Shown here: one piece after another, positions 1-63,994 of the stretch | Layout: the number at the start of each line of letters is the position of its first letter | Numbering within the stretch: the stretch's first letter is position 1 | NCBI GenBank assembly: GCA_902554035.1 | Contig: CACDMX010000001.1 | Span: 122,243 to 186,236, forward strand | Reading direction: 5' to 3' | From: an uncultured Pelagibacteraceae bacterium | GTDB taxonomy: Bacteria; Pseudomonadota; Alphaproteobacteria; Pelagibacterales; Pelagibacteraceae | DNA length: 63,994 nt | Notes under the pieces: generated by a model | Databases searched by the model: none | Seen by the model: only the letters and a program-made list of their open reading frames with translations | Told to the model about the DNA's origin: nothing | Program-made: the position numbers and the translations under genes

Positions 1-2568
1 CAATTCTTCTGATTTACCCTTCCAACCAATTTGTTGGTTGGGCTGTATATCATTCATCGTATTCTCTATATATTTAATAGCTTCAGCAAGAGTATAATTT
101 TCTGATATATTCGCAGAAATTGTTACTGCTCTTTGTCTGTTATATCTTTTTAACTTTTTTGGAGATCCTTCTTCTTTAAACTCAACTAAGTTTGCTAAAG
201 AAACAAGTTTTCCAGTTGTATTAGATCTAACAAAAATTTTTGCTAAGCCTTCTTTGCTTCTTCTGTCCATTAAAAACTGTTGAAGTATAATCGGATATTC
301 CTTACCAAGTTTATTAAATTTAGTGACAGTTTTACCACCATAAAGAGTTTCTAAGGTTTTACCTATAGAGTCTGATGATATTCCCAAATCTTTAGCTCTG
401 TTTTTATTAATTGATAATTTTATTTCAGGTTTATCCCTGGAGTAATCTGAGCCTATTCTACTTAAATTCTTATTTTTTCTTAATCTTTCCATAACTTCAT
501 TTTGAATTTTTTCTAATTCTTTATAACTATTTCCTAATATAACCATTTGGACTGGCTTTCTATAATTTGAAACTCTTATAGATTGAGGCGATATAGGAAA
601 TGCTACAGTTTCTGGAACTGTAACAATTTTTCCAATAGCTTGTCTCATTACTGTTATAGAGTCTAACTCTCTATTTTTCCAATGATCTAACAGAGCAATT
701 ATTATAAAACTATTAAAAGAATTTTTATTATCCCCAAAACCTGGAACTCTCATAATTAATCTTTTATAAGGTGTATCTTCAGATTGCAGGAGTGGAATTA
801 ATCTTTTTTCTACTTCTTCAGCTCTTTTTTCTGTATACTCAAAAGAACTACCTTCGTCAGTGTTACCTATAATAATATATACCCCTCTATCTTCCATAGG
901 TAACAATTCTTTTTTCGCAAAAGAGTATAGACCTGCAGAACAAATTATAACTAGTATTATAAATGAAATAACAGTTTTTTTCTTATTTAGCCAAAATAAC
1001 AATGTTTCTTTATATATTTTTAAAAATGAATTAAAAAAATCTCTAAATTTTGAGACGAAATAATTTTGCTTCGGGGTTTTTTTTAAAAATTTGCTTCCTA
1101 ACATTGGGGATAAAGTTAAAGCAACAAAAGAAGAAATTACAATTGAGAAGGATAAAGCTATAGCAGTTTCTCTAAACAATGTTCCAGCTATACCGTCTAT
1201 AAAAATTAAGGGCAAAAAAACAGCAATTAAAATTAGTGTAGTTGCAATAATCGCAAAAGTTATTTGTTTTGAGCCTTTATAGGCTGCTACTAACGAAGTT
1301 TCTCCGTTTTCAATTCTTCTGTATATTGCGTCAGTCATTATTACAGAATCATCTGTGATTATCCCTATTGCTAAAATAAAACTCAATAGTACAAAAATAT
1401 TTATTGAAAGACCAAAAAGGTATAAACCAAGAAAAGAAGCTATTAGACTCACAGGAAGCGCAACAGCAGGAACTATTACAGCCTTAAGATTTCCTAAAAA
1501 TAGATAAATTATTAATACTACCAACAAGAAAGCTATAACAAGTGTTTTGTAGACTTCTTTGATTGCAGCCCCAACATAGTTTGCTCTGTTAAAAGCAATT
1601 TCTAGTTTAAGATCACCTGGTAGAGTTTTTCTAACTTGTACTAATTTCTTTTTTATAGATTTTGAAAGTTCTACAGTAGAAGATCCACTTTTAGCATAAA
1701 TACCAATACCAACTGTTTTTAAATCTAAAGAATTCTTTTTTTGTGCTTTAAAAAGAGTTTTTTCGGAAACAGGGCCAAATTCTATGTTTGCAATATCGTC
1801 AAGTCTAACAATGCTATTTTTGATCTTCTTTAAAGGTAGGCCTTTTAATTTATCAATTTCATTATAAGATTTGTCTAAATTAAGTGTTAGATCAATATTA
1901 TTTGCTTCTAGAGTTCCCGCAGGCAAACTTATATTTTCAGTTCTCAAAGCATTCTCAACTTCTTGAATGGTTAAATCATTTGCAGCTAGTTTAATCGGAT
2001 CAATCCAAACTCTTACACTTAAATCTCTTAATCCACCTGTCCTTATTCGTCCAACATTTTTTACACTTGAAAATTGATCTACCAAATATCTTTCTGCATA
2101 ATCTCCAAGTTCCAGATCGCTCCATGTAGATGAGCTTAAAGCTAACCACATCGTGGTTGAAAAACCTGCTGATTGTTTTAGTATTTGTGGTGCATCAGCT
2201 TCACCAGGTAGATTATCCACGACTCTTGCAACTCTTTCTCTAATATCATTTGCTGCACTATCTAGATTTATATCGGTATTGAACTCAATGTTTATAGTAC
2301 TGTTACCATTTTCAGAATTTGAATCTATATTTTTAATTCCCTCAGAGCCACCTATTACATCTTCGAGGACCTGTGTTACTTCTTGGTCAACTATTTCCGC
2401 GGAGGCAGATTTGTAGTCAACTTTTACTTGAACTACAGGAGGCTGTAATCCACTTGGTAATTCTCTAACTGGCAATTCTGTAAAAACAAATATTCCAAAT
2501 ACAATTAAAACAAGAGACATCACCCAAGCGACAACTGGTCTTCTTATACTTATTTCAGTAATAAACAT
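1..2568 (-). CDS. RND family efflux transporter, inner-membrane pump (3' end beyond the window)
   Basis: AcrB/MexB-type proton-driven drug or lipid exporter. The reading frame is open from ATG at 2568 to the window edge (856 codons; full pumps are about 1,000-1,050), so the C-terminal part is missing. The N-terminus shows the usual start (MFITEISIRRPVVAWVMS), then a long periplasmic porter region. The TM4 proton-relay acidic pair is visible in IGIITDDSVIMTDA, the equivalent of AcrB Asp407/408. ATG follows directly on the stop codon of the upstream adaptor, so the two are surely co-transcribed. Substrate unknown. No TolC-like outer-membrane gene is in the window. Confidence 0.93.
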   Translation of the reverse strand, partial: MFITEISIRRPVVAWVMSLVLIVFGIFVFTELPVRELPSGLQPPVVQVKVDYKSASAEIVDQEVTQVLEDVIGGSEGIKNIDSNSENGNSTINIEFNTDINLDSAANDIRERVARVVDNLPGEADAPQILKQSAGFSTTMWLALSSSTWSDLELGDYAERYLVDQFSSVKNVGRIRTGGLRDLSVRVWIDPIKLAANDLTIQEVENALRTENISLPAGTLEANNIDLTLNLDKSYNEIDKLKGLPLKKIKNSIVRLDDIANIEFGPVSEKTLFKAQKKNSLDLKTVGIGIYAKSGSSTVELSKSIKKKLVQVRKTLPGDLKLEIAFNRANYVGAAIKEVYKTLVIAFLLVVLIIYLFLGNLKAVIVPAVALPVSLIASFLGLYLFGLSINIFVLLSFILAIGIITDDSVIMTDAIYRRIENGETSLVAAYKGSKQITFAIIATTLILIAVFLPLIFIDGIAGTLFRETAIALSFSIVISSFVALTLSPMLGSKFLKKTPKQNYFVSKFRDFFNSFLKIYKETLLFWLNKKKTVISFIILVIICSAGLYSFAKKELLPMEDRGVYIIIGNTDEGSSFEYTEKRAEEVEKRLIPLLQSEDTPYKRLIMRVPGFGDNKNSFNSFIIIALLDHWKNRELDSITVMRQAIGKIVTVPETVAFPISPQSIRVSNYRKPVQMVILGNSYKELEKIQNEVMERLRKNKNLSRIGSDYSRDKPEIKLSINKNRAKDLGISSDSIGKTLETLYGGKTVTKFNKLGKEYPIILQQFLMDRRSKEGLAKIFVRSNTTGKLVSLANLVEFKEEGSPKKLKRYNRQRAVTISANISENYTLAEAIKYIENTMNDIQPNQQIGWKGKSEEL

Positions 2569-3438
2569 TTATTTAGTAATTGGTTTTATTTTGCCTTTTG
2601 GGTTTACTTTTTTAAGCCCTGCTGCAACAATCATGTCACCTTCGTCAAGACCTGATAATATTTCTACAAGACCTTCATTTCTAGTACCAATAATTACCTC
2701 TTTTTTTTCTATATTATTATCCTCTATAACTTTATAAACGTAAGCTTTATTTCCTTCTAGTATTACACTAGTGTCAGGAATGCCTAGAGAATTTCTTTCA
2801 TTAAATTTGATTGTAACTTCTAAAAGCGAACCTGGAATTAATTCAAATTTTTCGTTATTAATCTTTATTCTTATCAGAAGACTTCTTGTCTCAGCATTAA
2901 TACGGCTTGATACTCCATCAACTTTACCAGAATAAACTTTTTTTTTGTTTCCCGAAAATTTTGCTTCTATTGGAAGATTTTTTTTTATCTCATTAGCAAA
3001 AGTTTCTGGAATTTTAAGATCTGAGTAAATTGTAGAATTATCATCTAATGTAATTATAATTGAATTTTCAGAGTCTAGGGTATCTTCTGTTAAGCCTCTA
3101 TAACCAAGCATACCATTAAATGGTGCAGCTATAATTCTTTCTTTGAGTTTTACAATAACTTGTCCTTCTTTTACATAATCTTTAAGTTTTAATTCTGAAA
3201 GCAATTCATTTTTTTTTACTCTGAAAGATGTAGTTTTTTTTGAAATAGCTGTTCCAAAACTATCAATTTTTTCAAAAAAATTTTCACTCCTTACTTCTGT
3301 TACAATTACCCCAGGTGGAGGTCTTTTGCTAAATTTTTTTTGGAAGTGTGCCCCGATCATAGTTCTTGCTATTATTACTACCGCAATAATAAGAAAAAAA
3401 ATTGATATAATAGTTATAAGTTTTGTAGATTTTTTCAT
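2569..3438 (-). CDS. RND periplasmic adaptor (membrane fusion protein), apparently lacking the alpha-hairpin
   Basis: Partner of the downstream RND pump; it bridges the pump toward the outer membrane. One N-terminal membrane anchor (about residues 9-27) is followed by lipoyl-like sequence. The first lipoyl half (YVKEGQVIVKLK) runs straight into the second half (ERIIAAPFNGMLGYRG). In typical adaptors a coiled-coil hairpin of about 60-100 residues separates these halves. The beta-barrel and membrane-proximal domains follow and look intact. The 289-residue length against a usual 350-400 fits loss of just the hairpin. ATG at 3438; the TAA stop abuts the pump ATG. Confidence 0.88.
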   Translation of the reverse strand: MKKSTKLITIISIFFLIIAVVIIARTMIGAHFQKKFSKRPPPGVIVTEVRSENFFEKIDSFGTAISKKTTSFRVKKNELLSELKLKDYVKEGQVIVKLKERIIAAPFNGMLGYRGLTEDTLDSENSIIITLDDNSTIYSDLKIPETFANEIKKNLPIEAKFSGNKKKVYSGKVDGVSSRINAETRSLLIRIKINNEKFELIPGSLLEVTIKFNERNSLGIPDTSVILEGNKAYVYKVIEDNNIEKKEVIIGTRNEGLVEILSGLDEGDMIVAAGLKKVNPKGKIKPITK

Positions 3439-3440
3439 TT

Positions 3441-4259
3441 TTATTCAATCATACCATATTCAGCCCAAGAGCCATCATAAACAGTTGGAGAATATTTATC
3501 ATTAATCAAAGAATATGCCAGAGCTAAAACTGCAGCTGTAATTCCAGATCCACATGTAAATACTATATTATTTTCATTAACGACTCCTAAATCTTCAAAT
3601 TTTTTTTTTATAAAATTTTTATCCTTAAAAGTTTTGTCATCTCTATTAATTAGATCGCCAAAAGGAAGACAAAATGAATTTTTAATTGATCCGCTTCTAA
3701 GCCCAGATCTTGGCTCTTTTTCTAATCCTAAAAATCTATTTTTACTTCTCGCATCTATAACTTTAAATTTTTTATCTGTGATATTTTTATCTATTTCCAC
3801 TTTATTCTTTACCAAATGAATATTTTTTGTTGATGAATAATTAGTACTTATTATTTTTGTTTTTTTATTTGTAATCTTTTTATTCTCTTTTTTCCATTTA
3901 AAAAATCCACCATCAAGAACAGATACTAAATTTGGATTATGTCCAAAAAAAATAAATGTATACCAGCATCTACATGAACTTAAAACATCAGAGTTATCGT
4001 ATATAACTATTTTATCAGAATTAGAAATTCCAAAATTAGAAACTATTTTATCCCATTCTTGTTTTTCTGGAAGCATATGTGGTAATTTATTTTTTTTATT
4101 TGAGTTTTTGTCGATATCAAAAAAAATAGCATTATCAATATGTTGATTATTATACTCTTCAAATCCATTTCTCTTTACATTAGGCATATGCCATGATGAG
4201 TCTATAATTTTTACATCTGAATGATTCTTGCTTAACCACTCTGTTGAGACTAAACTCAT
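3441..4259 (-). CDS. sseA: 3-mercaptopyruvate/thiosulfate sulfurtransferase (two rhodanese domains)
   Basis: Transfers sulfane sulfur from 3-mercaptopyruvate or thiosulfate to an acceptor such as cyanide or thiols; cytoplasmic. The 272 residues hold two rhodanese domains. The second has the persulfide cysteine at about residue 236 in CGSGITA, the loop type typical of mercaptopyruvate sulfurtransferases. The first domain carries WLSKNHSDVKIIDSSWHMP and FFDIDKNS, as in SseA. It lies 2 bases upstream of the efflux adaptor and 2 bases downstream of msrA on the same strand, so a sulfur/redox stress operon is plausible. Confidence 0.9.
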   Translation of the reverse strand: MSLVSTEWLSKNHSDVKIIDSSWHMPNVKRNGFEEYNNQHIDNAIFFDIDKNSNKKNKLPHMLPEKQEWDKIVSNFGISNSDKIVIYDNSDVLSSCRCWYTFIFFGHNPNLVSVLDGGFFKWKKENKKITNKKTKIISTNYSSTKNIHLVKNKVEIDKNITDKKFKVIDARSKNRFLGLEKEPRSGLRSGSIKNSFCLPFGDLINRDDKTFKDKNFIKKKFEDLGVVNENNIVFTCGSGITAAVLALAYSLINDKYSPTVYDGSWAEYGMIE

Positions 4260-4261
4260 TA

Positions 4262-4708
4262 TTAATTTCTTTTTTGAATGTATTTTTGATGATAATCTTC
4301 TGCTTTACAGTAGTTTTTTTGTTCAGAAATATTTGTTTTTATTTTTCCATTAAATTTTTCATTTAATTTAGATTTTATATCTTCAGCAATTTTTTTTTGA
4401 GTATCATTTGTAAAAAAAATTTCACTTCTATATTGTGTTCCTATATCAGGACCTTGTCTATTTAATGTAGTTGGGTCGTGCATTTCGAAAAATTTTTTTA
4501 ATAGATTATCGTAAGTAATAATTTTTTCATCAAATTCTATTTTTACAACTTCAGCATGATTTGTAGATCCAGTGCATACTTCCTCATAAGTGGTTGAATT
4601 TCTATTTCCACCACAATACCCAACTTCTGTTTTTAATACACCTTCAACTTTTGAAAATTTTTCTTCTGGTCCCCAAAAACATCCTAAAGCTAATATTGCT
4701 ATTTCCAT
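4262..4708 (-). CDS. msrA: Peptide-methionine (S)-S-oxide reductase MsrA
   Basis: Reduces methionine-S-sulfoxide in oxidised proteins using thioredoxin. The catalytic motif GCFWGPE puts the nucleophilic Cys at residue 10, and YHQKYIQK near the C-terminus is the family's conserved end. At 148 residues it is a compact MsrA. The resolving cysteine is probably the one in NYCKAEDYHQ. First gene of the minus-strand run msrA-sseA-adaptor-pump; divergent from the DMT exporter across 35 bases. Confidence 0.93.
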   Translation of the reverse strand: MEIAILALGCFWGPEEKFSKVEGVLKTEVGYCGGNRNSTTYEEVCTGSTNHAEVVKIEFDEKIITYDNLLKKFFEMHDPTTLNRQGPDIGTQYRSEIFFTNDTQKKIAEDIKSKLNEKFNGKIKTNISEQKNYCKAEDYHQKYIQKRN

Positions 4709-4743
4709 TGATTATTACACTAAATTATCTAAAAGTTATTACT

Positions 4744-5625
4744 ATGTTGTCTAAAAATCAATTGGGCTTTTTGTACATGTTCCTTTCTGTTTGTGCATTT
4801 TCAGTTATGGATTTGATTGTTAAATGGTCGGAAAACTATCCATTGGGACAGGTATTGTTTTTTAGAGGGTCTTTTGGATTATTATTTTACTTTTTAATAA
4901 TACCCAGGAAAAGACTTAGAAATTTTTATTATACAAAAAGACCTGGACTTCATTTTCTAAGGTGTTTTTTTGGATTAATAGCCCTATTAGCAATATTTAT
5001 TGCTTTAAGAAATTTACCTTTGGCCACAGTGGTTAGTATTTCTTTTGCAGCACCAATTTTTACTACAATTTTTTCAATTTTTTTTTTAAGTGAAAAAGTT
5101 GGATTTTTTAGATGGCTAGCTGTTTTTGTAGGCTTTATTGGAATTGTAATTATAACCGAACCAGGCTTCAGTTCTTTAAATATATATTATATTTATCCTA
5201 TTATTTTTTGTTTGGGACTATCCTATGTTGCTATAGCCATAAGACAATTATCATCAACCGAACCTGTTTGGTTAATATCATTAAATTTTTCTGCGGCTAT
5301 AACTTTTATAAGTTTTTTTACAATACCATTTGGTTGGATTATGCCAGATATAAAAGACTTAATTTTATTATCTTTTATAGGGATCTTCGGGGGAGTTGCA
5401 AATTTATGGTTAAGTCAATCCTATAAATACTCAGAGGTATCTTTAGTAACGCCTTTAAAATATTTAGCACTAGTTTTTGCAATAATTTTTGGATTTTTCA
5501 TTTGGGGAGAAATACCAACATTAAAAACTTTAATGGGCGCATTATTAGTTATAATTTCTTCTGCGATTATATTTAGAAGAGAAATTACTTTAAAAAAACA
5601 GGTTACAATTACACGACATGACTAA
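4744..5625 (+). CDS. DMT-superfamily (EamA) transporter
   Basis: Ten-helix drug/metabolite-type permease (293 residues) built of two EamA repeats, probably exporting or importing a small metabolite; substrate unknown. The N-terminal repeat begins LGFLYMFLSVCAFSVMDLIVK and the second repeat has LLSFIGIFGGVANLWLSQ and LGAL-type ends. The frame is open further upstream to 4594, but that would overlap msrA; ATG at 4744 starts directly before the first helix. The 3' end overlaps the next gene by 8 bases. Confidence 0.88.
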   Translation: MLSKNQLGFLYMFLSVCAFSVMDLIVKWSENYPLGQVLFFRGSFGLLFYFLIIPRKRLRNFYYTKRPGLHFLRCFFGLIALLAIFIALRNLPLATVVSISFAAPIFTTIFSIFFLSEKVGFFRWLAVFVGFIGIVIITEPGFSSLNIYYIYPIIFCLGLSYVAIAIRQLSSTEPVWLISLNFSAAITFISFFTIPFGWIMPDIKDLILLSFIGIFGGVANLWLSQSYKYSEVSLVTPLKYLALVFAIIFGFFIWGEIPTLKTLMGALLVIISSAIIFRREITLKKQVTITRHD

Positions 5626-6244
5626 ACCACCTTACTACTGGAATAAAGCAAAAAATCATTTATCAAAAAAAGATAAAGTGATGAAATTTCTTATAAAGAA
5701 GTTTAGAGATAAGACATTAGTTTCAAGAAAAGACATTTTTTTCTCACTTTGCAAAAGTATAATAGGACAACAAATTAGCGTTGCGGCTGCCAATTCAGTT
5801 TTTAAAAGGTTTAAAAAGGAATGTGGCGGAACAATAAGTCCTAAGGTTGTGAATAAAATTAATACAATTAAACTAAAAAAATGTGGTTTAAGTAGACAAA
5901 AAGTCAAAGGTATAAAAGAACTCTCTCAAAAGTTTATAAATAAATCATTTAAACCTAATTTAATAAAAAAAATGAGTGATGAAGAGGCAATTGTTTATCT
6001 TTCAAGTCTAAGACAAATAGGAAGATGGTCTGCTGAAATGATACTAATTTTTACGCTTAATAGACCAAATATCTGGCCAATTCAGGATATAGGCTTGTTA
6101 AGAGCAATATCAAATAATTATAATAAAAAATATTTGCCTCCAGCTATATTTGTTGAAAATTTAAAAAAGAAATTTTCACCATATTGTTCAGTTGCTACAT
6201 GGTATTTATGGAGGTCGATAGATGACGAGCCAGTTCAGTATTAG
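5618..6244 (+). CDS. DNA-3-methyladenine glycosylase II (HhH-GPD, AlkA-like)
   Basis: Base-excision repair glycosylase that removes alkylated purines. The helix-hairpin-helix is LRQIGRWSAEMILIF and the catalytic Asp is at about residue 157 in WPIQDIGLLRA. SIIGQQISVAAANSVFKR is the usual first helix pair. The 208 residues match single-domain AlkA forms without the N-terminal TBP-like domain. Overlaps the transporter stop by 8 bases, so it is translationally coupled. Confidence 0.9.
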   Translation: MTKPPYYWNKAKNHLSKKDKVMKFLIKKFRDKTLVSRKDIFFSLCKSIIGQQISVAAANSVFKRFKKECGGTISPKVVNKINTIKLKKCGLSRQKVKGIKELSQKFINKSFKPNLIKKMSDEEAIVYLSSLRQIGRWSAEMILIFTLNRPNIWPIQDIGLLRAISNNYNKKYLPPAIFVENLKKKFSPYCSVATWYLWRSIDDEPVQY

Positions 6245-6253
6245 AAATTTGTA

Positions 6254-7147
6254 TTAAATTTCAATCCACTTTTTTAGTTTTTCTTTATTTTCTAAAATAT
6301 AGTTTGGTAATAAATCAATATTAATTTTATTTAAAATACTTCCTCTATCAAATTGATTCATACGTTGATCTGTTGTTAAATTATAGACAGTTTTTCTTTG
6401 TTTTATTAAATTTTTAATTTTTTCGGCTCCAATGGGATTCAATTCATACTCTCTATGATGAAGATAAGATTTAAGTTTTTTTTCAATTTCTTCTGGAGTT
6501 TTTAAATAAGAAAAATGCCATCCTCCGTTTTCTATAAAGTTTATATTACTATATTTATTATTAGATAATATCACGTCTAAACGCCACCATGGATAAGATC
6601 TATCTTTAATATTTCTAAGCCATTGAGGAGATTTTAAATTTTTCAATTGGCAAGCTTTTGATCCTACCCAAATATAGTTTTCTAATTTTAGATTAAATTT
6701 ATAGTACATCATATCTTGTCTAAAAAAAATGAAACGATTGTTTATATTTTTAAAATCAACATTTTTTAAATTTGGAATCTCATCTAAATCAGAAATTATA
6801 ATCCAGTCATTTTTATTAGCTTGAGAAAGACAATTTTTAATATAATTTCTTTGAAAATTTTCTCTTTTAATAGCATTTAGAATGTACTTGGAGTTTATTT
6901 GATGTTCATTATCTTTTACATTTATTTCTTCAATTCCTTGAGGCTGTTCTTTAACTAAAAGATATTCAATTTTATTTTCATATTGTTTATATTTTTCTTT
7001 TTTAAAACGAGGTCTTTTTGTTTCACCTTTATGATTATAGCTAGACTCGATAATTATGAATTTATCAACAAATTTATCTAGATAATTCAACCTAAGATCT
7101 AATAATAAGTCTTCATCAAAATACATGAAACAGTCAAAAATTTTCAT
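6254..7147 (-). CDS. Glycosyltransferase family 17 protein
   Basis: Related to beta-1,4-mannosyl-glycoprotein N-acetylglucosaminyltransferases (GT17); in bacteria these usually modify surface glycans. Family marks are the N-terminal MKIFDCFMYFDEDLLLDLRL, the FIIIESSYNHKG segment, DWIIISDLDEIP (probable nucleotide-sugar/metal-binding DxD-like site) and GGWHFSYLKTPEEI. 297 residues. It stands alone between a plus-strand repair gene and a divergent phosphoribosyltransferase. Acceptor unknown. Confidence 0.88.
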   Translation of the reverse strand: MKIFDCFMYFDEDLLLDLRLNYLDKFVDKFIIIESSYNHKGETKRPRFKKEKYKQYENKIEYLLVKEQPQGIEEINVKDNEHQINSKYILNAIKRENFQRNYIKNCLSQANKNDWIIISDLDEIPNLKNVDFKNINNRFIFFRQDMMYYKFNLKLENYIWVGSKACQLKNLKSPQWLRNIKDRSYPWWRLDVILSNNKYSNINFIENGGWHFSYLKTPEEIEKKLKSYLHHREYELNPIGAEKIKNLIKQRKTVYNLTTDQRMNQFDRGSILNKINIDLLPNYILENKEKLKKWIEI

Positions 7148-7194
7148 AAATTTATATTATTTTAAATAATTTTTATTATGATACCAAAATTAGT

Positions 7195-7722
7195 ATGAGC
7201 AATAAATTAATAATTAGCTTTGAAGAGTACTTAGATACTGTTGAAAAACTTGCTGTTAAGATTCATCAAAATTACAAACCAACTGTTTTAGTAGGTATAA
7301 TGAGAGGTGCAGCACCAATAATAGATATTCTATCGAGAATATTAAAACTTCCAACAGCCTATATAGTGATTCAGAGTTACTCAGGAAAAGGAATTCAGGA
7401 CAAACAAGGAAAATTAATGTTTGCGAGAGAAATTAGTTCATTAGCAGTATCAAAAGATTTTAATAAAGTACTTTTAGCTGATGACTTGTCAGACACAGGT
7501 CTTACGCTGAATAAAAGTATTGAGTGGTTAAAGAATTACAATCCAATCAAAAATAATATTAATGAAATTAAAACAGCATGTCTTTGGAAAAAAAAGTCAT
7601 CAACTTTTACACCTGATTTTTGTTCTGTATTATTGGACTCTGATCCTTGGATTGTGCAACCAACTGAACATTATGAGGAAATAGATATTAGCAAAATAAT
7701 AACGAAGCATAAAAAAGGCTAG
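7195..7722 (+). CDS. Purine phosphoribosyltransferase (Gpt/hypoxanthine-type)
   Basis: Converts a purine base plus PRPP to the nucleotide. The PRPP-binding loop is VLLADDLSDTGLTL and the N-terminal substrate loop is VLVGIMRGAAPI. The C-terminal DSDPWIVQPTEHYE resembles xanthine/hypoxanthine-guanine enzymes. 175 residues. It converges on an NCS2 purine permease across a shared terminator, so uptake and salvage of the same base is likely. Which purine is used cannot be read from sequence. Confidence 0.82.
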   Translation: MSNKLIISFEEYLDTVEKLAVKIHQNYKPTVLVGIMRGAAPIIDILSRILKLPTAYIVIQSYSGKGIQDKQGKLMFAREISSLAVSKDFNKVLLADDLSDTGLTLNKSIEWLKNYNPIKNNINEIKTACLWKKKSSTFTPDFCSVLLDSDPWIVQPTEHYEEIDISKIITKHKKG

Positions 7723-7741
7723 TGTTAAGCTAGCCTTTTTT
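7711..7741. terminator. Bidirectional Rho-independent terminator
   Basis: Perfect stem GGCTAG (7717-7722) / CTAGCC (7730-7735) with a 7-base loop, extended by A6 on the left and T6 on the right, so a U-tract follows on either strand. It serves the phosphoribosyltransferase, whose stop codon lies in the left arm, and the convergent NCS2 permease. Confidence 0.88.
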
Positions 7742-7750
7742 ATTTTTAAA

Positions 7751-9061
7751 TTATGCTACAGTAAAACTTATGATGCTTAGCACAGCAATTACCCAAATTG
7801 CAGGAGAGGTATCAGAAAATTTTCCAGTAAATATTTTTATAAGAGCATAAGAAACGAATGCAAGCGCTATACCATTGCTTATACTATATGTTAATGGCAT
7901 AGTTATCATAGCAACTATTGCGGGTGCAGACTCAGCAATGTCATCCCATTCTATGTCTGTAATATTTTTTACAAATAGAATTGCCACATATAATAGAGCA
8001 GCTCCATCTATTTCTTTAGGCAAACTTGTAGCTAGGGGAGAAAAAAACAAACACGCTAAAAATAGGATCCCAATTACCAGAGACGTCATTCCAGTTCTAC
8101 CTCCAGCTTTAACTCCTGCACCAGACTCTACATAACTTGTGACTGTTGTTGTTCCCATCAACGCACCAGCAACTGTTCCAACGCTATCAGAAAGCATTGC
8201 TTTGTTTATGTCTTGGACTTTTCCTTTGCTATCAACTTTTCCAGCAACATTAGCTACTGACGTAAGTGTTCCCGCAGTATCAAAAAAATCTATGAAAAGT
8301 AAAGTAAAAATTACTGTAGACATACTTGCCGTCATTGCTGCGGTAAGATCAAAATCAAATAAATATGTCATTGGGGGAGGTGTACTTACCACACCATTAA
8401 ACTTAGCTAATCCACTTGCCCAAGCAATAATACTAAAAGCAATAATTCCAATTATAATATTTCCTTTTACTTTTAACTTTTCTAAAACTACCATCGAGAC
8501 AAAAGCTAAACATCCAAGCAGAACTAAAGGGTTTTTAATGTCGCCCAAAGTAACTAGAGTTACAGGGTGATCTCCAACAACTCCCATAATTTCCAATCCG
8601 ATTATTGCTAAAAATAGTCCAATACCAGCCCCTATTCCAAGTTTTAAACTTCTTGGTATTGAATTAATTAACCAAGCTCTAATTGGTGTTAAAGATATTA
8701 TTAAAAATAATACTCCTGCTACCAATACAGCTCCTAATGCTGCTTGAGGTGTATATCCCATACCAGCAACCACACCAAAGGCAACAAATGCGTTAATACC
8801 CATTCCTGGAGCTAAGCCAATTGGCCAAGTTTTTCCATAGAATGCCATGATGAAACATGCGATTGCTGTAGCTAAAATAGTAGCCGTGAATACTGCTCCA
8901 AAATCAAAAAAGCCTTTTTCTGGTCCAGCAAATTCACCAGATAATATAAAAGGATTTAAAAACATAATATAAGCCATTGTTAAAAATGTAGTTACACCAG
9001 CGATTACTTCTGTTTTAAAATCAGTTTTATGTTTTTTATAATTAAAATATTTTTCTAACAT
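7751..9061 (-). CDS. NCS2-family purine permease (AzgA/guanine-hypoxanthine type)
   Basis: Proton-coupled nucleobase importer with about 12-14 membrane segments, 436 residues. AzgA-clade marks are EVIAGVTTFLTMAYIMFLNP at the start, GLAPGMGINAFVAFGVV, and TSYVESGAGVKAGGRTG in the later substrate-binding segment. A strong Shine-Dalgarno (GGGAGGA) precedes ATG at 9061. Probably feeds the convergent phosphoribosyltransferase. The 133-base region upstream shows no riboswitch consensus that I recognise. Confidence 0.9.
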   Translation of the reverse strand: MLEKYFNYKKHKTDFKTEVIAGVTTFLTMAYIMFLNPFILSGEFAGPEKGFFDFGAVFTATILATAIACFIMAFYGKTWPIGLAPGMGINAFVAFGVVAGMGYTPQAALGAVLVAGVLFLIISLTPIRAWLINSIPRSLKLGIGAGIGLFLAIIGLEIMGVVGDHPVTLVTLGDIKNPLVLLGCLAFVSMVVLEKLKVKGNIIIGIIAFSIIAWASGLAKFNGVVSTPPPMTYLFDFDLTAAMTASMSTVIFTLLFIDFFDTAGTLTSVANVAGKVDSKGKVQDINKAMLSDSVGTVAGALMGTTTVTSYVESGAGVKAGGRTGMTSLVIGILFLACLFFSPLATSLPKEIDGAALLYVAILFVKNITDIEWDDIAESAPAIVAMITMPLTYSISNGIALAFVSYALIKIFTGKFSDTSPAIWVIAVLSIISFTVA

Positions 9062-9194
9062 TTTTCCTCCCTAAAATTTTAATAATAACTTAATTGATTC
9101 TGGACAAAATTTCTCTCTTAATTCAAGGTTTATTAACATTTTACAACTTATAAGTTTATATTTAAGATAAATTAAACCTGCTACTATTTTTAAT

Positions 9195-9500
9195 ATGAAA
9201 AATCTATCCGTTTTTATTTTTGGAATGTTATTAATTCTTTTTATGTCAGGCTGTCAAACTATAAAAGAAAAAACAGATGAAATTGAAAAAAAAGAAAGTA
9301 AAAAGTTAAGCCAGTTTATTGGACAACCGGTTTCTGAACTAAAGATTGTAATGGGAAAACCTACAGGTATTTCTCAAAGCGATACTGGTTTAAAAGTTTT
9401 AATATATAAAACTAAGAAATATGGGATTACTTGTGAAAGGAAATTTGAAATTAATAACAACGATATGGTGATCGGGTTTCAAACAAAAGGATGTTTCTGA
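9195..9500 (+). CDS. Small lipoprotein with a BamE/SmpA-like segment
   Basis: 101 residues. A lipoprotein signal peptide ends in the lipobox LFMSGC (Cys at 20), followed by a short charged helix. The segment FIGQPVSELKIVMGKPTG has the G-x-P-x-S-x-L...G-x-P pattern of BamE/OmlA-like folds. Function unknown; it may assist outer-membrane assembly. Stands alone, followed by a strong hairpin. Confidence 0.7.
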   Translation: MKNLSVFIFGMLLILFMSGCQTIKEKTDEIEKKESKKLSQFIGQPVSELKIVMGKPTGISQSDTGLKVLIYKTKKYGITCERKFEINNNDMVIGFQTKGCF

Positions 9501-9502
9501 TA

Positions 9503-9525
9503 CTTGTGGGGAGTTGCCCCACAAG
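9503..9525. terminator. Perfect 9-bp hairpin between convergent genes, no U-tract
   Basis: CTTGTGGGG (9503-9511) pairs perfectly with CCCCACAAG (9517-9525) around AGTTG. It is strikingly GC-rich for this DNA and lies just after the lipoprotein stop, ahead of the convergent hsp20 stop. Neither side has a T-run, so it may block RNA decay or act as a weak terminator rather than being a classic intrinsic one. Confidence 0.55.
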
Positions 9526-9536
9526 CAAGGATTAAC

Positions 9537-9977
9537 TTATTTAATTTCTATAAGTTTTTTCTTTTTGTACTCTGGTACAATTCTTTCACAAGCAATTGTC
9601 AATAGACCATCTTTTAATTCTGCTCCACCCACTTTTACATCATCTGCAATTGTGAATGATCTAGCAAATTGTCTTTGAGAAATACCTTTGTGAATTATTT
9701 CACCATCCTTATTTTCAGATTTATTAATCTGTTTAGTTCTTACAGTTAATAAATTATCTTCAAACTCTACCTCAACATCCTTTTTGTTAAAACCAGCTAG
9801 TGCAACTTCAATTGAGTATTTGTCCTTTCCAGTTTTTCTTATGTTGTAGGGCGGATAATTAGATTGCATTGTCAAACTACCATTACCTAGCATACTTTCA
9901 AATTGGTCAAACATATCATCAAAACCAATTGAAAAAGGTCTTAGAGAGTTGAATATTGATAAGTCCTTACTTGTCAT
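9537..9977 (-). CDS. Small heat-shock protein Hsp20 (IbpA-like)
   Basis: ATP-independent holdase that keeps unfolding proteins soluble. The alpha-crystallin domain spans about residues 45-135 (YNIRKTGKDKYSIEVALAGF, then GISQRQFARSFTIADDVKV, and the closing LKDGLLTIAC). A C-terminal LIEIK gives an I-x-I-type anchor. 146 residues with an RpoH-type promoter and a ROSE-like leader immediately upstream, so expression is expected to respond to heat at both transcription and translation. Confidence 0.93.
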   Translation of the reverse strand: MTSKDLSIFNSLRPFSIGFDDMFDQFESMLGNGSLTMQSNYPPYNIRKTGKDKYSIEVALAGFNKKDVEVEFEDNLLTVRTKQINKSENKDGEIIHKGISQRQFARSFTIADDVKVGGAELKDGLLTIACERIVPEYKKKKLIEIK

Positions 9978-10027
9978 TTTTCCTCCTTTGTTAGCAAGGT
10001 TGTTGTAAGCCCCATTTGGCGACTTAC
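9978..10027 (-). promoter_or_regulatory. ROSE-like RNA thermometer in the hsp20 leader (predicted)
   Basis: The roughly 50-base leader has two hairpins. The first is GTAAG/CTTAC at 10027-10023 with 10009-10005. The second sequesters the Shine-Dalgarno: TTGCT (9997-9993) faces AGGAG (9987-9983) over the loop AACAA, and C9998-G9982 extends the helix. U·G, U-A, G·G, C-G, U-A is the pairing scheme of ROSE thermometers, including their odd G·G pair. ROSE elements are known on alpha- and gammaproteobacterial small heat-shock genes. Read by eye, not folded. Confidence 0.68.
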
Positions 10028-10031
10028 ATTT

Positions 10032-10062
10032 ATTATATGGGAATAATTAATTTTTTTTCAAG
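10032..10062 (-). promoter_or_regulatory. RpoH (sigma-32)-type promoter of hsp20
   Basis: CTTG (10062-10059) followed by AAA, a 17-base spacer and CCCATATAAT (10041-10032). This fits the alphaproteobacterial RpoH pattern CTTG-N17/18-CYTATNTNNG, and equally E. coli sigma-32 CTTGAAA...CCCCATNT. Predicted start near 10027 gives the 50-base thermometer leader. Confidence 0.72.
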
Positions 10063-10069
10063 ATTGTAT

Positions 10070-12145
10070 TTAAAGTTTATTTGTTACCTTTAAAGCAAAT
10101 GCATAATCAAATGCAATTTCTTCAATAGCTCCGTCTCTACCAGATTTTCCGCCATGTCCTGCGTTCATCTCAGTTTTTAAAAGCAATAAATTATTATCTG
10201 TTTTATAATCTCTCAGTTTTGCTGTAAATTTTGCAGGTTCATCAAATAAAACTCTATTATCACTTAAACTTGTTGTAATTAGAATATGAGGATAATCCAT
10301 TTTTTTAATATTATTATATGGCGCATAAGAAAATATATAATCAAAATGTTTTTTATTTTTCTTAGCATTTCCAAACTCATCAAATTCTCCAATCGTTAAA
10401 GGCAGTGAGTGATCAAGATTTGTGGTGAGAGAATCTACGAAAGGAACAGCCATAATAATACCTAAAAATAAATTTGGTTCTTTGTTTACGACTGCACCCA
10501 TTAAAAGTCCACCAGCAGAACCACCCATACCTATAATTTTTTTTTTCGATGTATATTTTTTCCCTATAAGAAATTTAGCAACTGCGATATAGTCTTCAAA
10601 TGTATTTTTTTTATTTAAAAGTTTACCTTCTTTCCACCATTTCATTCCTCTTTCCATTCCACCTCTAATATGTGCTGTAACCCAAATTATGTCTCTATTT
10701 ATTAGGGAGATCCTAGTAGACGAAAAACCCGGGGATATTGAGTTCCCATAAGACCCATATCCATAAAGAAGTAAATTAGCTGACCCATCAATTTTAGTTT
10801 TTTTGTGTCTTGTTATTGTCATTGGAACTTTTCTACCATCATGAGATTCACATTCTAATCTTTCAACAATATAATCATCTGGGCTATGGCCTGAGGGTAT
10901 GATTTGTTCTTTAACTAGTTTTTTTTCCCCAGTCTCTAAATTGTAATCATATACCCTTGTTTGAGTTTTTGGCGAAGAATAGCTAATATGGATTTCGTCT
11001 GTATTTCTATCTCTTTGTTTTAAAGATAGCCCAGGATCAATTACTTCTTCATCGGTAAATTTTAGTTCTTTTTCAACATTATTATTTATATTTTTTACGA
11101 AAATTTTTCCTAGTGCATTTGATATTTCGCTTCTTATTATCCAATTATTTAAAAATGTAAGACCACCAACAAGAACCTCATTTTTTGCAGGAATATATGT
11201 TTCCCAATTTTGATTTTCTAAATCATTACAAACATCAATTTTAAAATCTTCAGCATCTTTATTTGTATGGTTATAAAAATTTTTATTCCATGAGTTTACA
11301 CTGTAAATAATTCCTTTTTCTCTTTTTATAATTAATTTTGGTTTTGGAGTTGTTTCATTTACATGAAAATAATATTGCTCGCTTGTATTATGATCAGACG
11401 AGTTTATAAAAAAATATTTTTCATCAGAACTTAACGATATACCTACAGTGAAAGCTTCACTTTTTTCCTCAAAAATTAATAGGTCATTTTTTACTTTGTC
11501 TCCTATTTTATGTCTAAATATTTTTCTTGGTCTATGATTTTTATCAAGTTTTGAGTAAAAAATATATTTATCATCTAAGCTAAAAGTAATTCCACCAGTA
11601 GTGTCTTCAATTTTTTCAGTAACTAAATTATTTGAAGAAATTTCTCTTATATAAATTGTATAATATTCGGACCCTTTGAGATCCAATGAATAACCTAAAA
11701 ATTTATCGTTAAAACTAACCTCTAAATCTCCAACACCAAAATATTCTGTTTTAATTTTTTCTTTTTCCTTGTCACCATTCCATATTTCTTCCACATTTTG
11801 AGATCCAATTTTTTTTCTTAATTTAATAGAGTAATTTCCTTCAACTGTAGTTTTTGTCCAATATTCATACGAATGATCTTTATAAGCCAAACTTTCATCA
11901 TCCAACTTAATTCTTCCTTTGATTTCTTTGAAAAGATCACTTTGAACTTTTTTTGTTCCCATCATATGGTGATCAGTAAACTTATTCTCTTCCTCTAGGT
12001 ATTTTCTAACTTCAGGATTGAGTTTTTTACTATCCTTTAAAACTTCGAGTATATCTTTTTGATGTATCCAGCTATAGTTATCTACCCAATTTACGTTGTG
12101 ACAAGATTTTGTCTCAGGTTTTTTAGTTAGTTGTGGTATTTTCAT
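10070..12145 (-). CDS. Prolyl oligopeptidase family protease (S9A, oligopeptidase B-like)
   Basis: Cytoplasmic serine peptidase that cuts short peptides, in PtrB-type enzymes after basic residues. The 691 residues comprise an N-terminal seven-bladed propeller (about 1-410) and a C-terminal alpha/beta-hydrolase. Nucleophile Ser543 is in GMGGSAGGLLMGA, and catalytic His664 is in NAGHGGKSGRDG. YGYGSYG and AHIRGGMERGMKWW are strong S9A signatures. ATG at 12145; divergent from the J-domain gene 18 bases away. Confidence 0.92.
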   Translation of the reverse strand: MKIPQLTKKPETKSCHNVNWVDNYSWIHQKDILEVLKDSKKLNPEVRKYLEEENKFTDHHMMGTKKVQSDLFKEIKGRIKLDDESLAYKDHSYEYWTKTTVEGNYSIKLRKKIGSQNVEEIWNGDKEKEKIKTEYFGVGDLEVSFNDKFLGYSLDLKGSEYYTIYIREISSNNLVTEKIEDTTGGITFSLDDKYIFYSKLDKNHRPRKIFRHKIGDKVKNDLLIFEEKSEAFTVGISLSSDEKYFFINSSDHNTSEQYYFHVNETTPKPKLIIKREKGIIYSVNSWNKNFYNHTNKDAEDFKIDVCNDLENQNWETYIPAKNEVLVGGLTFLNNWIIRSEISNALGKIFVKNINNNVEKELKFTDEEVIDPGLSLKQRDRNTDEIHISYSSPKTQTRVYDYNLETGEKKLVKEQIIPSGHSPDDYIVERLECESHDGRKVPMTITRHKKTKIDGSANLLLYGYGSYGNSISPGFSSTRISLINRDIIWVTAHIRGGMERGMKWWKEGKLLNKKNTFEDYIAVAKFLIGKKYTSKKKIIGMGGSAGGLLMGAVVNKEPNLFLGIIMAVPFVDSLTTNLDHSLPLTIGEFDEFGNAKKNKKHFDYIFSYAPYNNIKKMDYPHILITTSLSDNRVLFDEPAKFTAKLRDYKTDNNLLLLKTEMNAGHGGKSGRDGAIEEIAFDYAFALKVTNKL

Positions 12146-12163
12146 TTAAAAAAGAACTAATAC

Positions 12164-12673
12164 ATGAATATTTTTTTTATAACACTTATTATTTTTGTCG
12201 TAGTCTATTTAATTCTCAATTGGTTTGTCAAAACATCAAGTAAGAAAATTTCAAAAGGAATTAGATCATTCACTATCATTTTATCAATAATTCTCGCTCT
12301 AGTTATGGCATATGCGGGGAGATTTATATTTTCCTTACCTTTTGTTCTAATGATTTTACCTTTAATTAAAACAAAGGCAGGCCTGACTTTAATGCAAATA
12401 ATAAGAATTTGGGGTTTGCTGAGATTTTTAAAAAATTCGGGAAGATTTAGTTTTAATAATATAAACGATAATCTAAATACTAAAAGCATGTCCCTAGATG
12501 AGGCTTTCAAAATATTGAATTTAGACCCATCAAAGAAATATAAAAAAGAAGAGGTATTAAAATCTTATAAAAAAATAATGAAAAAAATTCATCCTGATGT
12601 TAGTCCTGAATTGACGAGAATTGCTTCAATTGTTAACGAAGCAAAAGAGATTGTTTTAAAAAATACTTTATAA
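12164..12673 (+). CDS. Membrane-anchored J-domain protein
   Basis: 169 residues. Two hydrophobic helices (about 3-20 and 35-65) are followed by a C-terminal J-like domain (about 105-165) with the HPD tripeptide in IMKKIHPDVSPE. This layout (membrane anchor plus C-terminal J domain) resembles DnaJC19/TIM14-like proteins of alphaproteobacteria. It would stimulate DnaK ATPase at the membrane. Convergent with, and overlapping by 6 bases, the glycosyltransferase that follows. Confidence 0.8.
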   Translation: MNIFFITLIIFVVVYLILNWFVKTSSKKISKGIRSFTIILSIILALVMAYAGRFIFSLPFVLMILPLIKTKAGLTLMQIIRIWGLLRFLKNSGRFSFNNINDNLNTKSMSLDEAFKILNLDPSKKYKKEEVLKSYKKIMKKIHPDVSPELTRIASIVNEAKEIVLKNTL

Positions 12674-13609
12674 TTTTAAAATAAAATTTACTTTTTCTAT
12701 AACTTTTTTTACTTCAATTGTCTCTGGCAAAAATCTTGAGTCATGAGTAATATCATCATCCTTCTGACCCTCTGGCAGAACTCTAAATTGTTTCACACTA
12801 TAATCTGTATAGGCCCTAGGTGTATCAAGTATCATAATAATACTTGGAATATTACACTGACAAGCAATATGATGTCCAAAAGAGTCATTTCCGATATAAA
12901 TATTCGTTAAAGAAATTAATGGAACGATTTCAGAAATTTTTCTAGTATGAAGTGATAAACAGTTTTCTGATTTTGTATGTTTTAGTATTTCATCTGCAAT
13001 ATTTTTCTCATTTGGTCCGCATAATAAAAAAAAGAAAAACTTATTTTCTTTATTTAAAAAATTAATTAATTGAATAAAATTTTTTGAACCCCACCTGGTG
13101 GTTGGCCCCGAGGATCCAATTCCAAGCATTACATTGATCCTATTTTTTTTTATATTATTTTTTTCTTTATTTTGATTATTTTTATCAATGTAAATCTTTG
13201 TTTCTGTAGGACAATCTTTAATATTTAAGACTTTTTCAGTAAATTTTTTTGCAGCTTTTACAAGATGTAAATTTTTTTTATTTAAAAATGGATAACAATT
13301 TATATTTTTTATTCTAGCTATTTTACTCGCAAGAAAAAATCTAATACTTGGATAAAAAATAAATATATTATCAATTTTTTCCTTTGACAGAAATTTACCT
13401 AATTTAAAAATATCACTAAATTTTTTATAATATTTATCTAGGTATATAACATCTGAAATTTTTGGATCATTGTATAAAACTTCTTTAAGAGTTTCACATA
13501 AAGTTATAATTGTTACTGGACCATATTTAATAGAAATTTGATGACAATAAGATAAATGCAATAAATTTGCCCCTAAACCTTTATAACCTAGCAATATAAC
13601 ATTTTTCAT
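12668..13609 (-). CDS. Glycosyltransferase family 9 (heptosyltransferase-like)
   Basis: 313 residues with two Rossmann-like halves. The C-terminal half has the GT9 pattern: MLGIGSSGPTTRWGSKNFIQL (acceptor/nucleotide loop), FLLCGPNEKN, and IYIGNDSFGHHIACQCNIP, the NDSG-type motif of ADP-heptose transferases. Likely adds sugar to lipopolysaccharide core or another surface glycan. Donor and acceptor are unproven. Confidence 0.8.
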   Translation of the reverse strand: MKNVILLGYKGLGANLLHLSYCHQISIKYGPVTIITLCETLKEVLYNDPKISDVIYLDKYYKKFSDIFKLGKFLSKEKIDNIFIFYPSIRFFLASKIARIKNINCYPFLNKKNLHLVKAAKKFTEKVLNIKDCPTETKIYIDKNNQNKEKNNIKKNRINVMLGIGSSGPTTRWGSKNFIQLINFLNKENKFFFFLLCGPNEKNIADEILKHTKSENCLSLHTRKISEIVPLISLTNIYIGNDSFGHHIACQCNIPSIIMILDTPRAYTDYSVKQFRVLPEGQKDDDITHDSRFLPETIEVKKVIEKVNFILKL

Positions 13610-13659
13610 AATTATTATTTGATTAATAATATTTATACCTTAAAATTGATAATATCATC

Positions 13660-14523
13660 ATGTCACAAATAAGGGGAATTTTTGCTGCTGGAATGTCAAT
13701 TTTAAGAGATAATTTGAGTCTTGATGTAGATAAAACTATAGCGCATTCAGAAAGATTAATTCAAACAGGTTGTCATGGTGTTGTACTTTTTGGAAGCACA
13801 GGTCAAGCTCAATTAATCTCTATTAGTGAAAAAATTGACCTATTAAATAAGCTTTCTGGAAATAAGTATAAAAGTAAATATTTGATTGGTACTGGGTTAA
13901 ACTCGTTAAGTGAGACTATAAACCTAATGCAAATTTCATGCTCGTTAGGATTTAGTCATTTTCTAATTATGCCACCCGCATATTATAAATATGGAGATGA
14001 TGGTGTAATTAATTTTTATACAAAAATTATTCAAAAAATTCCTGATTGTAAAATTATACTTTATAATTTTGAGAAATTATGTGGTTATAAATTTAGTATT
14101 GAGTGTGTTAATAAATTAGTAAATCAATTTCCAGAACAAATCATTGGAGTTAAAGATAGCACTTACAATTTATACAAGGATTTAAAAATCAAAAATTTCT
14201 CAATTTTTCCTGGCTCAGAACTAAAGCTGTTAAATGGGTTAGAGATTGGCTGTTCTGGTATAATTACAGCAACATGTAATGTAACTGCAGAATTATCTAG
14301 AAAGGTATTTGATGATTTTGATCAAAAAAAAAATCAAACTGTTAATGAAAAATTATGTGAAGTTAGAAAAGTATTTGATCAATTTAATTTAATTTCAGGG
14401 CTTCACACTTTTTTAGGAAAAAAGGACAAAAATTACAAAAATCTTCTTCCCCCACTTACTCTTTTGAATGAATATGATGAAAAAAAATTACTTGAAGATT
14501 TAGTCAAACTAGATTTTAATTAA
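13660..14523 (+). CDS. DapA-family aldolase (dihydrodipicolinate synthase/N-acetylneuraminate lyase superfamily)
   Basis: TIM-barrel class I aldolase, 287 residues. The Schiff-base lysine is K165 in IIGVKDSTYN, and the helper tyrosine lies in ILYNFE (about 137). The pyruvate carboxylate loop reads GSTGQ rather than the GTTGE usual in true DapA, so the substrate is probably not aspartate semialdehyde. 18 bases upstream of the Cfa-like gene on the same strand. Confidence 0.82.
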   Translation: MSQIRGIFAAGMSILRDNLSLDVDKTIAHSERLIQTGCHGVVLFGSTGQAQLISISEKIDLLNKLSGNKYKSKYLIGTGLNSLSETINLMQISCSLGFSHFLIMPPAYYKYGDDGVINFYTKIIQKIPDCKIILYNFEKLCGYKFSIECVNKLVNQFPEQIIGVKDSTYNLYKDLKIKNFSIFPGSELKLLNGLEIGCSGIITATCNVTAELSRKVFDDFDQKKNQTVNEKLCEVRKVFDQFNLISGLHTFLGKKDKNYKNLLPPLTLLNEYDEKKLLEDLVKLDFN

Positions 14524-14541
14524 TATTTTTTTAGGGATAAA

Positions 14542-15729
14542 ATGCAATTAATAAAGTTTTTGAATAATCTTTTCAAAAAAGATGGATTTGTATTAATTGA
14601 TGCAAATTCTAAAAAATATATAATTGGAAAACCAGATAAAACAAATCCTGTAACACTAAAAATATTAGATAAAAAACTTCATTTAAAACTTTTAATCAAT
14701 CCAGATTTATATTTTGGTGAGGCCTATACTGATGGATCTTTAAAAATAGAAAATGGGACACTAACCGAATTTTTGGAAATAGCTTTTAAAAATATTGGGA
14801 GAGGAGAAATAAATACATTCGGATATATTTTAAAAAAAATAAAAGGCAGTTATAGATACTTAACTAATTTCAATTTTGCTAAACAGTCAAAAAAAAATAT
14901 TGCTCATCATTACGATTTGTCAGATGACCTTTATAATTTGTTTTTAGACTCAAAAAGACAATATTCATGTGGATATTTTAAAAATGAAAATAATTCTTTG
15001 GAAGAAGCACAGACTAACAAAATTAATCATATAATAAAAAAATTAAATCTAAAACCAAATCAAAAAGTACTAGATATTGGATCTGGTTGGGGTTTCCTTG
15101 CCTTGGAAATAGCCAAACAATCAAAATGTGAAGTAACAGGAATTACTTTGTCAGAAAATCAATTAAAATATTCGAATGATATGGCGAAAGAGCAAAACTT
15201 AGAAAATCAGGTTCAATTTAAACTTTTAGATTACAGGTACTTAAAAGAAAAATTTGATAGAGTGGTTAGTGTTGGAATGTTTGAACATGTGGGAAGAAAG
15301 TTTTATAAAACTTTTTTTCGGCAAGTAAATAATCTTTTAAAAAACGATGGTTTAGCGTTAATTCATACAATTGGCACCGCAAATGGACCAAGAGACCCAC
15401 AACCTTGGATTTCAAAATATATTTTTCCCGGAGGATATACTCCAAGCATGAGTGAAGTAGCCGGCCCAATTGAAAAATCTGGATTAGTTGTTTCAGATTT
15501 AGAAGTACTAAGAATGCATTATTCTCATACTCTTAGAAAGTGGAAGGAAAACTGTATAGAAAATAAATCAAAAATAATCGGCATGTTTGATGAAAGATTT
15601 TTTAGAATGTGGGAATTCTATTTAACATCATGTGAAATGGCTTTTAAATGGGGAGATCAGGTTGTATTTCAATTTCAACTTACGAAAGATTTTACCACCG
15701 CTCCAAATACAAGAGACTATATTTATTAA
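14542..15729 (+). CDS. Cyclopropane-fatty-acyl-phospholipid synthase family methyltransferase
   Basis: SAM-dependent enzyme acting on unsaturated acyl chains of membrane phospholipids. 395 residues: an N-terminal lipid-binding region (about 1-110), IAHHYDLSDDLYNLFLD, then the SAM-binding motif LDIGSGWGFLALEIAK. VSVGMFEHVG and FPGGYTPSM are typical Cfa signatures. Cyclopropanation is the default call; related enzymes add methyl groups to other lipids. Confidence 0.9.
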   Translation: MQLIKFLNNLFKKDGFVLIDANSKKYIIGKPDKTNPVTLKILDKKLHLKLLINPDLYFGEAYTDGSLKIENGTLTEFLEIAFKNIGRGEINTFGYILKKIKGSYRYLTNFNFAKQSKKNIAHHYDLSDDLYNLFLDSKRQYSCGYFKNENNSLEEAQTNKINHIIKKLNLKPNQKVLDIGSGWGFLALEIAKQSKCEVTGITLSENQLKYSNDMAKEQNLENQVQFKLLDYRYLKEKFDRVVSVGMFEHVGRKFYKTFFRQVNNLLKNDGLALIHTIGTANGPRDPQPWISKYIFPGGYTPSMSEVAGPIEKSGLVVSDLEVLRMHYSHTLRKWKENCIENKSKIIGMFDERFFRMWEFYLTSCEMAFKWGDQVVFQFQLTKDFTTAPNTRDYIY

Positions 15730-15763
15730 TTTTTTATTGATAAGTCTTTAACCAACTAAATAA

Positions 15764-16939
15764 ATGAAAAAAAAAAATAAATCTAGAAAAAACATAAAAA
15801 AACACAAAAAAAGAAAAAAGAAAGTAAATAAAAAGTCTTTCAAAAAAAAAAAAATTAAAAAAATAAAAAAATTAAAAATATTCCGAAAAATAAAAAAAGA
15901 AAAAATAATTAAGCAAAAAAAAATAAGTAAAAAACACGTAAATTTTTTATTAAAAATTGTTAGATTTCAAAATAGTTTAAAATTAGATTTTAAGATAAAA
16001 TTTAATTTATTTTCTGCAATTGAAAAATCGATTCAAAGTTTTTTTTCAGGTATTGAAAAGAATATTCAAGATTATAGGATCATTCAACAAGATGAGAAAC
16101 GTAGACAAAAACTAGAGGAAATAGAGAGAAGAGAAAAAGAAAGAATAGAGCAAAAACGTTCGGCAGAAGAAAAAAAAAAATTACAACTGAAGCTTCAAGA
16201 ACAATCTTTAAAGGATGAAATAAGACTAGAAAAAGAAAGATCTAAGGATTTAAAATTATTTCTAAGGAAAGAGCAGGCAATTGTAAGAAAAGAACAGGCA
16301 GAAAAGCAAAAGCAATTTTTAAAACAGATCAAGTTAGAAAAACAAATTGAAAAATTTAGAATTCGAGAGGTTAAAGAATTAGAAAAACTCGAGAGAATAT
16401 CTTTACAAGAAAAACGTGATGATTATGCAGGTCTTCAAGAAAGGATTGAAAAACTTAAAGAAAAATATCGGATTATAAGAGATCAAAAGATAAGGGAGCG
16501 AGTAGAGGCATTAGGTATAAAAATTGAAGGAGATGAAGACAGAGAAACTCTTTTATTAAAAGAAAAAGAATATACACTCTCAAGACAAAAAATAGAAATT
16601 TCACTAGAAAGTTTTTATAGAAGTGCAAATAGTCTGGTGTTCCAATTGAACAAGAGACATATAACACGTAACATGTCAATATTGAGATGTATAGATAGAA
16701 GATTTGAAACAGGTGAAATTTTTATAAAGTGGGATGAGTCAAGCGATGATGAGTGGTTAATATTAATTTATATAAAAGATAATTTGCCTGACAAAGGCAT
16801 AATAATAGAAGATAAATCAAATCCTGAAAAAAATGTTTCTCACGAATATAAAACAAATGAAATATTCAAAGCTTCAGATATGATGGTGGACTCTTTAACA
16901 CAATTGATTTCAAAAGAAAGATCAAAAAAAGCTAATTAA
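15764..16939 (+). CDS. Lysine-rich coiled-coil protein of unknown function
   Basis: 391 residues. The first 55 or so are mostly lysine and arginine (KSRKNIKKHKKRKKKVNK), with no signal peptide. From about 100 to 250 a long charged coiled coil (E, K, R, Q heptads) follows. The last 120 residues look globular, with FIKWDESSDDEWLILIYIKD. The basic tail could bind nucleic acid or membrane, but that is inference. Convergent with the regulator gene, 15 bases away. I do not recognise the family. Confidence 0.75.
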   Translation: MKKKNKSRKNIKKHKKRKKKVNKKSFKKKKIKKIKKLKIFRKIKKEKIIKQKKISKKHVNFLLKIVRFQNSLKLDFKIKFNLFSAIEKSIQSFFSGIEKNIQDYRIIQQDEKRRQKLEEIERREKERIEQKRSAEEKKKLQLKLQEQSLKDEIRLEKERSKDLKLFLRKEQAIVRKEQAEKQKQFLKQIKLEKQIEKFRIREVKELEKLERISLQEKRDDYAGLQERIEKLKEKYRIIRDQKIRERVEALGIKIEGDEDRETLLLKEKEYTLSRQKIEISLESFYRSANSLVFQLNKRHITRNMSILRCIDRRFETGEIFIKWDESSDDEWLILIYIKDNLPDKGIIIEDKSNPEKNVSHEYKTNEIFKASDMMVDSLTQLISKERSKKAN

Positions 16940-16954
16940 TTTTTTAGGATAAAT

Positions 16955-18379
16955 TTACTCACTTACATAAACTGAAATACCACGAGAGTTAATATCAACA
17001 TCAAATTTCTTGTGTAAAGGAGGAAATGCTCTTTGAGAGCAATCAAGTCTATCACACGTTCTGCAAGAAACACCAATTGGAATTTCAGTTTTTTTATCAT
17101 TTATATTTAGATTTTCAGTATAAACAAAATCTTTTGCATATTTTGCTTCGCAACCAAGTCCTATTGACAAAATACTTTTTGTCTTTCCGTATCTCCCAAC
17201 TCCTTTCTCTACAGTTCTTGCTATACATACATATTTTTCACCGTTGCTCATCTTACTTACAGCTGCTTGAATTACGCCAGGTCTAGTAAAAGCAGAATAA
17301 ACATTCCATCTGGGGCATGCTCCTCCATATCTTGGAATTTCGATACCAGACAAAGAAAATCTTTTTGATATATTTCCAGCTATATCAACCCTTAAAAAAT
17401 GAAAAGGAATTCCAGGTAACTTTGGATCTTGCAAACAGGTTACTCTATGGGCAATTTGTTCAAATGTAGTTGCAAAAGTATTTTGTAATAGCTCAAGATC
17501 GTATTTGTTTTTCATACATTCAGTATGAAATAATTTATATGGCATCAAAATTGCTGCTCCACAATAATTTAATAAGGCAACTTTTGTAACTTTTTTTGAC
17601 TCTTCACTTGGAAAAGAAAACTTTGATATATAATCGTTTATATCATTTATAGCACCCTCATGGGCAATCTGAGAGGCAACGTAAAGTTTTTTTGTTTCTA
17701 GAGCAACATAATCACTTAGCAAAAGTTCTTTCTTATTCTTGAAAAAAATTTTTGAAAAAGGTTTTCCTTCTTCTGGAAGAACATCTTTAACTAATATTCC
17801 GTACTCTTTCTTTAAAAAGTCGCAAAGACCTATATAGGTTGACCTATTATTAACCTGTATTTTTTCAAAAACTAAGTTTGCAAAATCTTCTAGTTTTGGA
17901 AAATAATTTTTATTTTCTTGCAGAAAATCCGATACTATTTCTCCAGGAAATGCTGTTTTTCTACTATCAATTATTTTACCAGACAGATTTTCAACACGGT
18001 TAATTATATCATGATCTTTTTGTTTAAAATTATCACCTAATTTTATTAGAGCTCTAGCAATTTTTGGATTTGTATTAACAAGATCTTTTATTTCAGGTCC
18101 CAAAATGTCTAAGTCCTCAAATAATTGATCATCTAATAGCTCAGATATATTATTTAATAAATTAAGGTCTGATTTTACAGTTAGGTCTGAGAGTTCAATT
18201 TTCAGTTCTTGGCAAACTTTAAGCAATAAATCACCATCAATTTTTCTTTTTCCCCCTTCAATAAGGTTTAAATAGCTTGGGGAAATACCCAATTGCTCAG
18301 CAAGCTTATTTGCTTGCATTCCAATCTTTCTTCTAAAAGCCTTTATTTTTGGCCCAATTTTTAAATCAATTTGACTCAT
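16955..18379 (-). CDS. XRE-family regulator of the ScfR/RamB type (HTH plus IrrE-like and DUF2083-like domains)
   Basis: 474 residues. The N-terminal Cro/C1 HTH spans about 10-63 (AEQLGISPSYLNLIEGGKRK). The middle is an ImmA/IrrE-like domain, and the C-terminal sensory part ends with CRTCDRLDCSQRAFPPLHK. Relatives (RamB, PrpC/ScfR) sense short-chain acyl-CoA status and control acetate or propionate and glyoxylate genes. It is divergent from aceA with repeated inverted repeats between, so control of aceA and itself is likely. The IrrE core reads QIAHEGAIN, without the second His of HExxH, so protease activity is doubtful. Confidence 0.88.
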   Translation of the reverse strand: MSQIDLKIGPKIKAFRRKIGMQANKLAEQLGISPSYLNLIEGGKRKIDGDLLLKVCQELKIELSDLTVKSDLNLLNNISELLDDQLFEDLDILGPEIKDLVNTNPKIARALIKLGDNFKQKDHDIINRVENLSGKIIDSRKTAFPGEIVSDFLQENKNYFPKLEDFANLVFEKIQVNNRSTYIGLCDFLKKEYGILVKDVLPEEGKPFSKIFFKNKKELLLSDYVALETKKLYVASQIAHEGAINDINDYISKFSFPSEESKKVTKVALLNYCGAAILMPYKLFHTECMKNKYDLELLQNTFATTFEQIAHRVTCLQDPKLPGIPFHFLRVDIAGNISKRFSLSGIEIPRYGGACPRWNVYSAFTRPGVIQAAVSKMSNGEKYVCIARTVEKGVGRYGKTKSILSIGLGCEAKYAKDFVYTENLNINDKKTEIPIGVSCRTCDRLDCSQRAFPPLHKKFDVDINSRGISVYVSE

Positions 18380-18390
18380 ATTTACTATGT

Positions 18391-18415
18391 GTAAATTTTG
18401 TAAATATAAATTTAC
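18391..18415. promoter_or_regulatory. Operator-like inverted repeat, site 1
   Basis: GTAAATTT (18391-18398) and AAATTTAC (18408-18415) form a perfect inverted repeat around 9 bases. The 15-base word GTAAATTTTGTAAAT is repeated exactly at site 2. It lies 11 bases upstream of the regulator ATG, fitting autoregulation. RamB/ScfR-type proteins bind TTTGCAAA-like sites; here the core is TTTGTAAA. Confidence 0.62.
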
Positions 18416-18463
18416 AATAAATTATCATATTTTACAAGCTTTTTTTATTTTTTGGTAGAAAAA

Positions 18464-18490
18464 GTAAATTTTGTAAATTATAAATTTTAC
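18464..18490. promoter_or_regulatory. Operator-like inverted repeat, site 2
   Basis: Second exact copy of GTAAATTTTGTAAAT (18464-18478), followed by AAATTTTAC (18482-18490), so the near-palindrome of site 1 is repeated 73 bases away. It ends directly before the ATG of the small ORF at 18491 and lies upstream of aceA. The pair could allow looping or separate control of the two divergent units. Confidence 0.6.
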
Positions 18491-18658
18491 ATGAATAACA
18501 AAAACAATGCAAAGAACTTAGATAATAAGTCACAAACTTCTAATATTGAAAGTGTCTCAAAAAGCTCAAAATCAGGTATTTATCTAAGAGACGATCATTG
18601 TGATTGGGGTTCAAGTGGCATGAATGAGTTCACTAACGAGTATAGTGAGGGTAATTAG
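18491..18658 (+). CDS. Small hypothetical protein upstream of isocitrate lyase
   Basis: 55 residues from ATG at 18491. An in-frame GTG/ATG extension upstream would run through operator site 2, so the shorter start is preferred. The N-terminal half is Asn/Ser/Lys-rich and probably disordered. The C-terminal half has IYLRDDHCDWGSSGMNEF, which looks like real protein sequence. No family recognised. It lies 45 bases upstream of aceA and may share its promoter; a leader peptide role is possible but unsupported. Confidence 0.5.
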   Translation: MNNKNNAKNLDNKSQTSNIESVSKSSKSGIYLRDDHCDWGSSGMNEFTNEYSEGN

Positions 18659-18703
18659 TACCTAATTCTAAGTATTTAAATTCATACAAATGGGGCACAA
18701 TAA

Positions 18704-19981
18704 ATGAGTTCAGAAACTAAAGTTTCTTATGATTTAAAGAGATTTGCAGGGATAAAGAGAGACTATACACCTGAAGAAGTAGAGAGATTAAGAGGGTCTG
18801 TGAAAATAGAATATTCTTTATGTAAGCTTCAGTCAGAAAAGCTATGGAAATTATTAAATTCAGAGCCTTATGTAAATACACTAGGATCTCTCTCTGGTAA
18901 TCATGCGGTTCAGCATGCGAAAGCAGGATTAAAAGCAATATATTTAAGTGGTTGGCAAGTGGCAGCTGATGCAAATAGCGCTGGTGAAATGTATCCTGAT
19001 CAATCATTATATCCCTATGACAGTGCACCAAAATTAGTTGAGTCAATGAATAATGCTTTGGTAAGAGCAGACCAAATTCAGCATATGGAACTAAAAGATG
19101 GTGAAATGAATGAAAAAAATAAAGTAGATTATATGCTTCCTATAATCGCTGATGGCGAGGCAGGATTTGGTGGACCATTAAATGTATTTGAGTTAGCAAA
19201 AAAATTTATTAAAGCTGGGGCGGCCGGTGTTCATTTTGAAGATCAATTAGCCAGTGAGAAAAAATGTGGTCATATGGGTGGTAAAGTTTTAGTACCAACT
19301 GGAACTATGATTAAAAATCTAAAAGCTGCAAGGTTAGCTGCAGATATTGCGAATGTCCCTTTAATAATTCTAGCGAGAACGGATGCTAATGCAGCAAAAT
19401 TAATTACAAATGATCATGACAAAAACGACAAACCTTTTTTAACTGGAGAGAGATCTCCTGAAGGTTTTTATTATGTTAAACATGGAATAGAGCAAGCAAT
19501 ATCAAGAGGTTTAGCTTATGCACCTTATGCTGATTTAATATGGTGTGAGACAGCAACTCCAAACCTAGAGGAAGCAAAAAAATTTGCCGATGCAATTCAT
19601 TCAAAATATCCAGGTAAAATATTAGCCTATAATTGTTCTCCATCATTTAACTGGAAAAAACATTTGTCTGATGATCAAATAGCAACATTTCAACAAAAAA
19701 TTGGTGAAATGGGATATAAATTTCAGTTTATAACACTTGCTGGTTTTCATGTTCAAAATATTGCTGTTTTTGAACTTGCAGAAAAATATAAAAAAGAGGG
19801 AATGTCGGCTTATTCTAAAATTCAACAACAAGAGTTTTCAAGAGAAAAAGATGGTTATACAAGCGTAAAACATCAAAGAGAAGTTGGAACTTCCTACTTT
19901 GATGCAGTTTCAAATACTATTAGTTCAGGCAAAAGCTCAACGACAGCAATGGAAGGTTCAACAGAGTCAGAGCAATTTTAA
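18704..19981 (+). CDS. aceA: Isocitrate lyase
   Basis: First glyoxylate-shunt enzyme: isocitrate to glyoxylate plus succinate. 425 residues, typical for the bacterial short form. The catalytic loop KKCGHMGGK has Cys188, [10 protein letters not shown] is the usual N-terminal signature, and NCSPSFNW is the C-terminal active-site segment. No malate synthase is in the window. The divergent acyl-CoA-type regulator and the operator pair point to control by acetate or short-chain acid supply. Confidence 0.97.
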
Positions 19982-19989
19982 ATTAAAAG

Positions 19990-20283
19990 ATGATAACAAG
20001 CACTTTACTGTTATTAATTTGCTATTTATTATTTAAATATACTACTTCCTGGATCAAATATTACAATCAGCTAGACAAAAGGATGCCCAATTCTTTATGG
20101 AGATATACTTGCGATTATCCAGTAATTGGGATTCGTGATATTTCTGACCTCGATGACAAACCTTTTGTAAGACTAAGAAGAAAAAGAAATAGAATAGTAA
20201 CTATAATGTACTTTGTTGTAGTTTTGGCATTTGTTTTTTCAAATCATTTAATAGCTAGCTTATTAATACTAATTTTAAGTTAA
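19990..20283 (+). CDS. Small two-helix membrane protein, unknown
   Basis: 97 residues. A hydrophobic N-terminal helix (about 4-16), a hydrophilic middle with KRMPNSLWRYTCDYPVIGIR, and a C-terminal hydrophobic stretch (about 70-97). It starts 8 bases after aceA and is probably in the same transcript. Its last 4 bases overlap the convergent gene. Family not recognised. Confidence 0.7.
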   Translation: MITSTLLLLICYLLFKYTTSWIKYYNQLDKRMPNSLWRYTCDYPVIGIRDISDLDDKPFVRLRRKRNRIVTIMYFVVVLAFVFSNHLIASLLILILS

Positions 20284-20969
20284 TCTATTTCAAAGTTTTT
20301 TATCCTGTATTCCCATATTCCAACTCTATTATATAAAATTTTATAAATTAAATTATTTTTAGAATTTAACCAAATATCAAAATCTAGTCTCTTATCTTCA
20401 GGCAAATCATTATTTTTAGATACTAATTTATAACGATCCAAAATATAATCTTTTTTATTAATTTTAATTTTTTCTGTTCCAATAAATTTAACTATTTGTT
20501 TTTTCACACTTCCTGAAATTGGACTAATTTGTTTATCAACTTTTAAAATTTCATGATTCCACCAACTTCCTATTAACGCATCAGCGCTTGCTTTGCCTTT
20601 AAAAGAAGACCCTTCAATCACAAAATTATTGCTCACTTCATCAAATTGTAATTTTACATACTTTTCTTTATCATTTTGAAAAGTACTTGATTCATATGAA
20701 ATTAATTTTCCATTTTTATATTTTTCTAAACTCTCTCCTGAGATTGAAAAAATTGTTAACTCTAAAAGTTTTACTTTAAATTTAGTATAATTTTTAACTT
20801 CCAGAGTATTTTTACCATGTGTAAAAAAATAATTACTATAACCAATTAATTTTCCATTTCTAAATACATCCATATTTATTAATTTTATACCTTTATAATT
20901 AGAAGAATGTGCTTCAGATTTGCCGATGCCTAATAAAAATAGAATAAAAAAGACAAAAATTTTTTTCAT
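20280..20969 (-). CDS. Secreted protein, DUF6134/DUF3108-like
   Basis: 229 residues with a Sec signal peptide ending GIGKSEA|HS at about residue 20. The mature part is beta-rich, with repeated short strands such as MDVFRNGKLIGYSNYFFTHG and SSFKGKASADALIGSWWNHE. This resembles periplasmic beta-clam proteins of the DUF6134/DUF3108 kind. Function unknown. Stands alone. Confidence 0.65.
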   Translation of the reverse strand: MKKIFVFFILFLLGIGKSEAHSSNYKGIKLINMDVFRNGKLIGYSNYFFTHGKNTLEVKNYTKFKVKLLELTIFSISGESLEKYKNGKLISYESSTFQNDKEKYVKLQFDEVSNNFVIEGSSFKGKASADALIGSWWNHEILKVDKQISPISGSVKKQIVKFIGTEKIKINKKDYILDRYKLVSKNNDLPEDKRLDFDIWLNSKNNLIYKILYNRVGIWEYRIKNFEID

Positions 20970-21037
20970 AAATTAAGATTATTTAAATTAATTACTATGT
21001 GTAAGTTGATAATAGTAGTAAATAGACGACTGTAAAT

Positions 21038-21685
21038 ATGTTTTTAACAATAAAAAATATACCCAAAGTTAGCTGGAGTTCCAAAAATCCGCTAAATTTA
21101 AAACCAAAATTTTCTACCTTTTTTTATTTGTGTATCGGTTTAACTCTTTTTGGATTTGGTGAAGGACTTTTAATTGTTTCATATACTGGCGCATCACCGT
21201 GGAGTGTTCTAGCTCAGGGTATTTCTCTAAATATAAGTCTTTCTGTTGGAATAGTTACATTTTTTGTAAGTCTTTTTGCTTTATCTTTATGGTTTTTTCT
21301 AGATCAAAAACCAGGAATAGGGACTGTGTTAAATATAATTATAATTGCAGCCATGATTGATTTTTCAATTATATTTATTGAGACCCCGGCAAGTTATGTG
21401 GGCCAATTAACCATGGCCGTGGTTGCAGTATTACTTGTTGGATTAGGTAGTGGAATATATTTAATAGCTAATTTAGGACCAGGACCTAGAGACGGTTTGA
21501 TGACTGGCATACAAAGAAAAACAAATCTTCCAATTGCGACTGTTAGAGCTTTTCTTGAAATTACTGTTGTTACGATTGGATGGTATTTAGGGGGAACAGT
21601 AGGCATAGGTACACTTTTGTTTGCATTTGGAATAGGTCCTGCAGTTGCGTTAGGATTATTTATAGTTAAAAAAACTTTCTATTAA
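21038..21685 (+). CDS. YczE/YyaS/YitT-type integral membrane protein
   Basis: 215 residues, five or six membrane segments. GFGEGLLIVSYTGASPWSVL and LGSGIYLIANLGPGPRDGLM are characteristic of the YczE/YitT group. The molecular function of that group is not established. It stands alone on the plus strand, ahead of the terminator shared with groEL. Confidence 0.8.
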   Translation: MFLTIKNIPKVSWSSKNPLNLKPKFSTFFYLCIGLTLFGFGEGLLIVSYTGASPWSVLAQGISLNISLSVGIVTFFVSLFALSLWFFLDQKPGIGTVLNIIIIAAMIDFSIIFIETPASYVGQLTMAVVAVLLVGLGSGIYLIANLGPGPRDGLMTGIQRKTNLPIATVRAFLEITVVTIGWYLGGTVGIGTLLFAFGIGPAVALGLFIVKKTFY

Positions 21686-21727
21686 TAAGTGATATCTACA
21701 ACCTATTTAATGAAATAGAATCTTATC

Positions 21728-21787
21728 ATGTGGTTTGTTAGAAAAAGACTACATAGATTTGTAAGATTAACCTTTAGACCGCCTTGA
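21728..21787 (+). CDS. Possible 19-residue cationic micro-ORF
   Basis: ATG to TGA encodes MWFVRKRLHRFVRLTFRPP, alternating hydrophobic and arginine residues. No Shine-Dalgarno, but a -10-like TAGAAT ends 6 bases before ATG, as in leaderless transcripts. Directly followed by the terminator at 21791. It may be chance; nothing else supports translation. Confidence 0.25.
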   Translation: MWFVRKRLHRFVRLTFRPP

Positions 21788-21790
21788 AAA

Positions 21791-21818
21791 AAAAAGGGCA
21801 GTAAAAACTGCCCTTTTT
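21791..21818. terminator. Bidirectional Rho-independent terminator downstream of groEL
   Basis: AAAAAGGGCAGT (21791-21802) pairs perfectly with ACTGCCCTTTTT (21807-21818) around AAAA: 12 base pairs with U-tracts on either strand. Terminates groES-groEL on the minus strand and whatever is transcribed from 21038 or 21728 on the plus strand. Confidence 0.9.
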
Positions 21819-21843
21819 AAATTTTTTTTGAGATTAATGGGGA

Positions 21844-23523
<1,680 letters not shown>

Positions 23524-23526
23524 TTA

Positions 23527-23817
23527 TTATTTTGATGAAATCCCCATGATATCGGACTCTTTCATGATGCTATACTCTTTACCATCAATTTTTACTTCAG
23601 TACCTGACCATTTTCCAAATAAAACTTTATCACCAACTTTAACATCCATTGGGATTATTTTTCCATCCTCTGTTTTAGCGCCCTTACCAATGGCCACAAC
23701 TTTTCCTTCTTGAGGTTTTTCTTGCGCTGTATCTGGTATGATTATTCCTCCAGCAGTTTTTTCGCTGCTATCTAAAACTTCTATTAACACTCTATCGTGT
23801 AAAGGTTTAAACTTCAT
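23527..23817 (-). CDS. groS: Co-chaperonin GroES (Hsp10)
   Basis: Caps the GroEL chamber. 96 residues from ATG at 23817; an upstream in-frame start at 23844 adds nine residues (MSRILKGEF) that correspond to the leader and Shine-Dalgarno (AAAGGAG), so it is rejected. [14 protein letters not shown], the mobile-loop segment [11 protein letters not shown] and [14 protein letters not shown] are diagnostic. Confidence 0.97.
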
Positions 23818-23839
23818 AAATTCTCCTTTTAATATGCGA

Positions 23840-23870
23840 CTCATATAGCTACTTGCTGAGCTATTTCAAG
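23840..23870 (-). promoter_or_regulatory. RpoH (sigma-32)-type promoter of groES-groEL
   Basis: CTTG (23870-23867) followed by AAA, exactly 17 bases, then GCTATATGAG (23849-23840). This matches the alphaproteobacterial RpoH consensus CYTATNTNNG at all but the first base. Spacing is the same as in the hsp20 promoter. No CIRCE inverted repeat was seen in the leader. Confidence 0.7.
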
Positions 23871-23941
23871 ATAAAGTAATAAATATTTAGTATGCAAAAA
23901 AAGCAGAGAAATTGTGGTTTTTATCGGTTATATGTCATTAA

Positions 23942-24760
23942 ATGACAAAAAATTTAGATATTGAAGGCCTAAAATCAATAGCAAAAAATTATGATTTATT
24001 TTTTATTGATTTATGGGGAGTAGTTCATAATGGTATAAACCTTCATTCAAAGGCAATCGAGGCTTTAGATGAGATTGATAATTGTAAAAAAAAATATGTT
24101 CTTCTAACTAACGCACCTAGGCCAAACTCTACAGTGAAAAAATTTTTGAAAAAACTTGGAATGAGTGAAAAAATTTTACAAAACGTATATACATCTGGTG
24201 AGGCAGCATTAACTTATCTTAAAAAAAAACATCTTGGAGAAAATTTTTATCACATCGGACCACCAAGAGATTTTGATTTATTTTTGGATTTTGAAAAAAA
24301 TAAATCTAAAGATATTAAGTTGTGTAACTACATATTATGTACTGGATTATTTGACAATTATGACAACGACCTTAACTATTATAAAGATTTACTTAATAAT
24401 CATACAAAAAAAAAAATGATTTGCACAAATCCAGATTTAATAGTTGATAGAGGGAATGAAAGAGAGCTATGCGCAGGATCAGTAGCTATGGTTTTTGAAA
24501 AATTAGGTGGAGAAGTAATTTATTTTGGAAAACCATATTCAGAGGTTTACAATCAAGCAACAGACAATAAAAATAAAAAAATTTTAGCAATCGGTGATAA
24601 TCTAAATACAGATATTAAAGGTGCAAATTTATTAAATTACGACTCAATGATTATTACAAATGGAATTCACAAAGAAGAGATTAAAAGAGATGGAATTGAA
24701 AAAGTTTGTAAAAATTATGAAGCTCTTGTAAATTTTATGCAAAGTGAGCTGAAATGGTAA
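23942..24760 (+). CDS. HAD-superfamily hydrolase, subclass IIA (TIGR01459-like)
   Basis: 272 residues. Motif I is FFIDLWGVVHNG, motif II is VLLTNAPRP, and motif IV is ILAIGDNLNTDIKGAN. This is the sugar/nucleotide phosphatase subclass (NagD-like) often placed next to ribF in alphaproteobacteria. Substrate unknown; a role in riboflavin-phosphate turnover is only a guess from position. Overlaps ribF by 7 bases. Confidence 0.85.
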   Translation: MTKNLDIEGLKSIAKNYDLFFIDLWGVVHNGINLHSKAIEALDEIDNCKKKYVLLTNAPRPNSTVKKFLKKLGMSEKILQNVYTSGEAALTYLKKKHLGENFYHIGPPRDFDLFLDFEKNKSKDIKLCNYILCTGLFDNYDNDLNYYKDLLNNHTKKKMICTNPDLIVDRGNERELCAGSVAMVFEKLGGEVIYFGKPYSEVYNQATDNKNKKILAIGDNLNTDIKGANLLNYDSMIITNGIHKEEIKRDGIEKVCKNYEALVNFMQSELKW

Positions 24761-25689
24761 AAAAAATTATAAATTACAAAAACTTTAATATTATAAATAA
24801 GCATAGAAAATCTATAATTTTAATTGGAAACTTTGATGGAGTTCACTTTGGACATCAAAAATTATTTAAATTAGCAAGAAGATATAAAAAAAAATTGAGA
24901 TCAAAAATTGGCGTCATCACCTTTGAGCCAATGCCAAAGATGTTTTTTAATCAAAATATAAAAAACTTTAGAATATCCAGCTTAAAACAAAAAGAGATTT
25001 TATTGATGAAGCAAGGTGTTGATTTTATTATTACTAAAAAATTCGATAAAAAATTTTCTAAAATAAAATACTTAAGTTTTATTAAAAATATTTTATATAC
25101 AAAAATAAATGCGAAATATATATTTGTTAGTAACAATTTTAGATTTGGCAATAAAAGAGAAGGCAATGTAAAAAAATTAATCTTAAATGAAAAAAATTTT
25201 AATTATAAAATAATTAAGCCTAAACCAATAATCTCAAAGCGTAAAATTGTATCTTCGACACATATTCGAAAACTTTTATCTAAAGGTAATTTAAATTATG
25301 CAAATAAACTTTTAAGTAGAAATTGGAGTATAGAGGGTTTAGTGCAAAAGGGCAGGCAAATGGGAAAAAAAATTGGTTTTCCAACATGTAATCTGGATAT
25401 AAAAAATTATGTAATTCCTAAACTTGGAGTGTATGCTGTTAAAATTCGTATAAAAAATTCAAACAAAATACTAAAGGGTATAGCAAATATAGGATTTAGA
25501 CCTACTTTTAACCAAAAAAAAATACTTTTAGAAGTACATATTTTTAATTTTTCTGGAAATCTTTATAATAAGGTTTTAACTATTGATTTCATAAGTTTTA
25601 TAAGAAATGAAAAAAAATTTAAAAATATTAATCAGCTAAAACAACAAATTAGTTCAGATTTAGTTATGGCTAAAAAAAGTTTAAATTAA
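24754..25689 (+). CDS. ribF: Bifunctional riboflavin kinase/FMN adenylyltransferase
   Basis: Makes FMN and then FAD from riboflavin. The N-terminal nucleotidyltransferase has GNFDGVHFGHQKLF and SSTHIRKLL; the C-terminal riboflavin kinase has GRQMGKKIGFPTCNLD and GIANIGFRPTF. 311 residues, full length. Three bases before ileS, in the conserved ribF-ileS-lspA order. Confidence 0.95.
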   Translation: MVKKIINYKNFNIINKHRKSIILIGNFDGVHFGHQKLFKLARRYKKKLRSKIGVITFEPMPKMFFNQNIKNFRISSLKQKEILLMKQGVDFIITKKFDKKFSKIKYLSFIKNILYTKINAKYIFVSNNFRFGNKREGNVKKLILNEKNFNYKIIKPKPIISKRKIVSSTHIRKLLSKGNLNYANKLLSRNWSIEGLVQKGRQMGKKIGFPTCNLDIKNYVIPKLGVYAVKIRIKNSNKILKGIANIGFRPTFNQKKILLEVHIFNFSGNLYNKVLTIDFISFIRNEKKFKNINQLKQQISSDLVMAKKSLN

Positions 25690-25692
25690 TTT

Positions 25693-28428
25693 ATGTCTAA
25701 AGAAAATATAAATTTACCCAAAACAGCTTTTTCAATGAAAGCAAATTTACCTACTAGGGAGCCCGATATTATAAATTATTGGGAAAAAATTGGATTATAT
25801 AAAGAGTTAAGATTAGCGAACAAAGGTAAAGAAAAATTTGTTCTACATGATGGCCCGCCATATGCAAATGGAGATATACATATGGGTACAGCCTTAAATA
25901 AAATTTTGAAAGATATAGTGGTAAAATTTCATCAAATGGAAGGTAAGGACTCCGTCTATGTTCCAGGATGGGATTGTCATGGTTTACCTATAGAGTGGAA
26001 AATCGAGGAACAATATAAAAAAAACAAAAAAAATAAAAATGAAGTTCCTGTAAATGAGTTCAGAAAAGAATGTCGAGATTTCGCAAGTAAATGGATAGAG
26101 GTACACAAGGAACAATTTCAAAGACTTGGAGTGATCGGGGATTGGAATAATTATTATTCTACTATGAGTTTTGATGCAGAGGCCCAAATTGTAAGAGAAC
26201 TTGGTAAATTTTTAAATGAAGGAAGTTTGTATAGAGGATATAAGCCAGTTCTTTGGTCAACAGTAGAAAAAACTGCCTTAGCAGATGCAGAGGTCGAGTA
26301 TAAAGATCATAAATCAGATACAATCTATACATCATTTGAGGTAAAAAATTCAAAGGATAATAAATTAAAAGATGTTGAAATAATAATTTGGACTACAACA
26401 CCTTGGACAATCCCTGCAAATAAAGCTTTAGCTTATAATAAAAATCTAAAATATATAGTTATAAAAATTGAAGACGAAACCGATTATAAAGATAGAAAAA
26501 TTTTAGTAGCACATTCATTACTAAAATCTGTTTTAGATGAATGTAAAATAAAAAAATTTAGTAAAATTTTAGAATTAAATGGCCAAAATCTTGAAGGAAC
26601 TATATGCAAACATCCATTTTCAAAAATAGGCTTTGATTACGATATACCTATGCTAGAGGCAAATTTTGTCACAACAGAACAAGGAACTGGAATTGTTCAT
26701 TGCGCACCTAGTCACGGACCTGATGATTTTAATCTCTGTTTAAATAACGGAATAAAAGCTATAGAGACTGTTGATGGAGATGGAAAGTATACAGATATCA
26801 TTCCTTTATTTAAAGGGATGCATATTTTTAAGGCAAATAGTTTAGTAATTGAAAAATTAAAAAATGAAAAAAATCTCTTGGCGAATGGTGAATTAATTCA
26901 TTCCTATCCTCATTCTTGGCGATCCAAAGCTCCATTAGTTCATAGAGCGACACCTCAATGGTTTATATCAATGGAAAGTCACGATCTTAGAAAAAAAGCT
27001 TTGAAAGCAATTGATGATACAAAATTTTATCCAAAAAAAGGGAAAGATAGATTGAAATCAATGATCGAGACAAGACCTGATTGGTGTGTTTCAAGACAAA
27101 GGGTTTGGGGCGTTCCTATACCAGTTTTTATATCAAAAAAAACAAATAAAGTTTTGATAGATGATGAGGTTACAGAAAATATTGCAGCTATTTTTGAGAA
27201 AGAAGGTGCCGATTGTTGGTTTGAGGATGATGCTCAAAAATTTTTAGGGAAAAAATACAAAAGTTCAGATTATGAAAAATTAAGTGATATTGTTGAGGTA
27301 TGGTTTGATAGTGGATCAACACACAGCTATGTGCTCGAAAAAAGGGAAGATTTAATCTGGCCAGCTTCAATGTATTTAGAGGGCTCAGACCAACACAGAG
27401 GATGGTTTCATTCTTCACTATTAGAGTCTTGTGGAACTAGAGGTAGAGCACCTTTCAATTCAATTCTCTCTCATGGTTTTGTTGTAGATGGAAAAGGTCT
27501 AAAAATGTCAAAGTCTCTTGGAAATATTATGGCGCCACAGGATATATTAAAAAAATATGGTGCGGATATTTTGAGAATTTGGGTAGCAGCGTCTGATTAT
27601 GCTGAAGATTTAAGAATAGATAAATCAATATTAGAACAACATGCTGAGTCTTATAGAAAAATTAGGAATACTTTCAGATATATTCTTGGAAATATTAAAG
27701 ACAAACATGAGAAAGTTGATTATGAAAAATTAGATCCTCAAAAGCTACCTGAGTTAGAGCAATATATGCTTCATAAACTTTATCTTTTAAGTAAAAATTT
27801 TAATAAAAACTTTGATCGGTATAATTTTCATGCCCTTTATAAAGATATTTTAAATTTTTGTACTGTTGACTTATCAGCTTTCTATTTTGATATTAGGAAA
27901 GACACTTTATATTGCGACAAATTAGAAAGCGAAAAAAGAAAATCAACAATTTTATTTTTAAATATTCTTTTAGACGTACTATTAAAATGGTTTGCTCCAA
28001 TTTTATCTTTTACTACTGAAGAAATTTATTCTCTTGTAAATAAAAATGGAAAAAGTATCCATTTGGAAAAATTTCCCTCTATCCCCGAAAATTGGAAAAA
28101 TAGCAATCTTGAGACAAAATGGTTAGAATTAATTAAAATCAGAGATATCTGTAATATAAGCATTGAGGAAAAAAGAGCATCAAAGGTAATTGGCTCAAGC
28201 CTGGAGGCTAATTTAGTAATTAAACTGGAAGATAAATTAATTGACTTAACCAAAGATGTAGATTTTTCTGAGCTATGCATTACCTCTAATGCAGTAGTTG
28301 AAAAAAATAGTTCAAACGAGATTAATGTTGAAACTATAAAGGCCGATGGCCAAAAGTGCTCAGTTTGTTGGAAAGTTAATAAAAAAAAATGTGAAAGATC
28401 TCATTGTGGTTTAAATGCCAATAATTAA
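25693..28428 (+). CDS. ileS: Isoleucyl-tRNA synthetase
   Basis: Charges tRNA-Ile, 911 residues. The HIGH-type motif is HMGT at 63-66, KMSKS is at 604-608, and VWFDSGSTHS and WCVSRQRVWGVP lie in the catalytic core. The CP1 editing domain is intact (WTTTPWTIPANKA). The C-terminal zinc site keeps cysteines in CSVCWK and CERSHCG. Overlaps lspA by 14 bases. Confidence 0.98.
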   Translation: MSKENINLPKTAFSMKANLPTREPDIINYWEKIGLYKELRLANKGKEKFVLHDGPPYANGDIHMGTALNKILKDIVVKFHQMEGKDSVYVPGWDCHGLPIEWKIEEQYKKNKKNKNEVPVNEFRKECRDFASKWIEVHKEQFQRLGVIGDWNNYYSTMSFDAEAQIVRELGKFLNEGSLYRGYKPVLWSTVEKTALADAEVEYKDHKSDTIYTSFEVKNSKDNKLKDVEIIIWTTTPWTIPANKALAYNKNLKYIVIKIEDETDYKDRKILVAHSLLKSVLDECKIKKFSKILELNGQNLEGTICKHPFSKIGFDYDIPMLEANFVTTEQGTGIVHCAPSHGPDDFNLCLNNGIKAIETVDGDGKYTDIIPLFKGMHIFKANSLVIEKLKNEKNLLANGELIHSYPHSWRSKAPLVHRATPQWFISMESHDLRKKALKAIDDTKFYPKKGKDRLKSMIETRPDWCVSRQRVWGVPIPVFISKKTNKVLIDDEVTENIAAIFEKEGADCWFEDDAQKFLGKKYKSSDYEKLSDIVEVWFDSGSTHSYVLEKREDLIWPASMYLEGSDQHRGWFHSSLLESCGTRGRAPFNSILSHGFVVDGKGLKMSKSLGNIMAPQDILKKYGADILRIWVAASDYAEDLRIDKSILEQHAESYRKIRNTFRYILGNIKDKHEKVDYEKLDPQKLPELEQYMLHKLYLLSKNFNKNFDRYNFHALYKDILNFCTVDLSAFYFDIRKDTLYCDKLESEKRKSTILFLNILLDVLLKWFAPILSFTTEEIYSLVNKNGKSIHLEKFPSIPENWKNSNLETKWLELIKIRDICNISIEEKRASKVIGSSLEANLVIKLEDKLIDLTKDVDFSELCITSNAVVEKNSSNEINVETIKADGQKCSVCWKVNKKKCERSHCGLNANN

Positions 28429-28909
28429 TAATAATTTTAAAAAATATATAATTTATTTACTTATATTTACAATAATTTTTGCTTTAGACCGAATTACAAA
28501 AATTTATATTTTACATTTAGCTGAAATTAATAATACTTTAGATATTTATATCACTTCATTTCTGAACTTCTATTTGATATGGAATAAGGGAATTGCTTTT
28601 GGTTTATTTTCTTTCGATCAAAACATTGTCTATGATTTTATTACTTTTTTTATAGCCCTTATAACGGCCATAATTTTCATAATTGCAATTAAATCTGCAG
28701 ATTTCAAAGGGTATCTTTTTATGGTTATTTTTAGTGGATCGGTAGGAAATTTATTTGATAGATTTTACTTTTCTGCCGTCCCGGATTTTATTGATTTTCA
28801 TATAAATGATTTTCATTGGTTTATTTTTAATGTTGCAGATATATTTATATCTTTAGGTGTGATATGCCTTATTTTTGTTGAAATTTTTTTTAAAAAAGAA
28901 AATACATGA
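28415..28909 (+). CDS. lspA: Lipoprotein signal peptidase (signal peptidase II)
   Basis: Removes signal peptides from prolipoproteins in the inner membrane. 164 residues with four membrane helices. The catalytic aspartates are visible in GNLFDRF and FNVADIFIS, and the N-terminal ALDRITKIY is typical. Translationally coupled to ileS (14-base overlap) and to the lipoprotein gene that follows (4-base overlap). Confidence 0.95.
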   Translation: MPIINNNFKKYIIYLLIFTIIFALDRITKIYILHLAEINNTLDIYITSFLNFYLIWNKGIAFGLFSFDQNIVYDFITFFIALITAIIFIIAIKSADFKGYLFMVIFSGSVGNLFDRFYFSAVPDFIDFHINDFHWFIFNVADIFISLGVICLIFVEIFFKKENT

Positions 28910-29235
28910 GAAAAACAAATAAATTAATAATATTTTTTTTTAGTTTAGCACTCATATTTTTAAGTGGTTGTCAAAGTCTTAGAGAAAATTTAAGTTTAAA
29001 AAAGAAACAAACCACAGATGAATTTTTAGTACAGAAAAAAAACCCATTAGTTTTACCACCAGACTATGAAAAACTACCAAAACCAATTAATGAAAAAAGT
29101 TTAAAAAAACAGCAAGAAAACGAAATTGATTTAAGTAAAGTTTTTGAGAACCCAGAACAAACTAACTCAAAAAATAAAACAGATATAAATAAATCATTAG
29201 AAGAATCAATAAGAAAAAAAATTGGAAATGATTAA
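28906..29235 (+). CDS. Lipoprotein, DUF3035/BamF-like
   Basis: 109 residues with lipobox IFLSGC (Cys at 22). The mature part begins SLRENLSLKKKQTTDEFLV and has NPLVLPPDYEKLPKP, the PDEF...PL..PPD pattern of DUF3035 proteins, which are annotated as BAM-complex lipoprotein BamF in some alphaproteobacteria. The rest is charged and low-complexity. Its place straight after lspA fits a lipoprotein. BamF function is by family resemblance only. Confidence 0.72.
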   Translation: MRKTNKLIIFFFSLALIFLSGCQSLRENLSLKKKQTTDEFLVQKKNPLVLPPDYEKLPKPINEKSLKKQQENEIDLSKVFENPEQTNSKNKTDINKSLEESIRKKIGND

Positions 29236-30395
29236 TGTTAACTGAAAACATTAAATTTAAAAATTTTCTTTTAAAGTCTAATAAATCTAAAGTAAAAAAG
29301 GATCTTTTAAAATTAATGAACTCCAATAGCGAAGTAATTAATTCCCTAACCTCAAATTATATATTTTCATTTTCAAAAAAAATAATTCAAAAATATAAAA
29401 ATTTTCAAGAAATACGTATAATAGGAATGGGCGGCTCTATATTAGGCTCACAAGCAATTTATAGTTTCATGAAAAATAAAATAAAAAAAAAGGTACATTT
29501 TATAAATAACTTAACTAGAGATATAAGTAAAAAGAAAGAAAAAAAAATTTTAAATTTAGTAATTTCAAAATCTGGCAATACCTTAGAAACAATTTTAAAT
29601 TCTAATATACTAATCAGCAATAATGACAAGAATGTTTTTATAACTGAAAACAAAAATAGTTATTTAAAAAATTTAGCATATAAACTTAAGGCGGATATTG
29701 TTCATCATAATAATTTTATTGGAGGCAGGTATTCAGTTTTATCTGAAGTAGGTATGCTTCCAGCAGAACTTATTGGACTAAATCCTCAAAAGTTTAAACA
29801 ATTAAATTCTCTTATAAAAAATAAAAAGTTTTTAAATAATTTAATAACTAATGTTGCAAATATAATTAATTTAATTAAAAAACAAAAATACAATTCAATA
29901 ATACTTAACTACGATAAAAATTCAGAAAATTTATTTTTGTGGTATCAACAATTGGTAGCCGAAAGTCTAGGGAAAAAGTCTAAAGGAATTTTGCCAACAA
30001 TCTCATCTATGCCAAAAGACAATCATAGCTTAATGCAATTATATTTAGATGGTACTAAAAAAAGTTTTTATACTTTTTTCTACGTATTTAATAAAATTTC
30101 GCCAAAAATAAATAATAGTAAAATTTTAAATAGCCATAAATACCTAAGAAATAAAAATATTGAAAATATTCTGTATTCACAAAAGTTAGCATCAGAAAGA
30201 ATATTCTTGAAAAAGAAAATACCTTTCAGAAGTTTTGAGGTATTAAAAAAAGATGAAAAAACTTTAGGAGAACTTTTTAGTTTTTTTATTCTAGAAACAA
30301 TATTATTAGGTAGATCTTTAAATGTAAATCCTTTTGATCAGCCATCAGTTGAGCTTATAAAAAAAGAAACCAAAAAAATTTTATTTAAGAGATAG
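29235..30395 (+). CDS. pgi: Glucose-6-phosphate isomerase (short form)
   Basis: Interconverts glucose-6-phosphate and fructose-6-phosphate. 386 residues against about 550 in E. coli. Two SIS domains: IIGMGGSILGSQAIY with LVISKSGNTLETI, and the signature GGRYSVLSEVGMLPAELIG. The terminal NPFDQPSVELIKK carries the active-site lysine region. Shares an A with the previous stop codon. The ends converge with rsmD, overlapping by 11 bases. Confidence 0.9.
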   Translation: MLTENIKFKNFLLKSNKSKVKKDLLKLMNSNSEVINSLTSNYIFSFSKKIIQKYKNFQEIRIIGMGGSILGSQAIYSFMKNKIKKKVHFINNLTRDISKKKEKKILNLVISKSGNTLETILNSNILISNNDKNVFITENKNSYLKNLAYKLKADIVHHNNFIGGRYSVLSEVGMLPAELIGLNPQKFKQLNSLIKNKKFLNNLITNVANIINLIKKQKYNSIILNYDKNSENLFLWYQQLVAESLGKKSKGILPTISSMPKDNHSLMQLYLDGTKKSFYTFFYVFNKISPKINNSKILNSHKYLRNKNIENILYSQKLASERIFLKKKIPFRSFEVLKKDEKTLGELFSFFILETILLGRSLNVNPFDQPSVELIKKETKKILFKR

Positions 30396-30948
30396 TCAAG
30401 AATAAAATTTTAGAAACACCATAAGTTTTATTTTTAATTTCTTTAAATTCATCAGGAAATATATCTTTATCTTTTTTATGTCTATGGATGATGATTAAAC
30501 CATTTTTTTCTAATAGGTTTAATTTGTAAATTTTTTTTACTAAATAGTTTAATCTTTTTTCTTTAAATGGCGGGTCAATAAAAATAATTTTGAATTTTCG
30601 GTTTAAAACATTTAAACTGTTATTCATAAATAAGTCTTTTTCATATAAAGCTACTTTTTTTTGGACCTTCATATTCAAAATATTAAATTTTAATATTTTT
30701 AATGCACTAGGATAGTTTTCAAAAAAAGTTACACTTAATGCTCCTCTTGATAAACATTCAAGCCCGAAAGAACCAACTCCAGAGAATAAATCTAAAATAT
30801 TTGATTTTTTTAAATCTATATTAATTAAATTTGAATGGTTAATAATATTAAATATAGACTCTTTAGTTAAATCTTTAAGTGGTCTTGTAAATTTATCTTT
30901 TGGTTGTAAAATTTTTTTTCCTCTATAATTTCCAGCAATAATTCTCAT
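30385..30948 (-). CDS. rsmD: 16S rRNA (guanine966-N2)-methyltransferase
   Basis: 187 residues, SAM-dependent. Begins MRIIAGNYRGKKI and has TKESIFNII, the SAM-binding LDLFSGVGSFGLECLSRGA and the catalytic IFIDPPF motif, all typical of RsmD. One-base overlap with purD upstream (stop/start). Confidence 0.94.
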   Translation of the reverse strand: MRIIAGNYRGKKILQPKDKFTRPLKDLTKESIFNIINHSNLINIDLKKSNILDLFSGVGSFGLECLSRGALSVTFFENYPSALKILKFNILNMKVQKKVALYEKDLFMNNSLNVLNRKFKIIFIDPPFKEKRLNYLVKKIYKLNLLEKNGLIIIHRHKKDKDIFPDEFKEIKNKTYGVSKILFLTIS

Positions 30949-32210
30949 TAATCAATTACTTTATATCCAATGTCATTACGATAAAAACCTTCTGTCCAAT
31001 TTATTTTTTTAATTGTTTCTATATTTTTATCTCTCGCTTGTTGAAAGGTATTTGATAAATTCACAAAATTTAAAACTCTACCACCATTTGAAATAATACC
31101 GTTTTTTTCTTTTTTTGTACCAGCATGGTAAATTTTTTGATTTTGATCCAAATTAATTTGATCAAGATTATTTATTATAATATTTTTTTTATATTGATCT
31201 GGGTAACCTTTAGAGCATAAAACAATACATAAACTATTTATATCATACCATTCAATCTTAATTGTTTTTAACTGTTTATTAATACATGATAAAATTATTT
31301 CTAAAAAATCAGATTTTAGCTTTGGAAGAATAGTCTGACATTCTGGATCTCCCATTCTTACGTTATACTCTATTAGAAATGGTTCATCTTTAATTATCAT
31401 TAAGCCTGCATATAAAAAACCCTTATACTCACAATTCATCTCTTTTAATGCGCTTAAAGTTGGATAAATTATTCTATCTAATATTTTTTTATCCAAACTT
31501 TCACTTATAAGTCTTGATGGAGAATATGCACCCATCCCCCCTGTATTTTTGCCAGTATCTCTTTCTCCAACTCTTTTATGATCTTGGGCCGTTTGAAATT
31601 TTTTAATATCTTTTCCGTCACTTATAACAAAGTAACTCATTTCTTCTCCATTTAGAAATTCCTCAATTAATATATTTTTTGCTTTACCAAATTTTCCGTT
31701 GAAAATATCCTCTATTGCATCCGAAGCATTTTTCTGGCTCTCACATATATATACTCCTTTTCCAGCAGCTAAACCATCAGCTTTGACAACCAGAGGAAAT
31801 TTTGTTTCTTTTATAAATAATTTAGCTTCATTCTTACTTTCAAAAATTCCAAATTTTGCAGTAGGTATTTTATATTTTTCACAAATTTTTTTAGTAAATA
31901 TCTTGGATCCCTCAAGCTGTGATGCAAATTTATTAGGACCAAATATTGGAATATTAATACTTTCAAAAAAATCAACTATACCGTCTACAAGAGGTTTTTC
32001 AGGACCTACAATAATTAGCTCAATTTTTTCTGATATAACAAAGTTTTTGAGTGTGTTAAAATTATCAACGTCTAGAGAGATATTCCTAGCTATTTTTTCT
32101 GTTCCTGCATTACCAGGAAAACAATAAATTTTACTAATTTTTTTTGATTTACTTAAAGTTTCACATAGGGCATGTTCTCTTCCACCGCTTCCAATTATTC
32201 CGACTTTCAT
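30948..32210 (-). CDS. purD: Phosphoribosylamine-glycine ligase (GAR synthetase)
   Basis: Second step of purine synthesis. 420 residues. N-terminal VGIIGSGGREHALCETLSKS, ATP-grasp core FPLVVKADGLAAGKGVY, and the signature GGMGAYSPSRLIS with EYNVRMGDPECQ are full PurD marks. Divergent from the DUF2093 gene; the two 5' ends are about 20 bases apart. Confidence 0.97.
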   Translation of the reverse strand: MKVGIIGSGGREHALCETLSKSKKISKIYCFPGNAGTEKIARNISLDVDNFNTLKNFVISEKIELIIVGPEKPLVDGIVDFFESINIPIFGPNKFASQLEGSKIFTKKICEKYKIPTAKFGIFESKNEAKLFIKETKFPLVVKADGLAAGKGVYICESQKNASDAIEDIFNGKFGKAKNILIEEFLNGEEMSYFVISDGKDIKKFQTAQDHKRVGERDTGKNTGGMGAYSPSRLISESLDKKILDRIIYPTLSALKEMNCEYKGFLYAGLMIIKDEPFLIEYNVRMGDPECQTILPKLKSDFLEIILSCINKQLKTIKIEWYDINSLCIVLCSKGYPDQYKKNIIINNLDQINLDQNQKIYHAGTKKEKNGIISNGGRVLNFVNLSNTFQQARDKNIETIKKINWTEGFYRNDIGYKVID

Positions 32211-32231
32211 GTAATGATATATAAACTAAAA

Positions 32232-32429
32232 ATGCATAAAAAATTAGCAAAATTGAGATATTTGGCCAACAATTTTGAGATTCTTGAGGAAGGAGATCAT
32301 GTTGTTTGTGCAGTTTCTGGAAAAAAGATTAATTTAAAAGAACTAAACTACTGGAATGTTAATTTACAAGAGGCTTATTTCTCGCATATTGAAGCTCAAA
32401 TAAAAAATGAAGAGTTAAAAGGAAAATAG
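32232..32429 (+). CDS. DUF2093 family small protein
   Basis: 65 residues from ATG at 32232; alternatives are ATG at 32214 or a start inside purD at 32172. The body AKLRYLANNFEILEEGDHVV and CAVSGKKINLKELNYWNV matches DUF2093, a short alphaproteobacterial family with a conserved CAVTG-type turn. Function unknown. Convergent with lpxL. Confidence 0.8.
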   Translation: MHKKLAKLRYLANNFEILEEGDHVVCAVSGKKINLKELNYWNVNLQEAYFSHIEAQIKNEELKGK

Positions 32430-32435
32430 CCTTTT
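32417..32435. terminator. Weak terminator-like hairpin between convergent genes
   Basis: AAAAGG (32417-32422) and CCTTTT (32430-32435) pair around 7 bases, spanning the stop of the DUF2093 gene and the stop of the lpxL-like gene. Only two G-C pairs, so function is uncertain. Confidence 0.3.
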
Positions 32436-33294
32436 ATTTCCATCTATCGTGTGACCAAATCCATTGATCAGGGTTTTTTAATATCATTTTTTCTAAATTT
32501 TTATTTAAGTCACTTGTGATTTCATCTAAAGACTTATTTTTGTCAAAAATGATTGGCTTATTGATATACATTTTAAAGTAAATTTTATCTTTTCTTTCAA
32601 TATATATAGGTACCACCTGAATATTGTATTTTTTAACCAATTGAGCAGGGATAGTTGTAGTTAGAGCAGGTCTATTAAAAAAATTTGATTTAATACCCTC
32701 ACTTACTCTTTGATCAATCATTAGAGCAATTGAGTAACCGTTTTTAAAAAGTTTAAGCAATTCTTTTGTTCCTGCTTTACCTTTTTTTATTTGTTTTTTA
32801 CAAATATGATTTAACCTTATATTTTCCATAATAGTGTTAAGAAAAATATTATTTAAGGGCCTATAAATGGCCGCAACTTCCAAACCAGAATTTTCTATAT
32901 GCATGGCCATAAGTTCAAAATTATTAAAATGACCTGATACAAAAACAACTTTTTGTTTATTTTTTTTAATTTCTTCTAAATATTCAGTTCCTTCAATTTT
33001 TATATATTTTTTAAATATTTTTTTTTTAAATTTTTCTAAGAAAGGATATTCCGCAAGAATTCTTCCGTAATTACCCCACATTCTTCTTATTAATATCTCT
33101 CTATCTGAATCACTATTTCCAATATTAGAATTTTTAAGATTATTAATTATTTTAATTTTAGATCTAAATAAAGGACCAAGTAAAATACCGATTTTTTCAC
33201 CAAGGTTTGATGCATTACGATATCCAATAACTTTAAAAATAAATAGCAAACTATAAACAAAAATAAATTCTAAAAAATATTTTATTTTTTTCAT
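32434..33294 (-). CDS. Lipid A biosynthesis lauroyl/myristoyl acyltransferase (LpxL/HtrB family)
   Basis: Adds a secondary acyl chain to Kdo2-lipid A at the inner membrane. 286 residues, N-terminal hydrophobic anchor (about 8-22). Catalytic H-x4-E is in VSGHFNNFELMA, and IDQRVSEGIKSNFFNRPA is the second family block. Overlaps lpxK by 4 bases within a four-gene lipid A/Kdo block. Confidence 0.9.
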   Translation of the reverse strand: MKKIKYFLEFIFVYSLLFIFKVIGYRNASNLGEKIGILLGPLFRSKIKIINNLKNSNIGNSDSDREILIRRMWGNYGRILAEYPFLEKFKKKIFKKYIKIEGTEYLEEIKKNKQKVVFVSGHFNNFELMAMHIENSGLEVAAIYRPLNNIFLNTIMENIRLNHICKKQIKKGKAGTKELLKLFKNGYSIALMIDQRVSEGIKSNFFNRPALTTTIPAQLVKKYNIQVVPIYIERKDKIYFKMYINKPIIFDKNKSLDEITSDLNKNLEKMILKNPDQWIWSHDRWK

Positions 33295-34220
33295 ATCTTG
33301 CTTTTAATTAAATTAATAAAATCTTTTTTGTTTTCTATATCTAAATTTACTTTTACAAATTCACAATTTGATTTAAAATTTTCGTTTAATCTACAATAAT
33401 CTTTTTCTGTTGTAATTATTATTGCTTGATTTTCGGTAGAGATTTTTTGTAATTTTTTAAGTTCTTGATCTGAATAATTATGATGATCTGGAAATGCAAA
33501 CGATTTTAATAGTTTAATATTATTATCTTTTAATAATTTAAAAAAGTTTGAAGGATTTCCAATTCCTGCGAAAGCAATAATTTTTTTATTTTTAAAGCTA
33601 TTTAGGTTAGCAATTTTATATTTTGAGTAAAATATTTTTATTTCCTTACTTATTTTTTTTACTTTATCTTCAAATTTATAATTCTTATCACCATTTATAA
33701 TTATACAGTCAGCTCGTTTTATAGAATTAAAATTTTCTCTGAGAGGTCCGGCAGGAATTAAAAAACCATTACCAATAAGTTGATTTCCATTAAAACAGAG
33801 AATTGAAAAACTTTTATCAATTGAGTAGTCTTGAAATCCATCATCGAGGATCGCAACGTTATAGTCTGACGAAATTAATGAATTAATACTTTTTTTTCTA
33901 TCTTTATCTAAAAATATTTTTCCAGTCTTTTGAAGCATTGTAATTTCATCATATAAATAATCATAACTCTTTTTTACAATGCCCGGATTTTTTCCACTTG
34001 ATTTTACAATATTAAATACCTCTAGAACTAAAGGTGTTTTACCTGTGCCTCCTAAATAAATATTTCCTATGCATATGATTGGTATTTGAAATTTTTCTTG
34101 GATTTTTAAAATTTTAACAAGATTAAAAAGCAACAAATAAATAATTGAAAATGGATATAATATTATTGACCAAAAAGATGTTTTTGGACAATCCCAAAAT
34201 TTAGGTTTTTTATATTTCAT
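33291..34220 (-). CDS. lpxK: Tetraacyldisaccharide 4'-kinase
   Basis: Phosphorylates the lipid A disaccharide at the inner membrane. 309 residues. Walker-A-like GNIYLGGTGKTPLV and the downstream AILDDGFQDYSI are diagnostic; FAGIGNPSNFFKLL and FPDHHNYSDQEL are the C-terminal signatures. Overlaps both neighbours by 4 bases. Confidence 0.94.
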   Translation of the reverse strand: MKYKKPKFWDCPKTSFWSIILYPFSIIYLLLFNLVKILKIQEKFQIPIICIGNIYLGGTGKTPLVLEVFNIVKSSGKNPGIVKKSYDYLYDEITMLQKTGKIFLDKDRKKSINSLISSDYNVAILDDGFQDYSIDKSFSILCFNGNQLIGNGFLIPAGPLRENFNSIKRADCIIINGDKNYKFEDKVKKISKEIKIFYSKYKIANLNSFKNKKIIAFAGIGNPSNFFKLLKDNNIKLLKSFAFPDHHNYSDQELKKLQKISTENQAIIITTEKDYCRLNENFKSNCEFVKVNLDIENKKDFINLIKSKI

Positions 34221-35470
34221 ATTTTATTTAAAAAAAAATTAAGTTCATAAATTGTTTTTTCTAAAATTTTTTTACCTAATCTATTAATTTTAAGACTTAC
34301 ATTACTTGATCGCTTATTTTCTTTTAATAAAAAATTAACTTTTTTTTCTAGTTCTAATGAGTTTTTTACTTTATTTGAAACCTTGTTTTTGTCTAGGAGC
34401 TCATAAATTTCTTTAAAATTTTGCACGTATGGTCCATTGATAATTTTGCAGTTGTTTCTTGCGGCCTCTAATGGATTTTGTCCTCCATGATTAATAAGTG
34501 AACCACCTAAAAAAACAACATTACAAGCTTTAAAGAAAGAATTAGTCTCACCATATGTGTCTACTATATAAATATCAGTATTTTGTTTAATCTTTTTTCG
34601 TGAGCTATGGCAATGAATTTTAAGGCCAAGATTATTTAAATCATCTTCAATTTTAGATGTTCTATGTATATGACGTGGAATTATAATAGTTACAAGTTTC
34701 TTAATTTTTTTTTTGATTTTATTATGCACATTTGCGCATATAGTTTCTTCATTATAATGTGTACTTGCAGCACACCAATAATTTTTATTTTTTAAAAATT
34801 TATTTATTTTTGAATCAATTTTACCTTTTGACCAGTTTTCATTTTCTGAGAATTTAATATTTCCTAAAATTTTAATTTTTTTTACTTCTAAAATTTTAAG
34901 ATATTTTGTAGTTTCTTTATTTTGAGGAAAAGTTACGTCAAAACATTTAAATATTTTTTTTGAAAAAGATCTTAAGTAATTCCATCTTTTAAAAGATTTT
35001 TTTGTAATTCTTGCGTTTAATAAAACTACAGGAGTATTTTTTTTTTTTAAATTTAATAACATATTTGGCCAAATTTCCGAGTCAACAAAAACTGCTAAAT
35101 CTGGTTTCCAATAATTTAAAAATATATTTGTGTGAACACTTGTATCAATAGGGAAAAATTGATGAATAGTTTTTTTAAACTTAAATTTTTCAAAAATTTT
35201 TGATGAACTTAGTGTTGATGAGGTAACCAATATTTGACTGATTTTATTATTTTTTTCTAATTTTTCAATTAAAGAAGCAATGCTTTTAATTTCACCAACA
35301 CTAGCTCCATGAAACCAAATTAATTTTCCATTTTTTTTCTTTTGAGAAAAAAAACAAAATTTTTCCTTAAATCTAATCAAACTTTCTTTTTTTTTAATTA
35401 ATCTAAATAAGATAATTAGCGGGGAGAGAATTAAAATTAAATTGATTAATAATCTATAAATAAAAATCAT
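34217..35470 (-). CDS. waaA: 3-deoxy-D-manno-octulosonic acid transferase
   Basis: GT30 enzyme that adds Kdo to lipid IVA. 417 residues, one N-terminal membrane anchor. WFHGASVGEIKSI holds the catalytic Glu, FVDSEIWPNML and VVLLNARITKKSF are family blocks, and FLGGSLINHGGQNPLEAA is the C-terminal nucleotide-sugar site. In line with lpxK and msbA. Confidence 0.94.
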   Translation of the reverse strand: MIFIYRLLINLILILSPLIILFRLIKKKESLIRFKEKFCFFSQKKKNGKLIWFHGASVGEIKSIASLIEKLEKNNKISQILVTSSTLSSSKIFEKFKFKKTIHQFFPIDTSVHTNIFLNYWKPDLAVFVDSEIWPNMLLNLKKKNTPVVLLNARITKKSFKRWNYLRSFSKKIFKCFDVTFPQNKETTKYLKILEVKKIKILGNIKFSENENWSKGKIDSKINKFLKNKNYWCAASTHYNEETICANVHNKIKKKIKKLVTIIIPRHIHRTSKIEDDLNNLGLKIHCHSSRKKIKQNTDIYIVDTYGETNSFFKACNVVFLGGSLINHGGQNPLEAARNNCKIINGPYVQNFKEIYELLDKNKVSNKVKNSLELEKKVNFLLKENKRSSNVSLKINRLGKKILEKTIYELNFFLNKI

Positions 35471-37215
35471 TAATTTTCTTTGAGTTGTTTTTCGTAAAAA
35501 TTCTTATAAATTTTTGATTTTATTAATAAATCTTCATGAGTACCATTTTCTAGTATTTTTCCATTATCTACTACATAAATTTTATGAGCATTTAAAATTG
35601 TAGATAATCTATGAGCAATAACTATTGTCGTTTTGTTTTTAGTTAATAATTTGACTGCGTTTTGGATTTTAGTTTCAGTGTCTGAGTCCAAAGAGGATGT
35701 AGCTTCGTCTAGCAATATTATAGGGCTTTTTTTTAACATTGCTCTTGCTATAGACAATCTTTGTTTTTCGCCACCTGATAATCTCACACCATTTTCACCA
35801 ATTACAGTATCGTACTTATTTGGTAACTTTTGAATAAAATCATCTGCAAAAGAATCTTTTGCAGCAGAAGAAATCTCTTCATCAGTAGCATTAAGCTTTG
35901 CATAGGTTATATTATTTCTAATTGTGTCATCAAAAAGAGTAGTTTCTTGGCTTACTAATGAGATATTTTTCCTAAGAGAAAATAAATTTACTTTATAAAT
36001 TGATTGGTCATCAACCATAATCTCACCAGTTTGTGCGTCATAAAATCTTGGTATCAAATTTAGTATTGTAGATTTTCCAGCACCACTAAGGCCAACTAGA
36101 GCAGTCATTTTTCCGCCTTTTATATCCAGATTAGTTTCGCTTAGAACTTTTTTTTCATTTTTTTCGTAAGAAAAATTAACATTTTCAAATATTATATTAG
36201 CTTCTTTAATATTTAGATTTGGAAGGTTTAGATTTTCTTTTATCTCATTTTCTTTATCAATAATCGGTAAAATTCTACCAGCAGCGCTAATACCCTGATT
36301 TATTGCAATATTTAAACCTGCTAGTGCCCTTACTGGCTGATAAGCCAACATCATTGCAGCTAAAAATGAGAAGAAATTATTTATTTCTAATTCATTATTT
36401 TTTATTAAAATTCCAGAATAAAATATAAGGGCAGCTATCATAATTCCCGTTAAAGTTTCCATTATTGGAGTATTTCGAATAAATATAATTGCCATTTTTA
36501 TACCTTTTTCCTTTAGACTTTGGATATCTTTTGAAGATCTTTCATTTTCAAATTTTTCATTTTGAAAACTTTTTATTAATTTATGATTTTTAAAAATTTC
36601 TACTAATCTAGTTGTAAAAGTAGCTGAGGATTCCATTGTTTGTCTGGTTGCTTTAGTCATTCTTTTACCAAGTGATCTTGCAACAATCGTTGCTAGCGGA
36701 ATCATAATTATCGCAACCAATGAAAGTTTCCAATTTTGATAAAACATAACAAATATCAATCCAATTAAAGTTAAACTATCTTTAATTAAATTTAGTAAAG
36801 CGGTACTAATTAAATTTACTATAAGACTAACATCTACAGTGAGATTTGAAATAAATTTTCCAGTATGAGCTTTATTTATAAATTTTGTATCTGAAGAAAC
36901 AAATGATCTCATCATATCTTTTTGAACATCAGCTTTTAATTCATGAGCGACTCTTGTCATGATTGCTTTTGCAAAATACATAGACATACCTTTTGTAAAA
37001 AAAACAATAATAATTGCAAGAGGTATTAAATACATCAATGTTTCATCTTGATTAATAAAAATTTTTTCAATAGCTGGATCAAGTAAATAAGCAATTGCGG
37101 AAGTGCTTGCCGCTATAAGAATTGAAAAAATGATTGCTGTTAAAATTTTATTAACATGTTTAATAGTATAATCTTTAAATAATCTTTTAATAATACTTAA
37201 GTGCTGAATGTTCAT
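35470..37215 (-). CDS. msbA: Lipid A export ABC transporter MsbA (fused permease/ATPase)
   Basis: Flips lipid A-core across the inner membrane. 581 residues: six membrane helices (about 20-310), then an ATPase with Walker A GLSGAGKST, signature LSGGEKQRL, and Walker B PIILLDEATSSLD. Its location directly upstream of waaA-lpxK-lpxL supports lipid A rather than a drug as cargo. Shares one base with the ubiA stop. Confidence 0.92.
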   Translation of the reverse strand: MNIQHLSIIKRLFKDYTIKHVNKILTAIIFSILIAASTSAIAYLLDPAIEKIFINQDETLMYLIPLAIIIVFFTKGMSMYFAKAIMTRVAHELKADVQKDMMRSFVSSDTKFINKAHTGKFISNLTVDVSLIVNLISTALLNLIKDSLTLIGLIFVMFYQNWKLSLVAIIMIPLATIVARSLGKRMTKATRQTMESSATFTTRLVEIFKNHKLIKSFQNEKFENERSSKDIQSLKEKGIKMAIIFIRNTPIMETLTGIMIAALIFYSGILIKNNELEINNFFSFLAAMMLAYQPVRALAGLNIAINQGISAAGRILPIIDKENEIKENLNLPNLNIKEANIIFENVNFSYEKNEKKVLSETNLDIKGGKMTALVGLSGAGKSTILNLIPRFYDAQTGEIMVDDQSIYKVNLFSLRKNISLVSQETTLFDDTIRNNITYAKLNATDEEISSAAKDSFADDFIQKLPNKYDTVIGENGVRLSGGEKQRLSIARAMLKKSPIILLDEATSSLDSDTETKIQNAVKLLTKNKTTIVIAHRLSTILNAHKIYVVDNGKILENGTHEDLLIKSKIYKNFYEKQLKEN

Positions 37216-38081
37216 TAATATAACTTTCCAATAATAAGATTTATATAAACTAAAAAACCTAAAAAGTTATTGCTTTTAAAAATTCTTAAACAAATTGAAG
37301 GATTGTTTTTTTTGAACTGGTAAATTTGATAAAAAAATAGATGAAAGAATGGTATTAAAATGAAAAAGTAAAATAAAAATTTAAAATTCATTAAAACTCC
37401 AACACTTACTAACATAACAAAAAAAAATAGGTAACATAATAACAGAAACAAAGTTGGTTTTTTTTTAAATTTAATTGAAGTTGATTTTACACCTATAATT
37501 TCATCATCTTTTATATCTTGAAATCCGTAAATTGTGTCGTAGCCTAGTGTCCAAAATATGGCACCTAAATAGAATATGATCGGAATAATATCTAATTGTT
37601 GACTTATAGAGGTCCAACCTAGTATTAACCCATAGTTAAAAGTAATACCTAAGAACAATTGAGGCCAATAAGTTACTCTTTTCATTAGTGGATATGTAAA
37701 TGCTAAAGGCATAGATCCTATTGCAAGCAAAATTGTTATTTTGTTGAAATTTAATAAAACTAAAAAAGCTATAAAGCACAATATTAATGAATAAAAGATT
37801 GCAATTTTTATTGAAATTTTACCAGAAGCTATCGGCCTTTCTCTAGTCCTTAAGACTTTAATATCAAATTTTCTGTCAGTAATGTCATTTACTATACAAC
37901 CAGCGGATCTCATCAATAATGACCCCAAAAAAAATAATAATAAATAAAAATAATAATCACTTAAATCTTTTGAAAAATCGTAGGCAATAGTTAAACCCCA
38001 AGCGCATGGCCAAAATAATAGCATATACCCAATAGGTTTTTTTAATCTAATTAATTCAATGAAAAGATTAATTTGTTTCAT
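37215..38081 (-). CDS. ubiA: 4-hydroxybenzoate polyprenyltransferase
   Basis: Attaches the polyprenyl tail to 4-hydroxybenzoate in ubiquinone synthesis; membrane enzyme. 288 residues, about eight helices. The first diphosphate-binding motif is NDITDRKFD with RTRERPIASGKIS next to it, and the second is YGFQDIKDDEIIGVKS. First gene of the minus-strand lipid A run. Confidence 0.93.
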   Translation of the reverse strand: MKQINLFIELIRLKKPIGYMLLFWPCAWGLTIAYDFSKDLSDYYFYLLLFFLGSLLMRSAGCIVNDITDRKFDIKVLRTRERPIASGKISIKIAIFYSLILCFIAFLVLLNFNKITILLAIGSMPLAFTYPLMKRVTYWPQLFLGITFNYGLILGWTSISQQLDIIPIIFYLGAIFWTLGYDTIYGFQDIKDDEIIGVKSTSIKFKKKPTLFLLLCYLFFFVMLVSVGVLMNFKFLFYFFILIPFFHLFFYQIYQFKKNNPSICLRIFKSNNFLGFLVYINLIIGKLY

Positions 38082-38133
38082 AATAATTTACTTGTAAATA
38101 ACAAAGGCACGTTTCATAATCAATTTGATTCGT

Positions 38134-38538
38134 ATGAATGTAGATTATACAGTAACGGCATTAATGTTCCCTGCTATACCATTATTAATGAGCGTGTATA
38201 GCAATAGATTTCATACACTAAGCAAATTAATAAGAGAACTTCATGACGAACATGTTTACGAAAAGCATATTCCTCCTGAGTGGAAAAAACAGTTTATAAA
38301 CTTAAGTGGTAGGATTTCTATACTTAGATGGACCATTATGTTTGCTGCATTTGGCTTTTTGTTTAATATGTTGACTGTATTTGCACTTTACTTAGACGAA
38401 GTTTTTATTGCTAGGGTAATTTTTGGATCATGTTGTTTATCTATGATTATTTCAATAATTTTTTTTATTAGGGAAATTCAAATTTCTACAAACGCACTAA
38501 ATTTACATATGTCAGATATGGATGTTAAAATAGATTAA
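38134..38538 (+). CDS. DUF2721 family membrane protein
   Basis: 134 residues from ATG at 38134 (a TTG 9 bases earlier is possible). Hydrophobic N-terminal helix (TALMFPAIPLLMSVYSNRF), a charged loop with LIRELHDE, and two C-terminal helices. This matches the DUF2721 pattern of an N-terminal helix followed by R-x-x-x-L-x-x-E-loops. Function unknown. Last 4 bases overlap the convergent gene. Confidence 0.75.
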   Translation: MNVDYTVTALMFPAIPLLMSVYSNRFHTLSKLIRELHDEHVYEKHIPPEWKKQFINLSGRISILRWTIMFAAFGFLFNMLTVFALYLDEVFIARVIFGSCCLSMIISIIFFIREIQISTNALNLHMSDMDVKID

Positions 38539-39509
38539 TTTGGAACAATTATTGCGGGCCCGAGTATTTTTCGAGATTCGAGATCTTTATGAGCTTGAAT
38601 TGCATCATCAAGATTGTACTTTTTAAATATTTGTATTTTTATTTTTCCAGATTTAACTTTATCAAATAATAGTTTTGCTCCTTCATCAATTTCCTCTTTA
38701 GAACCAAGGTAGTGTTGCATAGACGGTCTTACAAAATATAAGTTTTTTGGTTGAAGTAATTTTGGAACATTTATTTCAGATAGTGGTCCTGAAGCATTTC
38801 CAAAAGATACCATCATACCTCTTATACTTAAAGAATCCAGTGAACCTTGAAGAGTACTTTTTCCCACACCATCATAAACAACAGGAACACCTTTTTTTTT
38901 TGTAATTTCTAAAACTTTTTCAGAGAAGTTTTCCTTATTATAATTAATGACATGATCATAACCATAACTTTTTGCTTTCTCAATTTTTTCGTCAGATCCA
39001 ACAGTTCCAATTACATTACACCCCAAACTTTTTGCCCACTGTCCAAATATTTGACCAACTCCTCCAGCAGCCGCATGAAATAAAATTGTTTCACCAGATT
39101 TAACAGGATATGTCTTATGCAATAGATAAAAAGTTGTTAAACCTTTTGTCATAAGAGTTGCTGCAATTTCAAGATCGATACCATCTGGAACTTTTACGAG
39201 ATTTTTAGTTGGATAATTTCTATCACTTGAATAAGAACCAAGTGGCATACCAGCATAGGCAACTTTATCACCAACTTTAAACTCTTTTACATTAGATCCT
39301 ATTTCTTTTATTATTCCAGCGCCCTCAGCACCAATTCCAGATGGAAGCTTTAAAGGATAAAGTCCTGATCTATGATAAGTATCAATATAATTTAGACCTA
39401 TAGCCTTGTGTTCTATTGTCACCTCGTCTTTTTCAGGCTTGTTAAGTTTTATATCTTTTAGTTCAAGTACTTCTGGACCGCCATTTTTTGATATTTGTAT
39501 AGCTTTCAT
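38535..39509 (-). CDS. NADPH:quinone oxidoreductase (zinc-independent MDR family)
   Basis: 324 residues, medium-chain dehydrogenase/reductase. GLNYIDTYHRSGLYP at the start, the Rossmann turn AAAGGVGQIFGQWAKSLG, and YDGVGKSTLQGSLDSL match QorA-type quinone reductases. The structural-zinc cysteines are absent, as in that group. Its ATG overlaps the pirin stop by 4 bases, so the two are co-expressed, presumably in redox stress. Confidence 0.9.
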   Translation of the reverse strand: MKAIQISKNGGPEVLELKDIKLNKPEKDEVTIEHKAIGLNYIDTYHRSGLYPLKLPSGIGAEGAGIIKEIGSNVKEFKVGDKVAYAGMPLGSYSSDRNYPTKNLVKVPDGIDLEIAATLMTKGLTTFYLLHKTYPVKSGETILFHAAAGGVGQIFGQWAKSLGCNVIGTVGSDEKIEKAKSYGYDHVINYNKENFSEKVLEITKKKGVPVVYDGVGKSTLQGSLDSLSIRGMMVSFGNASGPLSEINVPKLLQPKNLYFVRPSMQHYLGSKEEIDEGAKLLFDKVKSGKIKIQIFKKYNLDDAIQAHKDLESRKILGPAIIVPN

Positions 39510-40342
39510 TTTACAAACGTATCATTATGGTAATCTTGAATAGCTTGCAAGATCTCTGCCTTAGTATTCATCACAAAAGGCCCACCTCTTGCAATTTCCT
39601 CATTTATTGGCTTACCAGACACAACTAGAAATTTTGCTTTTGTTTTTGCTTTAACTTTTAAATCTTCACCTTTTGTAAGTAATATTAAAGTACTATCTTT
39701 AATATTATCATGCTTCATTGAACCAATTTCTATTTCACCATCAATCAAATATATAAAAGTATTATGTGTAGATGGCAAATTAAAATTGAATTCTTTATCT
39801 TTATTTAACTCAACATCAAAATATAAAGGTTCAATGTTATGTCCTTTTACAGGACCTTCGGCATTTTCAAATTTTCCAGCAATAACTTTTACTTGCTTAT
39901 TATGATCTTTATGCACACTCATTTTATCTGCATCAATATAAATGTATTCAGGTTTACTCATTTTCAAATTTGCAGGCATATTAATCCATAATTGAAAGCC
40001 ATGAAGTTTGCCTTCTTTCATAGCAGGCATTTCTGAGTGAATAATTCCACTTCCTGTTTTCATCCACTGAACATCTCCAGCAGTCATTCTTCCTTCGCCG
40101 CCAGTACTATCTTTATGTTCAAAATCTCCAGCAAGCATGTAAGTAACTGTTTCAATTCCTCTATGAGGATGAGGAGGAAAACCTGCAATATAATCTTCAC
40201 TATTTTCAGAACCAAATTCATCTAGCATTAAAAATGGATCGAAATAGTTAGGCTCAACACCGATGCTTCTTTTTAATTTTACTCCAGCACCATCAGAAGC
40301 AGGGATAGGATCAATAATTTTATTAATTTCTACTTTTTTCAA
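39506..40342 (-). CDS. Pirin family protein
   Basis: 278 residues, two cupin domains. The iron-binding His cluster is in FPPHPHRGIETVTYMLAGDF with DVQWMKTGSGIIHSE, as in YhhW/pirin quercetinase-like proteins. Biochemical role in bacteria is not settled. Directly follows the DoxX gene (no gap) and precedes the quinone reductase. Confidence 0.92.
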   Translation of the reverse strand: MKKVEINKIIDPIPASDGAGVKLKRSIGVEPNYFDPFLMLDEFGSENSEDYIAGFPPHPHRGIETVTYMLAGDFEHKDSTGGEGRMTAGDVQWMKTGSGIIHSEMPAMKEGKLHGFQLWINMPANLKMSKPEYIYIDADKMSVHKDHNKQVKVIAGKFENAEGPVKGHNIEPLYFDVELNKDKEFNFNLPSTHNTFIYLIDGEIEIGSMKHDNIKDSTLILLTKGEDLKVKAKTKAKFLVVSGKPINEEIARGGPFVMNTKAEILQAIQDYHNDTFVK

Positions 40343-40750
40343 TTATTTATTTCCTTTAATTAAAAAATATAAAGCGATTATAAAAAGAAAAATTTGTTCG
40401 CTGGTAAATAACTTTGTTGTAATGAACCAATCTCTGTGAGCTAATGCAAAAGCATTAATCATAACAACAGCAATAGCTAAAGAGCTTACTCTCGTTATTA
40501 GATTACCAATAGAACCTTTAATAAAACCACCAATAATCAAAAATAGTCCAGCACCTAATTCAGTGAGCGCAATAAATGATGCAAAAAAAGGAGAAAAACC
40601 AAAATAATTCATCAAAACTTCTGGTGGCAGTGGAAATTTACTCAACCCATGAATAATAAAAGCTATACCAAGACCCAATCTAATCAACCAAGGTGATAAA
40701 AATTGTAGTCTTGAAAAAAATTTATTTAATTTATTATCTAATTTATCCAT
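40343..40750 (-). CDS. DoxX family membrane protein
   Basis: 135 residues from ATG at 40750; a longer frame to 40831 would overlap the upstream gene heavily. Four membrane helices, with LIRLGLGIAFIIHGLSKFP and GAGLFLIIGGFIKGS typical of DoxX/SURF4-like proteins. DoxX proteins are linked to quinone and thiol redox; here the partners are a pirin and a quinone reductase. Confidence 0.86.
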   Translation of the reverse strand: MDKLDNKLNKFFSRLQFLSPWLIRLGLGIAFIIHGLSKFPLPPEVLMNYFGFSPFFASFIALTELGAGLFLIIGGFIKGSIGNLITRVSSLAIAVVMINAFALAHRDWFITTKLFTSEQIFLFIIALYFLIKGNK

Positions 40751-40760
40751 AACTTTTTTA

Positions 40761-40949
40761 TCAACATCTATTACAACGAACCGTAGCAAACATTTCATCC
40801 CACTCAGAATCTTTTTCTTCAACATAATCAAGAAGACATCTTAGAGCCTTTGATTTGTCTGGCAAATCGTATTTTTCTACTATTTGTTCAAGTAATTTTT
40901 CCGAGTCAGTGTTTATCTCAAAAGAAACATCTATTTTATCGCCAGCCAT
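40761..40949 (-). CDS. Small conserved-looking protein with C-terminal CxxC, regulator-like
   Basis: 62 residues with a good Shine-Dalgarno (AAAGGAG). Predicted strand then two helices: DVSFEINTDSEKLLEQIVEK and LPDKSKALRCLLDYV, reminiscent of ribbon-helix-helix DNA-binding proteins. It ends with the metal/redox-like CNRC. First gene behind a perfect sigma-70 promoter, upstream of DoxX-pirin-quinone reductase. DNA binding and redox sensing are inference. Confidence 0.68.
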   Translation of the reverse strand: MAGDKIDVSFEINTDSEKLLEQIVEKYDLPDKSKALRCLLDYVEEKDSEWDEMFATVRCNRC

Positions 40950-40981
40950 TATTTTCTCCTTTAATTTTTTAAATAAATCTT

Positions 40982-41011
40982 ATTATATTTAAATTTTTTT
41001 ACACATGTCAA
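40982..41011 (-). promoter_or_regulatory. Consensus sigma-70 promoter
   Basis: TTGACA (41011-41006) and TATAAT (40987-40982) with an 18-base spacer, both hexamers perfect. Drives the small CxxC protein, DoxX, pirin and quinone reductase. The -35 lies just past the stop of the HAD gene. Confidence 0.8.
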
Positions 41012-41024
41012 AAGAGCGCTACTA

Positions 41025-41687
41025 TTAAATAATAGCAAGTAATTGACTCAAGTTTTTCACTTCTTTTTTGGGCAAGTAGTCAAGATTATCAAAAATACTA
41101 TTATTTCGGTTTACCCAAATAGAATTATAACCAAAATTTCCTCCACCAGAAACATCCCACGTATTTGCGCTTAAAAATACAATCTCTTCTTTTTGTAATT
41201 TATATTTTTTAACTGGCATGTTGTAAACTTTTGCATCTGGTTTATAAATTCCTACCTCTTCAATTGAGAAAATATCATCAAATATATTATTTAGATTATT
41301 ACTTGATACTAATTCACTAAGAAGTTCAGGAGTTCCATTTGAAAGAATAGCAAGCTTATAATTTTTTTCTTTCAATTTATTTAAAACATCTTTTACCTCT
41401 GGAAATGTATTTAGAACCTTATATAAATTTAAAAGTTCATTTCTCATTGATTTATCTATTTTAAATAAATTCATTGATTTATCTAAACTGTCCTCAGTAA
41501 CTTTCCAAAAATCTTGATGTCTTTTCATTAAACTTCTAAGCCAAGTATATTCCAATTGAGTAGTTCGCCAAAAATTTGCAAAACCTTCCCACTTGTCACC
41601 GATTTTGTCTTTACATTTTTCTGCAGCCGAATTTACATCAAATAACGTTCCATAAGCGTCAAAAATTATTGCTTTAATATTTTTCAT
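41025..41687 (-). CDS. Haloacid dehalogenase type II (HAD family)
   Basis: 220 residues. Nucleophile Asp10 is in IFDAYGTLFDVNSA, motif II is AILSNGTPELL, the lysine is in EVGIYKPDAKVY, and VFLSANTWDVSGGGNFGY is the type II dehalogenase end. It would hydrolyse L-2-haloacids, though many such genes act on other small phosphate or halogen substrates. Divergent from rsmE across 17 bases. Confidence 0.88.
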   Translation of the reverse strand: MKNIKAIIFDAYGTLFDVNSAAEKCKDKIGDKWEGFANFWRTTQLEYTWLRSLMKRHQDFWKVTEDSLDKSMNLFKIDKSMRNELLNLYKVLNTFPEVKDVLNKLKEKNYKLAILSNGTPELLSELVSSNNLNNIFDDIFSIEEVGIYKPDAKVYNMPVKKYKLQKEEIVFLSANTWDVSGGGNFGYNSIWVNRNNSIFDNLDYLPKKEVKNLSQLLAII

Positions 41688-41704
41688 AAATTAATCTAAG
41701 AACT

Positions 41705-42415
41705 ATGAGCAATATTAGATTATTTTTTCCTAAAAGTTTATCACTTAATTTAACTTCAAAGCTAGATAAACCACAATCTCACTATATTAGCAAAGTTATG
41801 AGAATTAAACTAAATGAGGTTTTTTCATTATTTAATCGCAGTGGGGAGTGGGAGGCAAAAATAATAGAAATTTCAAAAGGAATAGTAGAGTTTAATATTA
41901 CTAAACAATTAAGACAAACCAAAAGTAGCAAAGAAATATGGTTAGCTTTTTCACCAATTAAATCTAACTATTTTAATTTTATGATACAAAAAGCAACAGA
42001 ATTAGGAGTTACTAAGTTTATTCCAATTATTTTTGATAGATCTGTGGTAAGAAAGGTTAATTCCAATAGAATAGAAAAAATAATTATTGAGTCCTCCGAA
42101 CAGTCAAATCGTATTGATATCCCCAAGCTTGAAAAGTGTCAGAATTTAAAGAGTTTTTTAGAAAAAAATAATAAAAGAATTGAATTAATATTTACTGATC
42201 TTAATACTGATAATAAAAAAATACATATAAAAAAACAAACAGAAAAACCTATTTGTATTATTGTTGGACCTGAGGGTGATTTTTCTGAAATGGAAAGAAA
42301 AGAAATTTTATCTTTTGATGGAGTTAATAAAATTAAAATTAATGAAAATATTTTAAGATCAGAGACAGCAGCTATTTCAGCATTATCAATTATTAATTAC
42401 GCATTAAATTTATAA
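41705..42415 (+). CDS. rsmE: 16S rRNA (uracil1498-N3)-methyltransferase
   Basis: 236 residues, SPOUT knot fold. N-terminal PUA-like part MSNIRLFFPKSL with HYISKVMRIK, then ATELGVTKFIPI, IIVGPEGDFSEMERKE, and LRSETAAISALSII forming the trefoil-knot SAM site. Last 6 bases overlap the SCO gene end. Confidence 0.94.
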   Translation: MSNIRLFFPKSLSLNLTSKLDKPQSHYISKVMRIKLNEVFSLFNRSGEWEAKIIEISKGIVEFNITKQLRQTKSSKEIWLAFSPIKSNYFNFMIQKATELGVTKFIPIIFDRSVVRKVNSNRIEKIIIESSEQSNRIDIPKLEKCQNLKSFLEKNNKRIELIFTDLNTDNKKIHIKKQTEKPICIIVGPEGDFSEMERKEILSFDGVNKIKINENILRSETAAISALSIINYALNL

Positions 42416-42994
42416 ATATTTTTTAATTATTTTTATTGATGTTTTTATATTGTCACGTGGAGATATTCTTGCAACATACTTTCCATCTTTTAGCAATATG
42501 ACTGGAGAACTATGATCGATATTATATTCTCCATTTTCTGTAAATACTTTTTGACTCATAATGCCCCAAGACTTGTAGAGTAAAAAGATCTTTTCTTTTT
42601 CTCCAGTAATACCGATGAACTTATTTCCAAAAGAACCTAAATAATCTTTAATAACTTCTGGCGAATCTCTCTCTGGATCAACACTTACAAAAAATAATTT
42701 AACTGATTTATTTTCTTTTTTTAATTTATCGAGCACAATATCCATTTTATTTAAAGTCATTGGACATACGTCTGGGCAATTAGTGAAACCAAAAAAAATT
42801 GCAGTTAATGGACCTTCAAATGATTTTTCCGTAATAACATTATTGTTCATGTCTTTAAGAGAAAATTGTGAGCCTTGAAAAGATGCGACATAATCATCTT
42901 TCTTGCCTTGTACTGATAAAAAAATAGGCAGCATTACAAATATAAAAATCCCTAGACAACCAGCTATAACAATTGCAGATGTTTTTATTTTCAT
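42410..42994 (-). CDS. SCO1/SenC copper chaperone
   Basis: Delivers copper to the CuA centre of cytochrome c oxidase. 194 residues, an N-terminal membrane anchor (about 7-28), and a thioredoxin fold with the copper ligands Cys73 and Cys77 (NCPDVCPM) and His161 (IDHSSPVILL). It is divergent from the oxidase gene cluster, 36 bases from the first subunit-III-like gene. Confidence 0.94.
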   Translation of the reverse strand: MKIKTSAIVIAGCLGIFIFVMLPIFLSVQGKKDDYVASFQGSQFSLKDMNNNVITEKSFEGPLTAIFFGFTNCPDVCPMTLNKMDIVLDKLKKENKSVKLFFVSVDPERDSPEVIKDYLGSFGNKFIGITGEKEKIFLLYKSWGIMSQKVFTENGEYNIDHSSPVILLKDGKYVARISPRDNIKTSIKIIKKYL

Positions 42995-43030
42995 TATTGA
43001 TAAAATTATATATGTGATTATATAAAATTT

Positions 43031-43711
43031 ATGAGCGGAATTTTAAAGAAACTTTTTAGCACATTGCTTCAAAAACCTTGGGAAAAGGAACAGATGGCAA
43101 TTGATACGTCTCATACCGGGAAAACATTTGATATATCAGAACAAAAATCTGCGGTAATAATTATTTTTGGTATAGCTACTGTTTTATTCAGTCTAATTTT
43201 CACCGCTTACATTTACTCTATTCCACCCGGACAGGACACTATGTATTTATTGAAGCCAAATTTATTATGGTTAAATACTACCGTTCTTTTCTTTGTAAGT
43301 TATTTTTTTTATAAAATAACAAAAGATTTAGAGAGAAAAGAAACTTCAAAAATTAAAAAAAATTTAATTATAGTTGGTGGTCTGAGTTATTTATTTCTTT
43401 TTGGACAAATAATTTTCTGGATGCAACTAATGAAGAGTGGAAATTTTGTTACTACTAATACTTATTTTTCATCATTTTATGTTTTTACTACATTGCATGG
43501 TTTACATTTATTAGGGGGGTTATTTTTTTGGGGAAAAGTTTCTTCAAAAGTTTTAAAACTTGAACATAATAAGATTTTAGACCAAGAAAAAAGTATTATA
43601 GCTTTATCTTGGTATTGGACTTTTTTATTAATAGTTTGGTTAGCATTTTTTTTAATGATTTACATTTTTAATGACGCTTTTATAGAATGGTGCAAATCTA
43701 TAATCGCTTAA
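43031..43711 (+). CDS. Heme-copper oxidase subunit III-family protein (five-helix form)
   Basis: 226 residues, about five membrane helices. FTTLHGLHLLGGLFFWG and SWYWTFLLIVWLAFFL match subunit III of heme-copper and nitric oxide reductase-type oxidases. It lies upstream of coxB but is separated from it by a small reverse-strand gene. A second, canonical subunit III gene follows coxA, so this copy may be an alternative subunit or an assembly factor. Confidence 0.82.
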   Translation: MSGILKKLFSTLLQKPWEKEQMAIDTSHTGKTFDISEQKSAVIIIFGIATVLFSLIFTAYIYSIPPGQDTMYLLKPNLLWLNTTVLFFVSYFFYKITKDLERKETSKIKKNLIIVGGLSYLFLFGQIIFWMQLMKSGNFVTTNTYFSSFYVFTTLHGLHLLGGLFFWGKVSSKVLKLEHNKILDQEKSIIALSWYWTFLLIVWLAFFLMIYIFNDAFIEWCKSIIA

Positions 43712-43713
43712 GA

Positions 43714-43905
43714 CTAAAGAAAAAAAACTAAAATACTTCCAACAACTGCAATTATAATTAAAAGTATATTAACAGATTTTAAATATCTTTTAGTTTCTGG
43801 CTTAGCTTTGTCTTTTGAAAAAGCTCCTGCACCAAACGAAATGACAAGATAAAAAAGTAAAACTAAAACGAGTATTGTGATTAAGATTCCAACTTTTCCA
43901 AGCAT
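43714..43905 (-). CDS. Small two-helix membrane protein, unknown (possible HIG1-like)
   Basis: 63 residues. Two hydrophobic helices (about 4-27 and 44-63) joined by a basic loop, GAFSKDKAKPETKRYLKS. The size, loop and place beside the oxidase genes are reminiscent of HIG1/twin-TM proteins that associate with cytochrome oxidase, but the match is not firm. Inserted on the opposite strand between the first subunit III gene and coxB. Confidence 0.62.
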   Translation of the reverse strand: MLGKVGILITILVLVLLFYLVISFGAGAFSKDKAKPETKRYLKSVNILLIIIAVVGSILVFFL

Positions 43906-43943
43906 AATATTGTTGATTATATTAGTTTATTTTAATTTTTTTT

Positions 43944-43973
43944 ATGACATTTTGTCATAGGTAATTATATAAT
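43944..43973 (+). promoter_or_regulatory. Candidate promoter and operator of the cox operon
   Basis: A perfect palindrome ATGACA-TTT-TGTCAT (43944-43958) sits 9 bases before a TATAAT hexamer (43968-43973), which is 20 bases upstream of coxB ATG. No good -35 lies 17 bases from the TATAAT, so an activator on the palindrome is plausible. Regulator unknown. Confidence 0.5.
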
Positions 43974-43993
43974 ATTTCTTCTATATAAACATT

Positions 43994-44830
43994 ATGCATC
44001 CAGGTATAATATTTTTTTTAGTCATTTTAGGCTCAATACTATTTCACATTTTTACACCTTGGTATTGGACTGATGTTGCTTCTAATTGGGGTGGTATGGA
44101 TGACACAATCACTTTAACTTTTTGGATTGGTGGGGGTGTTTTTGTAGCTGTATGCCTTTTTATGGTTTACTGTGTTTTCAAATTTTCTTACAAAGAAAAT
44201 CGTAAAGCGGAGTACAAACCTGAAGATAAAAAGTTAGAGAAGATTTTAACATGGGCAACAACTTTAGGAGTAGTTGCACTTTTAGCACCTGGTCTAGTAA
44301 TCTGGAATAATTATGTAAATGTTCCAAAAAACGCACTTGAAGTCGACGTGATGGCTTGGCAATGGGGATGGCAATATAGACTGCCAGGTAAAGATGGAAA
44401 GTTAGGCACAACTCAAGTCGTGAATGTAAATGATGATAACCCATTTGGAATAAACTTGGATGATCCTTATGGTAAAGATGATGTTATGATTCAAAGTGAT
44501 GTTTTAAATCTTGAAAACAACGTGCCTGTAAAAATATTATTAAGATCAGTAGATGTTCTTCACAATTGGTATGTTCCACAGTTTAGAGCCAAAATGGATG
44601 CGGTTCCAGGCATTGTAACGTTTTATTGGTTTGAGCCCAACAAGACAGGTGAATTTGAAGTTTTATGTGTAGAATATTGTGGTGTTGGACACTACGCAAT
44701 GAGAGGTGGAGTCATTGTCCAAGAAACACAAGAATACAATAAATGGTTAGATCAACAAGAAGTTTTCTCAGATTTAATAGCAAAACAAGAAAAAATGGAA
44801 GTTGAAAAAACAAAATTGGTAAAAAAATAA
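43994..44830 (+). CDS. coxB: Cytochrome c oxidase subunit II
   Basis: Carries CuA and accepts electrons from cytochrome c. 278 residues, two N-terminal membrane helices (about 1-20 and 38-58), then the cupredoxin domain. CuA ligands are Cys225, Cys229, His233 and Met236 (CVEYCGVGHYAM), with His in VDVLHNWYVPQF and the electron-entry aromatic run VMAWQWGWQYR. No fused cytochrome c domain. Confidence 0.95.
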   Translation: MHPGIIFFLVILGSILFHIFTPWYWTDVASNWGGMDDTITLTFWIGGGVFVAVCLFMVYCVFKFSYKENRKAEYKPEDKKLEKILTWATTLGVVALLAPGLVIWNNYVNVPKNALEVDVMAWQWGWQYRLPGKDGKLGTTQVVNVNDDNPFGINLDDPYGKDDVMIQSDVLNLENNVPVKILLRSVDVLHNWYVPQFRAKMDAVPGIVTFYWFEPNKTGEFEVLCVEYCGVGHYAMRGGVIVQETQEYNKWLDQQEVFSDLIAKQEKMEVEKTKLVKK

Positions 44831-44866
44831 ATTAAATGATACATAAAATATTAATAGGAAAAAACA

Positions 44867-46705
44867 ATGTCAGAAGATTATAACGATAATAAAACTATTC
44901 ATGCTCAATCCTCAGAGACAATGGGTGGTGGAAGTGCTGGCGTAACACCAGATATGGACTATGTAAGACCTGCTGAGATAGCAGATCAAGATTTATATCA
45001 TGGACATAGTTTTATTACTAAATGGATTTTTTGTCAGGATGCAAAAGTTATTGGAGTGCAATATTTTCTTTTAGCTACTTTCACAGGAGTTGTTGGTCTT
45101 ATTCTTTCATGGTTAATGCGTTTACAATTGGGATTTCCTGGTGCCGCAGGTTTTGTTACTGCAGAACATTATTATCAGTTCGTAACAATGCATGGGATGA
45201 TAATGGTTGTATATTTTTTAACAGCACTTTTCCTAGGAGGATTTGGTAATTATTTAATTCCGTTAATGGTTGGAGCTAGAGATATGGTCTTTCCATATCT
45301 TAACATGGTAAGTTTTTGGTCTTTCTTTGTAGCCGTAGCTGTTTTAATGGCTAGCTTTTTTGTGCCAGGTGGACCAACTGGAGCCGGATGGACTTTATAC
45401 CCGCCTCAAACAATATTAGAGGGAACACCAGGATCTGGTGCAGGTATACTATTAATGTGTCTATCTTTAATTTTATTTGTTGCTGGTTTTACGATGGGAG
45501 GACTAAATTATTTAATTACCGTTTTACAAGCTCGAACCAGGGGTATGACTTTGATGAGAATGCCTCTAACAGTATGGGGTATTTTTACAGCTACTGTTTT
45601 AGCAATGTTGGCATTCCCAGCTCTATTAGTTGGAGCCCTAATGATGAGTTTGGATAAAGTTCTTGGAACAAGTTTCTTTATGCCAACAATTTTAAAAGCA
45701 GGAGAAGTTTTAGAATATGGTGGAGGAAGCCCCATTCTTTTTCAACATTTATTTTGGTTCTTTGGACACCCAGAGGTATACATTGTAGCTCTGCCAGCAT
45801 TTGGGATTATTTCAGATCTAATTTCTGTTCACGCAAGAAAAAATATTTTTGGATATAGAATGATGGTATGGGCCATTGTAGGAATTGGCGCTTTAAGCTT
45901 TTTTGTATGGGCTCACCACATGTATGTTAGTGGAATGAATCCTTGGTTTGGTTTCTTCTTCGCGACAACAACACTAATCATTGCTGTTCCAACAGCTATG
46001 AAAGTTTATAACTGGATTTTAACTTTGTGGAGAGGAAACATAAGAATGAACACTGTTATGTTGTGGTGTTTAGGTTTCATTGTAACATTCGTTAATGGTG
46101 GAATTACAGGTATTTTTTTAGGAAATGTTTCAGTAGATGTACCTTTATCTGATACCTATTTCGTTGTGGCTCATTTCCATATGGTGATGGGAATAGCTCC
46201 ACTTATGGTTATTATGGGTGCAATTTATCATTGGTTTCCGTTAGTAGCAGGAAGATTTTTAAGTGAAAAATTAGGTAAATGGCATTTTTGGTTAACCTTT
46301 TTAGGAGCATACTCGATTTATTTTCCAATGCATTATCTAGGATTTATTGGAGTTCCAAGAAGATACTATGAGATGTATGACAGCCCATATGTTACATCTG
46401 CTGTTGGGATGAATGAATTTATTAGTTTAGCGGCTTTCTTGGTAGGAGCGGCACAATTTATTTTAATATACAATATTATAAAAACTTTAAAAACAGGTAA
46501 GCCTGCAGGAAAAAATCCATGGAAGGCAAACTCATTAGAATGGTTAACTCCTACAGTTCCACCTGAGCATGGTAACTGGGGTGATAGACTACCAGTAGTT
46601 CATAGATGGCCTTATGATTTTAGCGTTCCTGGAGCAAAAGATGATTATATAACTCAAACTACGCCTCCAAGTGAGGTTTCTAATACCGGAGTAGAAAAAA
46701 CTTAA
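44867..46705 (+). CDS. coxA: Cytochrome c oxidase subunit I
   Basis: Heme a/a3-CuB catalytic subunit, 612 residues and 12 or more helices. GHPEVYI contains the CuB His, the D-channel Glu and the cross-linked Tyr of A1-type oxidases. WAHHMYVSGM supplies further CuB ligands, PTAMKVYNW the K-channel lysine, and HFHMVMG the heme ligands. GNYLIPLMVGARDM keeps the D-channel entrance residues. A long C-terminal tail after about residue 545 is typical of this clade. Confidence 0.97.
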   Translation: MSEDYNDNKTIHAQSSETMGGGSAGVTPDMDYVRPAEIADQDLYHGHSFITKWIFCQDAKVIGVQYFLLATFTGVVGLILSWLMRLQLGFPGAAGFVTAEHYYQFVTMHGMIMVVYFLTALFLGGFGNYLIPLMVGARDMVFPYLNMVSFWSFFVAVAVLMASFFVPGGPTGAGWTLYPPQTILEGTPGSGAGILLMCLSLILFVAGFTMGGLNYLITVLQARTRGMTLMRMPLTVWGIFTATVLAMLAFPALLVGALMMSLDKVLGTSFFMPTILKAGEVLEYGGGSPILFQHLFWFFGHPEVYIVALPAFGIISDLISVHARKNIFGYRMMVWAIVGIGALSFFVWAHHMYVSGMNPWFGFFFATTTLIIAVPTAMKVYNWILTLWRGNIRMNTVMLWCLGFIVTFVNGGITGIFLGNVSVDVPLSDTYFVVAHFHMVMGIAPLMVIMGAIYHWFPLVAGRFLSEKLGKWHFWLTFLGAYSIYFPMHYLGFIGVPRRYYEMYDSPYVTSAVGMNEFISLAAFLVGAAQFILIYNIIKTLKTGKPAGKNPWKANSLEWLTPTVPPEHGNWGDRLPVVHRWPYDFSVPGAKDDYITQTTPPSEVSNTGVEKT

Positions 46706-46714
46706 AGGCATTAA

Positions 46715-47425
46715 ATGTCAGAGCCAAAAATAGAAGGAATAGAATTAAAACCCGGCTTTAAGGGTATGGCTGAAGATACAGGCTCTGATCAAACAATGTT
46801 CAAAGGTGTTCATTGGGGAAAAGCAATGATGTGGATCTTTTTATTAAGCGACACATTTATTTTTAGTTGTTTTCTAATTGCATATATGAAGGGTAGAGGA
46901 TCTACCCCAGTGGAGTGGCCAAATCCTAGTGAAGTCTTTGCTCTTGATGCATTTGGAGTTCCAGTCCCCTTATTATTAATTGCGATCATGACATTCGTTT
47001 TAATCACTAGCAGTGGAACAATGGCTTTAGCGGTCAAATATGGTTATGAAAAAAATAGAAAAATGTGTGGTTGGTTAGTTTTAGCAACGGCTATTGGCGG
47101 ATTAACATTTGTGGGAATGCAAGCCTTTGAATGGTCTAAGCTTATTCATGAAGGAGTTAGACCTTGGGAAAATCCATTTGGTGCTGCTCAATTTGGATCA
47201 TTCTTTTTTATGATAACAGGATTTCATGGAACACACGTATCTATAGGAGTTATATTTTTATTTATTTATGCATATAAAGTCTTTGCTGGACATTATGATC
47301 AACAAAAAAGAGGTTGGTTTACATCGATGAAGGGTGATTACGTTGAGATAGAGATATTAGGCCTTTATTGGCATTTTGTTGATCTAGTTTGGGTATTTAT
47401 TTTTGCATTTTTTTATTTATGGTAA
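46715..47425 (+). CDS. coxC: Cytochrome c oxidase subunit III (canonical)
   Basis: 236 residues, about six or seven helices. GKAMMWIFLLSDTFIFSCF, QAFEWSKLIHEG, the GFHGTHVSIGV core and YWHFVDLVWVFIFAFFYLW are subunit III signatures. Nine bases after coxA and nine before the subunit IV gene. Supports proton uptake and oxidase stability. Confidence 0.94.
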   Translation: MSEPKIEGIELKPGFKGMAEDTGSDQTMFKGVHWGKAMMWIFLLSDTFIFSCFLIAYMKGRGSTPVEWPNPSEVFALDAFGVPVPLLLIAIMTFVLITSSGTMALAVKYGYEKNRKMCGWLVLATAIGGLTFVGMQAFEWSKLIHEGVRPWENPFGAAQFGSFFFMITGFHGTHVSIGVIFLFIYAYKVFAGHYDQQKRGWFTSMKGDYVEIEILGLYWHFVDLVWVFIFAFFYLW

Positions 47426-47433
47426 GATAATTT

Positions 47434-47769
47434 ATGAGTAATACAGATAAAAAAGAACAGGCTTCAACACATAAAATAGGCATATATCTCTGGATATGGG
47501 GCCTTCTATTCGTACTAAGTTTTTTTTCTTACATGGTAGACTGGTATCAATTTCAAGGAATGCTTAGATGGTCTTTAATTTTATTTTTTATGTTTCTTAA
47601 AGCTGGATTAATAATGGCATTTTTTATGCATTTATTCTGGGAGAGATATGCATTAGTGAACGTACTTTTATGGCCTATGACTGCAATAGCATGTTTTATA
47701 TTCCTAATGGTTGCTGAATTTAAATATACTTTGTTTACTAGATTATTTTATTTTTTTGTAGGAGGATAA
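47434..47769 (+). CDS. Cytochrome c oxidase subunit IV (prokaryotic, CyoD-like)
   Basis: 111 residues, three membrane helices. HKIGIYLWIWGLLFVLSFFS, then MFLKAGLIMAFFMHLFWE, which is the hallmark of the COX4_pro/CyoD family. Lies in the oxidase operon, three bases before the next small gene. Confidence 0.85.
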   Translation: MSNTDKKEQASTHKIGIYLWIWGLLFVLSFFSYMVDWYQFQGMLRWSLILFFMFLKAGLIMAFFMHLFWERYALVNVLLWPMTAIACFIFLMVAEFKYTLFTRLFYFFVGG

Positions 47770-47772
47770 ATA

Positions 47773-48036
47773 ATGGATGGATATACTATATTAGCTGGTT
47801 TATTAATTTTCTTCCTTTTTTTTATTTATATAACTTGGTTTGGTTTTTCTATTAAAGTTGAAAATGAAAAAAATGAAGGCAAAGATATAAAAATAAATCC
47901 TTACGATAATTTACCCTTTCATAGAAAACTTATAGACAAAAAAAACAACAAAGTTGAAATATTTGATTTGGGAAATCATATTCTTATAATTGGTATGATT
48001 TTATTAGTTATATTTGTCACGATAAATGTGGATTAA
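47773..48036 (+). CDS. Small membrane protein of the cox operon, unknown
   Basis: 87 residues. N-terminal helix (about 5-26), hydrophilic middle with KINPYDNLPFHRKLIDKKNN, and a C-terminal helix (about 66-85). Sits where other alphaproteobacteria usually have the CuB chaperone gene ctaG/cox11, but it shares no copper-binding cysteines or length with CtaG. Family not recognised; a small oxidase subunit or assembly factor is likely from context. Confidence 0.72.
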   Translation: MDGYTILAGLLIFFLFFIYITWFGFSIKVENEKNEGKDIKINPYDNLPFHRKLIDKKNNKVEIFDLGNHILIIGMILLVIFVTINVD

Positions 48037-48041
48037 ATAAA

Positions 48042-48953
48042 TTGTCTATTAATACCCTAAAAAATCAAGCTTCATCTTTTAACTTAATAAGTTATTTCAA
48101 ATCATTAGTCATGCTGATGAAACCAAGAGTTATGTCTCTTGTAATATTTACATGTGCAGTTGGTTTGTTAACATCACCCAGTTCTGTTCCAATATCAACT
48201 GCTTTAATTAGTATTTTTTTCGTAACTATAGGAGCAGGTGCAGCAGGTGCATTAAATATGTGGTATGAGGCAGACCTTGATAAGTTAATGACAAGAACAT
48301 GCCTGAGGCCTATACCAACAGGAAAAATCAATAGGGATCACGCATTAATATTTGGTATTTTTTTATCAATCATCTCTATTGGGGGCCTTTATTATTTTTC
48401 TAATTTTTTGTCGGCACTTTTATTATTTATAACAATTGCATTTTATCTTTTTGTTTACACAATTTGGTTAAAGAAAAAAACTCCGCAAAACATAGTAATT
48501 GGAGGAGCATCTGGTGCCCTGCCTCCAGTTATAGGATGGACAATTGCAACAAACACATTAACATTTGAACCTATTACATTTTTTTTAATTATCTTTTACT
48601 GGACTCCATCTCATTTTTGGGCATTAAGCCTTTATAAGGCAGAGGATTATGCAAAAGCGAAGATTCCTATGCTTCCAATTACAAATGGCATAGAGGAAAC
48701 AAAGAAAAAAATATTTGTTTACTCATTGTTCATGCTTCCAATTGTTATCCTTCCTTATGTGATAGGTTTTACCGGAGAAGTGTTTTTAATTGTCTCGTTG
48801 TTGTTAACTTTTTATTATAATTATATTTGCTATGATTTGTTTAAATATAAGACAAATGAATTCGATTTAAGTAAAGCCAAAAAAGTCTTTGGATATTCAA
48901 TTTTGTATTTATTTTTAATTTTTGTATTATTTTTGATTGACAGTTTAATTTAA
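48042..48953 (+). CDS. ctaB: Protoheme IX farnesyltransferase (heme O synthase)
   Basis: UbiA-fold membrane enzyme that makes heme O on the way to heme A. 303 residues from a TTG at 48042; the first ATG is within the segment before KPRVMSLVIFT, which would leave little N-terminus, so TTG is preferred. The motif NMWYEADLDKLMTRTCLRP is the prenyl-diphosphate site. Heme A synthase (ctaA) is not in the window. Confidence 0.92.
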   Translation: MSINTLKNQASSFNLISYFKSLVMLMKPRVMSLVIFTCAVGLLTSPSSVPISTALISIFFVTIGAGAAGALNMWYEADLDKLMTRTCLRPIPTGKINRDHALIFGIFLSIISIGGLYYFSNFLSALLLFITIAFYLFVYTIWLKKKTPQNIVIGGASGALPPVIGWTIATNTLTFEPITFFLIIFYWTPSHFWALSLYKAEDYAKAKIPMLPITNGIEETKKKIFVYSLFMLPIVILPYVIGFTGEVFLIVSLLLTFYYNYICYDLFKYKTNEFDLSKAKKVFGYSILYLFLIFVLFLIDSLI

Positions 48954-49001
48954 GGATTGCACCTCAAAAAATTTCCGTTAGAGTGTTTTTGAAAACCTTA
49001 G

Positions 49002-50369
49002 ATGAAATATATAAGCACAAGAAGTAATGAAAAAGAATATAGTTTTGGAGAGGTTTTCCTTAAAGGTTTAGCAGATGATGGAGGTCTTTATGTTCCAAAA
49101 TCATTAAAAAAATATAGCTCAGCAAAATTATTAAAGCTCAAAAATTTAAATTATAATGAGCTATCTACTGAAATTATAAGCCAATTTTCAGCAGATTTTA
49201 TATCAAGGGAAGAACTTTCACTTTTAATCAAAAAATCCTATTCAACATTTAGAGAAAAAGAAGTGGTTAAAATTTCAAATATCGGAGAGACTAAATTATT
49301 AGAATTATTTCATGGGCCAACGTTAGCATTTAAAGATATTGCAATGCAGTTCATTGGGAATTTGTATGAATATTATCTAAAAAAAAATGACAAAAAAATA
49401 AACATAGTGGTTGCAACTTCTGGGGACACTGGTGCAGCAGCTATTGATGCAATTAAGGGAAAATCAAATTTAAATATCTTTGTCTTGCATCCAAACAATA
49501 GGATTTCATCTGTTCAAAGAAAAATAATGACTACCGTTCAAGACAAAAATGTTTTCAATATTGCAATTGATGGGAACTTTGATGACTGCCAGAACATAGT
49601 TAAAAGTATGTTTTCTGATTTGGAATTTTCAAAATCTATAAATATGTCTGGGGTAAACTCAATAAATTGGGCAAGAATAATTGTTCAAGCGGTATATTAT
49701 TTTTACTCGTATTTTAAATTGGGCAAAGAAATAATTTCATTTTCTGTTCCAACAGGAAACTTTGGTGATGTTTTTGCAGGTTATATTGCAAAGAAAATGG
49801 GATTACCAATTAATAAATTAATTGTTGCAACTAATGAAAATGATATTTTGCATAGAGCGATTTCACAAGGAGATTATGTTTCAAAAGAAGTCAAAGAAAC
49901 ACTTTCACCAAGTATGGATATTCAATTAGCAAGTAACTTTGAAAGATTAATTTACTATGTAAATAATTCTGACTCTGAAGAAACAGTTAAAATTATGAAA
50001 AAAGTTAAAGAAAATTCTTATCAAATTGCAAAGAACAATTTAGACATAATTCAAAAAGATTTTTTATCTGAAAGTTGTAATGAAAAAGAAACTTTAGACA
50101 TTATTAAAAAGAATTATGAAGAAAATAATATAATATTGGATCCACATACAGCCGTTGGAGTAGGGGCTGCAAAAAAACTATCTTTAAATGATTGTGTAGT
50201 TTTATCAACAGCACATCCATGTAAATTTCCAGATGCTACAAATAATGCTATTAGCAAGCACGAAAATTTACCAAAAGAACTTCAGCACGTATTACATAAA
50301 GATGAGAATTTTCAAGTATTAAAAAATAATACAGAAGATGTAAAAAACTTTATTAAAAGCAAAATTTAG
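49002..50369 (+). CDS. thrC: Threonine synthase
   Basis: Last step of threonine synthesis, PLP enzyme of 455 residues. Begins MKYISTRS; the PLP-binding Lys111 is in HGPTLAFKDIAMQF. TSGDTGAAAIDAIKG and SVPTGNFGDVFAGYIAKKMG are further PLP-site blocks, and STAHPCKFPDA is the conserved end. thrB, which makes its substrate, lies 6 kb away on the other strand. Confidence 0.96.
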   Translation: MKYISTRSNEKEYSFGEVFLKGLADDGGLYVPKSLKKYSSAKLLKLKNLNYNELSTEIISQFSADFISREELSLLIKKSYSTFREKEVVKISNIGETKLLELFHGPTLAFKDIAMQFIGNLYEYYLKKNDKKINIVVATSGDTGAAAIDAIKGKSNLNIFVLHPNNRISSVQRKIMTTVQDKNVFNIAIDGNFDDCQNIVKSMFSDLEFSKSINMSGVNSINWARIIVQAVYYFYSYFKLGKEIISFSVPTGNFGDVFAGYIAKKMGLPINKLIVATNENDILHRAISQGDYVSKEVKETLSPSMDIQLASNFERLIYYVNNSDSEETVKIMKKVKENSYQIAKNNLDIIQKDFLSESCNEKETLDIIKKNYEENNIILDPHTAVGVGAAKKLSLNDCVVLSTAHPCKFPDATNNAISKHENLPKELQHVLHKDENFQVLKNNTEDVKNFIKSKI

Positions 50370-50375
50370 AAGCTT

Positions 50376-50930
50376 GTGTTTAAAAGAATTATAATCATCT
50401 TTTTTATTGGAATTTTAAACATCAATAACAACGCTTTTTCTGATGATAAAATTCTTAAGTCTCTTAAAGAGGGCAAAAAATTAGTTTTTATAAGACATGC
50501 TATTGCACCTGGAAACGGTGATCCAAATAATTTTGATATAAATGACTGCTCTACCCAAAGAAATTTGAATGAAAATGGTATCGAGGAGTCTAAAAAAATT
50601 GGTCTATTTTTTAAAAATAATAAAATCAAAATTGATAAAGTGCTTTCAAGCCAATGGTGTAGATGTAAAGATACAGCAAAATACGCATTTAAAAATTTCG
50701 AAACTTTTGATGCTTTAAACTCTTTTTATGATGAGAAATTTGCCGAAAATGAAACAAAGCAAATTAAAGATTTAAAAAATTATATTAAAAAATGGAATAG
50801 TGATAAAAATTTAGTTTTAATAACCCACTTCGTAGTTATTTCATCAATCTTAAATACAGGTTCATCCTCTGGTGAAATTATAATTTCTGATAAAAATTTT
50901 AATATTATTGGCAGTATTGACATGATGTAA
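50376..50930 (+). CDS. Secreted histidine phosphatase-family protein
   Basis: 184 residues from GTG at 50376, with an N-terminal signal peptide (to about NNNAFS). The catalytic LVFIRHAIAPGNGDP has the RHG-type RH-A variant, and VLITHFVVISSIL gives the second His. Similar small secreted histidine phosphatases are common, with unknown substrates. It starts 6 bases after thrC. Its stop codon touches the first copy of the GC-rich hairpin repeat. Confidence 0.83.
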   Translation: MFKRIIIIFFIGILNINNNAFSDDKILKSLKEGKKLVFIRHAIAPGNGDPNNFDINDCSTQRNLNENGIEESKKIGLFFKNNKIKIDKVLSSQWCRCKDTAKYAFKNFETFDALNSFYDEKFAENETKQIKDLKNYIKKWNSDKNLVLITHFVVISSILNTGSSSGEIIISDKNFNIIGSIDMM

Positions 50931-50955
50931 GGGGCGTTCTGTTGCCAGGTGCCCC
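50931..50955 (+). repeat. GC-rich hairpin repeat, copy 1
   Basis: 25 bases: GGGGC and GCCCC as outer arms, TCTG and CAGG as inner arms, loop TTGC. Identical to copies 2, 3 and 4. It begins at the first base after the histidine phosphatase stop. The ten bases after it, GAACTTTGTA, are shared with copy 3. Confidence 0.9.
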
Positions 50956-51023
50956 GAACTTTGTATCAATAACCCTTATATTGCAACAATTAACAATAAT
51001 CAAATTACGTAATTTATAGAATA

Positions 51024-51060
51024 ATTCCGAATATATTCCGAGTAAAAAAGTATTCGGAAT
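51024..51060. repeat. Inverted repeat upstream of the small ABM-like gene
   Basis: ATTCCGAATA (51024-51033) and TATTCGGAAT (51051-51060) form a perfect 10-bp stem with a 17-base loop that carries a further ATTCCGAG. There is no T-run. Could be an operator or RNA hairpin. Confidence 0.7.
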
Positions 51061-51125
51061 AGACTGTAGGTTTTGATAAACTTGGATCATGAAAAAGCTT
51101 TTAAAATATTAATAAGGAGGTTTAT

Positions 51126-51440
51126 ATGGGAATATTAGTTAAAGGTGAAATTACAATTACTAAAGGATTTAAAACGTGGAAAGAGATGGTTTATGCTCAG
51201 GACGGAAAATTAAAGGAACATGGGATAAAGTTTATCTTTGCGGGCACACAAAAAGATGATCCATCTAAACTTCATACAGTAATGCAATTTCCAAACATGG
51301 AAGCACTCCAAGCTTTTAAAGATGATAAGGAACTTGCTGAGAAAAGAAAAGAAGCAGGTGCTGTTTTAGAGAGTGCTGTAATGATACCAATTTCAGATGA
51401 ACATTTAACGAACTACCCAGATGCATATACAAATCATTAA
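51126..51440 (+). CDS. Small dimeric alpha/beta-barrel-like protein (ABM/DUF3764-like)
   Basis: 104 residues, soluble. Alternating strands and helices: ILVKGEITITKGFKTWKEMV, then IKFIFAGTQKDDPSKLHTV, then FPNMEALQAFKDD, the ferredoxin-like pattern of antibiotic-biosynthesis monooxygenase/DUF3764 proteins. Very strong Shine-Dalgarno AAGGAGG six bases before ATG, rare in this window. A seven-codon mini-ORF precedes it. The next gene starts at the very next base. Confidence 0.7.
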   Translation: MGILVKGEITITKGFKTWKEMVYAQDGKLKEHGIKFIFAGTQKDDPSKLHTVMQFPNMEALQAFKDDKELAEKRKEAGAVLESAVMIPISDEHLTNYPDAYTNH

Positions 51441-52400
51441 ATGAAAAAACTTTTAGGGATCGGGGTTCTGGGTTTGTTGTTGAGTGTCAATGCTTATGGA
51501 GCAGAGCAGACTAAAGCTAGATATGAAAAAATAGCAAAAGAATTTACAAAAAATCCTAATGCAAAAATAAAACCAATGATGATGAAGATACAAGGAATAA
51601 CGATGAAAAAATCTCTTGGATATCTTGGCAAAGGTGAGATGAGTTTAGTTACTGGTGCGCCAGAGTCAGCTTATAAAGGAAAAGAATTTTATCAAACAGT
51701 TGTTGATTATTCTAATTGCACAATAAGAAAAGGAGAATACGCTCATAATGATTGTGAACACTCTATGGGTGTGACAAGAACCGAAGTTAAGCACTCTGGA
51801 TCTTTTGGAAAGGGCGCAGAGAAATGGATTCATTATGCTGTAAGACCAATGCAAAATTATTTTGATCAATATAGAAAAAAACATATCAGTCAATGCTATG
51901 CATCAATGCCTGGAGATGATGAAGGCTTCCCAATGTTTTTTTTAGATTTTAGAGCTGACTTTTTGTGGATTAATCTTCAACAACCAATGTTTTATAGCAC
52001 AAACTTACAACGATATGTTTCAGATGATGTCTGGGCAAAATTAAAAAATTTTAAAGGGAAAATAAATAAAAATCTTGGTGCAACAGAATGGACAAGCATC
52101 TTAGTGCATTTTGTAAATAGAGCTGATGAAAATGGCTTGATAGAAGTTTTTATCGATGGATCAGAAACACCAGCTTATAGATTTGAGGGACCACTTTACT
52201 CAGGTGTTGGAAAGAAAAAACCTAAAGTAAATTGTTATCTAAAGATAGGACCAGTTGTTGAACAAAACAAAATAGCTCTTAGAAAAGAAGTTAAAGCAGA
52301 GTTAGGAGAAATTACAGAAAATATGGTTGTATGGTATGATGCTTTAGCAATTGGAAAAACTCGAGAAAAAGTTATGGAGCTGGTAGAGAAAGATAAATAA
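51441..52400 (+). CDS. Secreted protein with a possible polysaccharide-lyase-like (jelly-roll) fold
   Basis: 319 residues. Signal peptide MKKLLGIGVLGLLLSVNAYG, then a mature part with no clear motif until the end, where WTSILVHFVNRADENGLIEV, FIDGSETPAYRFEGP and CYLKIGPV follow the order seen in concanavalin-like heparin/alginate lyase domains. A catalytic assignment is not possible by eye. Its signal peptide DNA is almost that of the gene at 53346. Immediately adjacent to the upstream gene. Confidence 0.62.
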   Translation: MKKLLGIGVLGLLLSVNAYGAEQTKARYEKIAKEFTKNPNAKIKPMMMKIQGITMKKSLGYLGKGEMSLVTGAPESAYKGKEFYQTVVDYSNCTIRKGEYAHNDCEHSMGVTRTEVKHSGSFGKGAEKWIHYAVRPMQNYFDQYRKKHISQCYASMPGDDEGFPMFFLDFRADFLWINLQQPMFYSTNLQRYVSDDVWAKLKNFKGKINKNLGATEWTSILVHFVNRADENGLIEVFIDGSETPAYRFEGPLYSGVGKKKPKVNCYLKIGPVVEQNKIALRKEVKAELGEITENMVVWYDALAIGKTREKVMELVEKDK

Positions 52401-52479
52401 AATTCCGAACACAGGCCGAATCCCTCGGTTGTATTTTTTAAATAACGTTGATACTGCAAACTAAATTAACAAATGAGTA

Positions 52480-52504
52480 GGGGCGTTCTGTTGCCAGGTG
52501 CCCC
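52480..52504 (+). repeat. GC-rich hairpin repeat, copy 2
   Basis: Exact 25-base copy between convergent genes ending at 52400 and 52517. Preceded by ATGAGTA, like the ATGTA before copy 4; followed by AAAACC rather than GAAC. Confidence 0.9.
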
Positions 52505-52516
52505 AAAACCATTAAA

Positions 52517-53197
52517 TTAATCTAGCTGACAATTTTTATCTCTTATATTGTTTATTACAAGTGGATGTTTAAAAAAAGTTTCACTAAGGTCTATAATTCC
52601 ATAATAATTATTTCTACTTTTATGAATATCAATAGTTTGTACTAATCCATCAAGATTATAGAGTCCGTATTTTGCCCAACAAAACTTTACTCGATTATAA
52701 AGGTTTATTGCCTTAGCTTGTATTATTTCTTCTCCTTTTTGTTTCAACTTTTCTTTAGTTTCAACATAGTTTTTGTCGTCTTCTTCTACATTTTCGTTAT
52801 CTTTAAAATTATAACTCACATTCTTACATTTAAAACTTCTTAATGGTTGATCAGGCATATCTAAATAATTACTACCCTCTATTTTGTATACTTTTGAACT
52901 AAAGGTTTTTTTTTGTGCATTAAAATAATATTTAAATGCGACTTTAGGATCTTTAACATGGCGAGGAAAAATTTCAGTTTCGACAATACTTTCGTTGTAA
53001 GATTTAATTGGGTATTCACGCACCTTTCCAGTTTGAAGAACTACAGCTATTTTTTTCTTTTTAAGAAAAATTTCAAAGTCCTTACTGAATTCTCTAGTTG
53101 GTGTAACTATCTTGCAATCTCTAAAATAATTCTCTGCATTTATATTATTTTCACTTAAGATTATTAAAATTAGAATTATATAGATTTTCTTAATCAT
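52517..53197 (-). CDS. Secreted protein of unknown function
   Basis: 226 residues with a signal peptide (IILILIILSENNINA, cleavage at about residue 22). The mature part is mixed, with cysteines at DCKIVTP, FKCKNVSYN, KFCWAKYGL and DKNCQLD, which may form disulphides. No family recognised. It lies between hairpin copies 2 and 3, on the strand opposite to the other island genes. Confidence 0.65.
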   Translation of the reverse strand: MIKKIYIILILIILSENNINAENYFRDCKIVTPTREFSKDFEIFLKKKKIAVVLQTGKVREYPIKSYNESIVETEIFPRHVKDPKVAFKYYFNAQKKTFSSKVYKIEGSNYLDMPDQPLRSFKCKNVSYNFKDNENVEEDDKNYVETKEKLKQKGEEIIQAKAINLYNRVKFCWAKYGLYNLDGLVQTIDIHKSRNNYYGIIDLSETFFKHPLVINNIRDKNCQLD

Positions 53198-53215
53198 TAT
53201 TATTCATAGATTAAA

Positions 53216-53240
53216 GGGGCGTTCTGTTGCCAGGTGCCCC
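53216..53240 (+). repeat. GC-rich hairpin repeat, copy 3
   Basis: Exact 25-base copy upstream of the reverse-strand gene at 52517-53197. Shares the following GAACTTTGTA with copy 1, making 35 identical bases. Confidence 0.9.
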
Positions 53241-53252
53241 GAACTTTGTAAC

Positions 53253-53268
53253 ATTATTCGCGAATAAT
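53253..53268. repeat. 16-bp perfect palindrome
   Basis: ATTATTCG/CGAATAAT, 12 bases after hairpin copy 3 and upstream of the small secreted gene at 53346. Could be an operator dyad. Confidence 0.65.
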
Positions 53269-53300
53269 TTGAATTGAAAAGTCATAAATTTAACGAAAAT

Positions 53301-53320
53301 TGTGCCACTACTGTGCCAAG
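53301..53320 (+). repeat. Direct-repeat element with two TGTGCCA words, copy 1
   Basis: TGTGCCACTACTGTGCCAAG: TGTGCCA twice, 11 bases apart (about one helical turn). A near-exact copy is at 53623. It lies 11-31 bases upstream of the extended -10 element of the gene at 53346, where a protein or the -35 contact would be. Confidence 0.7.
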
Positions 53321-53328
53321 TTTTTTTG

Positions 53329-53337
53329 TGATAGGAT
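53329..53337 (+). promoter_or_regulatory. Extended -10 promoter, likely leaderless start
   Basis: TGATAGGAT (TGn plus TAGGAT hexamer at 53332-53337) lies 8 bases before ATG 53346, so transcription should begin at or next to the start codon. No Shine-Dalgarno is present. The same arrangement is found before the gene at 54432. Confidence 0.55.
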
Positions 53338-53345
53338 TGTGTAGC

Positions 53346-53600
53346 ATGAAAAAGATTTTAGGGATCGCGGTTTTGAGTTTATTGTTGAGTGGAAATGTTT
53401 ATGCAGAATGGTTAGTTATTGTTAAAAACAAAATAGATGAAAATGTTTTTATAAAAAGAACCAATTATACAGAAGAAGTTGCCACTGAAGAAGCTCTAAA
53501 AGGTTGTCAAGTTATGTATAGATATAGAGAAGATATTAAAAAAAAAAAGAAGCTTGAATTGATGGAAGCTTGCTATGTTCATTCAGTTATAGAGCAATAA
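53346..53600 (+). CDS. Small secreted protein, signal-peptide cassette member
   Basis: 84 residues from ATG at 53346. The frame opens earlier (53274), but that stretch covers the TGTGCCA repeat and promoter. Signal peptide MKKILGIAVLSLLLSGNVYA is followed by a mature part of about 64 residues with two cysteines (KGCQVMYRYRED and EACYVHSVIEQ). Function unknown. It shares its signal-peptide DNA with the gene at 51441 and its upstream DNA with the one at 54432. Confidence 0.68.
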   Translation: MKKILGIAVLSLLLSGNVYAEWLVIVKNKIDENVFIKRTNYTEEVATEEALKGCQVMYRYREDIKKKKKLELMEACYVHSVIEQ

Positions 53601-53622
53601 TTTTAAAAATTAGGTTTATAAC

Positions 53623-53642
53623 TGTGCCACTATTGTGCCAAG
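53623..53642 (+). repeat. Direct-repeat element with two TGTGCCA words, copy 2
   Basis: TGTGCCACTATTGTGCCAAG, one base different from copy 1. It lies downstream of the gene at 53346, and no gene directly follows on this strand. Confidence 0.7.
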
Positions 53643-53686
53643 GATAAGTTAAGCAGAATAAAATTAAGAAAATATAAGATTATGTA

Positions 53687-53711
53687 GGGGCGTTCTGTTG
53701 CCAGGTGCCCC
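53687..53711 (+). repeat. GC-rich hairpin repeat, copy 4
   Basis: Exact 25-base copy, followed by GGACCCCGTA. It lies just beyond the stop codon of the reverse-strand micro-ORF at 53725. Confidence 0.9.
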
Positions 53712-53724
53712 GGACCCCGTAGTT

Positions 53725-53781
53725 TTAATTAATTAAATAATATATAATAGCTACTACTGCTAATATTTCTAATCCACTCAT
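53725..53781 (-). CDS. 18-residue single-helix membrane micro-protein (predicted)
   Basis: MSGLEILAVVAIIYYLIN, a single hydrophobic helix. A strong Shine-Dalgarno, AAGGAGA (in 53784-53791), lies four bases before ATG, which is rare in this window and argues that it is translated. Bracketed by hairpin copies 4 and 5. Too short for family assignment; small toxins and membrane-complex subunits have this look. Confidence 0.52.
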   Translation of the reverse strand: MSGLEILAVVAIIYYLIN

Positions 53782-53800
53782 CAATTCTCCTTTTTTTTTA

Positions 53801-53825
53801 AGGGCATTCTGTTTTTAGGCGTCCC
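53801..53825 (+). repeat. GC-rich hairpin repeat, copy 5 (diverged)
   Basis: AGGGC...GTCCC with the same inner arms. Changes relative to the others keep most pairing: C22 to T and C16 to T turn G-C pairs into G·U. One outer pair is lost. On the minus strand it lies just upstream of the micro-ORF ribosome-binding site. Confidence 0.7.
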
Positions 53826-53989
53826 ATAATTTTTTTACCATAGTCAAATATTTTTCAAAATCATATATATATTTTAACAAAATCACATAGATTTCATGTA
53901 TTATGACAATTAAATTACGAGCAAAAATTGTATATTCTGGATATAATTAAAGTATCGCGTAATATAATAAAGTCTGATAAATATTAAAA

Positions 53990-54367
53990 ATGAAAAAGTT
54001 TTTTACATTATTAGCATCATTAATTTTATTAACATCATGTGCTTCAACAATGTCTGGAAGTTCACAAAATATAACAGTTACTTCGAACGTCCAAGGCGCA
54101 ACATGTACACTTTCAAATGATAAAGGTACTTGGTCTTTAGTAACTCCAGGAAGCGCAGTAATTTCAAGTTCAAGAGTAAACCTAGCTTTAACTTGCGCTA
54201 AAGAAGGTTATGTTAATGGAGTTGCAAGCTTACCATCGAAACATAAAGACTCTGCAACATGGGGAAATGTAATTTTAGGTGGTGGCATTGGTTATATAAT
54301 TGATAGAAAATCAGGAGCTGCATTCATATATCCTCAGCAAGTAACAGTAAATTTGACAAAAAAATAG
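53990..54367 (+). CDS. Small lipoprotein with a PEGA-like domain
   Basis: 125 residues. Lipobox LLTSC (Cys at 17), then SSQNITVTSNVQGATCTLSN, WSLVTPGSAVIS and ALTCAKEGYVNGVA, the beta-rich pattern of PEGA-type domains in which a short peptide insert is followed by P-x-x-V and Y.. strands. A glycine-rich helix, WGNVILGGGIGYIIDRKSGA, follows. Such lipoproteins are frequent in proteobacteria, without known function. Confidence 0.72.
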   Translation: MKKFFTLLASLILLTSCASTMSGSSQNITVTSNVQGATCTLSNDKGTWSLVTPGSAVISSSRVNLALTCAKEGYVNGVASLPSKHKDSATWGNVILGGGIGYIIDRKSGAAFIYPQQVTVNLTKK

Positions 54368-54414
54368 AAAAACGTTTTTCAAAAATTTTAAACAGGTGCA
54401 GATAAAATTATTTG

Positions 54415-54423
54415 TGCTAGTAT
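54415..54423 (+). promoter_or_regulatory. Extended -10 promoter, likely leaderless start
   Basis: TGCTAGTAT (hexamer TAGTAT at 54418-54423), 8 bases before ATG 54432. The 21 bases before ATG match those before 53346 at 17 positions by my count. No Shine-Dalgarno. Confidence 0.55.
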
Positions 54424-54431
54424 TGTGCATC

Positions 54432-55106
54432 ATGAAAAAACTTTTAGGAATCATGGTTCTGACCTTCTTGCTAGTCAGTACATCAGCACACTCACTAAGT
54501 AATTGGAAAAAGTATACTGGTCAAGGAGAATTAAAATTATCAAAAGATACTTTTGATCTTATAGAATTTTATTTTAGCGCAGGAAAATATGGAGCAATTT
54601 ATAACAACCCACAATATGAATGGGAAAGGAAAATGATAAAACAAGTGTGGAAACCGATGTTTATGATTATTTCTAGAAATGGAAAAGGTAGATTTTGGTA
54701 TTACTCGTTTATTGGAAGTGAAATTGATACTACGCCAAATTATCTTACAAGAGCAAGAGACAAATGTACAAAACAAGGACAAGGTGAATGTTTTATTTTT
54801 GCACTTAAAGATAAAGTAGTTTGGCAAAATGGAATAAATCCAAAAAAAGGAACTAGAATTAAAAAAAAAGATGCAAAAAATGGAATGGTATTAACAAAAC
54901 TAACAGAACTAGGTTTTTATGATGGTGGTATTACAAAAACAAAAAAAATTGAAAAAAAGAAACCAAAGATAAAAAAAGAAGCAAAAAAAGAAACAGTTTC
55001 AACGTCAGAATTAACTAAGGAGCTTAAAGAGTTAAAAAAACTTTACGATGAAGGAGTTTTAACAGAGGAAGAATTTACTAAAGCTAAAAAGAAATTATTA
55101 GAATAA
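54432..55106 (+). CDS. Secreted protein with C-terminal SHOCT-like motif
   Basis: 224 residues from ATG at 54432; the earlier in-frame ATG at 54396 would include the promoter-like element. Signal peptide MKKLLGIMVLTFLLVSTSAHS. The mature part has two cysteines (RDKCTKQGQGECFIFALKD) and a lysine-rich linker. It ends in ELKELKKLYDEGVLTEEEF plus TKAKKKLLE, a SHOCT (short C-terminal oligomerisation) motif. Role unknown. Confidence 0.7.
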   Translation: MKKLLGIMVLTFLLVSTSAHSLSNWKKYTGQGELKLSKDTFDLIEFYFSAGKYGAIYNNPQYEWERKMIKQVWKPMFMIISRNGKGRFWYYSFIGSEIDTTPNYLTRARDKCTKQGQGECFIFALKDKVVWQNGINPKKGTRIKKKDAKNGMVLTKLTELGFYDGGITKTKKIEKKKPKIKKEAKKETVSTSELTKELKELKKLYDEGVLTEEEFTKAKKKLLE

Positions 55107-55118
55107 AAAACATTAATA

Positions 55119-55262
55119 ATGAAAAAAGTTTTATTAACACTGTTTTTATACCTAATATTTTTTAACTATAGTTTTGCAGCTTCTCTAGCAATTAAATCAA
55201 CTTCGTTATTTAATTCATCTGTTGAATGTGCTTTTACCCAATTCCAACTTATTTTGAATTGA
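55119..55262 (+). pseudogene. Truncated signal-peptide ORF running into rnhA
   Basis: ATG at 55119 opens MKKVLLTLFLYLIFFNYSFA, a good signal peptide with an A-x-A-type cleavage end. The frame then reads antisense into the 3' end of rnhA and stops at 55262 after 47 codons. The signal peptide therefore lost its mature domain, most simply by a deletion or insertion at about 55,165-55,180. Confidence 0.5.
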
Positions 55263-55588
55263 TTAGCTAAAAGATCTAACTCTTCCCAAAGTTCTTTATT
55301 TTTAACTGTTTGTTTATCTGCAGTTTTCCATCCATTTTTTTTCCAATTATGTATCCACTCTGTTATTCCTGACTTTACATATTTTGAGTCTGTGAAAATT
55401 TGAACCTCACTACTTTTGGGAATTTTTTTTAACGCTTCAATTGGGGCAAGTAGTTCCATTTGATTATTCGTAGTATTTTTTTTACTTCCCTTTATCCGAG
55501 TTTTTTTTCCATCATCAATAATTATTGCTGCCCATCCGCCATTTCCTGGATTTTCTAAACAAGAACCATCGGTATAAATTTTAATCAT
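55166..55588 (-). CDS. rnhA: Ribonuclease HI
   Basis: Degrades RNA in RNA-DNA hybrids. 140 residues. Catalytic Asp in IYTDGSCLENPGNGGWAA, Glu in NNQMELLAPIEAL, Asp in IFTDSKYVKSGI, and the final Asp in VDLIAREAA. WNWVKAHSTDELNNE has the catalytic His loop. Overlaps thrB by 4 bases. Confidence 0.96.
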   Translation of the reverse strand: MIKIYTDGSCLENPGNGGWAAIIIDDGKKTRIKGSKKNTTNNQMELLAPIEALKKIPKSSEVQIFTDSKYVKSGITEWIHNWKKNGWKTADKQTVKNKELWEELDLLANQFKISWNWVKAHSTDELNNEVDLIAREAAKL

Positions 55589-56568
55589 TTATTTAGATAT
55601 TGGTTAAAACTTTCTATGTTTCTATGAAAGTTTAGTTTTTGAAAATATTCTCTAGGATCCTTTTTTTGAATATTGGTATTTTTAGGAGTATTTAGGTAAT
55701 CATAAGCTCTTGTTAGGAGATATCTAAGAGCTGATCCTCTACAAATTGTGTTAAAAGATAATTTTTCCTTTTTTGTTATTTTTCTAACTGACTCATATCC
55801 TTTAATTAATTGATTTGATTTTTTTCTATCCAAAATAAATCTATTTTTTTTTCTTTTAAAACACAATGCATTAATACATGTTCCTAAATCATATGATAAA
55901 TAATCATTTGAAGAAAAATAAAAATCAATAAAGCCATAAAATTTATTTTTATTGAAAAAAATATTATCTACAAAAAGATCACAATGAACAATTCCACTAG
56001 GAAGATTTTTTGGCCAATTTTTTTCAATATACTTTAAATCATCTCTCATTATCTGTTTTAAATTTTTAGAAATTTTTCTAATTCTATTATCTATTTTAGA
56101 CAATAATCTCGGCCATGCATTTACTGATAATGTATTTTTTCTATATAATTTTATTTTTGACGAGACTTTATGAAATTTTGCGACATTTTTACCAACAGCA
56201 AAACAATCTTTTGGGCTTAGTTGTTTTTTATCTTTTCCTCTAAGAAAGGTAACAATACAAGCATTTTTATTTTTTAATTTAAAAATATACTTTCCTTTTT
56301 TATTTTTAACTGGGCTAGGACATTTTATTTTAGATTTTGAGAGCTTATACATTAATTTTGTAAAAAAAATAAGATCTTTGTGTTTGCAACCACCATGAAT
56401 TCTTTTTTCAAATATTGTTAAAATATACTTTTTATTTTTAGTAAAAATTGAATAATTAGTATTTTCTATTCCTTTTTTTATGCCTTGAAAATTTTTAATT
56501 TTTCCAAAATTAAATTGGCTTTCGATATAACTAATATCTTTACCGTTTATTTTAGTTAGAACAGCCAT
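55585..56568 (-). CDS. thrB: Homoserine kinase (APH-fold, ThrB2 type)
   Basis: Phosphorylates homoserine for threonine synthesis. 327 residues with the aminoglycoside-phosphotransferase fold, not the GHMP type of E. coli. The catalytic loop is GIVHCDLFVDNIFF (HxDxxxxN), and GFIDFYFSSNDYLSYDLGTC carries the metal-binding Asp. CRGSALRYLLTRAYDYL is typical of alphaproteobacterial ThrB. One base shared with ispH. Confidence 0.93.
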   Translation of the reverse strand: MAVLTKINGKDISYIESQFNFGKIKNFQGIKKGIENTNYSIFTKNKKYILTIFEKRIHGGCKHKDLIFFTKLMYKLSKSKIKCPSPVKNKKGKYIFKLKNKNACIVTFLRGKDKKQLSPKDCFAVGKNVAKFHKVSSKIKLYRKNTLSVNAWPRLLSKIDNRIRKISKNLKQIMRDDLKYIEKNWPKNLPSGIVHCDLFVDNIFFNKNKFYGFIDFYFSSNDYLSYDLGTCINALCFKRKKNRFILDRKKSNQLIKGYESVRKITKKEKLSFNTICRGSALRYLLTRAYDYLNTPKNTNIQKKDPREYFQKLNFHRNIESFNQYLNK

Positions 56569-57512
56569 TAGTTTAGTTTTCCTGGAATTTTAAAAGTTAC
56601 ATCTTCTTTAATAATTTCAACTTCCTCTATTTGAATTTTAAATCTTTCTTTTAAACTATCTATAAAATTTTTGACTAAGATTTCAGGAGCTGATGCTCCA
56701 GAAGATATGCCAATCGTAGAACACTTTGATATTTTTTCAAATGGAATATCACTTTCTGAATGAATTAATACAGAATTTGAACATCCAGAATTTTTAGCTA
56801 CCTCAACCAATCTTACTGAGTTAGAAGAATTTCTACTTCCAATAACAAAAAACATTTCGCATAAATTTGAAATTTTTTTTACTGCAGCCTGTCTATTTGT
56901 TGTAGCATAACAAATATCATCTCTTTTTGGCTCTTTTATTTTGGGAAATCTTTCTTTTAATTTATTTATAATTTCTTTTGTATCGTCTACTGAAAGTGTT
57001 GTTTGTGTTATGAAAGCTAAATTTTTGTTATTTTTATTTTCAAATTTTTCAACATCTTTGATGTTTTCAATTAGATCAATGCCTCCATTTGGAATTTGCC
57101 CCATAGTCCCAATCACCTCGGGATGATTTTTATGCCCAATTAAAAGTATATGTGCACCAGCTTTATGTAAATTTTCTGCTTCACGGTGTACTTTAGACAC
57201 CAAAGGGCATGTGGCATCTACATATTCCATATTTAAATTTGAAGCTTCCTTTGGAACCGATTTAGGAACACCGTGTGCTGAAAAAATAACTGGACGATTT
57301 TTATCCTGAATTTCATCTAACTCTTCCACAAAAATAGCACCAATTTTTTTAAGACTTTCTACAACATGTTTATTATGAACTATTTCGTGTCTCACATATA
57401 CAGGACGTCCATATTTTTTAATACTTTTTTTAACAATCTCTATAGCTCTATCAACACCGGCACAAAAACCTCTTGGTGATGCTAATAAAATTTTTAATTC
57501 TTTATTCTTCAT
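56568..57512 (-). CDS. ispH: 4-hydroxy-3-methylbut-2-enyl diphosphate reductase
   Basis: Last step of the MEP pathway, giving IPP and DMAPP. 314 residues. The three cluster cysteines are in PRGFCAGVDRAIEI, DATCPLVSKVH and ICYATTNRQAAV. Substrate-binding His are in HEIVHNKHVV and SAHGVPKSV. Directly downstream of the retinal genes, so precursor supply and carotenoid synthesis are likely coordinated. Confidence 0.96.
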   Translation of the reverse strand: MKNKELKILLASPRGFCAGVDRAIEIVKKSIKKYGRPVYVRHEIVHNKHVVESLKKIGAIFVEELDEIQDKNRPVIFSAHGVPKSVPKEASNLNMEYVDATCPLVSKVHREAENLHKAGAHILLIGHKNHPEVIGTMGQIPNGGIDLIENIKDVEKFENKNNKNLAFITQTTLSVDDTKEIINKLKERFPKIKEPKRDDICYATTNRQAAVKKISNLCEMFFVIGSRNSSNSVRLVEVAKNSGCSNSVLIHSESDIPFEKISKCSTIGISSGASAPEILVKNFIDSLKERFKIQIEEVEIIKEDVTFKIPGKLN

Positions 57513-57672
57513 TATTAGTTTTAAAATATGGAATTAAAAAAACTATACAAGCAACAAAAAAAAAGACACTCCCAAACATTGCCCAAAAATTTCCAATACT
57601 TGAGATTAAAAAACCAATTGCAGATACAATAAACAGAATCCAGCCTAATATATTTATTTGTCTATTTTTCAT
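57502..57672 (-). CDS. Small two-helix membrane protein between blh and ispH
   Basis: 56 residues from ATG at 57672. Two hydrophobic helices (about 7-24 and 29-49: GWILFIVSAIGFLISSIG and MFGSVFFFVACIVFLIPYF), ending KTNNEE. It overlaps the blh stop by 11 bases and the ispH start by 11 bases, which favours real, coupled translation. No family recognised. A helper of the membrane enzyme Blh or of the rhodopsin system is conceivable but unproven. Confidence 0.75.
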   Translation of the reverse strand: MKNRQINILGWILFIVSAIGFLISSIGNFWAMFGSVFFFVACIVFLIPYFKTNNEE

Positions 57673-58552
57673 TTTTTTCAATTAAATATTCGAGCAATAT
57701 ATGTGGAAATGTTAAAGACGCCAAACCAATAAAAATTACTTTATAAATAGCCTGATCTGCTGGGTAATATTTGTTTAAATAGAATAGTGAAAACAAATAT
57801 ATTATTGCAGTTAAAACTGTTAAGGGAACAGCTTTTTTAACAAATTTATTTAAACCTTTTTTAAAATTATTATCTAATTCAAAAATTAAAGATAATGAAT
57901 GTCTTATTGAATGAAGAAAACAAAAATATATTGTAAAAGCTAAAATTGGATTAATAAAAAAATTTAAAATTAAAATGGATAAATAATCCATAAACAATAA
58001 AGACTTTATTTCAAAAGTTTTTTTTGAAGAAAGAAAAAAAGTTGACATTAAACTTAAGGTTAGAATTAAAAATAAAAAATTATTATCAATTAAAAAAGTT
58101 TTAGAAATATCAAAGTTTAAGGATTTGAATATCTCAATTGTTTCACTTTTATGAAATAGCAAAGGGGCAACTATAATTAATGAACCTTTAAATAAAAATA
58201 ATAATTGATTTTTATCATTTTTTAAAAAGTCTGAATCTTCTTTACCAAAATGATAAGATGCTAAGATTAAAAATAGGATTAATAAATAATCAGGGAGAAA
58301 GATCCAAAATAAAATTATAAATAATGAGAATAAAATATATGCAATGTAAAATATGGAAATAGATTTGATATTATAATATTTAAGAAGTTTTCTCCCTTTT
58401 AAATTATCAAGCGAGCCGTGTGAAATTCCAACACATAAAATTAAAAATAAAGAAAAAATTAATAAATCATTATTTCTTATATATTCAAAAGCGGAAATAC
58501 AAATAGTTAATTTGAAAAATATTAAAGTGTGATAAAAACTTATCTTAAGCAT
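57662..58552 (-). CDS. blh: Beta-carotene 15,15'-dioxygenase Blh/Brp
   Basis: Cleaves beta-carotene into two retinals, the rhodopsin chromophore. 296 residues, about eight helices. The metal-binding His are conserved: GISHGSLDN, YHFGKED, CFLHSIRHSLSL and FPHILLEYLIE. Terminal gene of crtI-crtB-crtY-blh. No rhodopsin gene is in the window, so the opsin must lie elsewhere. Confidence 0.94.
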   Translation of the reverse strand: MLKISFYHTLIFFKLTICISAFEYIRNNDLLIFSLFLILCVGISHGSLDNLKGRKLLKYYNIKSISIFYIAYILFSLFIILFWIFLPDYLLILFLILASYHFGKEDSDFLKNDKNQLLFLFKGSLIIVAPLLFHKSETIEIFKSLNFDISKTFLIDNNFLFLILTLSLMSTFFLSSKKTFEIKSLLFMDYLSILILNFFINPILAFTIYFCFLHSIRHSLSLIFELDNNFKKGLNKFVKKAVPLTVLTAIIYLFSLFYLNKYYPADQAIYKVIFIGLASLTFPHILLEYLIEKNEK

Positions 58553-58553
58553 T

Positions 58554-59627
58554 CTATCCTTTTTTTAAAAGTTCTTTTAAAAAAATAAATTTAGGCATCT
58601 TGGAAATTATAGCAATATCCTCAAAAAAATTACTTTTATTGGATAAAAATTTAATAACAGATTCAGTTGAACTATTAAACATTTTATAAAATATGTCGGG
58701 CATTTTTTCAGGATTATTTTCTAAAACTTTTAAAAAAATATTATCTAAAAATCGATATTTTTTACTAATTTCAAAAAGTTTTATATTTTTGATATTTTCA
58801 AAATTTTCTCTTATGTATTTACTTTGCTCTTGGATATTTAGGAATGTATATCCAGTACTTAATCTTGTCATGCCTCCAGCAGTACCAATATTTAATTTAT
58901 TTTTTTCTTTTATATTTAGAGGATAGAAAAGTGGGATTGCACCTTCCTCTTTAAACACAATCTCATAATCCTTTATTTTTAAATTTTGATTTATATAATT
59001 TAGTATTTGATTATCATAATCTTTCATAGTGTCATCATTCATTGTTGATATCCAGGTAGTCTCTATTAAAGCTCTATTTTTTTCAAAAGGTAATGTATAA
59101 AAAAAATGAACACTTTTTCTTTGTTCACAATTAAAATCCATCAAATTAATTATTGCATCATCAAATATTTTCTCTTTTGTTTTAATTTCTACCCCACAAA
59201 AATGTTGCCAAAGATTATTTTTTTTTGTTTCTATTGATGGAACACTATTAAAAATAAATGAATTATTCTGATTTACTTCATTAATATTTTTAAAAAAAAC
59301 TATATTTTTGTTTTCTTTTAATTTATTTATTATTTTTTTGTAAAATAATCCGCTATCAATACTTTGATAAGGGTAATCATCGCATTTTAAATGTTTAGTT
59401 TTTGAAGGTAAATTTATAGAAAATTCTTCCCAACTTTTCTTGATGCAATCATTAAAGTTATGATTAAAAACCTTCCAAAATGACCAAGTTTTATCTTTTT
59501 TATACTCCAGTCTAGGCTCAATAATAGCTAATGTTTTATCCTCTAATTTTTTGTGTATTTCTAGTTCGTAAGCCAAAGATAAACCTGCGCAACCACCACC
59601 TATAATTATATAATCAAAATCTTTCAT
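58554..59627 (-). CDS. crtY: Lycopene beta-cyclase (CrtY type)
   Basis: Converts lycopene to beta-carotene. 357 residues. FAD-binding start DYIIGGGCAGLSLAYEL, TWSFW (the lycopene cyclase hallmark), FYTLPFEKNRALIETTW and NIGTAGGMTRLSTGYTF complete the family. Overlaps crtB by 14 bases. Confidence 0.93.
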   Translation of the reverse strand: MKDFDYIIIGGGCAGLSLAYELEIHKKLEDKTLAIIEPRLEYKKDKTWSFWKVFNHNFNDCIKKSWEEFSINLPSKTKHLKCDDYPYQSIDSGLFYKKIINKLKENKNIVFFKNINEVNQNNSFIFNSVPSIETKKNNLWQHFCGVEIKTKEKIFDDAIINLMDFNCEQRKSVHFFYTLPFEKNRALIETTWISTMNDDTMKDYDNQILNYINQNLKIKDYEIVFKEEGAIPLFYPLNIKEKNKLNIGTAGGMTRLSTGYTFLNIQEQSKYIRENFENIKNIKLFEISKKYRFLDNIFLKVLENNPEKMPDIFYKMFNSSTESVIKFLSNKSNFFEDIAIISKMPKFIFLKELLKKG

Positions 59628-60465
59628 CTAAGTTAATTTCTTCTTTTATTAACAAGTGTTCTTTTTCTCTCAAATGATATTTGTCATTAGTCCATGATAG
59701 TCTAAGCAAGTCAATCATGGAAAAAATAGTTTGAATAATTTTACCAAAGTTAGTTACGTATATTTTTCCTGATTTTTCGTAATTTTCTATATTTTTTTTT
59801 TTAAGAATTTTATGGCCAATTTGCCTATAAACTCTTCTTGCAACTAATATTGAGAAACGAAAACTTAGTGGAATTTCCTTTATAGATGCAAATGAACTTT
59901 CATAAAATAAATCTGCAAGTTTTATAGTTTTTACAATTGAGTCAAAATCATAAGAAATATAGTGCCTACTATTTTTTGAATCTTCAATTACGTCTCTAGA
60001 TATATTAGTGAGCTGCATAGCAATACCTAAATCAATAGCGGATTTCAGTGCCTCTTTATTTTTTACATTTAAAATTTTTGCCATCATCAATCCCACAGTA
60101 CCAGCTACTCTGTAGGAGTATATTAATAAATCTTTTTTTGAATTGATTTTAATATTCTTTTTTAAATCAGATTCGGCACCATCAAATAAATCATTTACTA
60201 TTTTTATTGAAATTTCATGATCATCAATTAGTTTCCACATATTTTTAATTGTAAGATTATCAAATTCTTTATTATTAAAGCTTTCTTTAAAATTAGATAA
60301 ATTATTTTTTTTTACTTCCAAATTACCTAAATCATCGGCAAGATTGTCAACTATTCTACAAAAATCATATAAAGAGGAACATTTTGTATAGGTTTTTTTT
60401 GGTAAAAAAAATCCTGCCCAATTGAATGATTTTGCATATACTTTAAGATAACTGTTGTTGGACAT
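59614..60465 (-). CDS. crtB: Phytoene synthase
   Basis: Head-to-head condensation of two geranylgeranyl diphosphates into phytoene. 283 residues. First aspartate-rich motif DFCRIVDNLADD and second NISRDVIEDSKN, with YRVAGTVGLMMAKIL between. One-base overlap with crtI. The GGPP synthase gene crtE is not in the window. Confidence 0.95.
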   Translation of the reverse strand: MSNNSYLKVYAKSFNWAGFFLPKKTYTKCSSLYDFCRIVDNLADDLGNLEVKKNNLSNFKESFNNKEFDNLTIKNMWKLIDDHEISIKIVNDLFDGAESDLKKNIKINSKKDLLIYSYRVAGTVGLMMAKILNVKNKEALKSAIDLGIAMQLTNISRDVIEDSKNSRHYISYDFDSIVKTIKLADLFYESSFASIKEIPLSFRFSILVARRVYRQIGHKILKKKNIENYEKSGKIYVTNFGKIIQTIFSMIDLLRLSWTNDKYHLREKEHLLIKEEINLDERF

Positions 60466-61922
60466 TATAAAATTTTATCTAATACTTTTGCTGAAGAGAG
60501 TACACCCGGAACTCCTGCTCCAGGATGAGTTCCTGCACCAACAAAATAAAGACCATCATAAACTTCTGATTTATTATGAAATCTAAAATAGGCAGACTGA
60601 CTAAACTTTGGTTGAATTGAAAAGCCTGAACCATATTTAGTATTTAATTCTTTTTCAAAGTAATCTGGTGTCAAATAAAAATCTTCAACTATATTTTCTC
60701 TAAGATCAGGAAGAAGGGATTTTTCTAATTTATCTATTACTAAATTTTTAAATTTATCTCCTTCCACTGACCAATTAATATTTGACTGGTTATTAGGAAC
60801 TGGAACTAGAACATAAAAACAGTCATTTCCCTCAGGCGCCATAGATTTATCTGTAGCCGAAGGTCTGTGTAAATAATAACTTATATCATTATTCAGTTTT
60901 TTTTTATCAAATATATCTTCAAGATGCTCTTTATATTTGTTTCCAAACTTTATTGTATGATGTTCAACTTCTTCATAAACTTTTTTTGTTCCAAAGTAAT
61001 AAACAAAGAGACCCATCGAATAATCCATACGTTTTTTTTTCCAATTAAAAAATATATTTGTTTTTTTATTGACTAGCAATTTTTCATAAACAGAAGGTGG
61101 GTCCGCATTACATATTACATTATTAGCTTCTAATTCTTTGTGATTATTAATTATTATACTTTTGATTTTATTTTGATCAAAATTAATATTAGTCACTTCT
61201 GAATTTTTTAATATTTTAATTTTTTCTTCCAACATCAATTTTTCTAAACCTTTTATGATATTGCCAGTTCCTCCCATTGAATAATGAATGCCCCATTTTT
61301 TTTCCAGATAAAGGATCAATCCGTATATTGAAGTTGTAGTAAATGGATTTCCACCTACAAGAAGAGGATGCATACTAAGTACACGTCTTAACTTTTCATT
61401 TTTGATATAAGATGAAACAAGTGAATAGACCGATTTATAGCTTTTAAGATTTATTAATGTGGGAAATTGTTTCATCATAAACAAAGGTTTATCAAAAGGG
61501 ACATCAGAAAGTTCTATAAAACCTTTATCAAAAATTTTCTTAGTAAATTTAACTAATTGTTCATAGCCTTTAACATCATCTTTGTTTATTTTTTCAATCT
61601 GATTTTTCATTTCATCCTCATTTCCTGAATAATCAAATTTATTACCATCTTCAAAAATAAATCTGTACCAAGTATTAAGGGAAACCAATTCAATATAATT
61701 TTTTGGATTTTTACCAAATAGTTCAAATAATTCATTAATCAAATATGGAGCCGTTATCACTGTCGGACCACCATCAAAAGTAAATCCATTTTTTTTAAAT
61801 ACCCTTGCTCTACCACCTAAATCATTTTGTTTTTCTATTAAAGTTACATCATGATTTTTTGCTTTAAGCCTTAAAGCTGCAGCAATACCACCGAATCCAG
61901 AACCAATTACAATAGATTTCAT
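60465..61922 (-). CDS. crtI: Phytoene desaturase
   Basis: Introduces four double bonds to give lycopene. 485 residues. N-terminal FAD fold VIGSGFGGIAAALRLKAKNH and the C-terminal CrtI signature FVGAGTHPGAGVPGVLSSAK are both complete. The start lies 39 bases after the atpF stop with an AT-rich inverted repeat between. No Shine-Dalgarno is visible before ATG. Confidence 0.95.
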   Translation of the reverse strand: MKSIVIGSGFGGIAAALRLKAKNHDVTLIEKQNDLGGRARVFKKNGFTFDGGPTVITAPYLINELFELFGKNPKNYIELVSLNTWYRFIFEDGNKFDYSGNEDEMKNQIEKINKDDVKGYEQLVKFTKKIFDKGFIELSDVPFDKPLFMMKQFPTLINLKSYKSVYSLVSSYIKNEKLRRVLSMHPLLVGGNPFTTTSIYGLILYLEKKWGIHYSMGGTGNIIKGLEKLMLEEKIKILKNSEVTNINFDQNKIKSIIINNHKELEANNVICNADPPSVYEKLLVNKKTNIFFNWKKKRMDYSMGLFVYYFGTKKVYEEVEHHTIKFGNKYKEHLEDIFDKKKLNNDISYYLHRPSATDKSMAPEGNDCFYVLVPVPNNQSNINWSVEGDKFKNLVIDKLEKSLLPDLRENIVEDFYLTPDYFEKELNTKYGSGFSIQPKFSQSAYFRFHNKSEVYDGLYFVGAGTHPGAGVPGVLSSAKVLDKIL

Positions 61923-61924
61923 TA

Positions 61925-61956
61925 TTACAATTTATATTTTTTTTGAAAAATTGTAA
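61925..61956 (-). promoter_or_regulatory. Inverted repeat between atpF and crtI
   Basis: TTACAATTT (61925-61933) and AAATTGTAA (61948-61956) form a perfect 9-bp dyad with a 14-base loop, ending 3 bases before the crtI ATG. It may be an operator for the carotenoid genes or a weak attenuator of readthrough from the atp genes. Confidence 0.5.
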
Positions 61957-61961
61957 GAGAA

Positions 61962-62459
61962 TTATGAATTTATCTTTTTTAAAACTGCTTTAGTTTCTTC
62001 TAAATCTTTACTAAAAAGATTATCGAGTTTTGATTTATCAACTGATGTAGTGATAATTTTTTTAACAGAATCAACTGCAATTATGATTGAGGTATCTCTA
62101 ATTTCTTTAATTGCCGCTTCTTTCATTTGAACTATTTTATTTTGTGCAAGGTTTTTCTTGAGCTCTGCATTTTTATGAAATTTGTCATTCATTTCAATAA
62201 CTAAATTTTCACTTTCTTTTTTTGTTTGAACTAGAATGTCTTTACTTTTATTTTCGGCAGTATCTAATTTAGATTGCGCATTATCTAGCAATGTTTTTGC
62301 CTCTGATCTAAGTTTTTCGCTTTCATCTAACTCGTTCTTTATATCAAATATAAGTTTCTCTAAAATAGAGTTAATTTTTTGAGGTACTTTTAAATATGCT
62401 AGTCCTCCAATAAAAATTATAAAAGATATTGCTACCCAAAATGATGCATCAATTGCCAT
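61962..62459 (-). CDS. atpF: ATP synthase F0 subunit b
   Basis: Peripheral stalk subunit. 165 residues from ATG at 62459; a longer frame to 62498 overlaps the upstream gene too far, and GAGAGAA is placed as ribosome-binding site for 62459. One N-terminal helix (WVAISFIIFIGGLAYLKVP) and a long charged coiled coil. Second of the two b-type genes, hence called b rather than b'. Overlaps b' by 11 bases. Confidence 0.88.
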   Translation of the reverse strand: MAIDASFWVAISFIIFIGGLAYLKVPQKINSILEKLIFDIKNELDESEKLRSEAKTLLDNAQSKLDTAENKSKDILVQTKKESENLVIEMNDKFHKNAELKKNLAQNKIVQMKEAAIKEIRDTSIIIAVDSVKKIITTSVDKSKLDNLFSKDLEETKAVLKKINS

Positions 62460-63039
62460 GATATTCTCTCTCATTTTTTTTTGACATATCTTCAACAATT
62501 GCAGATATGCTACTATTGTTTACTTCAATTCCTATTAATTGTTTTATTAAGTCTTTAGAAGTTTCTATCGCAATTTTTGTAATCTTTTCTGGCGACTTAT
62601 TTTTAAGATCTTGGATTTCTCTTTCAGCTTTATTAATTTCTTCATTTAGATCTTTATCTAAATTTTCTTTTTTTTTATTAATATCCTTAAGTATTTTTTC
62701 TCTAGCTTCATTATAATAATTTTTTGCTTTAATTTTACTATCTTGGATAATTTTATTGTATTCTTTTATTTTTTCTTCACTTTCTTTTCGTTGTTTTTCT
62801 GCTGACTCAATATTTTCTAAAATTTGAGATTTTCTTGATTCAAGATTTGAACTGATTTTTGGAAGTATAAGTTTGGAAAGTACGATATATAAAAATCCAA
62901 ACGTTAAAGTTAACCAAAATATTTGTGAGATCCAGTATTTTGGATTTAACTGTGGCATACCTCCACTATCAGCTGCAAAAGTCTCTACCAAAAATAGAAA
63001 ACTTAAAGGTATATGATAAAAAGAAATTTTTTTGATCAT
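62449..63039 (-). CDS. ATP synthase F0 subunit b'
   Basis: 196 residues from ATG at 63039 behind GAGG; a TTG at 63048 is the alternative. N-terminus resembles a signal peptide (FLFLVETFAADSGGMPQ), then the membrane helix WISQIFWLTLTFGFLYIVLS, then a long coiled coil. Alphaproteobacteria usually carry this b' as the partner of b, directly after atpE. Starts 5 bases after atpE. Confidence 0.88.
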   Translation of the reverse strand: MIKKISFYHIPLSFLFLVETFAADSGGMPQLNPKYWISQIFWLTLTFGFLYIVLSKLILPKISSNLESRKSQILENIESAEKQRKESEEKIKEYNKIIQDSKIKAKNYYNEAREKILKDINKKKENLDKDLNEEINKAEREIQDLKNKSPEKITKIAIETSKDLIKQLIGIEVNNSSISAIVEDMSKKNEREYHGN

Positions 63040-63044
63040 TAACC

Positions 63045-63272
63045 TCAAAATGCAAATAAAATAATCAATGCAACAACCAATCCAAATAGACCTGTAGCTT
63101 CTGCTAAGGCGAATCCTAATAATAAATTAGGAAATTGTTTTTGAGCTGCAGAGGGATTTCTCATCGCACCAGAAAGGTAATTTCCAAAAATAATTCCGAT
63201 TCCAACTCCTGCTCCTGCTAGAGCTATTGCCGCTAATCCTGCTCCAATCATTTTTGCTGCTTCTAGTTCCAT
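63045..63272 (-). CDS. atpE: ATP synthase F0 subunit c
   Basis: Proteolipid of the rotor ring, 75 residues, two helices. The ion-binding Glu58 sits in FALAEATGLFGLVVAL; the first helix is glycine-rich (GLAAIALAGAGVGIGIIFG) and the loop has the conserved RNPSA. The Gln/Ser ligands of sodium-type rings are absent around it, so proton coupling is expected. A good Shine-Dalgarno (AAGGAGG) precedes it. Confidence 0.97.
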   Translation of the reverse strand: MELEAAKMIGAGLAAIALAGAGVGIGIIFGNYLSGAMRNPSAAQKQFPNLLLGFALAEATGLFGLVVALIILFAF

Positions 63273-63291
63273 TATATCCTCCTTATGTTAA

Positions 63292-63994
63292 TTAATGGTG
63301 TAAATTTAATGCATCATTTAAATATATGCATGTTAAAATTGCAAAAACATATGCTTGAAGAAAAGCAACTAGTATCTCCAAACCGGTTAAAGCAACTGAA
63401 AAACTTAGTGGAAGCCATCCACCAACTATTCCGAGACTAATAACAAAGCCTCCGAAAACTTTCATCATAGTATGACCAGCCATCATATTCGCAAACAATC
63501 TCACCGAGAGACTTATTGGTCTACTTAAATAAGAAATAATTTCAATGACTACTATTAATGGCAATAATACTACAGGAACTCCGCTAGGTACAAACAATTT
63601 AAGATAACCTAGTCCGTGCTTAATAAAACCTATAATTGTTACCCCAATAAAAATAAACGCTGCCATCATAAAAGTTACAATTATATGGCTAGTTACTGTA
63701 AATGAGTAAGGTATCATACCGAACATATTACAGAATAAAACAAACATAAAAATAGAAAATATAAAAGCAAAATATGGTTTTGCTTTTGAACCAGCTGTGT
63801 CACTAATCATTTTTGAGACAAATGTATAACTTAGTTCAGCTAAGAGTTGCATTTTATTTGGTATAATAGAATTTTTTTTTGAACCTAAATTAAAGATGAT
63901 CAAAATAGCAATGGAGCTAATAACCATAAATAAGCTTGCATTAGTAAATGATAAATCAATTGAACCTAATTTTATTTCAGGACCAATTTTATAT
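63292..63994 (-). CDS. atpB: ATP synthase F0 subunit a (5' end beyond the window)
   Basis: Proton half-channel subunit. The frame is open to the window edge; an internal Met at 63927 is not the start, since YKIGPEIKLGSIDLSFTNAS upstream of it is typical subunit a sequence. The essential Arg is in LSVRLFANMMAGHTMMKVF, and the last helix carries LEILVAFLQAYVFAILTC. Confidence 0.95.
   Translation of the reverse strand, partial: YKIGPEIKLGSIDLSFTNASLFMVISSIAILIIFNLGSKKNSIIPNKMQLLAELSYTFVSKMISDTAGSKAKPYFAFIFSIFMFVLFCNMFGMIPYSFTVTSHIIVTFMMAAFIFIGVTIIGFIKHGLGYLKLFVPSGVPVVLLPLIVVIEIISYLSRPISLSVRLFANMMAGHTMMKVFGGFVISLGIVGGWLPLSFSVALTGLEILVAFLQAYVFAILTCIYLNDALNLHH

Follow-up and report, generated by a model that had tools for sequence, protein, structure and literature searches.

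The closest described relative of the element discussed here is the short ROSE leader of Pseudomonas ibpA, an experimentally proven RNA thermometer of two hairpins, of which hairpin 2 alone is sufficient (PMC3669281). The rhizobial ROSE elements and the ibpA ROSE elements of E. coli and Salmonella also precede heat-shock genes and sequester the Shine-Dalgarno (SD) sequence by means of a U(U/C)GCU motif, but they are built of three to four hairpins (PMC3669281). In a ROSE-like element that precedes oppF of Providencia stuartii the motif is UUGCU; the crystal structure shows its G as a bulge, with a U.G pair on one side and a C-G pair on the other, and in the NMR structure from Bradyrhizobium there is a G-G pair instead (PMC11342760).

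A 2009 survey of structured RNAs in Pelagibacter mentions neither heat-shock genes nor thermometers. The main text of a 2019 survey of intergenic regions in HIMB5, a member of SAR11, lists one 'possible RNA thermometer' with gene and structure unnamed (PMC6429828); this may be the leader described below. A literature search for SAR11 together with RNA thermometers found nothing besides the HIMB5 survey that joins the two.

The leader of hsp20 in the window, by which we mean the whole 63,994-nucleotide stretch of DNA that was analysed, from an uncultured Pelagibacteraceae bacterium, shares with the Pseudomonas ibpA element (ROSE_3 in Rfam) its two hairpins, a sigma-32 promoter, a small heat-shock gene downstream and U(U/C)GCU placed opposite the SD with an unpaired G. 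In both, hairpin 1 has its G bulged out where U is followed by CC (U[G]CC...GG), and the ROSE_3 consensus reads AU[G]CC...GGGU. The SAR11 leaders differ in being A+T-rich, in the 50-nt length of the leader, in scoring 22-28 bits against a ROSE_3 gathering score of 43, and in hairpin 2, a single short stem, predicted to be less stable, in which the upper G-C pair seen in Pseudomonas is missing. The two-hairpin minimal thermometer of which the earlier note spoke has a precedent, a ROSE element of this kind having been published for Pseudomonas (PMC3669281). Because the SAR11 leader so closely matches that proven one, hsp20 is probably under the control of an RNA thermometer. It is very likely, in our judgment, that the leader is a short ROSE-like thermometer under RpoH control and that it is conserved across SAR11. 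Its features, all on the minus strand, are as follows.

9537..9977, minus strand: hsp20, a small heat-shock protein of IbpA type, 146 aa (PF00011, E 1.7e-17)
9975..9977, minus strand: hsp20 start codon ATG (from the open reading frame and the PF00011 match; invariant in the alignment)
10056..10062, minus strand: CTTGAAA, the -35 box of a promoter of sigma-32/RpoH type (TTG(A)AA kept in about 90 of 94 leaders)
10032..10041, minus strand: -10 element CCCATATAAT, conserved, 14 nt from CTTGAAA and 17 from CTTG
10027..10028, minus strand: probable transcription start, at or adjoining the first base of hairpin 1 (from the fixed distance between promoter and hairpin)
10005..10027, minus strand: hairpin 1, GUAAGUC[G]CC-AAAU-GGGGCUUAC, with the bulged G at 10020 (covariation in 94 leaders)
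9993..9998, minus strand: anti-SD strand CUUGCU with the ROSE motif U(U/C)GCU, kept in 94/94 leaders of 11 genera (UCGCU in one group)
9988..9992, minus strand: hairpin 2 loop AACAA
9982..9987, minus strand: Shine-Dalgarno AGGAGG, the strand of hairpin 2 that would be sequestered by pairing with CUUGCU (GGAG invariant)
9963..9974, minus strand: codons 2-5, ACA AGT AAG GAC (synonymous constraint is unusually strong at codons 2-4; AGUAAGG and CCUUGCU could pair)

The element stands directly before the start codon of a heat-shock gene, in its 5' UTR, and covariance-model matches likewise lie directly before hsp20. The best NCBIfam match of the product is IbpA, at 101.6 bits, which is below the equivalog cut-off of 212. 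Convergent to hsp20, and ending just past it, is a small open reading frame of 101 aa (9195-9500, plus strand) with a lipoprotein-like start (LFMSGC), for which Pfam gave no match. Everything that the earlier note had read from the letters, including the promoter boxes, the spacing of 17 from CTTG, the hairpins and the SD, was found as described on the minus strand. A single sequence is no proof, since TTGCT followed after 2-8 nucleotides by AGGAG would be expected 0.77 times by chance in the window, and it is the comparison of 94 leaders across SAR11 that is decisive for the reality of the element. Leader and coding start together fold more stably than shuffled sequences (z -3.3).

For this comparison hsp20 leaders were read from SAR11 genomes of 11 genera. 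A text pattern covering both hairpins matched 154 loci, four further loci with the UCGCU form were read directly, and two were left out (L036, and L091 at a contig end); the alignment, A5, has 94 rows. Between 97.8 and 98.4% of pair cells are formed (97.8% standard pairs in A5), and hairpin 1 shows compensatory changes at seven of its nine pairs, counts that lean upward because the rows were aligned so as to fit the structure, a good many of them being related. The covariation score of 0.32 compares with 0.16 in shuffled alignments, none of 500 reaching it, and with at most 0.10 in slid controls. The variants can be followed by eye from genus to genus, as GTAAG/CTTAC, CAAG/CTTG, GTTAG/CTAAC and TTGAT/ATCAA. 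The bulged G is unchanged in 94/94 leaders and stands in a core, UYGCC-loop-GGG, that is common to Pseudomonas; hairpin 1 is therefore more than the short substitute for the upstream stems of rhizobial ROSE for which it had been taken.

In hairpin 2, CU(U/C)GCU and GGAG are retained, and the linker and the loop vary in length and sequence. The G of the anti-SD strand is present in 93 of the 94 leaders, the exception (L164, CTCGCT) being a shifted row. With the SD fixed, this hairpin is not provable by covariation. The earlier note had named a loss of TTGCT in relatives as fatal to its reading; CU(U/C)GCU proved to be present in SAR11 leaders throughout, and the reading stood. A diverged second hsp20 in one genome (L170 in G210) also has a two-hairpin leader. 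In another, G098, contig 13 carries hsp20 matches of identical score at 1764-2207 and 7158-7601, 5.4 kb apart, reflecting a duplication or an assembly artefact. A search for further copies of the leader in the genome gave 17.3 bits (E 0.24) as its best other match, which was taken as chance.

Hairpin 1 is an inverted repeat that closely follows a sigma-32 promoter, and it lies 43 bases past the stop codon of the upstream peptidase gene, a position that would suit a DNA operator or a terminator of that gene, with hairpin 2 then being fortuitous. The stems nevertheless differ among lineages by changes that are compensatory or involve G.U (UG/UA, CG/UG), a pattern of RNA rather than of a DNA operator, and a T-run follows hairpin 1 in no leader. 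Both the operator and the terminator were rejected on these grounds, the G.U covariation and the missing T-run, and we regard them as very improbable indeed.

A pair of promoter boxes resembling CTTGAAA/CCCATATAA is present in 94/94 leaders, with 14 nt between them in 83, and the end of the -10 box is separated from hairpin 1 by 5 nt in 66/94 leaders and by 3-6 nt in 88/94. The mean match to the promoter is 13.9 of 16 in the leaders and 9.6 in shuffled upstream sequence; the search template was taken from the window, and the constancy of the spacing is independent of that template. The genome also has a gene for RpoH itself (356 bits, above cut-off), so that both boxes, their conserved spacing and the cognate sigma factor are all found. 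Since the distance from promoter to hairpin is fixed, the mRNA should start at hairpin 1. A strict RpoH pattern occurs at only one further site in the genome, which lies inside a coding region but on the opposite strand to it and was dismissed as chance. Upstream of a SAR11 rpoH gene (L191, locus 2400-2355, minus strand) there is ATTGAAA...TTATTAAATAA, perhaps a weak sigma-32-like promoter.

The relation to the curated ROSE families was examined with Rfam covariance models, a check that the earlier note had proposed. On the window no model reached its gathering score, and the ROSE models were absent even at E = 10, the classical ones included; weak matches to the PutA thermometer, preQ1-II and isrF at a permissive threshold were judged to be chance. 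ROSE_3 (RF02523) was nevertheless found below threshold, in the right register, on hsp20 leaders of four SAR11 loci, L018 (24.5 bits), L193 (28.3), L151 (23.0) and L046 (22.4), and on that of L214 in another alphaproteobacterial family (28.6), a range of 22.4-28.6 bits. As the gathering score is 43 bits and the best SAR11 leader has 28.3, the element is not to be filed in RF02523. The SAR11 hsp20 leader is, as judged from its letters and pairing, a ROSE-like thermometer by structure, and not a member of the curated family by score.

Recognition also ran in the opposite direction, and here the evidence is stronger. Among 397 Pseudomonadota genomes a covariance model for which SAR11 leaders were the sole training set (R2) gave four matches with E ≤ 0.05 that lay outside SAR11; the best two of the four lie directly before hsp20 homologues, and one of these two is an ibpA-type ROSE_3 element of Rfam (63.8 bits). 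Thus the SAR11 model finds a ROSE_3 element, and ROSE_3 finds five SAR11 and other alphaproteobacterial hsp20 leaders. With model R1 on 289 alphaproteobacteria, six of the 16 sub-threshold places outside SAR11 that were fetched (L208-L223) are directly before hsp20 (L211, L213, L214, L217, L218 and L219). The leader at L213 (1501-1585) has the bulged-G core of hairpin 1 and a longer final ROSE stem, and is possibly of an intermediate type. At L208 (1501-1567), away from hsp20, the exact hairpin-1 core occurs in a terminator-like hairpin, GGCGGTCGCCTAATGGGGCCGCC, with a T-run. A different hsp20 leader is found in f2 (L121-L149), another family within the order; it has two upstream hairpins and UCGCUUAAGGAGGA, and its final stem is longer and fully paired, like that of classical ROSE; Rfam flagged neither of the two f2 leaders that were scanned. 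Taken together, the conservation, the covariation and the recognition in both directions support the earlier note's reading of an RpoH promoter followed by a ROSE-like thermometer.

The pairing within hairpin 2 can be drawn in two registers. The earlier note had set UUGCU against AGGAG with a G.G pair (U-G, U-A, G.G, C-G, U-A), and these pairs are there as described. The alternative leaves the G bulged (C-G, U-A, U.G, [G], C-G, U-A) and fits the conserved letters slightly better, with 98.7% of hairpin-2 cells paired against 97.1% for the G.G-opposed form; the base 3' of GGAG, which is G in 73, A in 12 and T in 9 of the 94 leaders, is variable, and this favours the bulged G. The G.G pair is accordingly one of two possible registers. 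The bulged form is that of the P. stuartii oppF element, which belongs to another gene class and another bacterial class. In either register the leaders combine U(U/C)GCU-SD pairing (97-99% of cells), a bulged or mispaired G and a stable 5' hairpin, which are the structural marks of a ROSE-like element.

Hairpin 1 is predicted at -12.8 kcal/mol at 20°C. For hairpin 2 of the window in the G.G register the predicted values are -4.0 kcal/mol at 10°C, -2.9 at 20°C and -1.0 at 37°C, energies that are not calibrated for the ROSE motif. This is weaker than the -5 to -6 kcal/mol cited as needed for an effect on initiation, and weaker than the Pseudomonas values, which run from -4.1 to -7.6 kcal/mol (PMC3669281). 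In the bulged-G register at 37°C the ROSE_3 element L307 is at -2.8 and the window at +2.0, with the same reservation as to calibration. A weak hairpin 2, as modelled, would fit a lower set point. Nearest-neighbour folding between 4 and 42°C gave little change in the opening of the SD and no sharp melting. The folding program also prefers, in this genome, to pair the anti-SD strand as CCUU/AAGG or as CCUUGCU/AGUAAGG (codons 3-5) over the ROSE register. The latter is the predicted fold in most relatives and is favoured by conservation as well, and the CCUU/AAGG option is missing from many lineages, which read ACUUGCUU.

These predictions bear on a second explanation, in which the conserved leader acts, through hairpin 1, to stabilise the mRNA or to bind a protein, and pairing of the SD only sets a low, temperature-independent rate of translation. 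Hairpin 1 is the best supported part of the leader and its bulged G is invariant, and a weak hairpin 2 without sharp melting would suit such a role. Against it, the U(U/C)GCU motif is retained with the U/C exchange that it permits, and the leader matches in architecture and sequence a proven thermometer that needs no more than hairpin 2 (PMC3669281). We consider a stabiliser of this kind quite improbable.

A further feature of the locus lies within the coding sequence. In 139 hsp20 genes that start with MT, codon 2 is ACA in 138, the serine at codon 3 is AGT in 137/137 and the lysine at codon 4 is AAG in 132/135; in the rest of hsp20 AAG makes up 19% of lysine and AGT 14% of serine codons. Across the Pelagibacteraceae, codons 2-4 (window 9966-9974, minus strand) hardly vary at synonymous sites, and among 122 positions synonymous constraint is strongest at these three. 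This constraint would suit a bistable variant in which the coding start took part in the switch, the anti-SD strand CCUUGCU alternating between the SD in the off state and AGUAAGG of codons 3-5. The two strands can form seven consecutive pairs, which are the minimum free energy fold of one stretch; gene starts in the window show no general excess of AAG (9/77), and in four of four UCGCU leaders the lysine codon is AAA, not AAG. Yet the codon 3-5 pairing is absent in distant genera with the N-termini MSNALS and MKELS, though the ROSE motif is retained there; the real sequence does not stand out consistently from 96 synonymous recodings, whether in stability or in SD opening; and AGC, which would pair better than AGT, is unused. 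Such a bistable leader seems unlikely to us. A fuller form would add two things to the swap between SD and codons 3-5: a bulged-G hairpin 1 that is a functional module of its own, common to SAR11 and Pseudomonas, and a set point lowered to suit the sea. We hold it to be distinctly unlikely.

The simple ROSE-like thermometer under RpoH control, which we prefer, would work in the following manner. RpoH would transcribe hsp20 from a promoter so placed that the mRNA begins with hairpin 1. This stable bulged-G hairpin probably shields the 5' end and insulates the fold. In hairpin 2, U(U/C)GCU would pair with the SD, weakened by an unpaired or mispaired G, and would exclude the ribosome at low temperature; on warming, hairpin 2 would open and translation would begin.

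SAR11, with their streamlined cells, are the most abundant bacteria of the ocean, form a large share of its plankton and have few transcription regulators. If the hsp20 leader is indeed a conserved thermometer, temperature would be sensed in these organisms at the level of translation itself, and a 50-nt element would make it possible to test the heat set point of an organism relevant to ocean warming. The short ROSE would then reach beyond Pseudomonas into an entire order of the Alphaproteobacteria, and the comparison has brought to light a conserved bulged-G core in hairpin 1.
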